Position numbers and translations under genes: made by a program. From contig VTFK01000122.1 in NCBI GenBank assembly GCA_009617715.1, positions 62,001 to 126,000 of the forward strand: a DNA stretch of 64,000 nt. Reading direction: 5' to 3'. This stretch comes from Plectrocnemia conspersa. Lineage: Eukaryota > Arthropoda > Insecta > Trichoptera > Polycentropodidae. Below the pieces are notes generated by a model. The model ran no database searches. It was not told the DNA's origin and was given only the letters and a program-made list of their open reading frames with translations. This document shows positions 1-64,000 of this stretch, piece by piece. Each line of letters opens with the position of its first letter. The stretch's first letter is position 1.

Positions 1-95
1 GCTTAGATATCTAAATTTTTTAGACGAATTATGCTCTTCTTTAAAAAAAACGGTGTTTATGCTTAGATATCTAAATTTTTTAGACGAATTATGCT
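1..95. repeat. Two-copy direct repeat, period 60
   Basis: A 35-base segment starting GCTTAGATATCTAAATTTTT occurs at 1-35 and again, identical, at 61-95. The 25 bases between copies are not repeated afterwards. The window begins inside the array, so more copies may lie upstream. No coding content is seen. Confidence 0.85.
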
Positions 96-1835
96 TAAAC
101 ATTGGTTTATAATTTTCACAGGGAAATACTGGTTTTGCCACTGCTCAAGTTAAAGCACCAAGTTCATTATATAAATTCTGAATAATTTTGATAAATTGCG
201 ATGCAGATGTCCTTAGACTTATAGAACTAGGTTCACGATTGAGGAAAATTGTGTGAGTACTTTTGCATTTTAGACAGATTCAAATCATCGGCAAATCTAT
301 GAAAACTATTTAAAATTTCTAATTCATTATGTAAGCCACATTTTAAATTTTAGTTGGACTAACCTCTTATTTATGGAAATAATTTTATTTGCACTGTGAA
401 TTTTATTCCTACTTTACAATGAAAATAATCTAAATGAGCAATATATAAAATAATTGCTCCATAAAACGAATTTTGGTGCTTTACTGTTGGACAGATTGTT
501 AGAACAGTGATGATTTTTTCTCGAAGATTTACATACATAAATGCATAAACAATTCTTTTATGGAACAAAGTATTTATTTAAAGGACATACGTATCTCTCA
601 AAATATTTCCCTGTTGAATAGCACCCCTTTTATTCATTTATTTATTTTTATTAGTAATAAATGTAATTATATTACTATATCTATAAATAAAAAATATTAG
701 TTTAATTATAAATAAAAAATGAATTACTTTTTATAATGCTAAAAACTAATCAAAGTTCTTCGCAAAATTAATGTGAATTTTTTTTAATTATATGATAATC
801 AGATTTAGACTAGTACTTCTCATTTTTTAAAAAGCATGTAATGAAGATACATCTAATTGATTTGCTTAAAAAGCTGTAGATTTATTTTCTGTAACAGTTG
901 ATTTTCGTACTCATTACAAATAACTAAAATACTTCATTGACTAATATTGTAATAATGCAATTTCATAGAAATAAATCCATATTTATTTATTATAATATAT
1001 AATATGTATTTATAAAGCACGTTTATAATTCATTAGTTTTTAAATTAAAGTATTACCATACATTAAATTTTACTGCATGTCTTACATAACTGTTAAATCT
1101 AATATTATATGCATTCACAGAAGTAAACCTTTTTTATTATCGTTGACACATAAATTACACGCAAGAAGAACTGCATATCTGCAAATGCGAATTCTTTATG
1201 GTCACTTAACCGCCACGACATTTTATTACAAGAGACGTTACTGTAAAATAATATTTTTACAACGCTAGTAAAAAGTGCACAAATAAATTAGTTGCTTTTA
1301 ATAGCAGTGGGTTGAGATTTGAGATGTTAAAATGTTCCCTCTTATCCTTAGATCACTTTGGTTACCTGTTGGTACTCACCTGTTGGTCTTACTTGTTGGT
1401 GTTAATACTTTTCTAAGATTTGAGAAGGATTATTCATCATTTTAGGGACCTCATCCAGATAGACTAATGAGGGAATTTAATTTAATATTTTGTATTTTCT
1501 ATTTAGTTTGGTTACTGAGTATATGATAATTAAAAAACGGATTTTTGTTACAGCAGATCGTTGTCATTTGATAGGTGGAATAAAATAGTTTGATTGCAAA
1601 TTAATAAATTAAAGTCAAGGATCATTATTAAAACGATTTAATTGAGTGTGACAATGGCATATTATTTTTTGTTCAATATCTTTAGATCAATTAAAGGACA
1701 TATATTTCGCGATGGTGTCTATTAAATATTTATGTATGTAAATATAATTGGGATGATTCTAGATTTGCTTAGTTAATTGGAGCAGACTGAAATGAAAATA
1801 AAACCAAATATGTGATAGTATCATGGCCTAATAAC
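96..1835. other. AT-rich stretch without a recognisable gene
   Basis: Only short open frames occur, with no conserved motif. Read on the minus strand around 190-330 there are two short protein-like runs, but they lie in different frames and match no family I know. I treat this as non-coding sequence or very old repeat remains. Confidence 0.5.
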
Positions 1836-2040
1836 TTGCCCTAATAAAAGTTCTAAAACTATAATTAGTTTAACAACTTTCATTAGGTTAGGTTTGGGTT
1901 TTAACAGCTCGGACTTTTCACAGCTAAAGTTCACAGTCAAATTCGGTTTCATAGATATTTTAGATCAGTTAAATAATATTTTCGCTAGTATAAATATATA
2001 TCTATTGGTGAAAATGTATTTGGATTTCATAAGTAAAAAT
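1836..2040 (+). repeat. Dispersed repeat, copy 1
   Basis: The segment carries the words ATAAAAGTTCTAAAACT, TTTCATTAGGTTAGGTTTGG and, further on, ATTTTCGCTAGTATAAATAT. The same words occur in the same order at 42909-43115. A fragment of the last part recurs near 2820-2875. It has no coding capacity and no clear terminal repeats; probably a non-autonomous repeat of unknown class. Confidence 0.6.
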
Positions 2041-3334
2041 GTAAGGTTTGAGAAACCTAGGGTGTGACTTCGTAGCCAGTGAGTTTTATTAGATTATATT
2101 ACAATTGCGACAGACGATAAATGGCGAGATGTTTTCTCCGAGCGGTGGAGGAGAAGCTGGCGCAAGGATAATATCCGTGGGAGGTCCTCAAAAATCTTGT
2201 AGGTGGCGTGGCAGCGACAGTATAGCGGAGAATGATCCCTCTCTGCTACGGTGGTGCTCGTATGGCGGCGGGCGTCTACCTGATTCTTTGAGTGGCTGCT
2301 TGTGATTGCCTTCTCCTCATCGGAGTCCAGACTTAAGTATCCAAGGCTGCAAAGCTTGCTGACTAATCACAATCATGCAGCGATCATCCAATCAATAGAT
2401 GTACTCGAAAGCGACATTCGCTTGATGGGCATTGTCCAAGTTTCTTTACTGCAACGGGAATCTTGTGGATCTAGTGTTTTATTATATCCGTGACCGTTTC
2501 GCAACAAAGAAATATTCTCTCAATTACGGAATATAAACAAAACTCGTGTTATTTATGTGATTTTCTGGTCATAACGAGGGCTTTTGTGCGTGATCCTATA
2601 CTTTACGCTATTGTCTTGATTGATGATCACATTGGTCATAGTAAATTAACGTCAGTTTTGAGAGTAAGACCCTTTTAAACATGTGTGTAGTCGCCACAAA
2701 AATATAAATTCATTGAAAAATATACATTAATAGATCGCATGTAAATAAATAATGATATGTATATATTACTACACACGGAAAAGTTGAAAACATATAATTT
2801 TACTATCATTTGCCAGATTATTTCTATTTTCACTGATAAAAATATGTATCTACTGGTGAAAATGTATTATGATATGATTTTACTGAAATGACAAAAATAT
2901 TTTCGGGATAGATTCGAGACTGTTTTTCTGGATTTTTTTAAGAATTAGCACATGAAACTGATTGTATTATTTATTTTATTTTTTCGTTATTTCTTTGCTT
3001 CTTCATTAGGTATTGGATCTGAAAATTCAGTTCGAAATTTACTGCTACTAATTTACATTCGTTGATTACTTTCTCTTATGTATAATATTTTTTAAACGTT
3101 CAAAAAGCAATAAAGTCAACAATAATATGCAAACTAATTTTAACACAAACGGTGCAGCGTCAAAAAACTATAATCTGTAATGTTTATTGTGAAAGTACTA
3201 CTTAAAAAGTAAGTGCTTTTGTATAAAAAAGGGCTAAAGGAACATACCTGAAATACATAAGTATATAGGTACATCTCAAACAACTGTAGTTTAGTTTAGA
3301 TTCATTATTTGAGGTCGGTTTTTACTTTTTTTAT
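2041..3334. other. Gene-free stretch with a CpG-rich patch at about 2105-2345
   Basis: Most of this is AT-rich and featureless. Around 2105-2345 base composition shifts sharply toward G and C, and a 66-codon frame encodes Gly/Ser/Arg-rich sequence, but it has no recognisable domain and no convincing splice boundaries. It could be a non-coding first exon, a regulatory island or a transposon remnant. I cannot decide between these. Confidence 0.3.
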
Positions 3335-3380
3335 ACATGTATTCTTGCTATGATTTACTCCAGAGTTGAGCCCCTCGAGG
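3335..3380. repeat. Short repeat, inverted relative to 28689-28729
   Basis: The words ATTCTTGCTATGATTT and AGAGTTGAGCCCC here reappear in reverse complement at 28689-28729, directly beside the Tc1-like terminus there. This suggests a shared transposon edge or a small dispersed repeat. The match is only about 40 bases. Confidence 0.45.
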
Positions 3381-3599
3381 AGAACGAGCTCCGGGAATTT
3401 GTCTCCTCTCTGCAGGCCTGGTAGTATCTATGGCAATAGATGAAAGTGAATGTTAATGAAATAATTCAAATACTCACATAGCTGCCACCCCTGTAGCATA
3501 CATTAGTATGTTAATATTGTAATGAAGCAAAGATTTTCTTATATTTTGATTTATATTATCCCATAAAGCTGTTACAGTACGTTAAAGCTTTATAATTCC

Positions 3600-4250
3600 A
3601 CGCGATTGCTTATGTGACGTTTCACGTGAAATGATTAACTCGCAAACGCCGAGGCATTATCTTGTACTTTTTCCACATCAATCTCTTCCACATTCTCTCT
3701 ATACGTATGTAGATTACACATAACGTCATATATAATACGTACCGAGCTAAGTTTAAGACCTTCAATATTCGCAGCACGTACTGCTCAGAGCGTCACCATC
3801 TCTCACCGGTCTCTTTGAACGCGAACCATTTTTCCTCAGAAATGCTCGCAGACTATTTGCTCAGACGGCGATTACTCGGGCGATATTTCATCTCGGAACT
3901 TAAATAATTCCCACCGACTATCGGCGGTCTATCCGTCTTCTTCCCGGCCAATTTCAACACTCCCGACGCGAAATAATTGCTTTCGAGTGAAGCCTTTCTC
4001 CTTAAATATTTCTCTCGTAAGAGTGGCTTTTAAGCTCAATTAAAACTCGCTCGCTCGCCCGTACTAGTTTACCATTGTTTTAATTGTAAAACGTCGATAA
4101 ATAAACCGCCCTAATTGGCGGAGCACAATCAAGCGCAATTTTCAATTACACACTGTGTAGTTGTGCAACGCGAAAGTTGCGTGGGTGTAACAATGTAGAA
4201 GAGTTTAAACCGTAGTTGAATAAACCTGACATCTGTCAACGTTTACATCC
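3600..4250. other. CpG-rich non-coding segment
   Basis: No protein frame is credible. Compared with its surroundings the segment is rich in CpG and in GCTCGCTCGCC-type words. Such islands in insect introns and intergenic DNA are often conserved regulatory sequence, but nothing here proves that. Confidence 0.3.
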
Positions 4251-4254
4251 ATAG

Positions 4255-4420
4255 ACAGGTTCATTCGAAAAGTTTCCGAACTTTTAGGATAGTTAGTCGA
4301 CGCCGTGTTGATGTGCGGTTCATGACACAACTTAAATCAATTTGAGCATAGAAGTTATTTAGGCTGTCTGTCGCGAATTTTGACTAAAGAAACAACTATT
4401 GAATTTTCGTATCTTTGCTG
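4255..4420 (+). mobile_element. Mariner-like terminal fragment
   Basis: ACAGGTTCATTCGAAAAGTT at 4255 has the form of a mariner terminal inverted repeat (ACAGG, then a TTC-AAAAAGTTTCCG-type core). About 160 bases of mariner-like leader may follow. I find neither the matching inverted end nor transposase coding nearby, so only one end appears to survive. Identification rests on the terminus alone. Confidence 0.4.
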
Positions 4421-4683
4421 CCTGTTAGACGTCATAAAAGCACTTTACATTTAAATTTTAACAGTTTATTTTTTTATATACAAATTATATTGTTTTGTAC
4501 AATAATGTGTATAGAATAATACAAAAAGAAAGAGTCGTAGAGGTCCTCGTTCTTCGTCTGTTAGCTGAGTCGAAGTGGCGAGTCTTGAGAGTCGATCTTC
4601 GTAGGTTGCCGATTGTGACCAAGAGTCACATATTTTATAATGATCCCTTTAGGATATAATACAAATTATGAGTCAATCGCGTT

Positions 4684-5000
4684 AGTGTTTAGTTCCACCT
4701 CCATATCCAACCTTATGTGAAAGCTTAACTTTCAAAGTGACTGTTCGATAAATACAATAGAAAACAATGCCTGTTTATTAAATTAGTGAAAAAAATGTTT
4801 AACCCTTAGTTTTATATGTCATAAATTCTTTAAAAATTATAGTGCAATAAATTGAAGGATTTTAATAGGCTTTTAACTATATAAAATACATATATTCATG
4901 TAGTTATAGTTATATATTTTATGCCACCTTTAGGTGCCCAAAGCATACTGGCAATTTTCTTGATGAATGCTATCCGGTCAAAGGTAGGATTTAAAGAGCG
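4684..5000. repeat. Dispersed repeat family, most complete copy
   Basis: The first part (about 4684-4790, with TCCACCTCC, CTTATGTGAAAG and AAAGTGACTGTTCGATAA) is shared with 7634-7740 and more weakly with 11562-11660. The last part (about 4934-5000, with AGGTGCCCAA, ACTGGC and TTTCTTGATGA) is shared with 18034-18105. Finding both ends within about 320 bases suggests one short non-autonomous element, with partial copies elsewhere. Confidence 0.45.
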
Positions 5001-6430
5001 TAATGTTCGAATCGATAATGAACGAAACGATACAAAACGTTCGATATTACCGTTCGTGTAATCGATAATGAACGTTTAATATTAATATAAATATTGTTTA
5101 ATTTTGTACAACCCAAAATGAACGATAAATTTTGTACTTTCGTTTGTAATAAAAAAAAAAAAATTTGTTAACAAAATTTTATTAAATTAATAATATTACA
5201 AAATTATCTGCAATTACCAGTTATAAATTAAAATGACCAGAACATTAAATAATAAAAATACTACTTTATATTTAAAGCCAAAAAATTAAAAAAAATTCAC
5301 CCTATTTTAATCACTTTTTAAGATGCATTGATGCATTCACAGCAAATCAGTTTCTGTATCTGCATCTGATTCTGTGTTACTTGCACTGATATTCTCTGAA
5401 GGACTAATGCTGACAACATCATCTTTTGAGTCTGAATCTTCAGCATACACAATTCTTTGTAGGTTTTTTTAAGTTTTCGGTAACTATCTTGAGCTTTTTT
5501 TGGAGTCACATTTAGTGTTGCGGGAGTCCTTACTTGCTGCACTGGATGCAGAACCAGCACGACTTCTTGGAGTTAAAAATGATGGTCCACTCTCCTTATC
5601 ATCTCTCTCCGATAGGTAATTCTTCAACAATAGAAATTAGTGATACGGACTCTTCTGTGATTCAGTTGTATGTAGAGGATCTTTTCAACATTTGACGGGT
5701 CAAACCTTATTCGCTGAGATGTTACGAGGTTTCCTCTAGCAGAAAAAAGCCATTTTCTGGCTTCAGCCGCCAACAACGGGAAGATCCCGTTGTAATCTTT
5801 CCACCAGGTCAATATATCAATTTTATAAGATGAAGGTTAGGGATAAATCTTGAAGGAGTCCCACTACTTTTCAGCCACCAACTGATCACCAACTTGTTAG
5901 AGTTTCCTGTTCAAAATCTTTAGACGATGGATGAGAGTCAAAGAATCTTCTTTAGACGATGGATGAGAGTCAAAGTTGATTGGCCATACGTATATGGTGC
6001 TCTTCAGTACTAGGTTTCGGCAAAACTCGTTCCATTTGTCTCTGAAATTCAGTGATGAATTCTTTCGTGAGTTGTTGTGTTAGCTCAGCAGTGAGCACTT
6101 TTTCAAGATAAGAGAAATGGGAATATTTTTTGAGCGGTCAGTGAATCATCAGCAGAAAGTCCCTCACTCACATCTTTAACTTGTTCTAATATCAGGACTA
6201 GTTCGATCATAAACGTGAAGTCAAATGGCGCATAATTTCGCGCGCCATTGGTTAACATTATTTTATTTTTTACTTTCCCGCTTAAACAAACGATAATATC
6301 GTTCATTATCGTTAGAGATCGAAAAATTCATTATCGTTCATTAACGATATCGAACGATAATCGATAATGAAAAATTATCGTTGTCGTTATTGAAAATTAT
6401 CGTTCATTATCGATTATTATTGTTACTCAA
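5000..6430 (-). pseudogene. Degenerate hAT-family transposase and element remnant
   Basis: On the minus strand, frames at 5624-5812 read WWKDYNGIFPLLAAEARKWL followed by a stretch with NLVTSQR and the sequence ending in NVEKIL. This is the C-terminal dimerisation (hATC) domain of hAT transposases, although the usual segment with the SER-V signature between WL and NLV is missing. Further N-terminal, 6103-6306 gives a segment with LILEQVKDVSEGLSAD, which fits the alpha-helical region before hATC. The frames are separated by stops and shifts, so the gene is dead. Both flanks (about 5000-5120 and 6280-6440) are dense in ATCGATAATGAACG and its complement, so these are probably the subterminal inverted repeats. 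Known hAT elements cut and paste with 8 bp target duplications; I could not define the exact ends here. Confidence 0.65.
5918..5975. repeat. Short tandem duplication inside the hAT remnant
   Basis: A 26-base segment beginning CTTTAGACGATGGATGAGAG is present at 5918-5943 and again at 5950-5975, a period of 32. It is a local duplication within the decayed transposase region. Confidence 0.85.
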
Positions 6431-6454
6431 TCGATACGAAACGGAGACTTCGAT

Positions 6455-6530
6455 CCTTAGTAGGATTGCAATACTACCGAAATTTTCAATACCAGTATTA
6501 CCGGTATTACGATATTTAATATTTTAATTA
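6455..6530. mobile_element. Possible second hAT terminus
   Basis: TAGGATTGCAATACTACCG, followed by alternating AATACC/GGTATT words including TATTACCGGTATTACG, resembles the ends of hAT elements that start TAG-GTTGCAATACCGG. Only one end is visible, next to the hAT remnant, so it may be the same element or a nested one. Confidence 0.3.
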
Positions 6531-6959
6531 ATTTAAAAAAATATATTTTCGAAAATCTAGGACAACATTGACTTTGATCCACCGGAAATTTTTATACCAG
6601 GAACCACTCGCCAATTTATTCCAATAAAATATATTACTCATTATTTTTTATCAGTTACGATTATCCGAAAGAACCTAATGAGAATGGAGTGCGTAGAAAA
6701 TTATAAATCTGTTCTCAAAATGCGTCATATTTTTTTAAGAAACAGATTTATATGATTAATGATTGTGATAATTTTGTGATTGAGATGTGATTTATTTATG
6801 TTATTTTACTTTAATTATTGCACATTTTAAAGTATCGCGATAATATTTAATTTCGATAGATTTATCTGTCGTATATTTTTTTATTTCTACTCATGTTAAA
6901 TTTGATTAAATTTGAGTTATAAATGTTTATGTTAATATTACTTTTAGTCCCAGTGCATT

Positions 6960-7300
6960 TTAAAATAAATTATATGTTATTTTATAAATTTAAATTTAAA
7001 GTTTCCCTAGTTGCCGACAGATGTCTTTAGCGTTAACTTTACTCTCGCGCGTAAATTTATGTTCACTCGCCGCTAGTGGTGCTGTTGTCGTTGGTCGTGT
7101 GAAAAATATGAAACATTTTTTTTGTAGTAAAACACCGCCGGACGCCATTGATCAAAATCGGATGACCTACGATGTGTTATTCAAATTAGACGCGGATTGT
7201 TTTAGGTACGTGCCCACGCGCTAGTGATTTAATGCTCATTATATCGAAGATTAACGTCAAACTATTTGTAAAGTTGTGATTTATGAGAGCGATTAAAAAT
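6960..7300 (+). other. Candidate non-coding first exon
   Basis: The segment is much more CpG-rich than its surroundings and ends at a good donor context, AAAAT|GTAAGTTTC, with GT at 7301-7302. A 67-codon frame (7021-7224) matches no family. The first recognised ASPP-like coding exon starts with ATG directly after its acceptor (18881), so an upstream 5' UTR exon must exist, and this is the best candidate I see. Transcription is unproven. It could equally be unrelated regulatory DNA. Confidence 0.25.
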
Positions 7301-7633
7301 GTAAGTTTCTTACGTTATAAGCATATGTATGTATGTATATAAGTAGATCCAAAAGTATCTGATCGAAATGCTTGTATATAGATTAGTTTTTTTTTTTGCT
7401 TATTATTCGATAAATTAATTATTTTAAAAATATCTTATTTAAAGATATTAACGATATTTAAGAAAATTATTTTCCATAAAAAATACTATGAGAAATTATT
7501 CATACCGCAAGCGATAAGAACGCAGCTTTTAAAATAAAAATATAATATATTATATATGTATAATATATTTAAATGTACATAACACATGTATATTTATTTT
7601 TCAGTATATGCAAATTGATAGTTAATTTCATTC

Positions 7634-7740
7634 ATTAGGCTCCACCTCTAACTCCCCCCTATGTGAATGTTTGGTTTTTAAAGTGGCCGTCCGATAATTA
7701 CAAAGGATAGTTTAAACAAATAGTTTTTGTTTTTTCAGAC
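7634..7740. repeat. Dispersed repeat, partial copy
   Basis: CTCCACCTCT, TATGTGAATGTT and AAAGTGGCCGTCCGATAATT match the first part of the repeat at 4684. The characteristic right end (GGTGCCC...) is not present here. Confidence 0.5.
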
Positions 7741-8934
7741 GTGCCTCGTAGCATAAAAAGAAAATGGTTTACATCATGTTTGTGACAATAAGCTGATTAA
7801 AGGCTTTCTATCAGCTTATGTTATGCAATTTTCATGTGCTAAAACCCAGTTAAATCAGATCGTTTCTAATGTTTATAATTTAATCAATCATGAAAAAAAT
7901 CTTAGCTACATTTTAATAATATATTATGATATACTATGATACAAAGTTTTTGTCTTTTATTTTTAATTATGCCATTTTGTTAAAATTGACAAAAAAGTTT
8001 GTTAAAGTAAAAATATATCTAATAACATTAATAATCCATATTATTTTTAGCATCATTTAATATACCTATTTATATTTTTTTTCACAACCAATTTAACCCA
8101 AAAGTCAATTCTTTATAATATATGTTTATTTTATTAACCTTTACCGGACCGAGTGTACGAAAAAAAAACGCTCCCAACGTGGGTACGGAAAGACCCTGAT
8201 CTTCATACTAATTTTTTAGACCTTTTATAAAATCAAGTATATGCATTTGAACAATCATTACATATATTAATATCATGGAATTATTATATTTTATAACATT
8301 TTATCGTTTTTTTTACGTAAAAATAAAATTCACTAAGAAGCGTCATCATCGAAGCATGTCATTTTCATCACTGTGGGCGGGCAGAACAGTGTTATCCCCA
8401 CTACTACCCGATGTTGCCAAGTGCTACTGTTTCTCAAACTATTGTATTAAAAATAATATATTTACTTACTACATATTTATTTTTCATTTATAAATTTTGC
8501 AGGGGCTTTACATATTATCATCAATATTCTCTCTCGAGATCAATATCAAGTGTCTTCTCTTTATTTGATTCCCATATTTATATACATTGCAAATGACGCA
8601 TTTCCTTATGACACATTCCATAAGGTAACATGTAACCATCGATTTGTCCCTTCGATCGACCCTCTGACTACAAAAAAAGTACTGTTTCCAGTTTCAAGTG
8701 TCCCATCGATTTATGGTTTCGTTCAAACGAAATACCGAATAGACCCCTTTGTTTGCTCTAATTGTTTTTAACATAAACAAACGTTCGTATATCACGATTT
8801 TAGGTCGATGAACTAATTACGTTGCATCTTGTCAATCTTTATGAAAAAAAATTTTAGATTCAAAATCGTTATTTTGAATAAACACTGTTTTCCGTTAGGT
8901 CCTTTTTATTATGTAATAATATGTATATATGTTA

Positions 8935-9475
8935 TCCAATAGATGAAATACATTTTATGCATTTATTGGGCGAAACAAAAAAAATATTTTATCCCAACTG
9001 CTTTTTTTTCTGTTATGTTATGAATGCACGAAAAAAAGACCAAAACAATAGATTTAACGGAAATGTTTAATTTAAATTTTTATATTGCCTTTGATTCCTA
9101 AAAAACACTATGTAATAAAATTTGACAATAAAACTTCTTACATACCTAAATATTATGTAATTATGTAAATTTCATTAATAATTATAACACTAATATATAA
9201 AACGATGAAATCCACAAAAACACGATGAAAAGTAAATTTGCCGTCAACTAAATACCACGCGAATTGAGAAGCGCAGTTTCGTCATGCGACACCGGAAATC
9301 GTGCGCATTCAGAGCGATATATGTATATCTCGCTCGCACCTAATGGATGAAATACACATTTTATGCATTTATAACCGTTGTGAGCGAAACAAAATATTTT
9401 ATCCCAACTGCTCTTCTTGTTATGTTACGAATGCACGCAAAATATCAAAACAATGTATTTCATCACAAATGTTTG
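8935..9475 (+). repeat. Internal direct repeat (8935-9075 and 9338-9475)
   Basis: Both copies run AATGGATGAAATACA-type sequence, TTTTATGCATTTAT, GCGAAACAAA, ATATTTTATCCCAACTGCT, TTATGTTA-GAATGCACG and a final AAAACAAT. They are about 140 bases each, in direct orientation, with several small differences. Both lie inside the putative TTAA-flanked element. Confidence 0.75.
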
Positions 9476-9611
9476 TTTTTAATCCTTATTTATGTATGAA
9501 ATCTACTAAAAATTATCAGAACATATGTGTAATGATTTAATACAGGATTACATATAATATGAAATTATTAACATTAGTAATTAAAAAGTTACAACGAAAA
9601 ATAGCGACTTA

Positions 9612-9628
9612 GGGGACTTCGAGTCCCC
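9612..9628. repeat. Perfect short hairpin
   Basis: GGGGACT and AGTCCCC pair perfectly around the loop TCG. It sits 18 bases inside the right end of the putative element ending at 9646, so it may be a subterminal transposase-binding or structural motif. Confidence 0.6.
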
Positions 9629-9650
9629 CGCTTGGTCCGGGCTAGGTTAA

Positions 9651-11561
9651 TAAATTATAATAATATTATATATCCGTTTTCCTCATGCACTTAATAATGC
9701 CACATTGATCTCACCATTTATTCATTTTGATACATATGCTATGAAAAACTCACATCTCTAGAATAGCAATAAATCATAAAAAAGCGTCTTAAAAAAATTA
9801 TATCACGATAAATATCGTATTCTAAAAAGAACAGATAAATTTTACTATAACTTCTTTTCAATGAATTAAATTTAACCGTTTGTTTTTTTATACTTATTGT
9901 ATAGTTGTTAAATAATCTATACTCAAGGTTATTGCTATGTGACAATAAAATTTACTTCCAATATTTTATACATATTATTCATGCGAGAGTAAGATAAAAG
10001 CAGGGAATTTATTTGCATGACTAGCTTGTTGTCCTGGTCTTGATACATATGCATCGCGCGCATGCGAATAAGAAAAAAATACAAGATAACATCTATCCAT
10101 GACTCTGGCGAAACTTGCATAATTTGTATGCATTTCAACGTAGATATATACAGTAAATGATGTCTATTTACGGCATGCCGATCGTAAAGATTATCATGGG
10201 TTTGGCATCGACGCCAGATTGCTATTTAATCCTATATTTTACGCGGTGATTGATAAGCCTAGTTTGCGTCAAAGAAAAACAGTTTATTTTTATAATATAA
10301 TTTACCTGAGATTGTTTCGATCTTCGCCAGACATGAATTAGCGGCAAAAGTTAAAATTAATCGAACGCGCCGAAAAAGTTTAACCAAATGGTTGGGTGGG
10401 TCTTTCTCGTAGAGCCAAGAATGTCTTAAAACGTTTAACTGGATGGGACAAGGGTAGGGCGCTCGCAATTAAAATGTGTCACCCCTTTTAATTAGTGTTT
10501 TTTACCCTTCTGCGCAAAATTTTCTTTCGCTTTCAGGACATATTTTACGCAAACGTCTAATTTTCTACCGGCAATTTAATAATTTAGCATTTATTTTACG
10601 ATCTGGATGAGAGGAATAGATAAGTAATGTTATTTAGCATTCAAAAGTTATCCGTTAAAAATAATGATCTACGTCTGCGGAATCGAGAATGAGCGTTGGA
10701 AAATTTATTGTACTAGGTAGACTTTCCGATAGTCAGGTACGTTGCTTAGTATTGTTTTAAAGTACCATAAGTAATATATTTCGCTACACTGCTGACTTGA
10801 GGAATACTAATTTAAGAGTCCTTGAGTAACAATTATTAATTTAAATATATATTATTATTTATCAATTTATATGTGCTGTAGAAAATAAACTGTATACATA
10901 CCCACCGTTCTAATGAATAACGAAAACTCAGAGGGGAGTCTTGTATTGGCCACACCATACTATAAGTATCAATTTTAGATTTATTATGTAGCGTTCGAGA
11001 ACACAATAGTCCATATTATTGTTGATATGACACTGCACATTATGCATTGAGAATCGAGTTTAAATGCCAAATGCATATTCATAACTAGTAAAATATTGCA
11101 AGCGGGAATTAAATGGGTTATCAAACTATGGATGAATTGATTTACATAAATCAATAACCAATTTCAAACATTTTACATGTTTTTTATGGCAAGTAAAAAT
11201 TTTATTATTAATACCAATATACATATGTAGCTCGGGTGTCAATATCGGGTGGCGGTGTCAAATGCGGAAGAGTTTAAGATGCTAGAAAATAATTATTTAA
11301 GTAATGATGATATATAAGTTGCATACTTTTAACAGTTAAGATTAGTGTTTATGTTTTTAGAATTTTGTTTGTCATAGTTAACGTTTAATATTCAAGTGTT
11401 CAATAATCAAAATTTATCTCTATGTATTACTATATAATTTACTTGGTTAATATATAATTTACGGCTAGAATGTGGTATATTATTACACATTTAACATATT
11501 CTTTCTAAAAAAGCTTGCTTTACACTTGTTTTGGGAGAAAAGGCTAATCTAGAAACAATCG
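9651..11561. other. Gene-free AT-rich stretch
   Basis: Short frames only; I recognise no domain, RNA gene or clear repeat. Around 10150-10560 the composition is more balanced, without coding evidence. Confidence 0.5.
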
Positions 11562-11660
11562 CGTTATTGTTTAGACTCGTTACTTTATGTAAAGCGTAAC
11601 GTTTAAGATGACCATTAGTAGGTGACCGTCCGATTATTCAAGGAATAAGTATAGAAATAG
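11562..11660. repeat. Dispersed repeat, diverged copy
   Basis: Shares TTTAG, CTTTATGTAAAG, GTGACCGTCCGATTATTCAA and GGAATA with the copies at 4684 and 7634 in the same order. It is the most diverged of the three. Confidence 0.35.
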
Positions 11661-13779
11661 TTTTTCGATGCGAGTATTATGTTTTAAAGCATATAAGAAT
11701 TTTTTAAAAGAGTTTTTAGGTTGTGAGAATTCACCATAATTGGTGGCTTTCTAAAATATGTGTGATTTTGCGCAATTATTGGGTATCCAAAAACGCAAAT
11801 TTCACTAATGTTTTGTTAAGTTAAACTTACAGCTTTATAACTGGCTATTGTTTAAACCTACATATGTGTTTTTACATTTCTCTCTATAAGTTCGATTGTG
11901 TTTTTTATTATTAATAATTACTTAGAAAAAAAAAAATATGTTTTATAAATCTGTGAAAGAATTAGATAAGACATTAAGTTAAATTCGTTTGTTCTGTACG
12001 ATCCGCTTCTTCGTAGCGTCCTCGAATAGGCGAAGTACTTTTTGTTGTTGGAGATAATTCAAATAAAATTTACACTTTTTGCTTGGAGCGTTGGGATACA
12101 GTTCATTGCATTATTGGCGTAGCGTCTATTAAATAAAGCACTTTTTTAATTGCTAAAGGGCGGTGTCTACAATCCGTCAATGCTCGGTGACTTTCATCTG
12201 CGAGCTTTTGAGTGCCTTAGAGAGTTGCGATTGCGTTCCTTATTCTTGCTCAACGCAGCCAGGACGTCAGCGCTTGAGAACGCTCCTCTTTAACAAGCTA
12301 TATAACGGGCTCAACGGGCTTTGTAAACATAAGGATGTTTTCGGCGATAGATATTAGGAGCTAGAAAAAATATAAAAATATAAAATATTTTAGGTCAGCA
12401 AAAATTGTTTTTTTAATATTTGTTAAAAAAACCATCATGACGCATTGGGAAAATCTGTTTAAATCATGATAGTCAGAATTGCAATAAAAAATATAATATT
12501 ATTGTGATATAATTACGGAATAATTTTATTAAAAAAAATATTATTGTATTTTTTGCTTTTAGTACTTTATATTAAATTAAAAAACAGAAAATTTTTGGCT
12601 AAATTAAAAAAAAAATTTAACTCATTATTAAATTCTAAAACATGAAGTTGTTGACAAAGAAATTTGGACAAAAAAAATCATGTACTCTTTGTATTATTTT
12701 ATTTGGGGTGATCAGCCATAACAACTTAGTGGCCACATTTATTTCCAAAAATATTCAATGGTAAATATTTATAATAGTTTTGTATCGTGCGCAGTCGCAA
12801 CTGCGCGTGCGCTAGAGTGTACTACGAGTAACGCTGGGAGTGAGAGCAGTAATAGTATCATACGTAATATTTTCGATACATACTTGTCGAGAAGATCGTG
12901 AAAATTCAATTTGGACTCTTCGAGAGGTTGAGAGCAGGAAGTGGGCACGAAATAATATTTTCTATCCTTTTTTCGATACTCGAAAGCAATTATTTTGTTA
13001 ATTGCTTCAGCAATACTTGTAACGGTCAAAATGGCGTCAACCGACGAACGCCTGAAAAACTCAGTGGCGAAAACGTGTGCTGAAAAAAAGAGCTTTTAAT
13101 TACTTTCGTCACAAAGACGGCTTCTGGCGGTGGGTGGTGGGGAAAAGGGGAGAGCTGGGCGCTTTGGCACACCCTCAAAGAATGCAACATTCATTAGGGC
13201 GTGCAACTGAGTTGTTACGGCCAACAGGCCGTCGGCCATTTTGCATGCCCTTCCAGTGCGGGATTAATTTTCACGCGCGATTAATTTTTGCGATTTCGTA
13301 ATTTAATAAGGTCGAAAATGGTGAAAAGTTTAGCAAAGTTATCGGATCGTTCGCTTTATTATATTTTTTTTATGCGACATTATTATGGAGACGGGATATT
13401 CAGCCGAGATATTTTTCAGCTTTCGATTTTGTACGTGCGAATGAGTTTTTAGCGCTGATAAGATCTTGATTATACAAGGTGATCCATTAACAAAGTTTTA
13501 TTTAAGAAAATCGAAATAAAAAAGTAATTCAAAAGAATCAATCATCCAAACTTCTGCACCAAGTTTGTCATTTATAACAATCTATTGTTTTTAAATCAGT
13601 GTTCTTTAAAAGTTTACTGATTTTAAATTTGATTTCAAAATGTCTTTAGCATTCCCCAAAGATATATTATATAATATCATGATTTATTGTCTTATTAAAA
13701 CTCTAAGATGAAAACTGAGCTTCCGGTTTCACCTGAAATTACTTATGATTGGGCAAGGAATCGGGCAAAAGGTGGTTGA
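11661..13779. other. Gene-free stretch with CpG-rich islands
   Basis: Islands at about 12160-12360 and 12780-13320 are GC-richer than average, and the second carries open frames on both strands. That pattern follows from composition rather than coding. No motif is recognisable. They are candidates for conserved regulatory DNA only because of their contrast with the surroundings. Confidence 0.3.
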
Positions 13780-13850
13780 TTAACTCTTTGAGCTGTATCG
13801 CCGTACATGTACGGTGGTCAATCTTTCAATATTTTGAGGTAGCCCATTTA
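13780..13850 (+). mobile_element. Terminal fragment of a TTAA MITE family
   Basis: TTAACTCTTTGAGC, then CGCCGTACATGTACGGTG at 13799-13816. This is the inverted counterpart of the right end of the MITE at 39110-39546, including its 18-base palindrome with one mismatch. The other end is not found nearby, so this is a partial copy. Confidence 0.55.
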
Positions 13851-14282
13851 TTATATTTACATATATATATGTCACTAGAGAAATTATAAATAAAAAACAT
13901 TATATCTATATAATATTTTTTAAATTTGATTTTTATAGAAAAAATCTAATAAATTTAAGGGTACGATATAAATAAACATGACGAAAATATTTTGTATTAA
14001 TTTTATAAAAAAATATTAGAATTACTATAAAAGTTGGATTCGTCTGACCAATTGATTATCGTTCAATCTTCATGTATCCAGTCTTGGTGCTGCCGAGCGC
14101 ATTCGAGCTTTCTATTTATACTTGTTTTTCTTTTAAAAGCTTTTAAAACACTTAGTTTTATTTGAAGCGTATATCTATGAAAATTAAACCAACCAGATAT
14201 ATTTCTTAAGAATTCGTGATACAACAAACTAGAGTATTTTTTTTTAAATGCAGTCTTGTGCATTTAATTTTTACGTATTAGT

Positions 14283-14335
14283 ATATATATGTTGATTAGA
14301 TGTTAAGCTAAATAAATTAATAAAATAAATAATAT
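14283..14335 (+). mobile_element. LINE 3' end, severely 5'-truncated
   Basis: GTTAAGCTAAATAAATTAAT followed by AAAATAAATAA matches the 3' terminus of the LINE at 58420-60004 (same words at 59963-59992), including the AT-rich tail. Only about 50 bases remain, typical of an aborted target-primed insertion or strong decay. Confidence 0.5.
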
Positions 14336-14424
14336 ATGTTGATTCTCGAAGTTACTTATTCTCTAAGTCGTCTTTAAAATCTGGTTAAGCTCTTGTATTC
14401 TGATCTGGTCTGATGTGGTAGAGG

Positions 14425-14560
14425 TAAGCAGCTGCTTTCTCGGTCTTCTACGGGTCGGCGTAGCTCCGCTTGGTTGTTTGCTCCAAGTCGGAAGCAAAGT
14501 GGTGGTTCTTGATGAAATTTATGTTGGTATACCGTGTCACTTAAATACTATTTTAGTAAC
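14425..14560 (+). repeat. Dispersed repeat with GCAGCTGCTTTCTCGGTC core
   Basis: The core AGCAGCTGCTTTCTCGGTC followed by GGCGTAGCTC recurs, diverged, at about 39628, 39808 and 44463. All lie on the same strand. It has no coding capacity and the element class is unknown. Confidence 0.5.
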
Positions 14561-16124
14561 TAATAATTCTTAGGCGGAAATAGACTATTTTACATTTTTT
14601 ACAATATATCGTCCTAATTTAAATTTCTGATACGTAATGGCAATGATTAAAAAAATTAATTTAGGTAATTGTAGGTGAATTCCATCAACCGTATTCTTTG
14701 TTCAAGTCCTTTTGCAAAGTGCTTCAAATTAAACACAGGTGGTTGTATCATGCCAAAAACCCACCAAAAAACTTGTTTTTTGAAGCAGTTAGTTTTATAG
14801 GCTTTTAGCAAGTCTTTGTGACTAATTTCATCGCAACATTTCAAGTGGTAATAAAAGTATCATATTCACCTAGTCATTTCAACGTATTTTAGACAGCGTG
14901 ACATCGTCTACTGATATTGGTTTAATTATCTATTACAATTATATCCGCTTTTGACCTTCACTTAAATTGCAATGTTTTGATTATTAATAAAAAAATATAT
15001 AATATAAAATGTAAATTTATAATATACACTACAAATAATAATTAAGATTTTTTTCAATTATATAAATATGGTATTATATTATTTCTTAATTTAAATATTA
15101 TAATTTATATGGGTTATAGTTTATTAAGATTAAGTAAATGAATCGCAAAATACATTAAAAATATGTTCTTGGACTTTCGAACAATTGATAAGTAATATAT
15201 TCAAGTAAAATTACATTAGTTTATCATATTTTCATATTTTGCCTAATACTTACATTATTTATTAATATATTCGATTTTTAATAGTATATTATGTTCAAAT
15301 TTATTGTTTCATAAATATTGAATGGACTTCACAATTAAATATAGATAATATATTATTGTTCTATTTAACCCATGATTATTGTACGATACTATCTCGGTTG
15401 AGTCATGATTTTTTTACTGTTATACCTAATCTAGAACAGCATTATAATCTAATAATAATAAAAATAATGCAAATAATGAGTCACGGGTTTACGTTTGAGA
15501 CATGAGTCAAAACAGAGCTCAATTACAGTCACATCTCAATCGAGCCTTAATTGGCATTCTCTGTATCGAGTGGCTCTTGGTCAAATGTCGTTATTGTTCA
15601 ATTCGACATGGAAAAAATTAAAGAGAAGGCGAGAAAAACACTATACCTATATTACATAATGTATACAATCTGGGCTAGCCCTTGAGCATCGGAGGAATCT
15701 TGATAAATGTGCCTAGGGTGTAATAGAGAACATTTGTCTTGTGGAGAGGGCTCGGTTGTGTTTTTTCACGACCCTATGGAGTAGTCTCAGTCGAGGGTCG
15801 ACGGAATAATTTCATCGTTGGATAATCACTGGTAGTATTTCTAGAAAATGTTTCAATTGTAATACGATAACGTTTGAAAATATTCCGGGATCACATTACC
15901 ATGGATGGGCGATCGACGGAGCGCAAAGTTCGAAATATCAAATTTATGTACTTACACGAATACATTAATGTGCAGTAAGCTAAAAAATTAATATCATTTT
16001 ATAATTTAAATGAAATATTTAATAAAAATTATTCGTTACTTTATATTTGTTGAAACTAGCTGTGTTAGGCTATATTTACTAAATCAAATTTATATTTTTT
16101 TTTAAATCAGATAAAAATATAAAG
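14561..16124. other. Gene-free AT-rich stretch
   Basis: No supported gene. A moderately CpG-containing part lies at about 15480-15960. Nothing recognisable otherwise. Confidence 0.5.
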
Positions 16125-16144
16125 CTAGTTTTTCTAGTACAATA

Positions 16145-16180
16145 CAGTGAAATCTCAGTATAGCGAAGCTCACGTTAAAC
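16145..16180 (+). mobile_element. Orphan pogo/Tigger-like terminus
   Basis: ACAGTGAAATCTCAGTATAG followed by CGAAG resembles the CAGTGAAACCTCGATATAACGAA type of end seen in pogo/Tigger-related elements. No partner end is visible at a sensible distance. A second, differently continuing end of this type lies at 56841-56876 in the other orientation. Confidence 0.35.
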
Positions 16181-16640
16181 ACACAAAAAAAAATCGTTTT
16201 ATTGAGTGTAATGAAGATGATATATTTTTTTATTTTTAATTAACATATTACTACAGCATCAAATTACCTCTGTCCATTTTTAAAGGTACTGTAATGAACA
16301 CAATAAAATTTTTGGAAATAATTAGTACATACAAATATTTAAACTTTATAATTAATTAATTAATTTATTAAATGATAAAGAGCAAAATAATAATGAAAAA
16401 AAGTGATGGAACTTTTGGCTAAAATGGCAATGATTATTTTTTACACTATAGTTTTGTATATAAATATATATATAGTTAAGAATTGTCATATTTCAACATT
16501 TGCAAGAAAATTATATTTAAAAATGTTTTTAGTTAAATAGGCATTTTAATATTATAAAAATATTTTTTTATTTTATTTAAATTTTAGTAAATAATATTTA
16601 TGAAGTCGTTTTTAAAGTTTATTTAATGATTCAAAATATA

Positions 16641-16757
16641 ATTACTTTCTGAAGATATCTTCTCCCACTTCTCGAGCAATTTTAATTCCATTAGCATAAA
16701 GTGCTAGAGGCTTTGATTCTAAAAATTCCGATAGCCTTCTTTTTACATCGTTTTAAT
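16641..16757 (-). pseudogene. Possible transposase C-terminal fragment
   Basis: On the minus strand an open run reads NDVKRRLSEFLESKPLALYA and continues NGIKIAREVGEDIFRK, then stop. The pattern SKP-x-x-x-Y-x-x-GI followed by a basic/acidic tail resembles the C-terminus of mariner-type transposases. The run is only about 36 codons and its upstream continuation is not recognisable. It could be another family. Confidence 0.3.
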
Positions 16758-18033
16758 TTTTTTTTTTGTATTACAAATGTAACAATGTTTTTAATTTTAA
16801 TGACGAATGTAAAAAATAAAAATGAATAATAATGTTCTAATTTAATAATAATTAAATTAATTTTTTAAACATAGTATATTTAATTATATATTTTGGTTGT
16901 TGTTAATTAAAATATTATTCATTTGTTTATTGCCCCTGACGATAAACAAACATTCTAGCGATATTAAACTGTATAGTAAATTTTTTACATAATTGTAAAT
17001 TCTAATCGAATTAACAAACTGATTAGAGATAAGCTGTTGAAATGAAGATAAATTGTCCCTCAGGTACGTGTCTGTTATGTACTAATAGTTTTTTAAGAAC
17101 AGTGAAAGGTTTGGAACAATTCTATTTTATAAAATTTTAATTAGTTATTTGATAAATCATTAATAATCATTTAAAAACTCTATGTTGAAAAAATATAAAA
17201 AAATTGGCAATGTCGTGAATTACATCATATACGCAATCGAAACCGATAGATGAAAAGTTAAAAGGAATGTCAAGTGTCTTCATCTTCAAATGCAAAATTG
17301 AAGTGGTAGCTCTCTGTATTTTAGTTTTGCTCATTGAGAGACATTCCTGTTGGTTTTGAGCTATTGTGAAGTGTTTCAAGACTTGACATTCGATCAAATT
17401 ACAATATTTTATTTACCTAGATGTTTTATCAGTATTTTATATTTGTGATTTTCACCCTTCTTATAAAGAACTGAAAGAAAATAAACTTGATGAATGCTGT
17501 GTGATCCAAAAATATAATTCATATCATTGTGTACCAAACAAACTGCGTTCTCAGCATATGAATCACTTCGATAAAAAAAACAGTTTTTGCACACTTATAT
17601 TGGCTTGTTGTTGTGTTTAAAAGACCCTGACCTTCATTTAATCCATTCACTGCATTGAATCAGGTCGTTCAACTTTTAATTCGCCATATACGAGAATTAT
17701 GCAATTATTTTATTCAAGATTTCGATCTAATGTTACGATTTACGACCGCAGTTATGCGATCGTATGTAAAAGTGGCACAATTAATATAGAACAGAATGGA
17801 TCAAGTTACAATTTAATAGTGATAAATAAATATGGTCTCTTCAAAACCATTGACATATATATTTTACATTTTTTTATATAAAATTTCACGCGGATATTAA
17901 ATACGTTTGTAAAGTATAAATTTATATAGGTATATACTGTATCATCGATTTAATTGTATAATATAAGAATATCGGTAAAATTGATTTTAATCAATTCTTC
18001 ATGATTAAATATTAAAAAAAAAACTTTTTTTTA
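16758..18033. other. Gene-free AT-rich stretch
   Basis: Only short AT-rich frames on either strand; no domain, RNA gene or terminal repeat recognised. Confidence 0.5.
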
Positions 18034-18105
18034 TAGGTGCCCAATGAGTACTGGCGCTTTCTTGATGACTTCTATAAAAGCCAACCGCGGAGAAAGGGTT
18101 AATGG
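18034..18105. repeat. Dispersed repeat right end ending in AAAGGGTTAA
   Basis: AGGTGCCCAATGAGTACTGG and TTTCTTGATGACTTCTAT match 4934-5000. Here the segment ends in GAGAAAGGGTTAA, that is, CCCTTT read inwards from a TTAA, the same edge seen in the piggyBac-like MITEs of this window. I cannot find the other end. Confidence 0.4.
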
Positions 18106-18880
18106 CTGATATTGAATTTTTATATTTTGTTAATCAATACAAATAATAAGCGATTTAAAGTCTGTCTTTATTACTATTTTTGCAAAAAAATTGGCATCAA
18201 TATTTGTCGTTTTAACAGAATAACTTGATATTGTGAAGATGTAATAAGACATTCAGAAAATATGTATAATACTGTTAAAAGGAATATACATTGTTATATA
18301 AAGTAAATAACACATAAAGGTGAGTTAAATTATCTATATTAAGGTCATCTAAATTACGTTGGTTACATGTTTAAAAAAATTAAATCGACGGTATCTGATA
18401 CACAGATTTTAATCACAAATCATTTAAACTTTAAATATAACTTCAGTTTTATGATATTTATGGCAAAATAATTGCTGTATATTGATTATTAATTAGTATA
18501 TCTTTCACTATAGTTGTTATCATATAATATTGGTTACATGACATCTTTTCAGCATTTATAATATTTATTTATCAGTTTTACTTTACAATGTTCGTAGTCT
18601 TAAATTATATTTCTACAAGTTTATATATTCTCTAATATAATACTTAATTAGTATTATTAAAGAGTTTTCCAACTAGTATTATAATTTATTTTTTCTATTA
18701 TTGCATATAAAATAATACGTGTGAGAAAGATTTTTAATATACACTATTGACATATTCGGTTTTGTCGGTAATAAAAATAAATTAATATTCTTTTCTATAA
18801 ATTACACAAATAATAAGTATTAAGAATACTTCCTTAATTAATTTTTATTTTTAGTAATATTTTATTTTTATTTTTTTCAG

Positions 18881-19025
18881 ATGATAATCCGAGTTTGGTG
18901 TGAAGGTGATACCGGCACGTACGTACCTGTCACTCCTAACACCACCTGTCGAGATGTGATCGAATGCTGTAAGGATCCCGGCGATGAAAAGTGTCATCTG
19001 CTCAAGATCGACAAGGCTAACATAG
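18881..19025 (+). CDS. ASPP-like protein, first recognised coding exon (RA / ubiquitin-like domain, first half)
   Basis: Preceded by a pyrimidine-rich acceptor ending TTTTTTTCAG, the exon opens with ATG and encodes 48 residues: MIIRVWCEGD, then a segment with VPVTPNTTCRDV and PGDEKCHL. The VPVTP-x-T-x-CRDV ... C-x-[DE]PG-x-x-x-CHL pattern is characteristic of the N-terminal beta-grasp (Ras-association-like) domain of ASPP1/ASPP2, regulators of p53 and cell junctions. It ends phase 1 at ATA-G|GTTCGT and joins in frame to 32025. Codon use is far less AT-rich than the surroundings. The ATG directly after the acceptor is a good start but coding sequence could continue upstream. Other RA proteins such as RASSF7/8 fit less well. 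The C-terminal ankyrin repeats and SH3 domain expected of ASPP are not in the window. Confidence 0.65.
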
Positions 19026-21069
19026 GTTCGTTTATACGTCGAAATAAAACCCTTTAACAAATCCCTGTCATGTATAATGAAAAAGAGGAGAAAATAATTG
19101 AGATCGAAAATGGTGAACGGAGTGATATATTAGGTGTTTCGAAGCAAATGGATTTTCCGGACTTTTCCCAGTAAATATGGAGTTTAAGGCCTGTCCGGGA
19201 TATCCGGCATCGTTTACAATTAAAGTATACTCGTCGTGGCACAACTAGGTTAAGTGCTTCCTTATCACTTTTTCCTTCTTCATCGTACAAACTATATATC
19301 GTGTATGTGTACATACATACGTACGTATATAATGAAAATGGACCATATCATACAGCCTGCTGCTGTGTAACATAATTTAATATTTTATATATTATATTAT
19401 ATGTATGAGAGCGAAATTAACAAGATTTTGTCTTCTCTTTCTTCTTCTGTATATTGTGTTTTATATGATATATTTTTATTGCGAATTTTATTACGCATTC
19501 TTTGTGATGTATGGACAATAAACAGACCTCTGACGCGATGTTATGGTTCCGGGTGTTTTTCTAATATAATATTTTGTAATTGTTTTTTTTTAGAGAATAT
19601 TATATCAAACTATTTACCCGGAATTGTGTTGGATGACATATTAAATATTTTTAATTATGCTTCAAGTTTTATCAGTTCACATTTGTTGAATTTTTATTTT
19701 TTCAACGTGCTAGGAATCTTGCAGTAAATTAATAACATGAATCTTTAATCTGTATTTATAATATAAAACAGTAACTCATTTAAATGCAAAGTAACGAGAA
19801 ACTTTGATACAGATTTAACAAAAACAACGGAAATACTTGAATTTTGTATGAAATTAAAAAGTGAGAAGCCAACTTTAGTAAACAAAACACTGAGCACTAC
19901 TTCCCTTTACAGCAACATAGTATATATAATATACTAGTCAGGGTTTTAAACTATTGTATAACTATTGTAAACTAGCTTAATTGTGAAACAGCCTGAAGCC
20001 TGAAAACGACATACAATGGATATATTATGACAGCAATTTATTATATTACTAATGAATTTTATAATACTTTATTCATATATCGCGATATAAAAACTAATAT
20101 TTTAATTCAAGTTATTATTAAAAATGTTATGGAACACTGCTTTGTCTATCTTGTTATCTTTTATTAAACAAGTTATATATTCAGTACTCAACATACATTT
20201 AATTTATTGTGTTTAAGGCAATTGTTCATGGTAAATTCCAAAGTTTTGTGCAATTCTCATTCGACAGTTTTCCACGATTCCTTTCATTGATGTTAGTATC
20301 TATAGCCAAATGTAATTTTCTGAGTAATCTCATATCAACCTACTTTAAAGGATCAAAAGATGGTCCTATAAGTATGTGCTGTAAATCTCATAGTCTTGAA
20401 TGAAGCTATTGTTAAGGTGGCAATTAGATTTATCTGCAAAAACCCACGTGCATATTAATTTGAAGAAATAGGAAAGGTATTTAGAGTCTAATATCAAATG
20501 CAACAGTTTTTTTCTGGATATGTCTTTTTGAGAATGTATACACGGAATCCACTAATCATTCTCATTGTTTTAGTTGCTATCTGATTAATATGTTTATATT
20601 TTTTACAATTAACATCTTCAGACCAATGTATTTGATCAAGTACATGAGACCTTTGCTATAAGGTAATCTTTTTCGATTCTGATTTCTTCAATTTTGTTTA
20701 AAATGTACTTGGATCAATGGGAGGATCATATTTTTCATGTAGTAACACTCCACGAAAGGGATGATTAAGTACAGCAGCAACGTTGCATTTATAATAGGGC
20801 GAAGTTCTGTCTGTACAAGTAATTTTATTTTCTCATTTACCCTGTAGTCCTATAGGTCTAAACTTAATTCTGATAATTATTGGAGAGCGTCACACATCAA
20901 TCATAGGTCCAATAAAAATTCTGTAGATGTATTTATCATTAGTGAATTTTATCATGCATTGCTTTTTAAAAATGATTTATTAGGGATTCAAAATTATTCT
21001 ATACAGGCCAAACTATATGACACTCATTGGGTGTCATTTAGTTTGCGTACAGTTTTTAGTAGCTCAGTT
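19026..21069. other. Start of the 13 kb intron, gene-free
   Basis: AT-rich intron sequence. A 108-codon frame at 19401-19727 is rich in Leu, Ile, Phe and Ser with no domain, as expected of chance translation in AT-rich DNA. The stretch 20200-21069 may be part of the hAT remnant annotated next, but its minus-strand frames are too broken to assign. Confidence 0.45.
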
Positions 21070-21297
21070 TTAAATAATTCTAAACATAAATGTAACTCTA
21101 CTATTTTTTGCCGAAGCATGGTATATGACGTAAAGTTTATTTATAAATGATTTGAATCTATTTATTCCTGAAGTTTCATTGACAGCATCACCTACTAATA
21201 ATTCTAGTCTGTGATTAGCACAATGACACCAATTTTTTAACCTCACAGTGTCGAAGCCAAATATATTTTTTAATAATCTTTTGTCATCCAAGTCCAA
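21070..21297 (-). pseudogene. hAT-type transposase fragment
   Basis: The minus strand reads a segment with WCHCANHRLELLVGDAVNET and, further on, INRFKSFINKLYVIYH and SAKNSR. The C-x-x-HRLEL ... D[AL] ... LY-x-x-Y-x-x-S-KNxR pattern is the conserved block of hAT-superfamily transposases close to those related to the KIAA1586 protein. Frames before and after are broken and I see no terminal repeats, so this is a decayed copy inside the ASPP intron. It is a different subfamily from the remnant at 5-6.4 kb. Confidence 0.6.
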
Positions 21298-23395
21298 TGG
21301 TGTTTTTTTGCTTCATTAATTAATAATGAAATTTTACTATTGAATTAAAAAATTTCTTTAAGCCTAGTTTATCTCATTTCTTTACTTGTATGATTAACAA
21401 TGTTAATGCGCACGTTTGTAGAATAAAAAATACCATTCATTTCAACTCCGCAGATCAATTTTAGTTTCAAAATGATTTTTTCTTGCTAGTTTAAACGTTT
21501 TTGGTGGATACTATTTTATCGAGATAATGACGTTAAAAAATTATTCTCAAAAGGCATTTTTCTGCTTTCGGATACTATTTTTAATGATGCTTTATGTATA
21601 ATGCCTACACTACACTCTCTGGAAGCTGTCCGAACCGAAGTTACAACTGAAGTCGGCCGAGACCTACGACTTCGAGTAAGCGGCCCCACACTGCCGCAAA
21701 TTTCATATGCCGTCCGTACGGCGCGGCGGCTTCTGTACAGCTGGCATATTTGCGCGCGATCGAAAAATGTGCCGAATAATCGCAATTTTTAAATTGTCAT
21801 ATTATTAAAATTACGCTACTGAGAATTATAAAAGTTTGTGTGGGCACTCACCAATACAATATCAGTGAAAACTTTTCGGTCGTAAATATTCAATTTACGC
21901 AAAATCTTTGTCGGCTTTTGCAAAATGCCATAAGGCATAAACATGATACTTCAGAATACGAACACCACATCTGTGACTATCCTAGAATTTGTTGCCATAG
22001 ATTCTTAATAAGAATTCGTTATGGTGTGACATTTATATAAATCGATCTACGAAAATACATATTCGAAACGATTTTATTAACAAAACCAAGTAGTACTAAT
22101 TATTTTTTAATATTTAATTTTATATGAAAAAAAATAAAATAACGATATCTGTTAGAAGAATATACTATCAAAAATATAATTAATTCCTTTTGGTGCCCTA
22201 AAATATTCAAAGATGTCAGTAAGAGTCTGTTGAAGTCCTCAATAAGCATATGGTATTATAACTTGACCACGTGACCACGATGCAGCGCTCGACATGCGTG
22301 TTAATCATAGGACGCCTACGCGCATACTGAAATTGAACCGAGTTACTCGTTCTATCTCAGTTTGCGAAAAACTATATCATTATCTCTCTCACTCTCGTCA
22401 CTTAACACGCGAGAGAGCAAAAGGGGAAGTATTTCACCACTCGCGATCGAAAGAGCAGCTCCGACTTCGGTCCGTTTGCCGACAATGCTCGGAAGCGCTC
22501 GAAGCTGGGCAAGTTGACTAAATTACCAACACTTTACCTCCCGTTCTCGGTAACCTCTGACAACTTCCGAGAGATTTTAGAGCGGGCAGAACCGAATCGA
22601 CCGAAGTAGCCTACTATATTGTCAACCTTGACCAACTTCCAGAGAGTGTATTGCAGGCATTAGTGTTGCTCCATTTTTTGGAAAGTTTAATTTCTATTCT
22701 TATTTCAAGTTTAAGAGTTCCAACTTTTTTACAAGGCCAAGTTTCATTTTGTAAACACAGAGCCATTTTATTTTTAAAGCAATTTTTTTTTATCATAGGT
22801 AGTTTAGCTTAGTTTCTTAAAATCAGATTCAGAAATATCAACTGGCGTCGTTATTTTCGTGTGTTTTGTCCTTGTGTCTGTTAATATTCTGTTTTTATTA
22901 GCATAAAATTTTTCAAAGCTACTTTGAATTCGTCAAAAAAATATGCCAGAGCGCCATTTCGGTGCATTCTATGACAAAAAAATACCGGTTTTAAAGCAGT
23001 TTTAGATGAAAGAATAAAAATCAGATCATCCATTGGTCTCTCAAACTGCATATTCTGTCACAAAAGTTTGCCGAGTGATCATCCGAATAATAGATAAAAA
23101 GTTCGACTATGGTTTTAAGTTATTATTCTTATCATTTTTTATTTTTTTTTGTATAATAGTGTTTAATTTTTCTCTTTTTCGAAATTATACTATGATTTCA
23201 GGACGTCATTTAAAAATATAGCCGCTGCATTAAAAGCAATTTTTCCAGACGCTTTTACGGAAACTTTTAAAAACTTTCACAGCGTTGCGTAAATATATAT
23301 TACTCTTATTTTATTTTAATTGCTCATATGATTGTACAAATATGAAATTGTCATTTAAAAATATCTTCGAATTACTTTTTTATTATAATACTTAT
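21298..23395. other. Intronic stretch with two CpG-rich segments
   Basis: 21560-21790 and 22255-22630 are clearly GC-richer, the first with frames open on both strands (composition effect). No coding motif is recognised. They could be regulatory DNA or degraded DNA-transposon ends. The remainder is AT-rich and featureless. Confidence 0.3.
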
Positions 23396-23898
23396 CCCTT
23401 TAGCGCGCAAAGGGCGAAAACGGTCGATATATCGACCGACGACATAACGGTCTATAATTCAATACTTATTCATAATAAAATCTTCCTTAGCATCACAATA
23501 TGTCGTCGAGGAAGCTCTTTCGTAGATATATCGACCATATAAAATTAATTTGTTGCTATAGGCCAAAACACGATAAAATCAAAAATCAAAATAAAACATG
23601 ACAAAACTCTAAAAGAATTATTTTTTAATAATATTTCTTCATATGTGTATATGTAATATATTTCAAACAATAATGTGTGCCAATATTTGATCGTTCATTA
23701 TATAATAAATATATTTTTAAAATATCACCCTAAGTGGTCAAAGGTCGATATATCAACCGACAAAAATTTCAAAATTTCCAAAAAAAAAATTCTTTTTTTT
23801 AATTTTTTTTATTAAAATTACTTTTTATATATAATAAAAGTTCTAAAAGTAATTTTTTAACCCTTAATTCCAAAATAATTAATTTGCGCGCTAAAGGG
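23396..23898. mobile_element. MITE with perfect 16 bp inverted repeats and TTAT duplication
   Basis: The ends CCCTTTAGCGCGCAAA (23396-23411) and TTTGCGCGCTAAAGGG (23883-23898) are perfect inverted repeats, and TTAT flanks both sides (23392-23395, 23899-23902). The CCCTTT start resembles piggyBac-like ends, whose usual target is TTAA; TTAT would be a variant. The left end carries an 18-base palindrome, CGGTCGATATATCGACCG, at 23421-23438, and related GATATATCGACC or GGTCGATATATC words recur near 23525 and 23743. No transposase is encoded in the 503 bp. Confidence 0.85.
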
Positions 23899-26195
23899 TT
23901 ATTATATAATATTTCTGAATATTTTTAGTATAGTATTTAATACTATAATAAGTATTTAAAAAGCTAAGCCTGTAACAACACTTCAGACAAATAATAAAAT
24001 ATATCCCTGATATTAGTATATTCTTTTAGCAAAATTTATCGGTTTAATCCGAGTTTTTATCCTGTATTTAATTATATATGCGCAAGATTTAACTTTTTCT
24101 AATTAAAATAACACAGTTAAACCGACGAGTTACACAACTTGCCAGATCCACGTTGACGTTTTGAGTTTACGGAAAATTTAACAAATGCTAAAATATGTAT
24201 TTATGCAGATATACGCTTATAAATGAAAAAAAACTGAAAATACATATTATTTAATGCTAATGGAGGTAAAACTCACGAGTGAGCAAAAAACACACGCGTA
24301 CGACTTTAGCTTATACTTTTTTTTATGTGCAACTTGAAACTCTGCCATTGTTCCTAATATTTTATTCGTGCGCTTCTCAAATATTATATACATATGTTAC
24401 TCGTTACTAAGCAGCGGGACAGATATTATCACTTGCAATCAATGAAAGATAAACCATACATGAATGTATTACTACATATTACAAAGCATTTGCATTTATT
24501 TATCTTCCTAATGAGATAACAAAATTAAAAATCTAAATACGTCAGTGATAACATATTTTAGCGACATGTTAACTTATACTCTTGTGAGAAAATAGAAATT
24601 AAAGTTTTTTTAATGTGATTTACGGGAACATAAAAACTAACCCATTAGAAAAGAATATTGTAAAACTTGTATTAAATCCATTGACAAAATTAAACTGAGT
24701 GACAAAGGTAGTATGAAATACCCGAAAGTATTTCATTTATTATTAAACTAATCATAATATATTTTTTTTCAAAACTAGCATATAATAAAAAAAATTGATT
24801 GGATAATTTTAGCATTTTCAACAAATAGAAGATCTTTACACAATAGATTTATGTTGATTTTACATACTGGTAGACAGTCATTTGACTGTTGATTTAGCCA
24901 TTCTACCTTCATTTTCAGACAATAGCAAAATATTTGTATATTTTGACTACAATAGCTGCTATTTCAATAGATAAAAATCAACCGCAGATTGGATCACAAC
25001 TCACACCTAGGTTTTTAAACTATAATATTTTTCCGCCTTCCAAACTAGTATCATTTTTTATGACACAAAACAGTGTGAAAGGTAAAAGTAAATAGCTTCT
25101 TTGTCAGCAATTAGAAGTTTGTTTGTAACTAAATTATCATACTTTGAAGGTCTAGTTATTAAAACTATCCCTCACTAATACGGCACTAAAAACTAAATAG
25201 CATTATTCACATTTTAAGCAAGCAACTTTTCTTTCGACATTTTAAAGTTCGATCTCGATAATATAATATATAAGGTGAACAGACGTCTCCCTTTAAGAAG
25301 AATTGTCCTAATTTGTCTTCTTTTTGTCCTACTTGAACGAAAATTTCTACCTTCATTCTTTAATTTTCAATAAGCAATTTCTTTTGCTCAAAACAAATTT
25401 ATTAAAATTATTAAAAAAAAATTTACATTTTTTCGGGCGTTTATTATCTTATGTAATATTTTTTTGTAGTAGTAGTGAACGACTATCTTGTCCTGACCTT
25501 CGTGTCAGCACTGCTTATTTTTGTTTTTTAGACAAAGTGTGCTGTTGTTTTATTTTTGTGCAACAATTGAGATCATCACGTACAATTTGTATATCTTAGT
25601 TATACGTAAAGTATTCTGTGGGTGTGTCTGTTTAACTTTGAATTCTGGAAGTCGAGATGGACCAGGAGTTAGTTCGGCCTCCTCTTGGTCAAAGTTCGCC
25701 CGAACTCAGTAAGTCCATCTTGTAGAGCTCCAAGTTCTGTCTCAAACATAAAATGGGAGACAACCAATACTAATATTGACCGAAGACGGACGAACAGTCA
25801 ATAAAAATATGGAGTACTTTGTTGATTCACAACATATTTTGCGACACCTATAGGATGTTTTAGGGTTTTTCTGGCTAAATTTAAGAGAGGCAAATGCCCC
25901 AAATTACATCCCTGAATTTTTACCGCTCTGGGTATGTTAATAAGCCAAATTAACGCATATGGGTTGAAGAAAATATGCATGTGATTCACGTGAGACTATT
26001 ACATGCACAAAAGATGACTATTTAGTGCGCATTATGGTCAGGCGGCGTCATTAGGCCTTACTTTTTTAAGACTATGAATGTTGGACTGTATAGGAACGCG
26101 ATAGGAACACGATAAACGTTCTATATTTTTATTCTGATCATATGTTATTTTATTTTTATCATTTGATATTTAATCTGACCCCGAATAATATAATT
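23899..26195. other. Gene-free AT-rich intron stretch
   Basis: Short frames only. CCTGACCTTCGTGTC...TTATTTTTGTT near 25493 is loosely similar to a segment near 37340 (CCCTGACCTTCGAGTC...TTATTTTTGTT). The relationship is too weak to name a family. Confidence 0.4.
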
Positions 26196-26214
26196 GTGAC
26201 CGCTCTCCGGTCAC
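26196..26214. repeat. Short perfect hairpin
   Basis: GTGACCG pairs with CGGTCAC around a five-base loop, CTCTC. It lies about 100 bases before the large foldback. Function unknown. Confidence 0.55.
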
Positions 26215-26315
26215 AGTACTTTTTGAAAAATGACTTAAAAAATATCTTGCACTGACTCACCTTTTCTTATGTAGCGGTATAAATAAATGCAGCGGTTGTA
26301 AAATAATTAATAATA

Positions 26316-26909
26316 TTCGTAGAAATCCTTACCTGCTAAACTATTTTTTTTTGTTTATGCCGCGATTTTTAATTACATATTTTGCTGCGTTTTAAGTTTT
26401 ATTAATTAATAAAATAGACATTTATTTTTAATGTTTAATTTACTTTTATATAATGTATACCATATTTGCGTTAACACAGACAGTTCGAGAGGTATCCATT
26501 CCATCATTATATCATAATTGAAATTGGGCTAACGTTCGATATACTTATCATTACTTTGATTGATTGTTTGATAAATATAAAAAAGATTGTAATGATTTTA
26601 ATTTTTATAAATTTGTTCAAAATATAAACAGGAGTAATGATAAGTATATCGAACGTATATCCGTATCGTGTGCTTTAGAACTAATAGTAGGGCCGCGTAA
26701 ACCCAAACTTGACATCTGTTTCTCAATTATGAATAATGATTAAATGGATATCTCTCGCACTGACTGTGTTATGTTATGTATTATGCTATACATTATATAA
26801 AAGTGACATAAATTACTATTTTATAAATTGATACAACTTAAAACGCAGCGAAATATGTAATTAAAAATCGCGGCAAATAAAAAAAATTGTTTAACAGGTA
26901 GGATCTACA
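26316..26909. mobile_element. Foldback element with arms of about 240-280 bases
   Basis: The left arm (26316-26557) and the right arm (26632-26909) are inverted copies along most of their length. The outer part shares GCCGCGATTTTTAATTACAT, the middle part shares ACTTTTATATAATGTATA and GAGAGGTATCCATT-type words, and the inner 24 bases at 26532-26555 and 26633-26656 are perfectly complementary. The right arm has about 65 extra bases (about 26657-26721). The loop is about 75 bases of AT-rich DNA. There is no coding capacity. This is a foldback or MITE-type element able to form a very long RNA hairpin. Confidence 0.8.
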
Positions 26910-27455
26910 AAAACATATTAGTAAGTGTTATCTTATCATATAATATGTTGCTATTTTGAATATATTTTTTTATTATATACTTTACTATGCAATTGAAACA
27001 GTACTGATTAGACTTTTATATATTATCTTTTCGATTAAAAAAATACTAAAATGATTTAGTTTGTTAGCGCGCGGGTTAAATGGCAGACACTGATAACTTT
27101 TGCTGATTATAACACAGAAAGCCAAATAATCATAGAGATACGAACGTCTGTATACAGTTATTACACATACGTAACAAATAAATTTAAATATTCAATCCAG
27201 ATCGTGTTTTAACGATTTTAAATTATAATGGAGCGCGAGCTCCCGGACTTTAATTACGAATAACTATTTTAGAATCACTATGGTCTGAAATAGCGACTCT
27301 GAGTTGCTGAAAAAATGTATTTGCACACACCAGCGCGCTTGCCGCATACGTGTGTCGAAAAAATACATTCGAAGAGTCGCTTCGGGACTACCTACTTGTT
27401 GTGACAAAATAATTTATGTTAATTTATTGTTAACAAATCAATGGAAACGCATCGT

Positions 27456-27493
27456 TTTATTTTTTTTAAATTGTATTTATTAATTAATTTATT
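27456..27493 (-). promoter_or_regulatory. Polyadenylation signals for VAP
   Basis: AATAAA on the minus strand at 27488-27493, 27476-27481 and 27456-27461, 60 to 97 bases past the VAP stop codon. This is a normal position for 3' end formation. An A-rich tract overlapping the last one could be the relic of a retrogene poly(A) tail, but is too degenerate to be sure. Confidence 0.45.
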
Positions 27494-27552
27494 TATACAT
27501 ATATATAAAAATATATTTAAGCGTATATATACATGGTATATAATTATTTATA

Positions 27553-28203
27553 TCAGAAAATTTTACCGAGCAAATAGCAGAGCATGGCAACGAATATAGT
27601 CCAGACGACGGTGCGGGCGACTTGGGAGTCGTCGGATTTGGTTTGCCTAAATAATTCGTCGAGTTTGATCAGCTCTTGCTTCATGATTGCGTGTTCTTTC
27701 CTCAGGGTTGACTCTTCTTCTCGCATGTGCCGGATTTGTTCGGATAAGTTTTTCAGCTCGTCGATGGTGCTCATGACTTCGTTCTTCAACGTAGAGCTAT
27801 CCGTTACGGTGGTGGCGGTGGTGATGACATCGTTGTTGAATACGCATTTTAACTTGTGTTTCAAGATGCTGTTTTGATCGGTCGTTTCCCAAAGTTGTTC
27901 GGTGGTTAAGATGGAATCTTCCGGTTCGATTATGTATTGTATCATGAACTTGTGCTTGTCTTCCAAATCTATAGAGTTCGCTTGCAGTGTTATGTCGGCG
28001 GTGACGGTGTCTCTGGGGTCCATGACGCCGGCGTTTGGTCTCACGTAGTACTTTTTAGGAGCGGTAGTCTTGAGCTTGAAGTGGACCTTGCTGTCGGTCA
28101 GATTAGTCATCTTGAGACTCGACGAGGAAGCCTTCTCGTAGGGCCCCCAGAACTGCAGCTGGACATCGGGCTCGAAGGCGATCACCTCGTTTTGTTTTGA
28201 CAT
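27553..28203 (-). CDS. Intronless VAP (VAMP-associated protein), endoplasmic-reticulum membrane-contact adaptor
   Basis: An uninterrupted 216-residue protein. VAPs sit in the ER membrane and bind FFAT-motif proteins, tethering the ER to other membranes and supporting lipid transfer. The MSP domain covers about residues 9-122 and contains FWGPY, KTTAPKKYYVRPN, KHKFMIQ and KLKCVF. Residues matching the FFAT-binding surface (K45, T46, T47, K85, M87) and the R55-P56-N57 turn are present. About residues 135-190 form a coiled coil, and the last 20 or so are a hydrophobic tail anchor with charged end. The start is ATG at 28203 (MSKQNEV), with G at -3; the frame extends further upstream only through a TTG, before a stop. 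Animal VAP genes normally have introns, so this single-exon copy nested antisense in the ASPP intron is probably a retrogene. Its intact frame and GC-richer codons suggest it is functional. Confidence 0.9.
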   Translation of the reverse strand: MSKQNEVIAFEPDVQLQFWGPYEKASSSSLKMTNLTDSKVHFKLKTTAPKKYYVRPNAGVMDPRDTVTADITLQANSIDLEDKHKFMIQYIIEPEDSILTTEQLWETTDQNSILKHKLKCVFNNDVITTATTVTDSSTLKNEVMSTIDELKNLSEQIRHMREEESTLRKEHAIMKQELIKLDELFRQTKSDDSQVARTVVWTIFVAMLCYLLGKIF

Positions 28204-28688
28204 TTCGCTCGGTGGGCAACACACGGACGAAGTGGACTTGCTACGACGACAGAACGGCGCCAACTGGTTTTACTTTGGCTATTCGGCGTTTCGCATGCAT
28301 ACGTGTATATTGCACACGGCGACTGGTGTGCACACGCTGCGCCGACACATGTCGCGCTTATGAATGAATAATGATACAAGGAATAGTGTACGATGTGGAT
28401 GACATGCTTATCCGACTTCCCTGCGAGTCTAATCTGTCAAACGTGAACGGTGACTCTAGTGTCATCTGTGAAGCAGGTTTGTAACTCTGATTACTGCGCC
28501 TGTGAAATTGCTGTTATACAATTTTTCAAGCTTAAAAGTAAAATAATTACATAGCTTGGAATATTTAAAAATAAAATAATTAATTATTAATACAAATAAA
28601 TATCTGTATTAATAAATAATTAAACCATAAAATATAATTTATTGTTTTTTAAAAAAAAGATTCAATTTATTATTTTATTCATATAATT
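28204..28688. other. Upstream region of VAP
   Basis: The first 250 bases upstream of the VAP start are CpG-rich compared with the flanks, consistent with a promoter or 5' UTR. No TATA box or initiator can be assigned with confidence. Beyond about 28480 the sequence is AT-rich and empty. Confidence 0.3.
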
Positions 28689-28729
28689 CCCGGGGCCCGA
28701 CTCTGAAAAAAAATCATAGCAAGAATATA
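28689..28729. repeat. Short repeat, inverted relative to 3335-3380
   Basis: Reverse complement shares ATTCTTGCTATGATTT and AGAGT-GGGCCCC with 3335-3380. It directly abuts the Tc1-like terminus at 28730. Confidence 0.45.
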
Positions 28730-29760
28730 CACTGCTGTGAATAAGTCTTCAAACTGTCACTTACAAAATACGCACCGAGTCGTATTTTTGAAAGTTACTG
28801 GCGCGCCCATCCCTTTTTTTAGTCGTGGCTGTTCATTCATTAGAGGTGTCATACACTTTTATTTGACGTTTCTACAGCGTTCATGAGTTGAAAAACAATT
28901 AAGAGGGTCGGCAATAGTTCAATTGTCACAAAATTCGGCTTTCGTCTTTACCTAAAAAATGGCTTAGTATTCAACACCCTTATTGTTTTTGAGTATTTGC
29001 ATCTTAAATACGACGCAAAACGGTTGTTTTGAAATAGTTTTCGATTCTCTCCATGGATATTAAAAAAAAAATATAATTTGAAATATCGTCGTTTAACCCT
29101 GCCACAGCAGTCTTTATAGTGCTGTTGACCTGTGAATTATTTTAATATATTTTATTTAAATGCGTAAAATTTAAATTATAATGGATCGCCAAAAATGCCG
29201 TGCGAAAAATCCAACAACTGACTAGAAAATCAGTTGTGAAATTCATTATATTGTTGCAATCTGAGAGGTAAATATTGAGATGCGCATGCGCCGGTTTTGC
29301 GCCTTTGGCGCAATTTCCGCGCATAACGGCAGTCGGGGCGCGCGTTGATCGCTGCACTCAGGGGGCAGCGTTATCGCTTGTTAGTGATGGACGACGTGTA
29401 AACACAATTCGCGTGCCTTTTATTTCTCAATGCTCTGATCCAACGGCTTCACATAGGTCCACGTAGCGATATGATCAAAAAATTAAAAAAAAAGAACGCC
29501 CAAATTGAGTGGAAGACCTAAAAAGACCAGAGCACTATTTAATGGTCTCATCTTCGAGGTCAAGAAACATCTAGCCAAGGATCTTTATGAGTTATGCAGA
29601 GTCCTACTGAAACCATTTCTTCAAAAAAATAATTATCAGAGATGATTTTTTGCTCAAACAGATAAAGTGGAAAACAGTCCTCTGAACAGATGAGCCAAAA
29701 TTTGAAATTTTCGGAACTAATCGCCATGAAGAGCAATATACTATCGTATTGTAGAAGTTG
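28730..29760 (+). pseudogene. Degenerate Tc1-like transposon
   Basis: The left end CACTGCTGTGAATAAGTCTT at 28730 has the form of a Tc1-family terminal repeat. Downstream, 29488-29625 reads RTPKLSGRPKKTR and on to VKKHLAKDLYEL, which matches the GRPR-like linker and second helix-turn-helix region of Tc1 transposases. At 29686-29730 the sequence TDEPKFEIFGTNRHE matches the first catalytic-aspartate block (usual form W-S/T-DESKF-x-x-FG). The Trp codon before it is TGA here, and several other stops and shifts break the frame. The catalytic C-terminal half and the right end are not recognisable. A CpG-rich stretch at 29280-29470 lies inside and may be foreign to the element. Confidence 0.6.
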
Positions 29761-30358
29761 GAAACCAGCTGCTGTGATATTTTATATTATTTTTTTATTT
29801 ATTTTATACGAAATGGTCGAAAATATTTACATTTATAGCCGGATGTTATCCAGATGAAAAACCTTGAAACAAGTATTGCAGCTTCACTAACAAGCGAGAC
29901 AACGAAGTATCTCAAGAAAATGCATTAATTGAATTATCGTGCAAGTTAACTTTAAAAAAATATTTGAGAATGAATCATTGGATATTTTTTAGATCAAAAT
30001 TGGTGATAATGAAGAATATACGGAATTGAGTTAAGGAGCTATTAAAAGATTACTGCCATTCCAAACAACTTATCTTTGTGAAAAAACATACTCGAAAACG
30101 GTGTGATAAAAACCCAAAAATAAAAATCGCATTCAATTAGAGACACCTCTTCAAATTGCATCATCTACAATTATGCCTATGATTAAAATAATGTATCTGA
30201 TCTGTGAATAGGATGTTGATTGATTCTGTACAAAAAAAGTTGATTGTTTTTTTGTAGATTTTTATAAACATATGACTTTAAAATTTATGATTTTTACTTC
30301 CAACTTAACCGTAATTTTATTTTTTAATGTACATAATTAATTGTATTTTTAAATATGT
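29761..30358. other. Gene-free stretch after the Tc1 remnant
   Basis: Possibly the decayed 3' half of the Tc1-like element, but no D-x-E motif or terminal repeat can be read. Otherwise featureless. Confidence 0.35.
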
Positions 30359-30390
30359 ATATTTTCTATAAATATATTTATAGAAAATAT
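30359..30390. repeat. Perfect 32-base palindrome
   Basis: The half ATATTTTCTATAAATA is followed immediately by its exact reverse complement, with no loop. The AT-rich composition makes a chance origin possible, but 16 bp perfect arms are unusual. It could extrude as a cruciform. Confidence 0.75.
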
Positions 30391-30574
30391 ATCTATTATA
30401 TGTATATAATTTGTATCACTATACAAGTAAGTATACCCACAAAACTTTTTGTCTGGGAATCGGTGACATCTATGTTAATAATTATAAATGTGTGTTTTTA
30501 ATTTATAATCAATAGATGTTACTTTGAAGTTGAGGCCGGTTTAATAGCGCATTTTAAAAAATATAAATTCAAGG

Positions 30575-30645
30575 TTGCTACCGTAGTTCGAACCCGAGAC
30601 CTTTTGGTTACCAGTCTAGATCTTGCGGATTAAGCTATTTCATTT
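30575..30645 (-). repeat. tRNA-derived SINE head or tRNA-like remnant
   Basis: On the minus strand, TAGCTTAATCCGC (30625-30637) matches a polymerase III A box, GACTGGTAACCAAAAGGTC forms an anticodon-like arm with loop CTGGTAA, and GGGTTCGAACT (30584-30594) matches a B box and T arm. The loop would give a threonine (GGU) anticodon. The acceptor stem does not pair properly, so it is not a functional tRNA gene. AT-rich sequence on the 3' side could be a SINE body. Confidence 0.45.
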
Positions 30646-31541
30646 TTTATTATATTGAAATTAAAGTTGTAAAAGAAATATGAAGCAATAAGTAACTAAT
30701 AGGGTGTTTAAATTTTTTTCACTAAAATGACTAATTATCATTATTTCACTACGATTTATTAACCATTTTATAATTGGTATGTCAGTCTTTTTTCTTATAA
30801 GTCTAGAAAATTTATCAAAAAAATTACTCGTTTATACTTTGGATCTACTCTCATAACTATAACTGACTTTAGTTACAACACACATTCATAATTAAGACGT
30901 ATTATTCGTTCATGATTGATGATCGATCTGTTAAAAATGACATTAAGAAATTGTGCATTGGGAAATATCGTACAATAGTCGACTTAGCCCAGATTATTTT
31001 AAAAAATATTGCGAAAATTTCAGCGAACAATAGCGACGAGTCATACTTAACATAATTGCATTGCATATTATAAATCGATTATAGCTAACTATGATTGTTT
31101 AAAACATTGCTAAATTTATGAATATTATTATTCCATTAAAAATGGTATGTCATAATTGGATTTAATTCCCTCGTCCCCAATTATAATATGGCCCTCAATA
31201 TAAAATCGCATATGACCCAAACTGACGCATTCGTTTGGGGAAAATCTCGCTCCGTTTTTCCTCTTGTATTTTATCTGGTTATTTCCTTGGAGTTTCCCGA
31301 GAAAATTTTATGTCAAGAAAAGAAAAACACGCACATCACGGCTTAAGCGATTTAAATTTAATTTAGTTGATGTCAATGTCTTTTATTACTAAACGTAAAT
31401 ATTACGAAATTCGGAATTACGTAACGCTTTTCTGAGATTAAATTGTTTTTTTGTGTTTATTAAAAATAATTATAATATAAAATAACAGACTTAATTGAAA
31501 ATTTGGCAATACATGTATTATATTTATGATGATGTTTTAAT
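30646..31541. other. Gene-free AT-rich intron stretch
   Basis: No recognisable coding sequence, RNA gene or inverted repeat. Confidence 0.5.
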
Positions 31542-31640
31542 ATACGATAAACATATATATATATATGATAAACATATGCAGAATATTTATATACGATAAA
31601 CATATATATATATATGATAAACATATGCAGAATATTTATT
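31542..31640. repeat. Two-copy tandem repeat, unit about 49 bases
   Basis: Each unit starts ATACGATAAACATATATATA and ends CATATGCAGAATATTTAT. The two units (31542-31590 and 31591-31639) are essentially identical, indicating a recent duplication or slippage. Confidence 0.85.
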
Positions 31641-32024
31641 GCCAGTCTTTTCTCAAGACTTTTTTCATCTCATCCATTGAACGATGGACCATGCTGTTAA
31701 AAAGTGAAGCTGTCACATAAAAATATGCAGGCTTACCCAGTTCGTCGTAAATAACACCCGGAATCCAGCGGATTCAATATGTAAATCTGGTGGATTTTTG
31801 GTCGAAATCCTTCGAGCTAGGAGTGAGAGAATTTTGAAACGGGTACCGCAGAATCTGGCATATGATTTTCGTCGTAGGTGTCGCGTGATGTGGGCTCAAA
31901 AGTGGAATTACCGTGTTTAATTACCTTTTGCCACTAATATTAACCGTCTAATTCAATACAATAAAAAAAAATTTCAACGATAAAATTGATATTTATAATT
32001 TTAATTAAGTATTTTAATTTTCAG

Positions 32025-32114
32025 CGCGTGTCTTGAGAGAAGATGAAAAACCACTCGACATATTACTTTCGCAAGAGACTGGCGTCAATTTCGTGCTGAG
32101 ATACGCTAAAACAG
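32025..32114 (+). CDS. ASPP-like protein, second recognised coding exon (RA / ubiquitin-like domain, second half)
   Basis: Bounded by TTTTAATTTTCAG|CGCGTG and AAAACAG|GTAAGC, a textbook acceptor and donor. It is 90 bases long, phase 1 at both ends, so it joins cleanly to 18881-19025. The joined junction codon gives Ala, followed by RVLREDEKPLDILLSQ and then NFVLRYAKTG. This fits the last helix and strand of the ASPP N-terminal domain, where the known proteins have a GNERP-like loop, an LQ-W/F-G helix and a VKFFLRH-like last strand. The combined product here is 78 residues. The intron is 12,999 bases and contains VAP on the other strand. Any following exons are not recognisable within the window. 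Confidence 0.65.
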
Positions 32115-33124
32115 GTAAGCTTTTTAATTGTACTATAATTAATTAAAAACGTAAATACAACTACAACATTCTTGTGATTAAATATTTGCGCAAACGCTCC
32201 AGAAATAATTATTTTATGCGTGTGTTGTGTAACATCTCGGAAACTGTCAATAACAGGAAAATCCTCTGACAGACGGATATTGAGAGGGATCCGAGAGTAA
32301 GATGGACGTTTCATAAAACGCTCCATACGTACGTATAATATAAGAGTTAATTTCTTTAATATTGCGTTGTATGTAATTTTGGACAGTATTAAAACTCATC
32401 AGCTTTATTAGAAAGCAAAAGCTTGTGTGTAAAATAAACACACCTGCTAAATAGAAGAAGATTGATGGCACGCGAATTGTACTTGCTCATGAGCTAGATT
32501 TGTGTAAACAGTCAATTCGTTTATCGGCTCAATGAATAAGGGGAGGATCATCCCTCGTTTTTCACTAGTGGTCTCATGAAATATTCATCTTGTGTGAAAA
32601 ATCTTATATCCGTAATGTTATAAATAGCTGTGAATATATATATATTATATATTAAATATTTTTTTTCTAAAAAATATATATGAATAAAGTATGAATTTCT
32701 TGGAAATAAATTACTCAATATTTATGTAGCATAAATTATGTAAATGAATTATGTAATTAAATATTAATACAATCATTTGTTATGAAATATGAGTCGGCAC
32801 GTGTTGTTTCAAACAGTAACTATGATACCACAATGTTGACTTAATTATGAATAATTAACTAAAGGTGTATTGTAGTAATATAGCATTTCGTTTGGTTAAG
32901 GTATGTAACAATGGATTAAATAGTTAAAATTGTTTGATAGACGAGTAAGGCTTCTCAGTTAAATTTCACACGTGATAGAAATAAATATTTTTGATTAAAA
33001 GACATTAAAAAAATTAGGCATATATATTTTTGCTAGTTTAAAATTATTTCCATACGACACAATCGTATTTTTTAAACATAAAGCAAAAATGACAGCTTTG
33101 TTTGAAATTATGTGGATATTTTGT
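32115..33124. other. Gene-free intron stretch downstream of the second ASPP exon
   Basis: No further exon of the ASPP-like gene is recognisable. AT-rich, with only chance frames. Confidence 0.45.
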
Positions 33125-34343
33125 TCTATATCTTAATAATTCAATCCAATATTTTTCCATATTTTAAAAATATTGAGAAGCTGCTTAGTAAGGTTTTAAA
33201 TACATATGCAACTCAGTTCACAATATTTTATAATAACGAACTTGTCACATACAGCAGGGAAATATATCGGCCGGCGTGAATAACTTGATACACCGACTGA
33301 TCATTTTTTTAACTGTATTTTAAAACTCTATAATATTTGTTTCTTTGACATAATAAATTATTGTTTTTTTTTTTGCTTCTGTTTGATCCCAAAGCTTCCA
33401 TATTTATCTTTGTTTGAGTTAATTTTTACTCGTTATATTTATAGTTAGACGCTCTGTAGATGTTACATTTTAATAAATGATTGGTACTGGTCCTTGAAAT
33501 AATATGGTTATTTTTAGGGTACCCAAATTAATTACCCGGTTCTCGGGCAGTTTTTATAAAGGAACCGGGTACTCGATTCCTTTCCGTGTAATTGTTGTCA
33601 ACTATTATATACTGACCCGGAGTTCAAATTTACGAATAATATATATCTTGGAATTTTGAATTTAGTCTTAAATTTGAATTATAATTCATTTTACCTCTCC
33701 GACACCCCTCTTATCACTACCTACTCTGTATGCAGCTATGATTTTAACGGACTTCTTGAAAACACCGAATATTGTTGCCCAGAAGGGTTTAACTAATCTC
33801 TAAATCGGTTTTGAAAAATAGAAAAAAAATTAAACATGATATTGAAATGAAAAGAACCGGCTTCCTTTAAAAACACGCGGGAATCCGGGGCCCCATTCCG
33901 GTTCTTACGCGATTTGGAAGCCCTAATTATTTTTCTCTATATCTTAATAATTCAATACAACATTTTTACATATTTAAAAAATATTTAGAGGTTGCTTAGT
34001 ATGGTTTTAAATATATATACAACCCAGTTTATAATATTTTATAATAACGTACTTGTCACCTACAGTGTTGGAATGTCAGCAGGGAAATATATCGGCCGGC
34101 GTCAATAACTTGATACACCGACTGATCGATTTTTTTTATAATAATGTAAATTGAAACTAATATTATAATTTTTGTTTCTTTGGCATATTAAAATTATTGT
34201 ATCATAAAGCTTCCATAATGTTCTTTGCTTGAGTTATTTTTACTCGTAATATTTATCGTTAGACGCTCTGTAGATGCCACATTTTTGCCGTACTATTTTT
34301 TTGTTTTGAGGTGGTAAATAGTTGGTACTGATCCATAAACTCA
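33125..34343 (+). repeat. Diverged direct duplication flanking a MITE (33125-33497 and 33937-34343)
   Basis: Both copies share, in order, TATATCTTAATAATTCAAT, AATATTTTATAATAACG, GGGAAATATATCGGCCGGCG, ATAACTTGATACACCGACTG and TTAGACGCTCTGTAGATG. Each is about 370-400 bases, with many substitutions and indels, so the duplication is old. A hAT-type MITE (33515-33925) sits between them. Confidence 0.8.
33515..33925. mobile_element. hAT-type MITE
   Basis: Starts TAGGGTACCCAAATT and ends, in reverse complement, TAGGGCTTCCAAATC. Flanks GTTATTTT (33507-33514) and ATTATTTT (33926-33933) give an 8-base target duplication with one mismatch, as expected for hAT. The interior contains GGAACCGGGTACTCG and GGGGCCCCATTCCGG words near the ends but no coding frame. 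Length 411. Confidence 0.65.
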
Positions 34344-37300
34344 CAATTCTTACAATGTATTTTCAATTGTCAGTGAAGTGTGGACTTTTTATCAAAATCG
34401 AGACATGTTAAAAATAAATTTACAGTTAAGAAAAAAACTATTTTGCTTTTGTAATTTTAAAAAACATAAATTATAATTTAAGTAATAAAATGGACTATAA
34501 AAAAATAAAAAGTAATATAGCTAAATAGTGGACTTTTACTAATTTTAGGCAAAATTTTGCTTATTGCATAATTAACTTGACATCATTTTTTTAAGTGCAT
34601 CACTGATTTCAATATATTCTGTAAAGTCATTATAACTTTAAATCATAACATTTTTATTAAAAAAGATTTAAAAGATTTTGGCGTTAAAGTTCAAGTTTGA
34701 TTTGTCGTAGTTTTTATGAGATATACTTTTTTAAAAAATTCGCTTTAAAAATATCTTGACTATTTTGGCTACCCAGCTTAAACCACCATATTTTTTCAAA
34801 ATAAGTTCCGTTAAATAAAATTTAAGAGCTCCAGTAAAAAATATAGAAAAAGTATTATTTTGTAACATATTTATTAAAAAAAATACATTAACAATAATTT
34901 ATATATGAATTTACAAGCTGAAATTTATCTGATTCTTGCAGCTTTTGTTAGGATGACTTTTTACATTTAAATTGTAATTATTTAAAAAAAATCTAATCAA
35001 AACCCTAAACCATTTTTAATATTAAAAAAAAAATTAAAGTCTATATTTATATGGCATTTAAAGCTTTTATTTGTCATTTCAAAGTCAAATGTCCAACCTT
35101 GGCATTGCTGGCCCATTTCAGCATTCTATTTTATTTTAAATAACTGGGGTTATATAGAGATTTCACTATTTTTGTTGAAGGTTTTTTACTAGACGGTTCT
35201 AAAAATATATTTCAGCTTTTTATAAGACTCACAATAAAACACCTGGTGTATATCGGTATGTGTAATTCATTTTTTTATGGTTTCTGATTTAGAATTTTTT
35301 ATAAAAGATTGATCGAGTTCTTTAAAGTTATTTTTTTAACAAAGTGATGTTAAAAAAATGTTTACTGATTTTGTTTAGATTTAGTCTTGCAAATTTAAAC
35401 TTAAATTTTTTTTTGGTATTTATAGTATGTAATCAATATATACTTTTGTGTTTTTTTTTAAGATACTTAATGGTACAGGCTCGTTATACAATAAATTTAC
35501 TATTATTTATAATTACGTGACAATGATTTATTTCAAAATTGCCCTTAGTTATTCAGAGAAATTCACAAAAATTGTTTATCCTTGCTTTCAGATTTCATAT
35601 ATAATAAATACCAGTTAAAACCATATGCTAAAATGTAAATAGCTTGGGAATATTTATGCAATATTTTGATTTATCTTAATATTATACGCAATATTGTATA
35701 TTATCTACTTTATGAAAGCGTAATTTTATTACCAGGAATAAATATATATTTATATGTTTGCTTGAATTTATCGTTAATTACATAAACATGTGCTGCGTTT
35801 ACACTTCTCCAAATCTATAAGTTATTCTTAAGTTCTTCAGACGCGTCAAAATAAAGTTGCTTACAAGAATCACGGTAATTAATGAACATAACTTTCTTAC
35901 GGCGTAGATGCCTAATCGATCAAATTTTTACTTAACGCATTCCAAAGCGTATTGAACAACTTTTTATATTGAATGCGAATAGTGTATGTAGCTCCAAACT
36001 CAATGGCAAAAAAATCCGAACGATGTTTACCTTTGAGAAATTTCACCTGGACAGCTGATTGTGATTGATTCTCGTGCGGGAGAGCTTTTATGAGTCGAAG
36101 TGTTATTGGGATATCAACCCTTCACAGGCAAATTTACGTTTAGGTTAAGAAAGCAACCCCCGCCATAAAATAGGCTTTAACATACTATATTGAAAGTTTA
36201 CATTAAAATTGAATAAACTAATCCTCTTTTTTTAATTAAGAAAAGATTGTCATGTCTCTCAGTGTTTGTATTCTGATCTATGTGTGGTGCTACTTGAAAT
36301 TAATTTAATGGAAAACTATTTATGGCTTTTCTCGACGGGTTTCTTGGCAAAGTTAAGCTTAAATTTTAATCGAAACACCCGAAGCGGGCGTTTGACGCAT
36401 GGGTGTGAATGATATCGTACAACTTTCCACGTTAACGTAAGTCAATACTAAATTTAAACGTAACAAAATGTAATTTTAAAATAATAATAAAATAATTTTA
36501 ATTGACTCTCTTTTAAAAAAAAAAAAAATTTTATTTGACATTTTTGCGATCATTAATTTGTTTTACAAGTAATACAAGTTAAACCACAAATAATTCACGT
36601 TGTTAGATCAAAGCGATCAAATAAATTAAATCGTTTCAGTTTAACATTTGTGGGATTGAATACTTTCATTGTTAAATAAATTAATTAAAATCTTTGTGTA
36701 CTGATTAAATATAAAGTTAATTGAAGTTAAAAGTAAAAGGTAAATTTAATTACACTTAATAAAAAAATATCAATTTATTTTATAGCTAGTTAATAAATAT
36801 TTGATGTAATTCTTGATCATAATATCTATAATTGCTTAAAATATATTTCAATATATTTTCACACAGTAAAATCATTGTGTTTTTATTAAAAACAATCGAA
36901 ACATATTGCGTCAAAGCTGACGCATTTTACAACTGTGTGCTTAATATTTTATGCCAATGCATTTTACAGTTTTTCAAACTGTGTGCTAATAATATACATA
37001 TTAAATTATATAACATACTCATACTAGTATATATAAACTAAGAATTCTTTTAAATATTCCCCACATGGTTGAGCTTAGAAATCATCGTATTTTGTTAATG
37101 GCTGCTTTGAATAATTATGTGCTGAATTTTAATCACTATCTCAAGTTCTTCCACATATAGCCCTGTTTCTAAGTAACATTGAGAAGAGATATGTTCTCTA
37201 ATAGTTAAGATATAAAACCGCTTGATTTTTTATGAGGATGTTTAAGAAACATTACTGTTTAAAAGTTCGTATTTAAATATATATCTTTTCTTTAAGGCTA

Positions 37301-39105
37301 TACTACACAAGAGTTCATTCTCAAGAACAAAGAATACGCCCTGACCTTCGAGTCTTCAGGGTTTATTTTTGTTAAGACGGCTTCTGTGATTTTCGATGGA
37401 GTTCGGGCTTAGCATGTTCCTATGAATTTAGTAATCTCGAGCTCTTGAAGTTTTGATGCATTGAACTTTAAAGTGTATGTTTCAGTGTGAATGTGAGTAG
37501 AAGTGTTAGAGAAAGACTCTGAAGAAGTATCTGAGAAAGTGACAATATATATGTACGAAGCATCTAATTACAAAAAGATTATCTTTTCTGAAAATTTTTG
37601 TATACCTTGAGATTTTTAAATTCATGTCGAGTACTTTTATTTAATAAAAAAAAAAGTTTTCTCACGGTGGTGTCCCATTTAAAAAAAAATATTTTTTCAA
37701 ATCACTTGCCGAAACTGGCTTTGTTACCGGTGCTTATGATTTATTACCAATATTATTATTATTATCACGCCTGTAATTTTTGCTAAAAACTCTTAGACTC
37801 AACAATTTAGTCTATTTAGTAGGTAGTACAAATGTTGAATGAAAGGGTGGTTTAATTATTTAATCCAACATAAGTATTAATAAAATATAACATTATACAA
37901 TGCACATTTTTAAGTTTCATTTAAAATTAATATTTTATGGGATATTTTCATCTTTTGTGACATTTTGGTAAGTAACTCCATTTGCCAATAATCCAGAAAC
38001 TCTTTCAAAAAATTTATATTACACCTCGAATGAAGCTGATGCAGTATGTTACGTACATATATACTTTTACGGACAACTGTCATCATAACACGCAATGAGG
38101 GTAAATAATTGTTCGAAAAGCAAACACAGCACCGTCACGTATCCTTCAACACCTTTCTACATTATGCAAAGAGCCGTCTCGCACGTTGGGGTGTTTATCA
38201 AATATTTAATTTTCTGTTTTGTTCATCGTGTCCGTGGGTTCAACTATCTCGGCTTAATGGAAAGCGCCAGCCTTCGGGCGATCCATTTTCATTAAGTATG
38301 TAGGCCTCAATATTTAAATGCGACTCGAAAAGCGTTGCGTTTCGACCCCAGGCTTTCATCAGAATTAAGCGTGTGCTCCAAGAGGAAACTGCCCACGATT
38401 GTACCTTTCGTTAGGGGGCCAACTTTCCGAACCGACGACCTACGAATGCTAAACATCCACTTTGCAAAAGTGGCAACAGATGCCGCCGCCAACTTTGGGT
38501 CATTTATCACGGATACGCTATTTTTTCATCCTTAGCAGTCTTTAAATCGCTTCCGAACTTTTAATGTTGGCAAATCTGTATTAACTTAGATCGTAAAGTG
38601 ATTTTAATAGAGATTGTTGCTTTTATCTCTTGTGTATTAGTTTGCTCTATAAATTATGCGATAGTTAAATTAAATGCTAGTAAAAGCTTATGATAATGTT
38701 AATATTAACCACTTTAAGCTACTGATATTTACGTAAAGTATAATTGGTACATCAGTTAAAAAAAGCTAATATAAAAAGTACTTAATATGAACGTTCAAAA
38801 GCTCATTTCATTTAGTAAACATTATTAAAAATATATCTTGCCTTAATTAGTGTCGTTATAACTTTAACTTCTTTATTATGTTGTAATACTATACCACAAT
38901 TTTAAGCATGAAAATGGTTATTTTACATTAAAATCTATTCTATCTTAACCATACTTAAATTCTTATTTTGCAATTTCACCTACTTTAAGTTGTATTAAGG
39001 TTAATTAAAAAAAACAATTCTGTAGATATTGTTCTAATTGTGTCAGGATGTTTATTTTTATACAAGAGAATGTAAAATCTTTTTTTTTGTAAAAAAATTT
39101 CAGTT
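34344..39105. other. Long gene-free stretch
   Basis: AT-rich, with chance frames only. The exception is about 38095-38540, which is CpG-rich with open frames on both strands and no domain. That could be conserved non-coding DNA. No transposon ends recognised. Confidence 0.4.
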
Positions 39106-39109
39106 TTAA

Positions 39110-39546
39110 CCCTTTGATTAGTTAGTTAATTTAAACACACTTTGTTAATTTCTTAGTAAACACCTGGGAGTGAGTTAATTTTACATATTATTCCATAATT
39201 ATTTTTGTTGTTATTTATTTATCATTATTTATATTGCATTTAAAGGCAATAACAAAGAAAAAATCAGTGCTTCTCAACGTGTAATAACACTTTTCTAATA
39301 TTAAATTTTGTTGATTTATTTTACATATATTTGATATATTTTTCGGTTTTTGTGGATTTTTTTATATCAATTCAGAGGCTCTTAATATTTTTTTTATAAA
39401 ATAAATATAACATATTTAAGAAAATATTATATAAATATAATGTTTTTTATTTATTCAGTTATATATGTTAATATATAACTATATGGTGTATCACAAAACA
39501 GTGAAAAATCAACCGCCGTACATGTACGGCGATACCGCTCAAAGGG
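39110..39546. mobile_element. TTAA-flanked piggyBac-like MITE
   Basis: TTAA at 39106-39109 then CCCTTTGATTAG; on the right CGCTCAAAGGG then TTAA at 39547-39550. The shared inverted end is only 8 bases (CCCTTTGA). Close to the right end lies a perfect 18-base palindrome, CGCCGTACATGTACGGCG (39514-39531). This right end is repeated, inverted and partial, at 13780-13850, which supports its reality as a mobile edge. The left boundary is less sure. Confidence 0.55.
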
Positions 39547-39627
39547 TTAATAGTAGAAAAGTAAATTATGAATATAGGTTTAACTCTGTATTGCAAATAT
39601 CGTAGCTAGAACATGATTAATGTGAAA

Positions 39628-39890
39628 AAAGAAGCGGCTGCTTCTCGGTCGATAATTGGCGTAGCTCAACTTGGTGCGAGTCGTCCGAGATCAAATATGT
39701 CCCAAGTCAGGAGTAACTGATGGATGTTCTTCTTGAAAGTTAGTTTTGGTAGTGAATGATATGCGTTATGTATACGCTTATATACACTTTATTGAGTGGA
39801 GGAAAACGTGAAGAGGGAAGCCGCTGCTTTCTTGGTCCTTTAAAGCCAATGGTCGCTGTAGCATTACATGGTATCGAATTTAGATGAACT
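39628..39890 (+). repeat. Two copies of the GCGGCTGCTT repeat
   Basis: AAGCGGCTGCTTCTCGGTCG with GGCGTAGCTC at about 39628, and AAGCCGCTGCTTTCTTGGTC at about 39818. Both are related to 14425-14560 and 44463-44530. Diverged, non-coding. Confidence 0.5.
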
Positions 39891-42524
39891 CTCAGGTGCA
39901 AGTTAGAGAGCTCAAGAAAAAGTTGATTATGTAGTTTTGTTGGAAATGAATTTTGAACGAAACTGCAAAAAATATAAATTGTAAAATTTTTCTATTATGT
40001 GATCAGTGATTCAATGGCTTCTTTGTTCCTGATTTTAATTTTTGGTTTTGTTAATAGCTAAAATTTCTTTTGAAAATCTTTTTGTAAATTACAGCTATTT
40101 AATATTTGATTTTAATTTACTAAATACTACAGGAAAATCTAAAAATTATCCGGTCCTAAATATGAAAATTCTAAGCTGCAAATCTTTATTCATATTTTTA
40201 TTATCTGAAAATTTCAGCAGTGTTGGAATATGAGTTTATGAGTGTATTTATATAAGATAATTTATTCACTCACAGTAGGAGTTATTACCATTTTCTTAAA
40301 AAAAATAACTTTTCAAAAGCTTTTAACGCGCTTTATTTATTTTAGTATAACTTAAGCACTCAGATTATTTGTAAATATAAGTGAAAATGCTAGTGAATAA
40401 TTCTGAATTTAGGGTATATATTTTCTTACTTAGTCGCAACCCTGGTTAAACATTTTTTTACTGTTGAATTTAAAGGTATAATCGAATCGTGTTTGATTCA
40501 TTTTTGTAGTGCATCATACTCAATATTTCAGTATGATATTTATTATTGTTATATAATAAAAAAATATTCTATGGTAGCTGTTTTTCATCTTCAGACTTGT
40601 TGAGAAATTGTGTTAATAATTCCTATTCCTTAGTGCAGTCGTAAAATAAGTTTTCGCGAATGGTTATTATGCCTTAGTGCTCACCAGCCTCGGAAACAAT
40701 TACACACAACATAAACACACCCACCGAGGGACTGCGTTAATAGCGGCGTTCGTTATTACGAGTAAATAACGAGCGTTTACTTAGGACTTGGAAGTAAGGG
40801 AAAAAATCTAGATGTATGAGAGATAAGAGTTAACACTTGTAGAAATATTATCCAAAGGACTTATTTATATAGCGCGCGCAGATTTGCACGGCGCAAACTA
40901 CCGCAGATCGATCGCGGAGAATCTGAGCAAATAATGTATTGTTTAGGTTTGTACATGTGTTTGTATTGTTTGATTTTTTCACACACGACTTGTCTGAAGG
41001 AATCGCTTTGGATCTTCATAATAATGTATAAATAAATCTTTTGATCTTGTAGGAAATTATTCGTAGCCGGATTCGAGGGTCGTAAATGAAAAATTTTCTA
41101 CATACGTTGTACAATATATGAAAGAATCTTTCGTTTTGTATAGTATGAAAATGCGCAGTTTTTTTTCAGCGAATAAATTCGTTTGAGCGGACCATTTATT
41201 TAATTTTCAACCAAGCGAAAAACTTAATACAGTATATAAATAAACCACTATATTACGCTTAAGATATTCTAATTAATGGTAAAATACTATCCAGAGCAAT
41301 AATTTTACTACAAGAGTCAAAATTTATTAATTAATAATTTTAGAATTAGTTTTAGCATTAGAAAAATATTTGTAAAACTAAGCAATGAATTTGGTAATAA
41401 TTTGAGTACACTTTACTGAAGATCTTGAACCATTGATGTGTTATCTTTGAATTTTTGTGCTTGTATTTCAATTTAAGGTTGTTTTTATCATAGTCACTGA
41501 TACATTAAATTAGTGGGTAAGTGTACCTTTGCGAAATACTTGTATAATATTTTCTGGTATGAAAATGTCAGTGCTCTTTAATTGTTGTTAGTTGAAGGCT
41601 AATATGCAATTTTAAGGTTATTTTAAAAGGTGTATTATATATTATTTTTATAGCTTTATTTTAAATGAGTTGCAATTTAGAAAAACCGGGCAGGCACATG
41701 TGAAAATCGTTCTATTTAATTGTTTATATATTGGGATTTTATTTATGATAGTTAGCGCTCTTTCTATTAAATATCGGTCTATCGGTCGCAATAGCGGCAA
41801 GCCATTTCGATTTAAGCTTCTAGTCCAGATGTAAGTTCATGTATTTAACGCTTGTCTTCCATTTTATGTTATTACCCTTTTCAAAGGTGATGGAGGAGTT
41901 TTTTTATGTTTTATAAAAATAATTACTTCTGTTTTAATTCAGTTGATTTTAATTTTCTTTCTCTTACAATATTTAATTCAGGTTTCAAAAGATTTTTGTA
42001 ATTAATTTGCGATTGCTTTAAAACCATAAACTCTTGTTAAAATACAATATAATGAGTAACGGTCCGAGCAAAATTCCAGCTAGAATTTTACGCGGTTTTG
42101 AGTGTATAATATTTAGTGAAACAATATAGCTTATTGTTTTTGGTTGAAGCGTACTGAGAAAAAATGGTCGGGTGTTTTGTATTTGCATAGTTTAGGAAGC
42201 AACCTTCAGAAAACAATGATTCCGGGCCTCATAACAAAAATGGCATTTATATATTTTTTAACATCGTAGAATGATTTCTTGAATAAATAAAATATATACG
42301 AGTTGACCTTTCTATGCTAAAAATATAAATGCTACAAACAAATTAGCCACCGTTGCAACATATTTTATGCGAAATATTTTAGTTAGGCATTAAACATATT
42401 TACCTGATAATTAGTCGTGTTTTCTTTGCTGCTCAGTGTTGCTATATAGTGAATTTCAAGTCCAGGTCAAAAGCAATACAATCGTGCCATCGCCGTGAAA
42501 ACGATTTATTATAGAGAATCGAAT
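39891..42524. other. Gene-free stretch
   Basis: Mostly AT-rich. A CpG-rich patch occurs at about 40680-40930. No gene or clear repeat recognised, other than an outlying copy of the hairpin's inner sequence at about 42468-42500 (AAAAGCAATACAATCGTGCC). Confidence 0.4.
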
Positions 42525-42746
42525 AAAGTACATCTAAACCGAATTTTGCCCAATAGGAGAGCTCAAAAACAATTATCACTTCTCAGAAGTCAAAATTCAC
42601 GCCAAAAGCAATAAAATCATGCCGTCGCCGTCGCAGTGGGAACGCCGACACGATTTTATTGCTTTTGACGTGAATTTTTGACTTCTGAGAAGTGATAATA
42701 GTTTTTGCCCTCTCCTATTGACCAAAATTCGGTTTGAATATACTTT
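42525..42746. repeat. Near-perfect long hairpin, arms about 96 bases
   Basis: The left arm (42525-42620) contains CCGAATTTTG, CAATAGGAGAG, TTATCACTTCTCAGAAGTCA and AAAAGCAATAAAATC. The right arm (42651-42746) is its inverted copy with only a handful of mismatches. The loop of about 30 bases holds CCGTCGCCGTCGCAGTGGGA. A transcript in either direction would fold into a long duplex. It carries no coding frame of its own; an open frame at 42597-42788 is a by-product. Probably a MITE or foldback insertion. Confidence 0.9.
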
Positions 42747-42908
42747 GATCAACCCTCTTATATTAATATCGGTAGGGGTAGCTAACATATTTTTAATGCA
42801 TAGTGTAATATTGAAATGCAGACAAACTATGGAGCATTATTTGAGATGCGATGTCTTTCTGTACTTATTCTTCCGCTTATTTTCTCTTGAGAGATGAGTT
42901 GTCTTAGT

Positions 42909-43115
42909 TTGTATTTTGGACTTGATCTAATAAAAGTTCTAAAACTTAGTTTTATACCTTTCATTAGGTTAGGTTTGGGTTTGAACAGCAAATGTACGTT
43001 TCGCAACTGTCAAATTGCACCTCATAGACATTTTTGAGCAGCATATTAGCGCTTATCAGTTAAATTATATTTTCACTAGTAGAAATATATATTTAATGTA
43101 TTTGGACTTTACTAG
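42909..43115 (+). repeat. Dispersed repeat, copy 2
   Basis: Same order of shared words as 1836-2040 (ATAAAAGTTCTAAAACT, TTTCATTAGGTTAGGTTTGG, TATTTTCACTAGTAGAAATA), with the interior more diverged. Confidence 0.6.
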
Positions 43116-44462
43116 TGTCCCGAAAAATGCACATTCATATGGTAATAACTAATCGGAATTGTAGGATCCTTTTCGAGTCGTTTTATCGGATTAATTTTAG
43201 CTGTTTTCAAATGGTTAGGAAATATTTTTAAGCAATAAATGCAAATTTCAGTAGTTTAATCAAAGCGTTATTCAATCTTTTATTTTACATTTTCTTATTG
43301 ATATTTAAAATTTTCCGTGCGCGAAGTTTATTGATGTATATTTTATATATAGTCTACTGTTGTTTGTTGTAGTCGTTTTTATATTTTTTTGTGTGAAAGT
43401 AAACGCGATCAAATTCATCTTTATTACCTTAAAACGCTAGATCGGTAAAATTTTGCATATTAAACAGATTATTTTATTTTAAAGTCAAAAATACCAATTT
43501 ATATTACACGATAAAAAAAATTAATAATCAAATAAATTTTGAAATACATCGTGTTAGCATTTGACTGAATTTCACTTAATATATTTTATGTAAAGTGAAC
43601 TTTGTTAAATAATTGAGTCCAATAATATAATTTAACGTTCAAAAAGTTTAACTAATGTAGTTAGAATTCACCAAAAACTTTTATAAACATTTTGGCAAAT
43701 CATCATTAAAAAATCAGTAACAATTAAGGGTTAAGAAATATAAATTTAACTGTGCTTATAATTTTTAACATATGTTCCTAATAATATTGCATGCATGTTT
43801 AACATTGCTTATTGCATGTTTATTAAATTTATATAGCGATGATTAAATCTAACCGATAGAGTAACGACGCCACAAAATTAACAAGCTGCGCCGTATTTTA
43901 TGATTAACCCGAGAACAATTTCGGCGAGAATTAATAGTGTCACGGGAAATAGTGAACACGTGAGATAACCCTAATCCAAAAGGGAACTACGGGATAATAA
44001 AATAATTATTGAGCAAGGAGATTCACGGGATCACGAATGAAAACCAATTATTGAGCTGTAAGAGCGTTTGATTAAAAGCACCCCGCATCAATGTGTGTGA
44101 TGATTTAATTAACACTCCAAGTTATATAATATTAGCTATGTTTATATAAACAATTTAAAAGGTTTACGCGTTTATGAAGTTTTTTTGAGTTTTGCATAGA
44201 TACTATTGATATGTATTTTTAATAATCTAATATTTATTCATATAAACATACTTATTATTGTATATTTATTATCGCTCTTCAGTGTCTATATCTTAAATAC
44301 ATAAGAACATAAATTTATAAATCAACTGGGCACTAAAACTGGATTAATGGATGCTTATCTTTAGCTTTGAAATTAAATAATCTGTCATTAAATATATCTA
44401 GCCATATCCAAAGATTGAGTTAAATTTTGGATTTTGAACGTCATAGCTGTAACAAGGTTGAA
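43116..44462. other. Gene-free AT-rich stretch
   Basis: Nothing recognisable. The 43850-44060 part is less AT-rich, without coding signal. Confidence 0.45.
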
Positions 44463-44530
44463 GGGAAGAGGGAAGCGGCTGTTTTTTGATCGATTTTTAA
44501 CGTAGTTCTACGGTTTATTTTAGATGTGAA
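44463..44530 (+). repeat. Diverged copy of the GCGGCTG repeat
   Basis: GGGAAGAGGGAAGCGGCTG then AACGTAGTTCTACGG, related to the copies at 14425 and 39628-39890. Confidence 0.4.
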
Positions 44531-45686
44531 TTATTAGCGTTTATATAAGTTTTGTCAAAATGGAGCAGGTTCTTTTGTTTGTTTATTCCAGACAGGCTGA
44601 GTAATGCGTGTGATAATTGTATATTTGTTTATTTTTGTCGTCTTCCATATAATAATCATTGCACAGCCGTAAATATTTAAATATGTAGAACTTTGGCAAC
44701 ACTGCACTTGTCTTTATCACATTCTACTTGCTGCGATCGTACTGCGGGGATAATAATTACTCGAAATCCCTGATCATGTATAAAAGCACTTGATGGCGAG
44801 TTGCAATTTTGTTAATTGCGCTTTTAACACGTATGTGCGATAAGACTTTTTCTCACGGTCAATGCGTCAATTTCAATTAGTGCTTTCAATACTTCGTTTT
44901 GTAAAGACAGTGCCATTTCATAGAATTTTAATTTAAGGAACATCTTAAATACATGTTATATGTAATGTTACTTTATTTTGTATATTGTATCGTATATAAA
45001 AAATCGTTAAACGGAAAAGCAACACAAAGCTTAAAAGTGACATTATTCTAATATGGCATTATTAATGTTTCGAGAAAACCCTACAATTAATAACAAGCGT
45101 AAAATTAAATACGAGGACCGCATATTTAACCAAAAATCGGAAAAGAAATACTTCTGCATTAAATTGAATAGTGACATTAATAATCTTGTTTGATAAAAAA
45201 CAGTGAGTGTTTGCAAATAACAATTTTTTTTAATACTTATTATTTGTTGCATTTTATGAAGCTTCTTTAAAAACATTAAGATTAGTATAAAAAGGTGTAT
45301 TATACAATATTTATTTTGGATGACTAACAAAAAATATCCATCAGTTTGAGCTTGAGCAAACTTCAGTTGAAATTTTACGTAGTATCGATTGAGAACAGAG
45401 CTTGGATACATTGCATATTTCAAATGGGATGATCCTTACCCTTAAACCTAACCTAATCTATAGCATGCAGTTAGTAAGAGAATGCGTTAGTGATTTTTGT
45501 AAAGTTTAAAATTGTATTTGTGTTGTGTAAGTAGTTGAGCGTAAGATAAATTTGTGCCGGAACAATTCCAATGCATGTGACTAAGCTCGATATAGTCCGA
45601 AAATGTGCTATTAATAAAAAAATGTCTCCAGCTGCAGCTGCGTGCATATTTGATAAGTTAAATTAGCTCAGCAATAAATATGATTA
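44531..45686. other. Gene-free stretch with one long chance frame
   Basis: The minus strand is open for about 125 codons at 45043-45423 with Leu/Ile/Phe-rich sequence, its first in-frame ATG a few codons in. No domain is recognised and the composition is what AT-rich DNA gives by chance. Treated as non-coding. Confidence 0.4.
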
Positions 45687-48220
45687 ATATATTTGTAATA
45701 TATTTTTAATAACCAATGAAAGCAAAACTGTAAAATATATCGAAAAATAATCTATATTTACATGTAGATGTAAATTTTGTAATTTAAAGAATAATAATAA
45801 TATCCTTAAATAGACGAACAACGATGCCCGATATTAATTATTGATTATTATGATTTCTTAAGCTTAAATAGATTTATTTAATAATAATAAAATCTAATTT
45901 AGCGATTATTGCGCAAACGAAAATTGTGCACACGAAAATTCCACACAGCAAAAATTCAGAATATATGTGATGGTTTGCTTATCATATATATTTTACTTTT
46001 AATTCCAGTTATTGTAATTTCATATCATATAAAATAACATATCTTATTTATTAAGCTCTTGTGTTTTACATAGAAGCTAAATAAGTAAGATATGTTATTT
46101 AATAGGATATGCAATTAACTGTTCTTGCTGATTGTAAAAGATTTTCAGACAAAATAAAAGTCTACTATTTAATAAATTGTTTATTGTTTTTTCGTAGTTT
46201 TTGCTTTCTTGTAAAGTTTTTTGGAGGAGAAATAGTGACGTTTAGGAATTAGATTCATTTAGTAGTATTTTTATTTAAATTATTTTTATAATTACATAGT
46301 TATTACAAATGATATGAATGATCGCCGGATGAGGACCCGCCGGTCGTCGGCCGTCGCACTCAAGAGTAAATATTGCCCACGTCAGTGTGTCAACTAATTT
46401 GTTGTCCAAATTTATTTTTTGGAATAACGAAATTATATAGTTATTCAATTCTAACTTTTAATCTATTCTTCATTTTATCAGTGCATAATTGAATTTTTGC
46501 GATAAGCATATTTTTCAGGAAACCACTGCTTATAAAATTAATTTCAGTAGCTTTTAGGTCCATGTATTTGCATTTTTCAATCTCAGATTAAAAAATAATT
46601 TTCAACCCCAAGACGCATTGCCTGTCGTCGCAACTCGGATCGGAGTAAATCTATTTCGCCCTTACTCGGGAGCAATTCTCACCCGAAACGCAAGAATGAA
46701 GATCTAATCTTGTTTAGTGAATACACATAAAAAACTTTTCCGTACAGCCCCTCCCTTCACCCTCAACCATCAGCTCGAGAGTTCCGAAAGATTAATGCCG
46801 GTAATTTCCTGGCGCAAATAAAATTCGCGATTTCCTACGCGGCTAAAGGGAACAATCGCTAAGAGAGATCTTGCTTTGTAGGTGAGCGAAAAAATGGCCG
46901 GCGTTGGCAATTTGACTCGGGCAATATAAACGGTGGGCTATGTTTAATAGCGGCGATGTGGCACAAGAATCCGGAAATTAAAACGCGAAAATATGTATGA
47001 AATTTTAAGTATGCGCGACGTCCCTTTGACGACACTCGTAGCGTCCGTCGCAACTTCCGGGAAACTTCCGAGAAACTTCCGGACGTCGGACAGTGTTCGA
47101 AGGGAAACGGAACTAGTTTGAAGTCGACTGTGTGCTTCTTTCGTTAACTAGACGACTTTGGTATTTTTACGTGTACAACTATTTTTATATTAATGTGGAG
47201 CTCAAAATATTTGCTATATTTGTTACACGCTGATTTAATTTTTTTTAAAATATATATATATAATATATATTATATAATAGCAGACTGAATCAACACGTAA
47301 CTATTGTCCATCTTATCCCGGATTTATCCCGATTAAGAGGTGAAAGGAGGTATTAGGTCATGAAGTGAATTTATGTTGTCAGACGATTATAATTGCGACC
47401 CACGGGTCATTTTGGCATAATACGTTAATCCTTCAGGACCGTTAAGGGCCGCGGGACGTCCACTCGGGATATTATATTGGACTTGAACTTTCGTACTAAA
47501 TTATTGACCTACCCTGATTTATTCTCTAACACCCCCGCCGCCACTGACAACGTGTCTTGGGTTAATTCTAAAACTCCGGGACGATTTATCTACGCGACCA
47601 AGTACATGAAGTGTGTGGGTTCGCAAATTCAGTTCTGTCATTTGCTCCGAAATGTGGAACACGATGCGAGTAGATTTCAATTAATAAACCTATTAAAGCT
47701 CGGTCGGATCATTTTGATAGTAGTACATTAACTTGTTATAACAGAGAGAGAGAGAGCCGAATGGTACGTACCTTACGTGCCTATGTATGTACCTTAAATT
47801 GTCGCTCTATTCGAAACTGAGAATTCACAATTAGCTGCTATTAATAGAATTCACATAATATGTAATACATGATTTCTTTAATACTATGCATTGAATGACA
47901 TATTCTAATATTTTAATTATGACAAATCACAACCAGTGATAAAAAATAAGTGCCGGAGCGCTGAACTTACACCCCCTCAATTTTTTTTAAATTGATATTT
48001 TAAAATATTTAAATTTTTTTAATGTTTTTGTCAGAATATAAAAACTTATCTCAACATTTCAGTAATGTATTATAGAATTTTTCTAATGTAATATGTTTAT
48101 TTTTACTATCCTCTTTCATGATTGCTACAGACTAAAGTGTTATCAAGGAATCACTGATAACTTATCAGTCTTCGCATTTGTTTTCATAAATAAAGTTTAA
48201 TAAATTAATCTAATTTATTT
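45687..48220 (+). repeat. Duplicated block A, copy 1 (A1)
   Basis: About 2.53 kb, nearly identical to A2 (48496-51040) throughout, including a hairpin at 46034-46098, a CpG-rich core at about 46600-47110 and an AG-rich microsatellite at about 47744. Differences are mostly one- or two-base indels, many in homopolymers. No coding frame keeps its reading between copies: one 63-64 codon minus-strand frame near 46859 is altered in A2. A1 runs at 48213-48220 straight into the A-rich tail of a minus-strand LINE fragment. Confidence 0.95.
46034..46098. repeat. Hairpin with 24-base arms in block A
   Basis: ATAACATATCTTATTTATTAAGCT (24 bases, 46034-46057) pairs with 46075-46098, with two mismatches. 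The same hairpin is kept, with more indels, in A2 at about 48862-48922. Confidence 0.7.
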
Positions 48221-48464
48221 ATTTTTATTTATTTTATTTTATTAATTTATTTAGCTTAATAGCTAATCTTTACATCTAACAAATTTAGTAAACATATATA
48301 AAAATATATAAAAAATACATAACAGAAAGAAAAAAATATACAATAATAAAGACTTAATATTATAATATTTTATTTCTATATGTACGAAGGTGTTTTTTTA
48401 TTCCATTTATAAAACCCGTTATATTTTTTTTGCTTTTTGGGAAAAAATTTCTTTGGGAAAACTA
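48214..48464 (-). mobile_element. LINE 3' fragment, antisense
   Basis: Reverse complement of about 59769-60004 of the LINE downstream: the tail, AGCTTAATAGCTAATCTTTA, and ATATGTACGAAGGTG are shared in order. The 3' tail end abuts block A1; the other edge stops abruptly about 30 bases before A2. Confidence 0.85.
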
Positions 48465-48495
48465 TCGGTATTACACTTCGTTCAGTTACGTATTG

Positions 48496-51040
48496 CTAAT
48501 ATTTGTGAAGATCTTTTAATAACCAATGAGAAACAAAACTGAAATATATCGAAAATAATCTATATTTACATGTAGATGTAAATTTTGTAATTTTAAAGAA
48601 TAATAATAATATCCTTAAATAGACGAGGAACAACGTGATGCGATATTATTATTGATTTAGTATGATTTCTTAAGCTTAAATAGATTTATTTAATAATAAT
48701 AAAATCTAATTTAGCGATTATTACACTAAAACGAAAATTATTGCACACGAAAATTCCACAGCAAAGAATTCAGAATGTAATGAATATGATGGTTTTGCTT
48801 GTCGCATAATATATTTACTTTTAATTCCAGTTATTGTAATTTCATTATCATATAAAATAACCATATCTTATTTATTAAGCTCTTGTGTTTTATAGAGCTA
48901 AATAAGTAAGATATGTTAATGGAGATAATATACAATTAACATTCTTGCTGATTGTAAAAGATTTTCAGACCAAAATAAAAAGTCTACCTATTTAATAAAT
49001 TGTTTGTGTTTTCGTAGTTTTGCTTTTCTTGTAAAGTTTTTTGAGGAGAAATAGTGACGTTTAGGAATTAGATTCATTTAGTAGTATTTTATTTAAATTA
49101 TTTTTTATAATTACATAGTTATTACAAATGATATGAATGATCGCCGGATGAGGAGGACCGCCGGTCGTCGGCCGTCGCACTCAAGAGTAAAATATTGCCC
49201 ATGTCAGTGTCAACTAATTTGTTGTCCAAATTTATTTTTTTTTTGGAATAACGAAATTATATAGTTATTCAATTCTAACTTTTAATCTATTCTTCATTTT
49301 ATCAGTGCATAATTGAATTTTGCGATAACATTTTTTTCAGTAAAACCACTGCTTTATAAAATTAAACAGTAGCTTTTAGGTCCATGTATTTGCATTTTTC
49401 AATCTCAGATTAAAAAAATAATTTTCAACCCCAAGACGCATTGCCTGTCGTCGCAACTCGGATCGGAGTAAATCTATTTCGCCCTTTTTACCGGGAGCAA
49501 TTCTCAAATCTTCGAAACGCAAGAATGAAGATCTAATCTTGTTTAGTGAATAATAAAAAAAAACTTTTCCGTACAGCCCTCCCTTCACCCTCAACCATCA
49601 GCTCGAGAGTTCCGAAAAGATTAATGCCGGTAATTTCCTGGCGCAAATAAAATTCGCGATTCCTACGCGGCTAAAGGAACAATCGCTAAGAGAGATCTTT
49701 GCTTTGTGGTGAGCGAAAATACCGGCGTTGGCAATTTGACTTCGGGCAATATAAACGGTGGGCTATGTTTAATAGCGGCGATGTGGCACAAGAACTGGAA
49801 ATTAAAACGCGAAAATATGTATGAAATTTTAAGTATGCGCGACGTCCCTTTGACGACACTCGTAGCGTCCGTCGCAACTTCCGGAAACTTCCGAGAAACC
49901 CCGGACGTCGGACAGTGTTCGAAGGAAACGGAACTAGTTTGAAGTCGACTGTGTGCTTATTTCGTTAACTAGACGACTTTGGTATTTTTACGTGTACAAC
50001 TATTTTTATATTAATGTGGAGCTCAAAATATTTGCTATATTTGTTACACGCTGATTTAATTTTTTTTTAAATATATATATAATATATATTATATAATAGC
50101 AGACTGAATCAACACGTAACTATTGTCCATCTTATCCCGGATTTATCCCGATTAAGAGCTGAAAGGAGGTATTAGGTCATGAAGTGAATTTATGTTGTCA
50201 GACGATTATAATTGCGACCCACGGGTCATTTTGGCATAATACGTTAATCCTTCAGGACCGTTAAGGGCCATGGGACGTCCACTCGGGATATTATATTGGA
50301 CTTGAACTTTCGTACTAAATTATTGACCTACCACGATTTATTCTCTAACACCCCGCCGCCACTGACAACGTGTCTTGGGTTAAATTTAAAACTCCGGGAC
50401 GATTTATCTACGCGACCAGAAGTACATGAAGTGTGTGGGTTTCGCAAAATTCAGTTCTGTCATTTGCTCCGAAATGTGGAACACGATGCGAGTAGATTTC
50501 AATTAATAAACCTATTAAAGCTCGGTCGGATCATTTTGATAGTAGTACATTAACTTGTTATAACAGAGAGAGAGAGCCGAATGGTACCGTACCTTTTATG
50601 CCTATGTACCTAAATTGTCGCTCTATTCGAAACTGAGAATTCACAATTAGCTGCTATTAATAGAATTACATAATATGTAATACATGATTTCTTTAATACT
50701 ATGCATTGAATAACATATTCTAATATTTTAATTATGACAAATCACAACCAGTGGTGTAGTGATAAAAAATAAGTGCCAGAGCGCTGAACTTACACCCCTT
50801 CAATTTTTTTTAAATTGATATTTTAAAATATTTTTGTTTTTTTATTTTTGTGAGAATAAAAAAACTTATCTCAACATTTAAGTAATGTATTATAGAATTT
50901 TCTTAATGTAATGTCTGTATTTTTATTATCCTGTTTCATGATTGCTACAAACTAAAGTGTTATCAAGGAATCACTGATAACATATCAGTCTTCGCATTTG
51001 TTTTCGCAAATTAAATTTAATAAATTAACCTAATTTATTT
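48496..51040 (+). repeat. Duplicated block A, copy 2 (A2)
   Basis: Second copy of block A, about 2.55 kb, and directly joined to block B1 at 51040/51041 (TAATTTATTT|GGCAATCGG). This junction has no LINE sequence. Non-coding, as in A1. Confidence 0.95.
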
Positions 51041-53227
51041 GGCAATCGGCTGCAAAAGTGTTTATATGTCACAGAAGAAAGACTCTGTGTTGTATGTTTA
51101 TGACTTTGTACAAACAATTTATAGAATTGGACTGCCTATTGTTACTTTGATTCTCTTGTGTTACACGGGCGCAGATAGGAACATTTTTTTCAGTTTTGAT
51201 TTTGCTGTTAATTTTGGCGCGCTCCGGCCCCCTATATCACTGATCATAACTGCTGGTGTTGTTTAAATTTAAAATATTTTTTAATAGATCAAATCATTGA
51301 TAAGATATGGTGGAGACTCTTTTGAACAAGTAAAGGGCAATCTACTTTCAAGTTCGTTAAGTGTTCTAGATAAACGGCCAATTAAACACGTGAGCTATGA
51401 AGTGGTCAATGATATGATAAATATGTATATTAGTTTATTAGTATTTAGAGATATCTTTAAGAATCGACTTTTTACTGTAATATTCTTTGAAGTTTAAATA
51501 GTATTAATATAAGATTTAAAAAATACCACCCAAATATTTTTTAATATCCGTCAAATTTTTGAGCTGATGTGTAACTGATGGTATTTATTATTATTATTTA
51601 TTAAAACTGCAAACCTACTTTTAAATTATACAAAATGTTATGTTTTAATATTATTTTAATGCTATGCAAACATTTTGTTATTTTTCTTATTTTAATAATA
51701 TTTAGCTAAGTTGCAAACCTATTTAAAAACGTAATAAAATGTTTACTGTTATTATTATCTAGCTAAGTTTTTAACCTAATCTTTAATGATATACAATATT
51801 TAGTTTCAAATCCAACTTTGAATAACATAATTTTTTTTTTCTGGAAATATTTAGCTAAGTTGTAAACCAATTTTCAAATGTATTGAAAATGCTATTGAAC
51901 CATTTTAACTATCATTAAAAATCCTAAAATTAATGTCTGTTTTCAACCATTAAATTTAAAATTAGAATAAAAAAATCAGAACGAAACAAAAATAATATTT
52001 AAAACCCAAGATGTTGAGGGTTCGGTATACGCACACTCGCGCGCTTCGGTACCTCACGACAGTGAGGTACCAAAGTTTCTATAATAACAAATAATTTTAC
52101 TTAAAAATAGAGCATTTGGAATTAAAAGTAAAATATATTTGACAATAAAACAATCACATATGTTCAGAATTCTTGCTGTGTGGAATTTTCGTGTGCGCAA
52201 TAATTTTACTAAAAATTCCTATTAATAAACTAAATAGTTGTTTCTTGCTTATTTTATATTAAAACCATCGATGGTTTGTTTCATGTTAAACTTATTTTAA
52301 ACTTTTCCTACGTCTGGTTTTGAGGTCACCTGTACCTGACAATTTACGTCACGAAATTGCACACGCCGCATTTAACGCGTAATCAAATTGGGACCACTGC
52401 TGCTTAATAGCGAAGTTTGACAATCTTAAAACTACGAGCACAGGTTAACTCTGTTATACGACAAGTTTGCAGCATAATTGTGGTCATGCGGGAGAAAAAC
52501 CCCATCAAAGGCAACTGTCTAATGTCACGGCTGTGAAACGACGGCAAGTTTGATTTGGCAAATTCGCCAATGGCCCAAGACAGGCGGTTTGGCGTCAAAT
52601 TGCGTATGCTCTGATATATACGGTCGTGAGATATGACACGACATAGGATACGGTGGGAAAAAGTACGTAACATCGATCGAGGGAAATGCCACGTAGAATG
52701 CGCTTTCCCGCGGGATTTAGTAATGCCATCAGCGAGAGGTTCGGATGGATTCGATTTAATTTTTTTTTTTGCGTAACGAAATTTATATTTACAGGAGAAT
52801 AGGTTTTATCTGTGACAATATATAGAATATGAATAGTGGCGGCTCAGGGTAAAACATATTTCCAAGCTTCATGAATCGAATAAAGCATATCTAAAATGAT
52901 GATAATATATAATCCCAAATCAACTTATATTTTATTAGGCATTCTGGTTTCTAAATGTTTTTCTTCGAGAAATGAGAATATGGATGTTAACTTCTCGATT
53001 TTAGAAATAAGGAAATTTAATTTTTACAAAAAAAACGTTCTAAAGTTCGAAAAAAAATCAGCAATTTTCTCAAAAAAAATAGAATTTGTGATTTAGCATT
53101 TTTTTTCATGAGAAAAAAACACTAAATCAAGTAGTAGTAACTTAATACTCTAATTTGCCTTTGACGACTTCTATGGATTATTAGATAACTTATTTGGTAT
53201 GAAATTATTATAAATATATTATTTATT
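51041..53227 (+). repeat. Duplicated block B, copy 1 (B1)
   Basis: About 2.19 kb, beginning GGCAATCGGCTGCAAAAGTG, nearly identical to B2. It contains CpG-rich parts at 52020-52070 and 52310-52760 and short frames that are not maintained between copies. About 100 bases at 52117-52215 are an inverted copy of 45905-46017 in block A. After 53227 it breaks into LINE sequence. Confidence 0.95.
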
Positions 53228-53330
53228 CCTATATTAGAGTTATTTATTACTATTTTGGTACTATCATCTAACACATTTTTATAATTAATAAACATACATT
53301 TAGTTTTATTCTCATTTAATTTACTCTCAT
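53228..53330 (-). mobile_element. LINE internal fragment, antisense
   Basis: Reverse complement of about 59138-59230 of the LINE: AGAGTTATTTATTACTATTT, TTTTATAATTAATAAACATA and GTTTTATTCTCATTTAATTT are shared in order. It encodes a piece of the region after the reverse transcriptase active site. Confidence 0.8.
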
Positions 53331-53395
53331 TTAATTTGACAGATTTTATTTATATTTTATTCTCATTTAATTTGACAGATTTTATTTATATTTTA
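53323..53395. repeat. Short tandem repeat at the LINE 5' junction
   Basis: TTCTCATTTAATTTGACAG and ATTTTATTTATATTTTA appear twice in a row, with a third partial copy (CTCATTTAATTT) before them. Such repeats at a LINE 5' edge are consistent with slippage at the insertion junction. Confidence 0.7.
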
Positions 53396-53476
53396 CCGAA
53401 GTTCGCGATCTTATGTCAACCGAGGTTGCACTCCCCTGAATACGGTCGATATATTCGGGCAAAATTCAAAAGAAAA
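53396..53476. other. Segment present only before block B2
   Basis: About 80 bases, CpG-containing, between the LINE fragment and the start of B2. It is absent at the A2/B1 junction. It may be extra host sequence or filler from the insertion. Confidence 0.5.
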
Positions 53477-55681
53477 GGCAATCGGCTGCAAAAGTGTTTA
53501 TATGTCACAGAAGAAAGACTCTGTTTTGTATGTTTATGACTTTGTACAAACAACCTATAGAATTGGACTGCCTATTGTTACTTTGATTATTTTGTGTTAC
53601 ACGGGCGCAGATAGGAACATTTTTGATTTTGCTGTTAATTTTGGCGCGCTCCGGCCCCATTATATCACTGATCATAACTGCTGGTGTTGTTTAAATTAAA
53701 AATATTTTTTAATATATTAAATCATTGATAAGATATGGTGGAGACTCTTTTGAACAAGTATAGGGCAATCTACTTTCAAGTTCGTTAAGTGTTCTAGATA
53801 AATGGCCAATTAAACACGTGAGCTATGAAGTGGTCAATGATATGATAAATAAATATGTATTTAGAATACTGTGAATGCGATATTATTTATTAGTTTATTA
53901 GTATTTAGAGATATCTTTTAGAATCGACTTTTTACTGTAATGTTCTTTGAAGTTTAAATAATATTAATATAAAATTTAAAAAATACCACACAAATATTTT
54001 TTATTATCCGTCATATTTTTGAGCTGATGTGTAACTGATGGTATTTATTATTATTATTTATTAAAACTGCAAACCTACTTTTAAATGATACAAAATGTTA
54101 CGTTTTAATATTGGAATTTTTTATTTTATTAATATATAGTTAAGTTGCAAACCTATTTTAAAACGTAATAAAATGTTTGGTTTGATTATTATCTAGCTAA
54201 GTTTTAAGCCTAATCTTAAATGATATACAATATTTAGTTTTATCATTAAATATTTAAGTTTCACATCCAACTTTGAATAACATAAAATTTTTCTTCTGGA
54301 AATATTTAGCTGTTGTAAACCAATTTTCAAATGAATTGAAAATGCTATTGAACCATTTTAACTATCATTAAAAATCCTAAAATGAATGTCTAACTTCAAC
54401 CATTCAATTTTAAACTAGAATAAAAAAATCAGAACGAAACAAAAATAATATTTAAAACCCAAGAAGTTGAGGGTCCGGTATACGCACACTCGCGCGCTTC
54501 GGTACTTCACGACAGTGAGGTACCAAAGTTTCTATAATAACACATAATTTTACTTAGTATTTGGAATTAAAAGTAAAATATATTTGACAATAAAACAATC
54601 ACATATGTTCAGAATTCTTGCTGTGTGGAATTTTCGTGTGCGCAATAATTTTACTAAAAATTCCTATTAATAAACTAAATATTTGTTTGTTGCTTATTTT
54701 ATATTAAAACCATCGATGGTTTGTTTCATGTTAAACTTATTTTTAAACTTTCCTACGTCTGGTTTGAGGTCACCTGTACCTGACAATTTACGTCACGAAA
54801 TTCGCACACGCCGCATTTAACGCGTAATCAAATTGGGACCACTGCTGCTTAATAGCGAAGTTTGACAATCTTAAAACTACGAGCACAGGTTAACTCTGTT
54901 ATACGACAAGTTTGCAGCATAATTGTGGTCATGCGGGAGAGAGAAAACCCCCATCAAAGGCAACTGTCTAATGTCACGGCTGTGAAACGACGGCAAGTTT
55001 GGGATTTGCCAAATTCGCCAATGGCCCAAGACAAGGGGCGGTTTGGCAGTCAAATTGCGTATGCTCTGGATATATACGGTCGTGAGATATGCGACACGAC
55101 ATAGGATACGGTGGAAAAAAAAAAGTACGTAACATCGATCGAGGGAAATGCCACGTAGAATGCGCTTTCCCGCGGGATTTAGTAATGCCATCAGCGAGAG
55201 GTTCGGATGGATTCGATTTAATTTTTTTTTTGCGTAACGAAATTTATATTTACAGGAGAATAGGTTTTATCTGTGACAATATATAGAATATGAATAGTGG
55301 CGGCTCAGGGTAAACATATTTCCAAGTTTCATGAATCGAATAAAGCATATCTAAAATGATGATAATATATAATTTAAAATCAACTTATATTTTATTAGGC
55401 ATTCTGGTTTCTAAATGTTTTTTCTTCGAGAAATGAGAATATGGATGTTAACTTCTCGATTTTAGAAATATGAAATTTAATTTTTACAAAAAAACGTTCT
55501 AAAAAGTTCGAAAAATCAGCAATTTTCTCAAAAAAATAAGAATTTGTGATTTAGCATTTTTTTCGAGAAAAAACACTAAATCAAGTAGTAGTAACTTAAT
55601 ACTTAATTTGCCTTTTGACGGACTTATGGATTATTAGATAACTTATTTGGTATGAAATTATTATAAATATATTATTTATTC
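53477..55681 (+). repeat. Duplicated block B, copy 2 (B2)
   Basis: About 2.2 kb matching B1 from GGCAATCGGCTGCAAAAGTG to TATTATTTATT. Differences are again dominated by short indels. The inverted match to block A is at about 54562-54660. It continues into unique sequence after 55681. Confidence 0.95.
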
Positions 55682-56362
55682 ACTTATATTTAAAATCTTA
55701 ATATATTTTTATTGAAATACCTTAATACTATAATGATCTTTTACATACATTTATTCATGATGTTGTTATTTAAATTCGACGGATAAAATCATACAAAAAA
55801 GTGTGCTTAATAAAAAACGTTCAAAAGCTAAACCTGCATCGAAATAAAATATAAAAAATAGTATTTTGCTCTATAACAAGTTTTATATTAAGTTGATCGT
55901 ACCCTTATACAAACTTTAATGAGACTTGCAATTTTTTAAGGCTGTTAATTATTTTGTTTTGAAGACTTAGACTTGAATTTTTGTTATAAAATATAACTCT
56001 TAATAACCTTTATAATATTCGCTAAAAAAAGAAAACCTATAATAAAAATAGTTTTTTGCTTCAAAACAAGTTTTGTATTAAGTCGATTGGACCTCCATAC
56101 AAACTTTTATAAGAATAGAAATTTTATTAAGGCTGTTCATTCCTTTGTTTTATCGACTAAGATTTGAATTTTTGATATAAAAAATAATAGATATAACATT
56201 CGCCAAAAAAAATATGTCACATTTTTGAAAAATACTCCGTTGGAAAAAATATTATTTATATTTATATGATTTATTCACTTATATTTAAAATATTTATTAT
56301 GTATTTATTGAAATTCTTTAATACTATAATAACCTTTTACATACATTATTTTATTATTTAAA
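55676..56362 (+). repeat. Nested direct repeats
   Basis: Outer direct repeats of about 90 bases (55676-55770 and 56270-56362) share CACTTATATTTAAAAT, TTTATTGAAAT, TTAATACTATAAT and CTTTTACATACATT. Between them, a unit of about 193 bases is repeated (about 55873-56055 and 56061-56230), with ACAAGTTTTATATTAAGT, CATACAAACTTT, AAGGCTGTTA and GACTTAGACTTGAATTTTTG. The copies are diverged. No coding; a degenerate satellite or non-autonomous element is possible. Confidence 0.75.
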
Positions 56363-58419
56363 TGAGATATAATGGTTTACAAGGATGTCAAATATATACA
56401 ATTAATTAGTTTTCATTATCTTCGAGAGACAATGAACAAATAATTCAAGCATAATAATCATAATTTAAATCCGAATCATAATAATCTATATAAGTACATT
56501 GATATATTCTATTAATATATGTATATGTATATTTGGTTTTGTATCAAATTAATTAAATCTATGTACATATATCATTTAGTGAAATCTTTTTTTTATTTTG
56601 ATCCAAACTTAAAGCTATTGATTTATATATTATTTATTTTTTCATTGATTGATAAAATTAATCCTAGATAAATTTTAAAGAAATGATAAGTTTAAGGAAT
56701 AAAAAAATATGTGTATTTTGTGTTAGTCATTCTTTATGAATATTTTTGGGTCTTGGAATGAATCAACTTAAGTTTCCATTATTTCTTATAGATAAATTGG
56801 CTTTGATATACGAGAATTTTGAAATACAGTCTTATTTTCGGAACGAAATATATTCGTGAACCAAGGTTTCACTGTATATGTATATATTTTACTTTATCAA
56901 ATAATTTAATAGTAAAAAGTTATTTTAATACCATACACATTATATGTTCTTCGTTTTAAGTCGTATTCTCAAGTTTTTATATTTTTCATCTTAGATCTTA
57001 TTATTAATTCAATATCGTCTCATGAATATATAATAAGACCGTTAATACTAAAACCGTAATCGCATTATCCGTATCGAAAACGTAACGAATAAAACTAAGC
57101 GATAGTCTCATGTGAAAGATTCGTAGGTATAATATATATTGCTTCTAAGTGAACTCTTGGATATCGCTCCGGGTTATCAAAGTATCCAATAACCGCAGAC
57201 TATGAAGTGGACAGTTTTCCTTATATAAATCACTAAATTCTATTTGCCGCTGTGAGGGAAAATTGAGAAAATAGGCGAAAAGCAGCGCTCTCTCTTGCGA
57301 GTTGGAAAATGAGTGTAACGGAGATGGGCGGAGAAAAAAGTTTCTGTTTTATCTTCCGAGTTTTACTCAGATAAGATACTATCAAATACAGTGTCCATGA
57401 AGTGGAGTCGTGTGTTTCTTTTTCAACTTCATCGCTCCAGAGAAGTGCTTATTACAAATTTTAGTTTGAGGGTTTTATTTTATATAAAAAATATTAGGTT
57501 CTAGTACAAAGGCAACTTATAATCATATAATCATATTAAAATTTATATCACAAGAAAAACGCGTTTTTAATGTAGCGTAAAGAGAAAATATTATTGTAAT
57601 GGAATTACAAAACTATAAGAGCAACATTAATAAATAAATTTAATGTTCATGCAGTCTAAAATACGATCATTGCATTGCGAGTTTCTCGGAAATTGTCGAA
57701 AGACATCTTGTGCACTCTGGTGAAATTAATGTTGGTTAATGGTTATTAATTTCATCACAAACGATTAGCAGAAAGTGAGGCATAAATGCTACACAAATGT
57801 CTCTAGTCATAAAATTAGTTCAGCAACTTGAAGATTGTTGTTATTATTGCAGTTGTTCTAAATAAGTCAGCTGATAAAGGACCGATTAACAAATGTCTCT
57901 TTGGGTCGGCCGGCAGATAGTAATTCTCTCACTGACCGACCAAATGTGTAAGAAAAACAGTTGTATGTTAATACTTATATCATGGCTTTTGATGTTTTTT
58001 GTTCTCTTGTGACACATATATATTTTGACTGCTCAATGAAGTCTCAAATATTATATTTGTATGGTGATGGTTGTCGGTCTGACAAAGATTCCAGTTTTTT
58101 TTGTTTGTTATTTAAGCGATTTGTATCTAGAATCTTAATTTACATGTAATTGAATCTCATTAATCAGTGATTAAACGACAAAATGATATAATCCCGCATT
58201 TATATTTTAATTCTAAATTACGTATAAGTCACAGCATATTTTATTTGATTAACGTCAAAAGCAAAAAAAAAACTGAACAGTGGGAACGTTCGATTATGAT
58301 CTAAGATTGGTAACAGGTTAATTGTTTATAAACGAATATATAGTATATGAATAATTTTACGTAAACCTCAATAATATATACTGATAAAAAATATTATAAA
58401 ATATATAATAAATAATAAT
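56363..58419. other. Gene-free stretch
   Basis: AT-rich overall. A CpG-containing patch occurs at about 57180-57450. Apart from the pogo-like end near 56841 I recognise nothing. Confidence 0.4.
56841..56876 (-). mobile_element. Orphan pogo/Tigger-like terminus
   Basis: On the minus strand TACAGTGAAACCTTGGTTCA then CGAATATATTTCGTTC. The CAGTGAAACC start resembles pogo/Tigger-type ends. No partner end found. Confidence 0.35.
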
Positions 58420-60004
58420 AGGAAATAATAGGAACTAAATTAAATAATTTAATAAATAAAGCACTCTCCTTAGGAGAAATGCCTGAAAATTTAAAGATTG
58501 CTACTATTGTACCTATACCTAAAATAAAAAATAGTAAAAAAGTTGAAGAAATAAGACCAATCAACACGCTACCGTGTATAGAAAAAATAATAGAAGAAGT
58601 AGTAATCAAACAATTAAAGGAATTTATTACTTCTCAAAACATAATATGTGAACAACAATCGGGATTCAGAGAAAAGCATTCCACTGAACTGCATTACAAG
58701 TAGTGATAAATGATTGGCTGTTGGCTAAGGATACAAACAAAATCATTGGAGCAGTTTTCTTGGATTTCAAGAGAGCCTTCGAAACAATAGACAGAAAAAT
58801 AATGTTAAAGAAATTGGAAAGTATAGGTATAAGTGATATAGTTTTAAGATGGTTTAATAATTACTTATATAAAAAAAAAACAAAAAAGTTAAAATAAATA
58901 ATGTATATTCTGAAGAGAAATTAGTGTCTTATGGAGTACCACAAGGGTCTAAATTGGGACCATTGTTATTTGTTTTGTATATTAGTGATATAGTTAATAA
59001 CGTGAAAAAATGTAAAATTCATCTATTTGCGGATGACACATTAATGTATTGCATAGGTGATAACATTAAAGAAATTGTAAATAATTTAAATAATGAATTA
59101 AGTATATTAGAAATATGGTTAAAGAATAATGTACTTAAATTAAATGAGAATAAAACTGAATGTATGTTTATTAATTATAAAAATGTGTTAAATAATAGTA
59201 CCAAAATAGTAATAAATAACTCTATTATAGAAATAGTGGATAATATAAAATATTTAGGAGTACTTGTTGATACAAAATTAAATTTTAAAGAACATTGTAA
59301 TTACATATTAAAAAAAATTAGTAGAAAAATAGGTTTATTATCTAGATTAAGAAATATATTAAGTATAAATACAAAAAAAATAATTTACAATAGTATAATA
59401 TTGCCCCATTTTAATTATTGTGCAACACTGTTAAATATGTTAAATAAATTAGATAAACAAATGTTGCAAAAAAATTACAAAATAGGGCAATGAGAGTAAT
59501 CTTAAATAAAAATAGATTAACTAATTGTAAAAGTATGATTGATAGATTAGAATGGTTGAATGTTCAAGAAATATTGAGTATGAATGTTTTAGTATTTATA
59601 TACAAGTTAGAAAATAATATGTTACCTGAATATTTTAATAAGTATTTAATAAGAAATAAAGATGTACATAAATATAATACTAGAAATAGAGAAAATTTAA
59701 AGATAATTAAGTATAAGAAAACGAGTACGGCTAGGGGAATTATGTACGGAGGTTTTGATTTATATAATAGTCTTCCAAGAGAAATCTGAAACAGCAAAAA
59801 TATAACAGGTTTCATAAATGGAATAAAAAAACACCTTCGTACATATAGAAATAAATTATAATATTAAGACTTTATTATTGTATATTTTTTCTTTCTGTTA
59901 TGTATTTTTTATATATTTTTTATATATGTTTACTAAATTTGTTAGATGTAAAGATTAGCTATTAAGCTAAATAAATTAATAAAATAAAAAAATAAATAAA
60001 TAAA
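58420..60004 (+). pseudogene. 5'-truncated LINE with reverse transcriptase, Jockey/CR1-like
   Basis: Protein evidence runs over four frames: PENLKIATIVPIPK and EQQSGFREKHST (58479 on), GAVFLDFKRAFETIDR (about 58750), YGVPQGSKLGPLLF and HLFADDTLMY (active site FADD at 59026-59037), then IKYLGVLVD and HNTRNR-like YNTRNRENLK. These are reverse transcriptase blocks and the C-terminal tail typical of Jockey/CR1-group LINEs, which copy through RNA at a nicked target. The endonuclease part and everything 5' are absent. Frame shifts fall near 58690, 58880 and 59480, at least two in A-runs, and an in-frame TGA follows SLPREI at 59787. It ends in an A-rich TAAA tail. It is dead as read; some shifts may be sequencing errors. 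Confidence 0.85.
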
Positions 60005-62257
60005 TATCAAATACAGTTCATACGACCATCCAATTTCATCAATAATTCAATAGAGTTTGTGTTATGCTTAATTCAAATGAAAATATTAAGTTAAGGCGGA
60101 AGAACTAGTTAATAAAATGGTATTTGTTCATAAATAAGGCATTAAGATTTATTATAAAGAGTTCTACCTTTCTGTTTCATTGAAATTGTTTATATATAAG
60201 CGCAGCTTATATTTACTATGAATACTTATTTCTAACCGGTTTACCATATAATTCACAATTACCCGTGAAAATTGACTTAAAAGATTTATTATTGCATTAT
60301 TAGCGATATCAAACAAACTAATAATACAACACCTAAATTTAATTTATTAACAAAAAATTATAAAATAGTATCTACAATTTTTTTTGTTACAAATTATTAT
60401 AAAGTCGAGGAAGCTAACCGAGGGTTAATTTTGCGTGTAGGTAATGTATCCAGTGGTTGCAACAGTTTCGATAAAGCTCAGCGATATCTAAGTTTCTAGG
60501 TGCAAAGTCCATCACGGAAGGTTTCTAAGGAATGTCCTCTAATAAAACTGTAAATCTAGCGTTTATATTCATTAATGAGCTTTATAGACACGAAATAAAA
60601 TAATTTGTTATCCGTAGGTATAGATCGATATTATCAGTATGTTGACTGACCGGTTAGTACGAAATTTATTTGATATGTTTAAAAAAAAAAGGTTCTTTCA
60701 TTTAAATCGTTATAAAAGAAGATGTAATATCTTCGTATTTTCATCTAAAAGCAACACCTCACAGCGCCTGTTACTAAACAAACGCTTGTTATTTAGGTGT
60801 AAAAGTAAGCAATAATTTTACAGAATGCTGTTTCAGTAAAATATTTGAAAATGGAATGCCGCTCTAGTTTACAAATGTTACGTTTTATAATTAAAATAGT
60901 GGCATAATAACTTAATATAAAAATCATTGTTTTCGCCGCTTCGTAAATGTTGCGAATGCTGAAAGTAAAACGGATCATTTTTGTCTGAATTTAACAAAAC
61001 GGTTTAAATTGTCGCTTATCGCGACAATTTTTGGTGAACTTGCATTGCAGATTTTTTTAGACAAGTTAACATTATTTTATAAATGCATTCCGGCAAGCTC
61101 TTATTGTTATCATACTATTTTTGTGAACCTATTTTTTCTGCAAAAGTAAAGATAAATTGATTGAATACATATAAGACTAGATTATGGTGATTGTGTGTTT
61201 TTAATTTTATCTTCCTTTTCGAAATCAAATATTCCTGCCGCATTCAGAGTTAGTGTGTGTAATACGTTGCATACACTAAAAATAAATGGAATGGACACAC
61301 CTCATATGTATTGAATCTAACTATCAAAGTTGCTATAAACGTTATTTATTGACACTTTAATTTTGGAGATTACATTGTTATCTAACGTTCGCATTTTACC
61401 TAGTCAAAATTTACCATTGTTACATATATGTGTGTATTACATTTACATACATTGTACGTACCATACAAATTTGTTTCGCCACACGTACGATAAGAACATT
61501 TTACGACCAACTTTATACAATGTTCAAGCATATATTCACTTTGGTTTCACATTTAAGATTCAACACAAAGTCGGATGATACACTTGCGCAAGTCCTTTTT
61601 ATAACATAATACATTACACTTGTCCATAAACGAAATCATTGAACAGAATAATGCCTACAATCACGAGCCATTGTGCCTTTTGCCTTACGTTTTGCTCTAC
61701 CTGTGCGAAACACAAACACATTCTTCAGAATTCGTCCGTTGACGTTTCTTCGAACCCTGTCGCACGTGTAGTGGTGCCAGCCCTGAAACTTTACTGGCGC
61801 TTCTCAAACTTTCTGTGATACTAAAGTTTGACGTGAAATTCACGTGTGTATGTTTTGTGAAATGAACGAAAAAAACAATATTTGTTCGATCGATTTCACC
61901 TTTGAATTGTGGCGCGAGCGAAGTAGTGATACATTTGTACCTACACCGTCTCACCTGTATTTCGTATATACCATTTACAGGTTGCTGATACGAGCCTACT
62001 TGTGGGGTTACTACCTATCTCGCTCGAACTGTGCGCTTGGTGCCAGGTAGAGAAAGAGACGGGCTGTCATTGTTTCACCGGCGCGAACGTCACCGTAGTA
62101 TTCGGCGTAAGGCACCCCCACACGCTCATTATGTTTATTTTCGGGCAATTCATTTTTAATTTATTTATGAACTAACTTTTTTCTAATCGATAAAGCCAGA
62201 ATGTATATTCTACATTAATATTTTTATAATATGTTTTTATAAATTTATTTTTTACTT
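60005..62257. other. Gene-free stretch
   Basis: AT-rich, with a CpG-rich part at about 61650-62110 without recognisable coding sequence; a distal promoter or conserved element is possible. One small hairpin is listed separately. Confidence 0.4.
61007..61032. repeat. Short perfect hairpin
   Basis: AAATTGTCGC pairs with GCGACAATTT around a five-base loop. No run of T follows and no RNA gene is indicated. Confidence 0.6.
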
Positions 62258-62287
62258 AGCACATAAAGGATTAACCCTTTATGTGCT
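62258..62287. repeat. Palindrome spanning a MITE edge
   Basis: AGCACATAAAGG and CCTTTATGTGCT are perfect inverted arms around the six bases ATTAAC, which contain the TTAA target. The left arm lies outside the MITE, so the host site or an older copy had the same edge in inverted orientation. Confidence 0.7.
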
Positions 62288-62657
62288 AGGTGCGGATAAA
62301 TCCGAATCACTGTGTACGGATTTTAAATGCGAAATTTTGATTTATTCCACGCTCAATAAAAAATTAAATGCTAAATTATTTTAATAAAAAATAAAATTAT
62401 TAAATTAAAAAATTAAATTATTTAAAAAAAATAAATAAAATTTTTATTAAATTAAAAAATTAAATTATTTTATTAATAGGTTACGTAATTATTTAGAAAA
62501 AATAAAGTTAAAAATTTAATCCTGAAGGTGAATATAGATGCAGCATAGAATGAACATAAACAAATAAAAAATCTTCAGTAAATTTTTAAATTTATTTTTT
62601 ACTATATAATTGAATAATTACGTGACTTTTATAAAAATTAATTCAGCACTTAAAGGG
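62275..62657. mobile_element. TTAA-flanked piggyBac-like MITE
   Basis: TTAA at 62271-62274 then CCCTTTATGTGCT; on the right AGCACTTAAAGGG then TTAA at 62658-62661. The 13-base ends match at 12 positions. The interior of 383 bases is mostly A/T, with words like AAATTAAATTATTT repeated, and holds no transposase. Confidence 0.75.
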
Positions 62658-62904
62658 TTAAACTCGCAAACTACCTTTAAGATAAAATTATACGGTAATG
62701 GAGTGGTATTGAGATGAAGTAACTTGATATTAATAAACTTGAATTCTTCCAGTAAATTGTCTTCAAGACCTAGAGGATTAGCAGGAAGATTATCCATAAC
62801 TAGGGTTGCCATATATGAAAAAAATGCATTTTAAAATAAAATTAAACTAAAGATTAAAACCTTTTATTTTAAACCAAAATTTGAAAATTTACGAAGATTG
62901 TTTA

Positions 62905-64000
62905 TACGAGGCGTGATAAAAAAAGTACGGTGAATAATTGTATTACGAACAAATACATTAATTTTTAATTTTTTTCCTTCAAAATACTCTCATTGGATAG
63001 TGATACACTTATCCCACCGTTGATTTCATGATTGGAAGCATTTCTGGAAAGGCTTTTAGTTGCTTCGTCATGGTCCTCTTAATATCAGGAATGGTAGCAA
63101 AACATTTTACTTTTAGCGCGGTTTTTATTTTTAGGAAGAGCCAGAATTTGCATTATGTTAAGTCCAGAGAGTAAAGTGGATGTGGACGGACATGGACATT
63201 TTTCAGCAAAAAATTTGCTAATCAGAAGCGAGGTGTGGCACGGCACGTTGTTGTGATGAATAAGGACGCTATTGGCCCATTTTTCTGGTCTCTTTCTCCG
63301 TACATCGTTTTGCAAAGGTTGCAGTATGCCCTTGTAATATTCGGAGTTTACAGTGGTTCCCCTTGGAACGAACTCTGATGTATGCCCTGACTATCGAAAA
63401 AAACGGGGACCCGACAAAGCCGCGCAAGACAATCCCGCGCAATACAACCCCGACATTGCCACGACGATAAAGCTGCGCCGACATTGCCGCGCAAATCAAA
63501 ATTATAAAATTGAATAAAATAAAATTATTTTTTTAATTTTAAATATTTTGTTTTGTGGACAGCTCTATCACTAGTGATTCGCTTTTTAAACAGTTAGTCA
63601 TAGATTGGATGATGCTGGACAGTTACAAAATATACCGAAATGAAAATAAATCAATACAATAGCATTAAAAAAAGGTTAGGTTGTTTGGTTCTACAGTGAA
63701 AGTCGGCGCGAGCGGTAGCGAGATGCCTCTCTTTTCGTATATATATTTGTAATTATTAATAAATAAAAATCATGTTATAAAATTATTTTGTTTTGACTTT
63801 GCGCGGCTATGACGGCGCGGCTTATTCGGCGCGGGATTGTCCTGCGCGGCTTTGTCGGGGTGCCGAAAAAAACAATTAGCATGACTATGACGTTCGACTT
63901 TGATTGACGTGCCTTCTTAGGGCAAGGAGAGACACTTGTTTTCCATTAGGAACCCTGCATTCTCGTCTCAAGGTCATAACCATATAAAGTCTGGATCTGC
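62905..64000 (-). pseudogene. Mariner transposon, interrupted, running off the window
   Basis: The 3' end TACGAGGCGTGATAAAAAAA at 62905 is a mariner-type terminal repeat. Minus-strand protein pieces follow the known order: YGYDLETRMQGS, stop, SPCPKKARQSKSN and VMLIVFF (63870-63985), then after an insertion TVNSEYYKGILQ and VRRKRPEKWA, then HHNNVPCHTSLLISKFFAEK (about 63200-63258). In active mariners the last block reads HHDNAPAH; here the third catalytic Asp is Asn (codon at 63250-63252). Together with the stop, shifts and inserted MITE, the copy is dead. The N-terminal DNA-binding part lies beyond the window. Confidence 0.8.
63405..63864. mobile_element. MITE with 36 bp inverted repeats and 9-10 bp target duplication, inside mariner
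   Basis: CGAAAAAAAC occurs at both borders (63395-63404 and 63864-63873). Aligning the ends gives a 9-base duplication GAAAAAAAC and a 460-base element. The inverted ends agree at about 32 of 36 positions, sharing CCGACAAAGCCGCGCA and GACAATCCCGCGC. The ends continue as a series of CCGCGC words spaced about 13-15 bases. The centre is AT-rich without coding. A 9-10 bp duplication suggests a Mutator-like element; no close family is known to me. Confidence 0.8.

What the first reader, a model, noticed from the sequence alone, without database searches (positions are those of the whole stretch)
45687..55681. Two long blocks duplicated in an interleaved order that reads as two alleles fused: LINE-free inside LINE-bearing
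Order is A1 (45687-48220), LINE piece, A2 (48496-51040), B1 (51041-53227), LINE piece, B2 (53477-55681). A1/A2 differ in length by about 10 bases and B1/B2 by about 20. A2 joins B1 directly (empty site), while A1 runs into the 3' tail and B2 is preceded by a more 5' piece of the same antisense LINE. The simplest reading is one locus A-B whose LINE-bearing allele was split, with the empty allele placed inside. The alternative is a real tandem duplication through the LINE.
Basis: partly seen in the sequence, partly recalled or inferred. Interest (0 to 1): 0.85.

Follow-up and report, generated by a model that had tools for sequence, protein, structure and literature searches.

The report
Assembly error with sequencing adapter inside
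The doubled stretch is best explained as an assembly mistake, not a real duplication: a piece of the other parental copy, with a nanopore sequencing adapter still attached, was pasted into the middle of a mobile element.

Summary
The repeat layout is confirmed: A1 45689-48220 / A2 48499-51040 (92.9%), B1 51041-53228 / B2 53477-55681 (91.0%), with antisense pieces of one LINE family at the A1/A2 and B1/B2 joints. With a gap-tolerant aligner the outer parts of A and B differ mostly by small indels, over half homopolymer-type, like raw nanopore errors; near the LINE site substitutions and 8-29 base indels prevail, like alleles. Two inverted-repeat partners place errors of the left part in A2. Simplest account: 48466-53228 (4763 bp) is one read, or a thin read-sized contig, of the LINE-lacking allele, spliced whole into the other allele's LINE. 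Corrections: A2/B1 is not a clean empty site (53324-53476 has no counterpart), and 536 bp of LINE middle is missing. Not a real feature. The window's own genome and reads could not be examined.

The parts
45689..48220 (+). A1: left flank of the LINE-bearing allele
   Evidence: 92.9% to 48499-51040; runs into the LINE tail
48213..48465 (-). LINE piece 1, 3' end of the element with (ATTT)n-like tail; the last ~65 bases are indel-rich against the other copy
   Evidence: 90% to 60005-59767
48475..48497 (+). 23 bases of the Oxford Nanopore Y-adapter top strand, read-start orientation
   Evidence: 24-mer with 1 mismatch (23 exact), only match with up to 3 mismatches in the window, 0 of 100 shuffles; adapter identity
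48499..51040 (+). A2: the same stretch from the LINE-lacking copy; left ~1.4 kb rich in small indels
51041..53228 (+). B1: right flank of the LINE-lacking copy, continuous with A2
   Evidence: 91.0% to 53477-55681
53229..53323 (-). LINE piece 2, from within the RT reading frame of the other copy
   Evidence: 95.8% to 59230-59136
53324..53476 (.). stretch between LINE and B2 with no counterpart in A2-B1; contains a short local tandem repeat
   Evidence: no LINE match apart from a 19-base piece, no match of note in the window
53477..55681 (+). B2: right flank of the LINE-bearing allele
48466..53228 (+). proposed inserted block (adapter + A2 + B1), 4763 bp, read-sized
   Evidence: inference; length

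Best explanation
A haplotypic (heterotype) false duplication. The sampled individual is probably heterozygous here: one allele is A-LINE-B, the other A-B without the LINE. One nanopore read, or a thinly covered read-sized contig, of the LINE-lacking allele, beginning with its untrimmed adapter (48475-48497) and ending at about 53228, was placed whole into a break within the LINE of the other allele. So the left border of A is the read start, the right border of B the read end, the A/B border the LINE site, and the split in the LINE the former break. Shown: the repeats, the adapter, the zones of difference, the excess of indels in A2. Inferred: heterozygosity, that the block is one read, and that a contig-joining or gap-filling step did it.
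For: Exact 23-base adapter at the A1-LINE/A2 joint, 0 of 100 shuffles (identity). A2 begins one or two bases after it. Outer A: 65 small indels (37 homopolymer-type) vs 19 substitutions; outer B: 26 (15) vs 4; beside the LINE in B: 40 substitutions, 10 small indels (1 homopolymer-type), five indels of 8-29 bases. Inverted partner of 45923-46007: A1 9 mismatches, no gap; A2 8 mismatches, 7 gap openings; palindrome 103 bp in A1, 54 bp in A2. Precedent: in 9 of 25 testable stretches holding the same 23 bases in public prokaryote assemblies a same-strand repeat spans the adapter; in L002, L014 and L034 it starts within 23 bases of it at 87-93% identity.
Against: No adapter remnant at the second joint, 53228/53229 (best scores 19 and 17, below the best of a shuffled window, 28). 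With MAFFT the outer right part of B (52791-53227) shows more substitutions than indels, so that zone's character depends on the aligner. Small indels also occur in the middle of A (14 in 47500-47799). No independent partner tells which of B1/B2 carries errors. Read depth and own genome not examined (and eight earlier tries). In the four control repeats aligned, small indels outnumber substitutions in 2 of 4 and differences are highest next to the adapter in 1 of 4.
Confidence: 0.86

Rival explanations
1. The first joint is one chimeric nanopore read: a molecule ending in the LINE followed, unsplit, by a second molecule with its adapter, and the assembler trusted it.
For: Adapter in the middle between two inserts; the last ~65 bases of LINE piece 1 are also indel-rich against the other copy.
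Against: Two molecules joined at random would rarely come from the same locus, in the same direction, as the two alleles (inference); it does not explain the second joint.
Confidence: 0.07
2. A and B copies are paralogues from two places of the genome, not alleles, joined by the same kind of error.
For: About 3.6% substitutions near the LINE site, high for alleles in many species (general knowledge).
Against: Substitutions fall to 0.5-1.3% in the outer zones and the copies flank the same site with and without a LINE; the join is artificial in any case.
Confidence: 0.05
3. A real duplication through the LINE: a LINE-lacking copy of A-B lies inside the LINE of A-LINE-B.
For: The repeats and their continuity without N.
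Against: Nanopore adapter at the joint; read-like indels in A2; the nested order A1-A2-B1-B2 is not what a simple tandem copy of A-B gives (A-B-A-B).
Confidence: 0.01

Closest known systems
Heterotype (haplotypic) false duplication as described for the vertebrate genome assemblies (PMC8081667, passages seen)
   Same: Two haplotypes of a divergent region both placed in one sequence and looking like a duplication.
   Different: Here the second haplotype sits nested inside a mobile element of the first, with a sequencing adapter left in and no gap between.
Homotype false duplication at contig boundaries (same paper, passages)
   Same: Block of about read length, lower consensus quality at its edge.
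   Different: Substitutions and 8-29 base indels near the LINE and the presence/absence of the LINE point to two haplotypes, not one read set duplicated.
Adapter-marked scaffold joints in NZ_JAAVSH020000001.1 (loci L002, L014, L034)
   Same: The exact 23 adapter bases followed within 23 bases by a block that repeats the preceding sequence at 87-93%.
   Different: An N run still marks those joints; those are prokaryote scaffolds, so the two copies there need not be haplotypes.

Membership tests
Heterotype false duplication | Two long, highly similar copies of one stretch in one sequence | tested here: met
Heterotype false duplication | Artificial junction between the copies | tested here: met
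   Nanopore adapter at 48475-48497; second joint 53228/53229 carries no mark
Heterotype false duplication | Copies carry haplotype-type differences | tested here: inconclusive
   Substitutions and longer indels near the LINE site, LINE present in one and absent in the other; alleles not told from paralogues
Heterotype false duplication | Half read depth on each copy | not testable with these tools
   No reads held; own genome unreachable
Polymorphic LINE insertion with clean empty site | Both pieces from one LINE family, in order and orientation of one element | tested here: met
   59767-60005 then 59136-59230, both minus strand, 536 bp between absent
Polymorphic LINE insertion with clean empty site | The other copy equals the two flanks joined, with one copy of a target-site duplication and nothing else different | tested here: not met
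   53324-53476 has no counterpart in A2-B1; no target-site duplication seen by BLAST
Real tandem duplication | Continuous genomic DNA across the joint | tested here: not met
   Synthetic adapter sequence between the copies

The most novel reading that the evidence does not exclude
A real nested rearrangement exists (a LINE-lacking copy of A-B inside the LINE of another copy), and the adapter was left at the joint because a contig end happened to fall there.
Probability: 0.01. Interest if true: 0.35.

Novelty: not a real feature. Interest (0 to 1): 0.06.

Why it matters
As biology it matters little. It is a clear case in which a false duplication can be recognised from sequence alone, by an adapter remnant at the joint and read-like indels in the copy that follows it. 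Searching an assembly for the adapter's 23 bases would flag such joints before they are taken for segmental duplications. The stretch should not be used for copy-number or mobile-element age estimates.

Tried and rejected
Real tandem duplication: rejected because of the adapter at the joint. Adapter at the second joint 53228/53229: scored in 53150-53520 for the top and bottom adapter strands, scores 19 and 17, no better than background. A 50-base sequence recalled as another nanopore adapter: 0 matches in the window (its letters were not checked against a source, so this says little). Target-site duplication of the LINE: none seen by BLAST. tRNA scan: 0 genes. Paper searches on false duplications and on nanopore adapters at contig ends: listings seen, only PMC8081667 opened, passages only. 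One search listed 6 papers holding the 23 bases; 2 of the 6 were opened, passages only. No search was made for this locus in print, since its organism was not determined; a Motile_Sperm (MSP) domain ORF (27556-28269) and a LINE reverse transcriptase suggest an animal (inference).

Full report
OBSERVATION. The two spacers hold antisense pieces of one LINE family whose other copy lies at about 58.4-60.0 kb on the + strand: 48213-48465 matches 60005-59767 and 53215-53323 matches 59247-59136. ORF 58873-59490 of that copy meets Pfam RVT_1 at 4.9e-17; ORF 58422-58700 matches it below the curated cut-off, and ORF 59457-59786 matches no family.

THE DECISIVE FEATURE. Between the first LINE piece and A2, 48475-48497 holds all 23 bases of ACTTCGTTCAGTTACGTATTGCT. 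A 24-base pattern with up to 3 mismatches finds this one place in the window, with 1 mismatch, and nothing in 100 dinucleotide-preserving shuffles. By local alignment it scores 46, the next best unrelated place 29, and a shuffled window 28. PMC7490894 (passage) gives AATGTACTTCGTTCAGTTACGTATTGCT as the start adapter of Oxford Nanopore ligation reads; PMC9965538 (passage) gives it as the 3' part of the Y-adapter top strand. A2 begins one or two bases further on, so the adapter stands where the start of a read has it. LINE homology runs to 48465, so only nine bases (48466-48474) are unassigned.

ZONES OF DIFFERENCE. With an aligner that makes gaps cheap, the outer left part of A (A1 45700-47130) shows 65 indels of 4 bases or less, 37 of them homopolymer-type, against 19 substitutions. 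The outer right part of B (B1 52441-53227) shows 26, 15 homopolymer-type, against 4. B beside the LINE site (51041-52140) shows 40 substitutions, 10 small indels (1 homopolymer-type) and five indels of 8-29 bases; the last 320 bases of A show 12 substitutions, 10 small indels (1 homopolymer-type) and one of 8. Per 300 bases of A from the left the small indels number 21, 16, 10, 13, 5, 1, 14, 9 (and 2 in the last 120), so they thin out away from the adapter but come back in 47500-47799. The split depends on the aligner: MAFFT also finds many small indels in the outer left part of A and few in B beside the LINE, but it calls more substitutions in outer A, and in 52791-53227 it substitutions against 5 small indels.

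WHICH COPY IS AT FAULT. A1 45923-46007 has an inverted partner in B (52117-52201; 54562-54646). A1 aligns to it with 9 mismatches and no gap, A2 with 8 mismatches and 7 gap openings. A palindrome of 103 bp at 81.6% in A1 is left with 54 bp at 74.1% in A2. So at least in these two places the small indels sit in A2, the copy that follows the adapter. I found no such partner for the right part of B.

CONTROL. An exact scan of genome contigs (one genome for each of 84,980 prokaryote species) for the 23 bases gave 34 stretches from 13 records, 20 of them in one Hi-C scaffold, NZ_JAAVSH020000001.1. 16 of 34 have N within 200 bases, 9 others have 39 bases or fewer between the adapter and an end of the fetched stretch, and 9 have neither. 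25 of 34 had more than 100 bases on both sides and could be tested for repeats across the adapter: 9 of 25 have a same-strand repeat, 4 of 25 only an inverted one (L007, L015, L017, L025), 12 of 25 none. In L002, L013, L014 and L034 the right copy starts within 23 bases of the adapter; in L032, where the adapter is on the other strand, the left copy ends beside it. Four of the nine were aligned in detail: L002, L014 and L034 (1.3-1.5 kb at 87-93%) have an N run between the left copy and the adapter; L010's repeat starts 359 bases after it. Small indels outnumber substitutions in 2 of these 4 (L002 65 vs 45, L010 23 vs 17), not in L014 (45 vs 78) and L034 (20 vs 43), and differences are densest next to the adapter only in L002. 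The control thus shows that untrimmed adapters mark false direct repeats in public assemblies; it does not show that the error profile is always the same.

HOW IT AROSE. 48466-53228 is 4763 bases: adapter, A2 and B1 without a break. It stands where 536 bases of the LINE (59231-59766 of the other copy) are missing. The simplest history is that the LINE-bearing allele was broken within the LINE, and one read or thin contig of the other allele, held there by its homology to both flanks, was put in whole. PMC8081667 (passages) describes both ingredients: heterotype false duplications, where separate haplotype contigs are wrongly placed in the primary assembly, and homotype ones at contig boundaries, about as long as the reads. 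A chimeric read could make the first joint but not the second, and would need two molecules of one locus. Which program did it cannot be told.

A2-B1 is not a clean empty site. LINE homology ends at 53323; the 153 bases from there to B2 have no LINE match except a 19-base piece of a local repeat, no match of note in the window, and no counterpart in A2-B1, and no target-site duplication was seen. Either the LINE allele gained this with the insertion or the other allele lost it.

LIMITS. The window's own genome could not be reached in nine tries, and no reads are held, so depth, other contigs and further adapter remnants in this assembly were not examined. That the copies are alleles is inferred. 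The second joint carries no mark of its own; that it is artificial follows from the first joint and from the block's being continuous.

Noticed in passing
45923-46007 and 52117-52201 (also 54562-54646): An 85-base inverted pair (89%) brackets the LINE site in both copies, as terminal inverted repeats of an older DNA element would; no target-site duplication was established. Used only to tell which copy carries the errors.
   Followed up: partly
46015-46117: A 103-base near-perfect palindrome (81.6%) in A1, degraded in A2.
   Followed up: partly
47900-48219 and 51041-52140: Substitutions between the copies are concentrated beside the LINE site (about 3.6%) and fall to 0.5-1.3% further out; cause not known (old haplotypes, or polishing that evened out the rest).
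   Followed up: no
53324-53476: Stretch between LINE and B2 without counterpart in the other copy; holds a tandem pair of about 36 bases.
   Followed up: partly
L001-L034, above all NZ_JAAVSH020000001.1: Public prokaryote assemblies hold the nanopore adapter inside scaffolds or at contig ends: 34 stretches in 13 records, 20 in one scaffold, several beside false direct repeats.
   Followed up: partly
27556-28269 (-): ORF of 238 codons with a Motile_Sperm (MSP) domain, 2.3e-23, resembling VAMP-associated proteins (recalled).
   Followed up: no
33117-33471 / 33928-34285; 55842-55996 / 56028-56187: Older direct repeats at 78-80%, unlike the A and B pairs in age.
   Followed up: no
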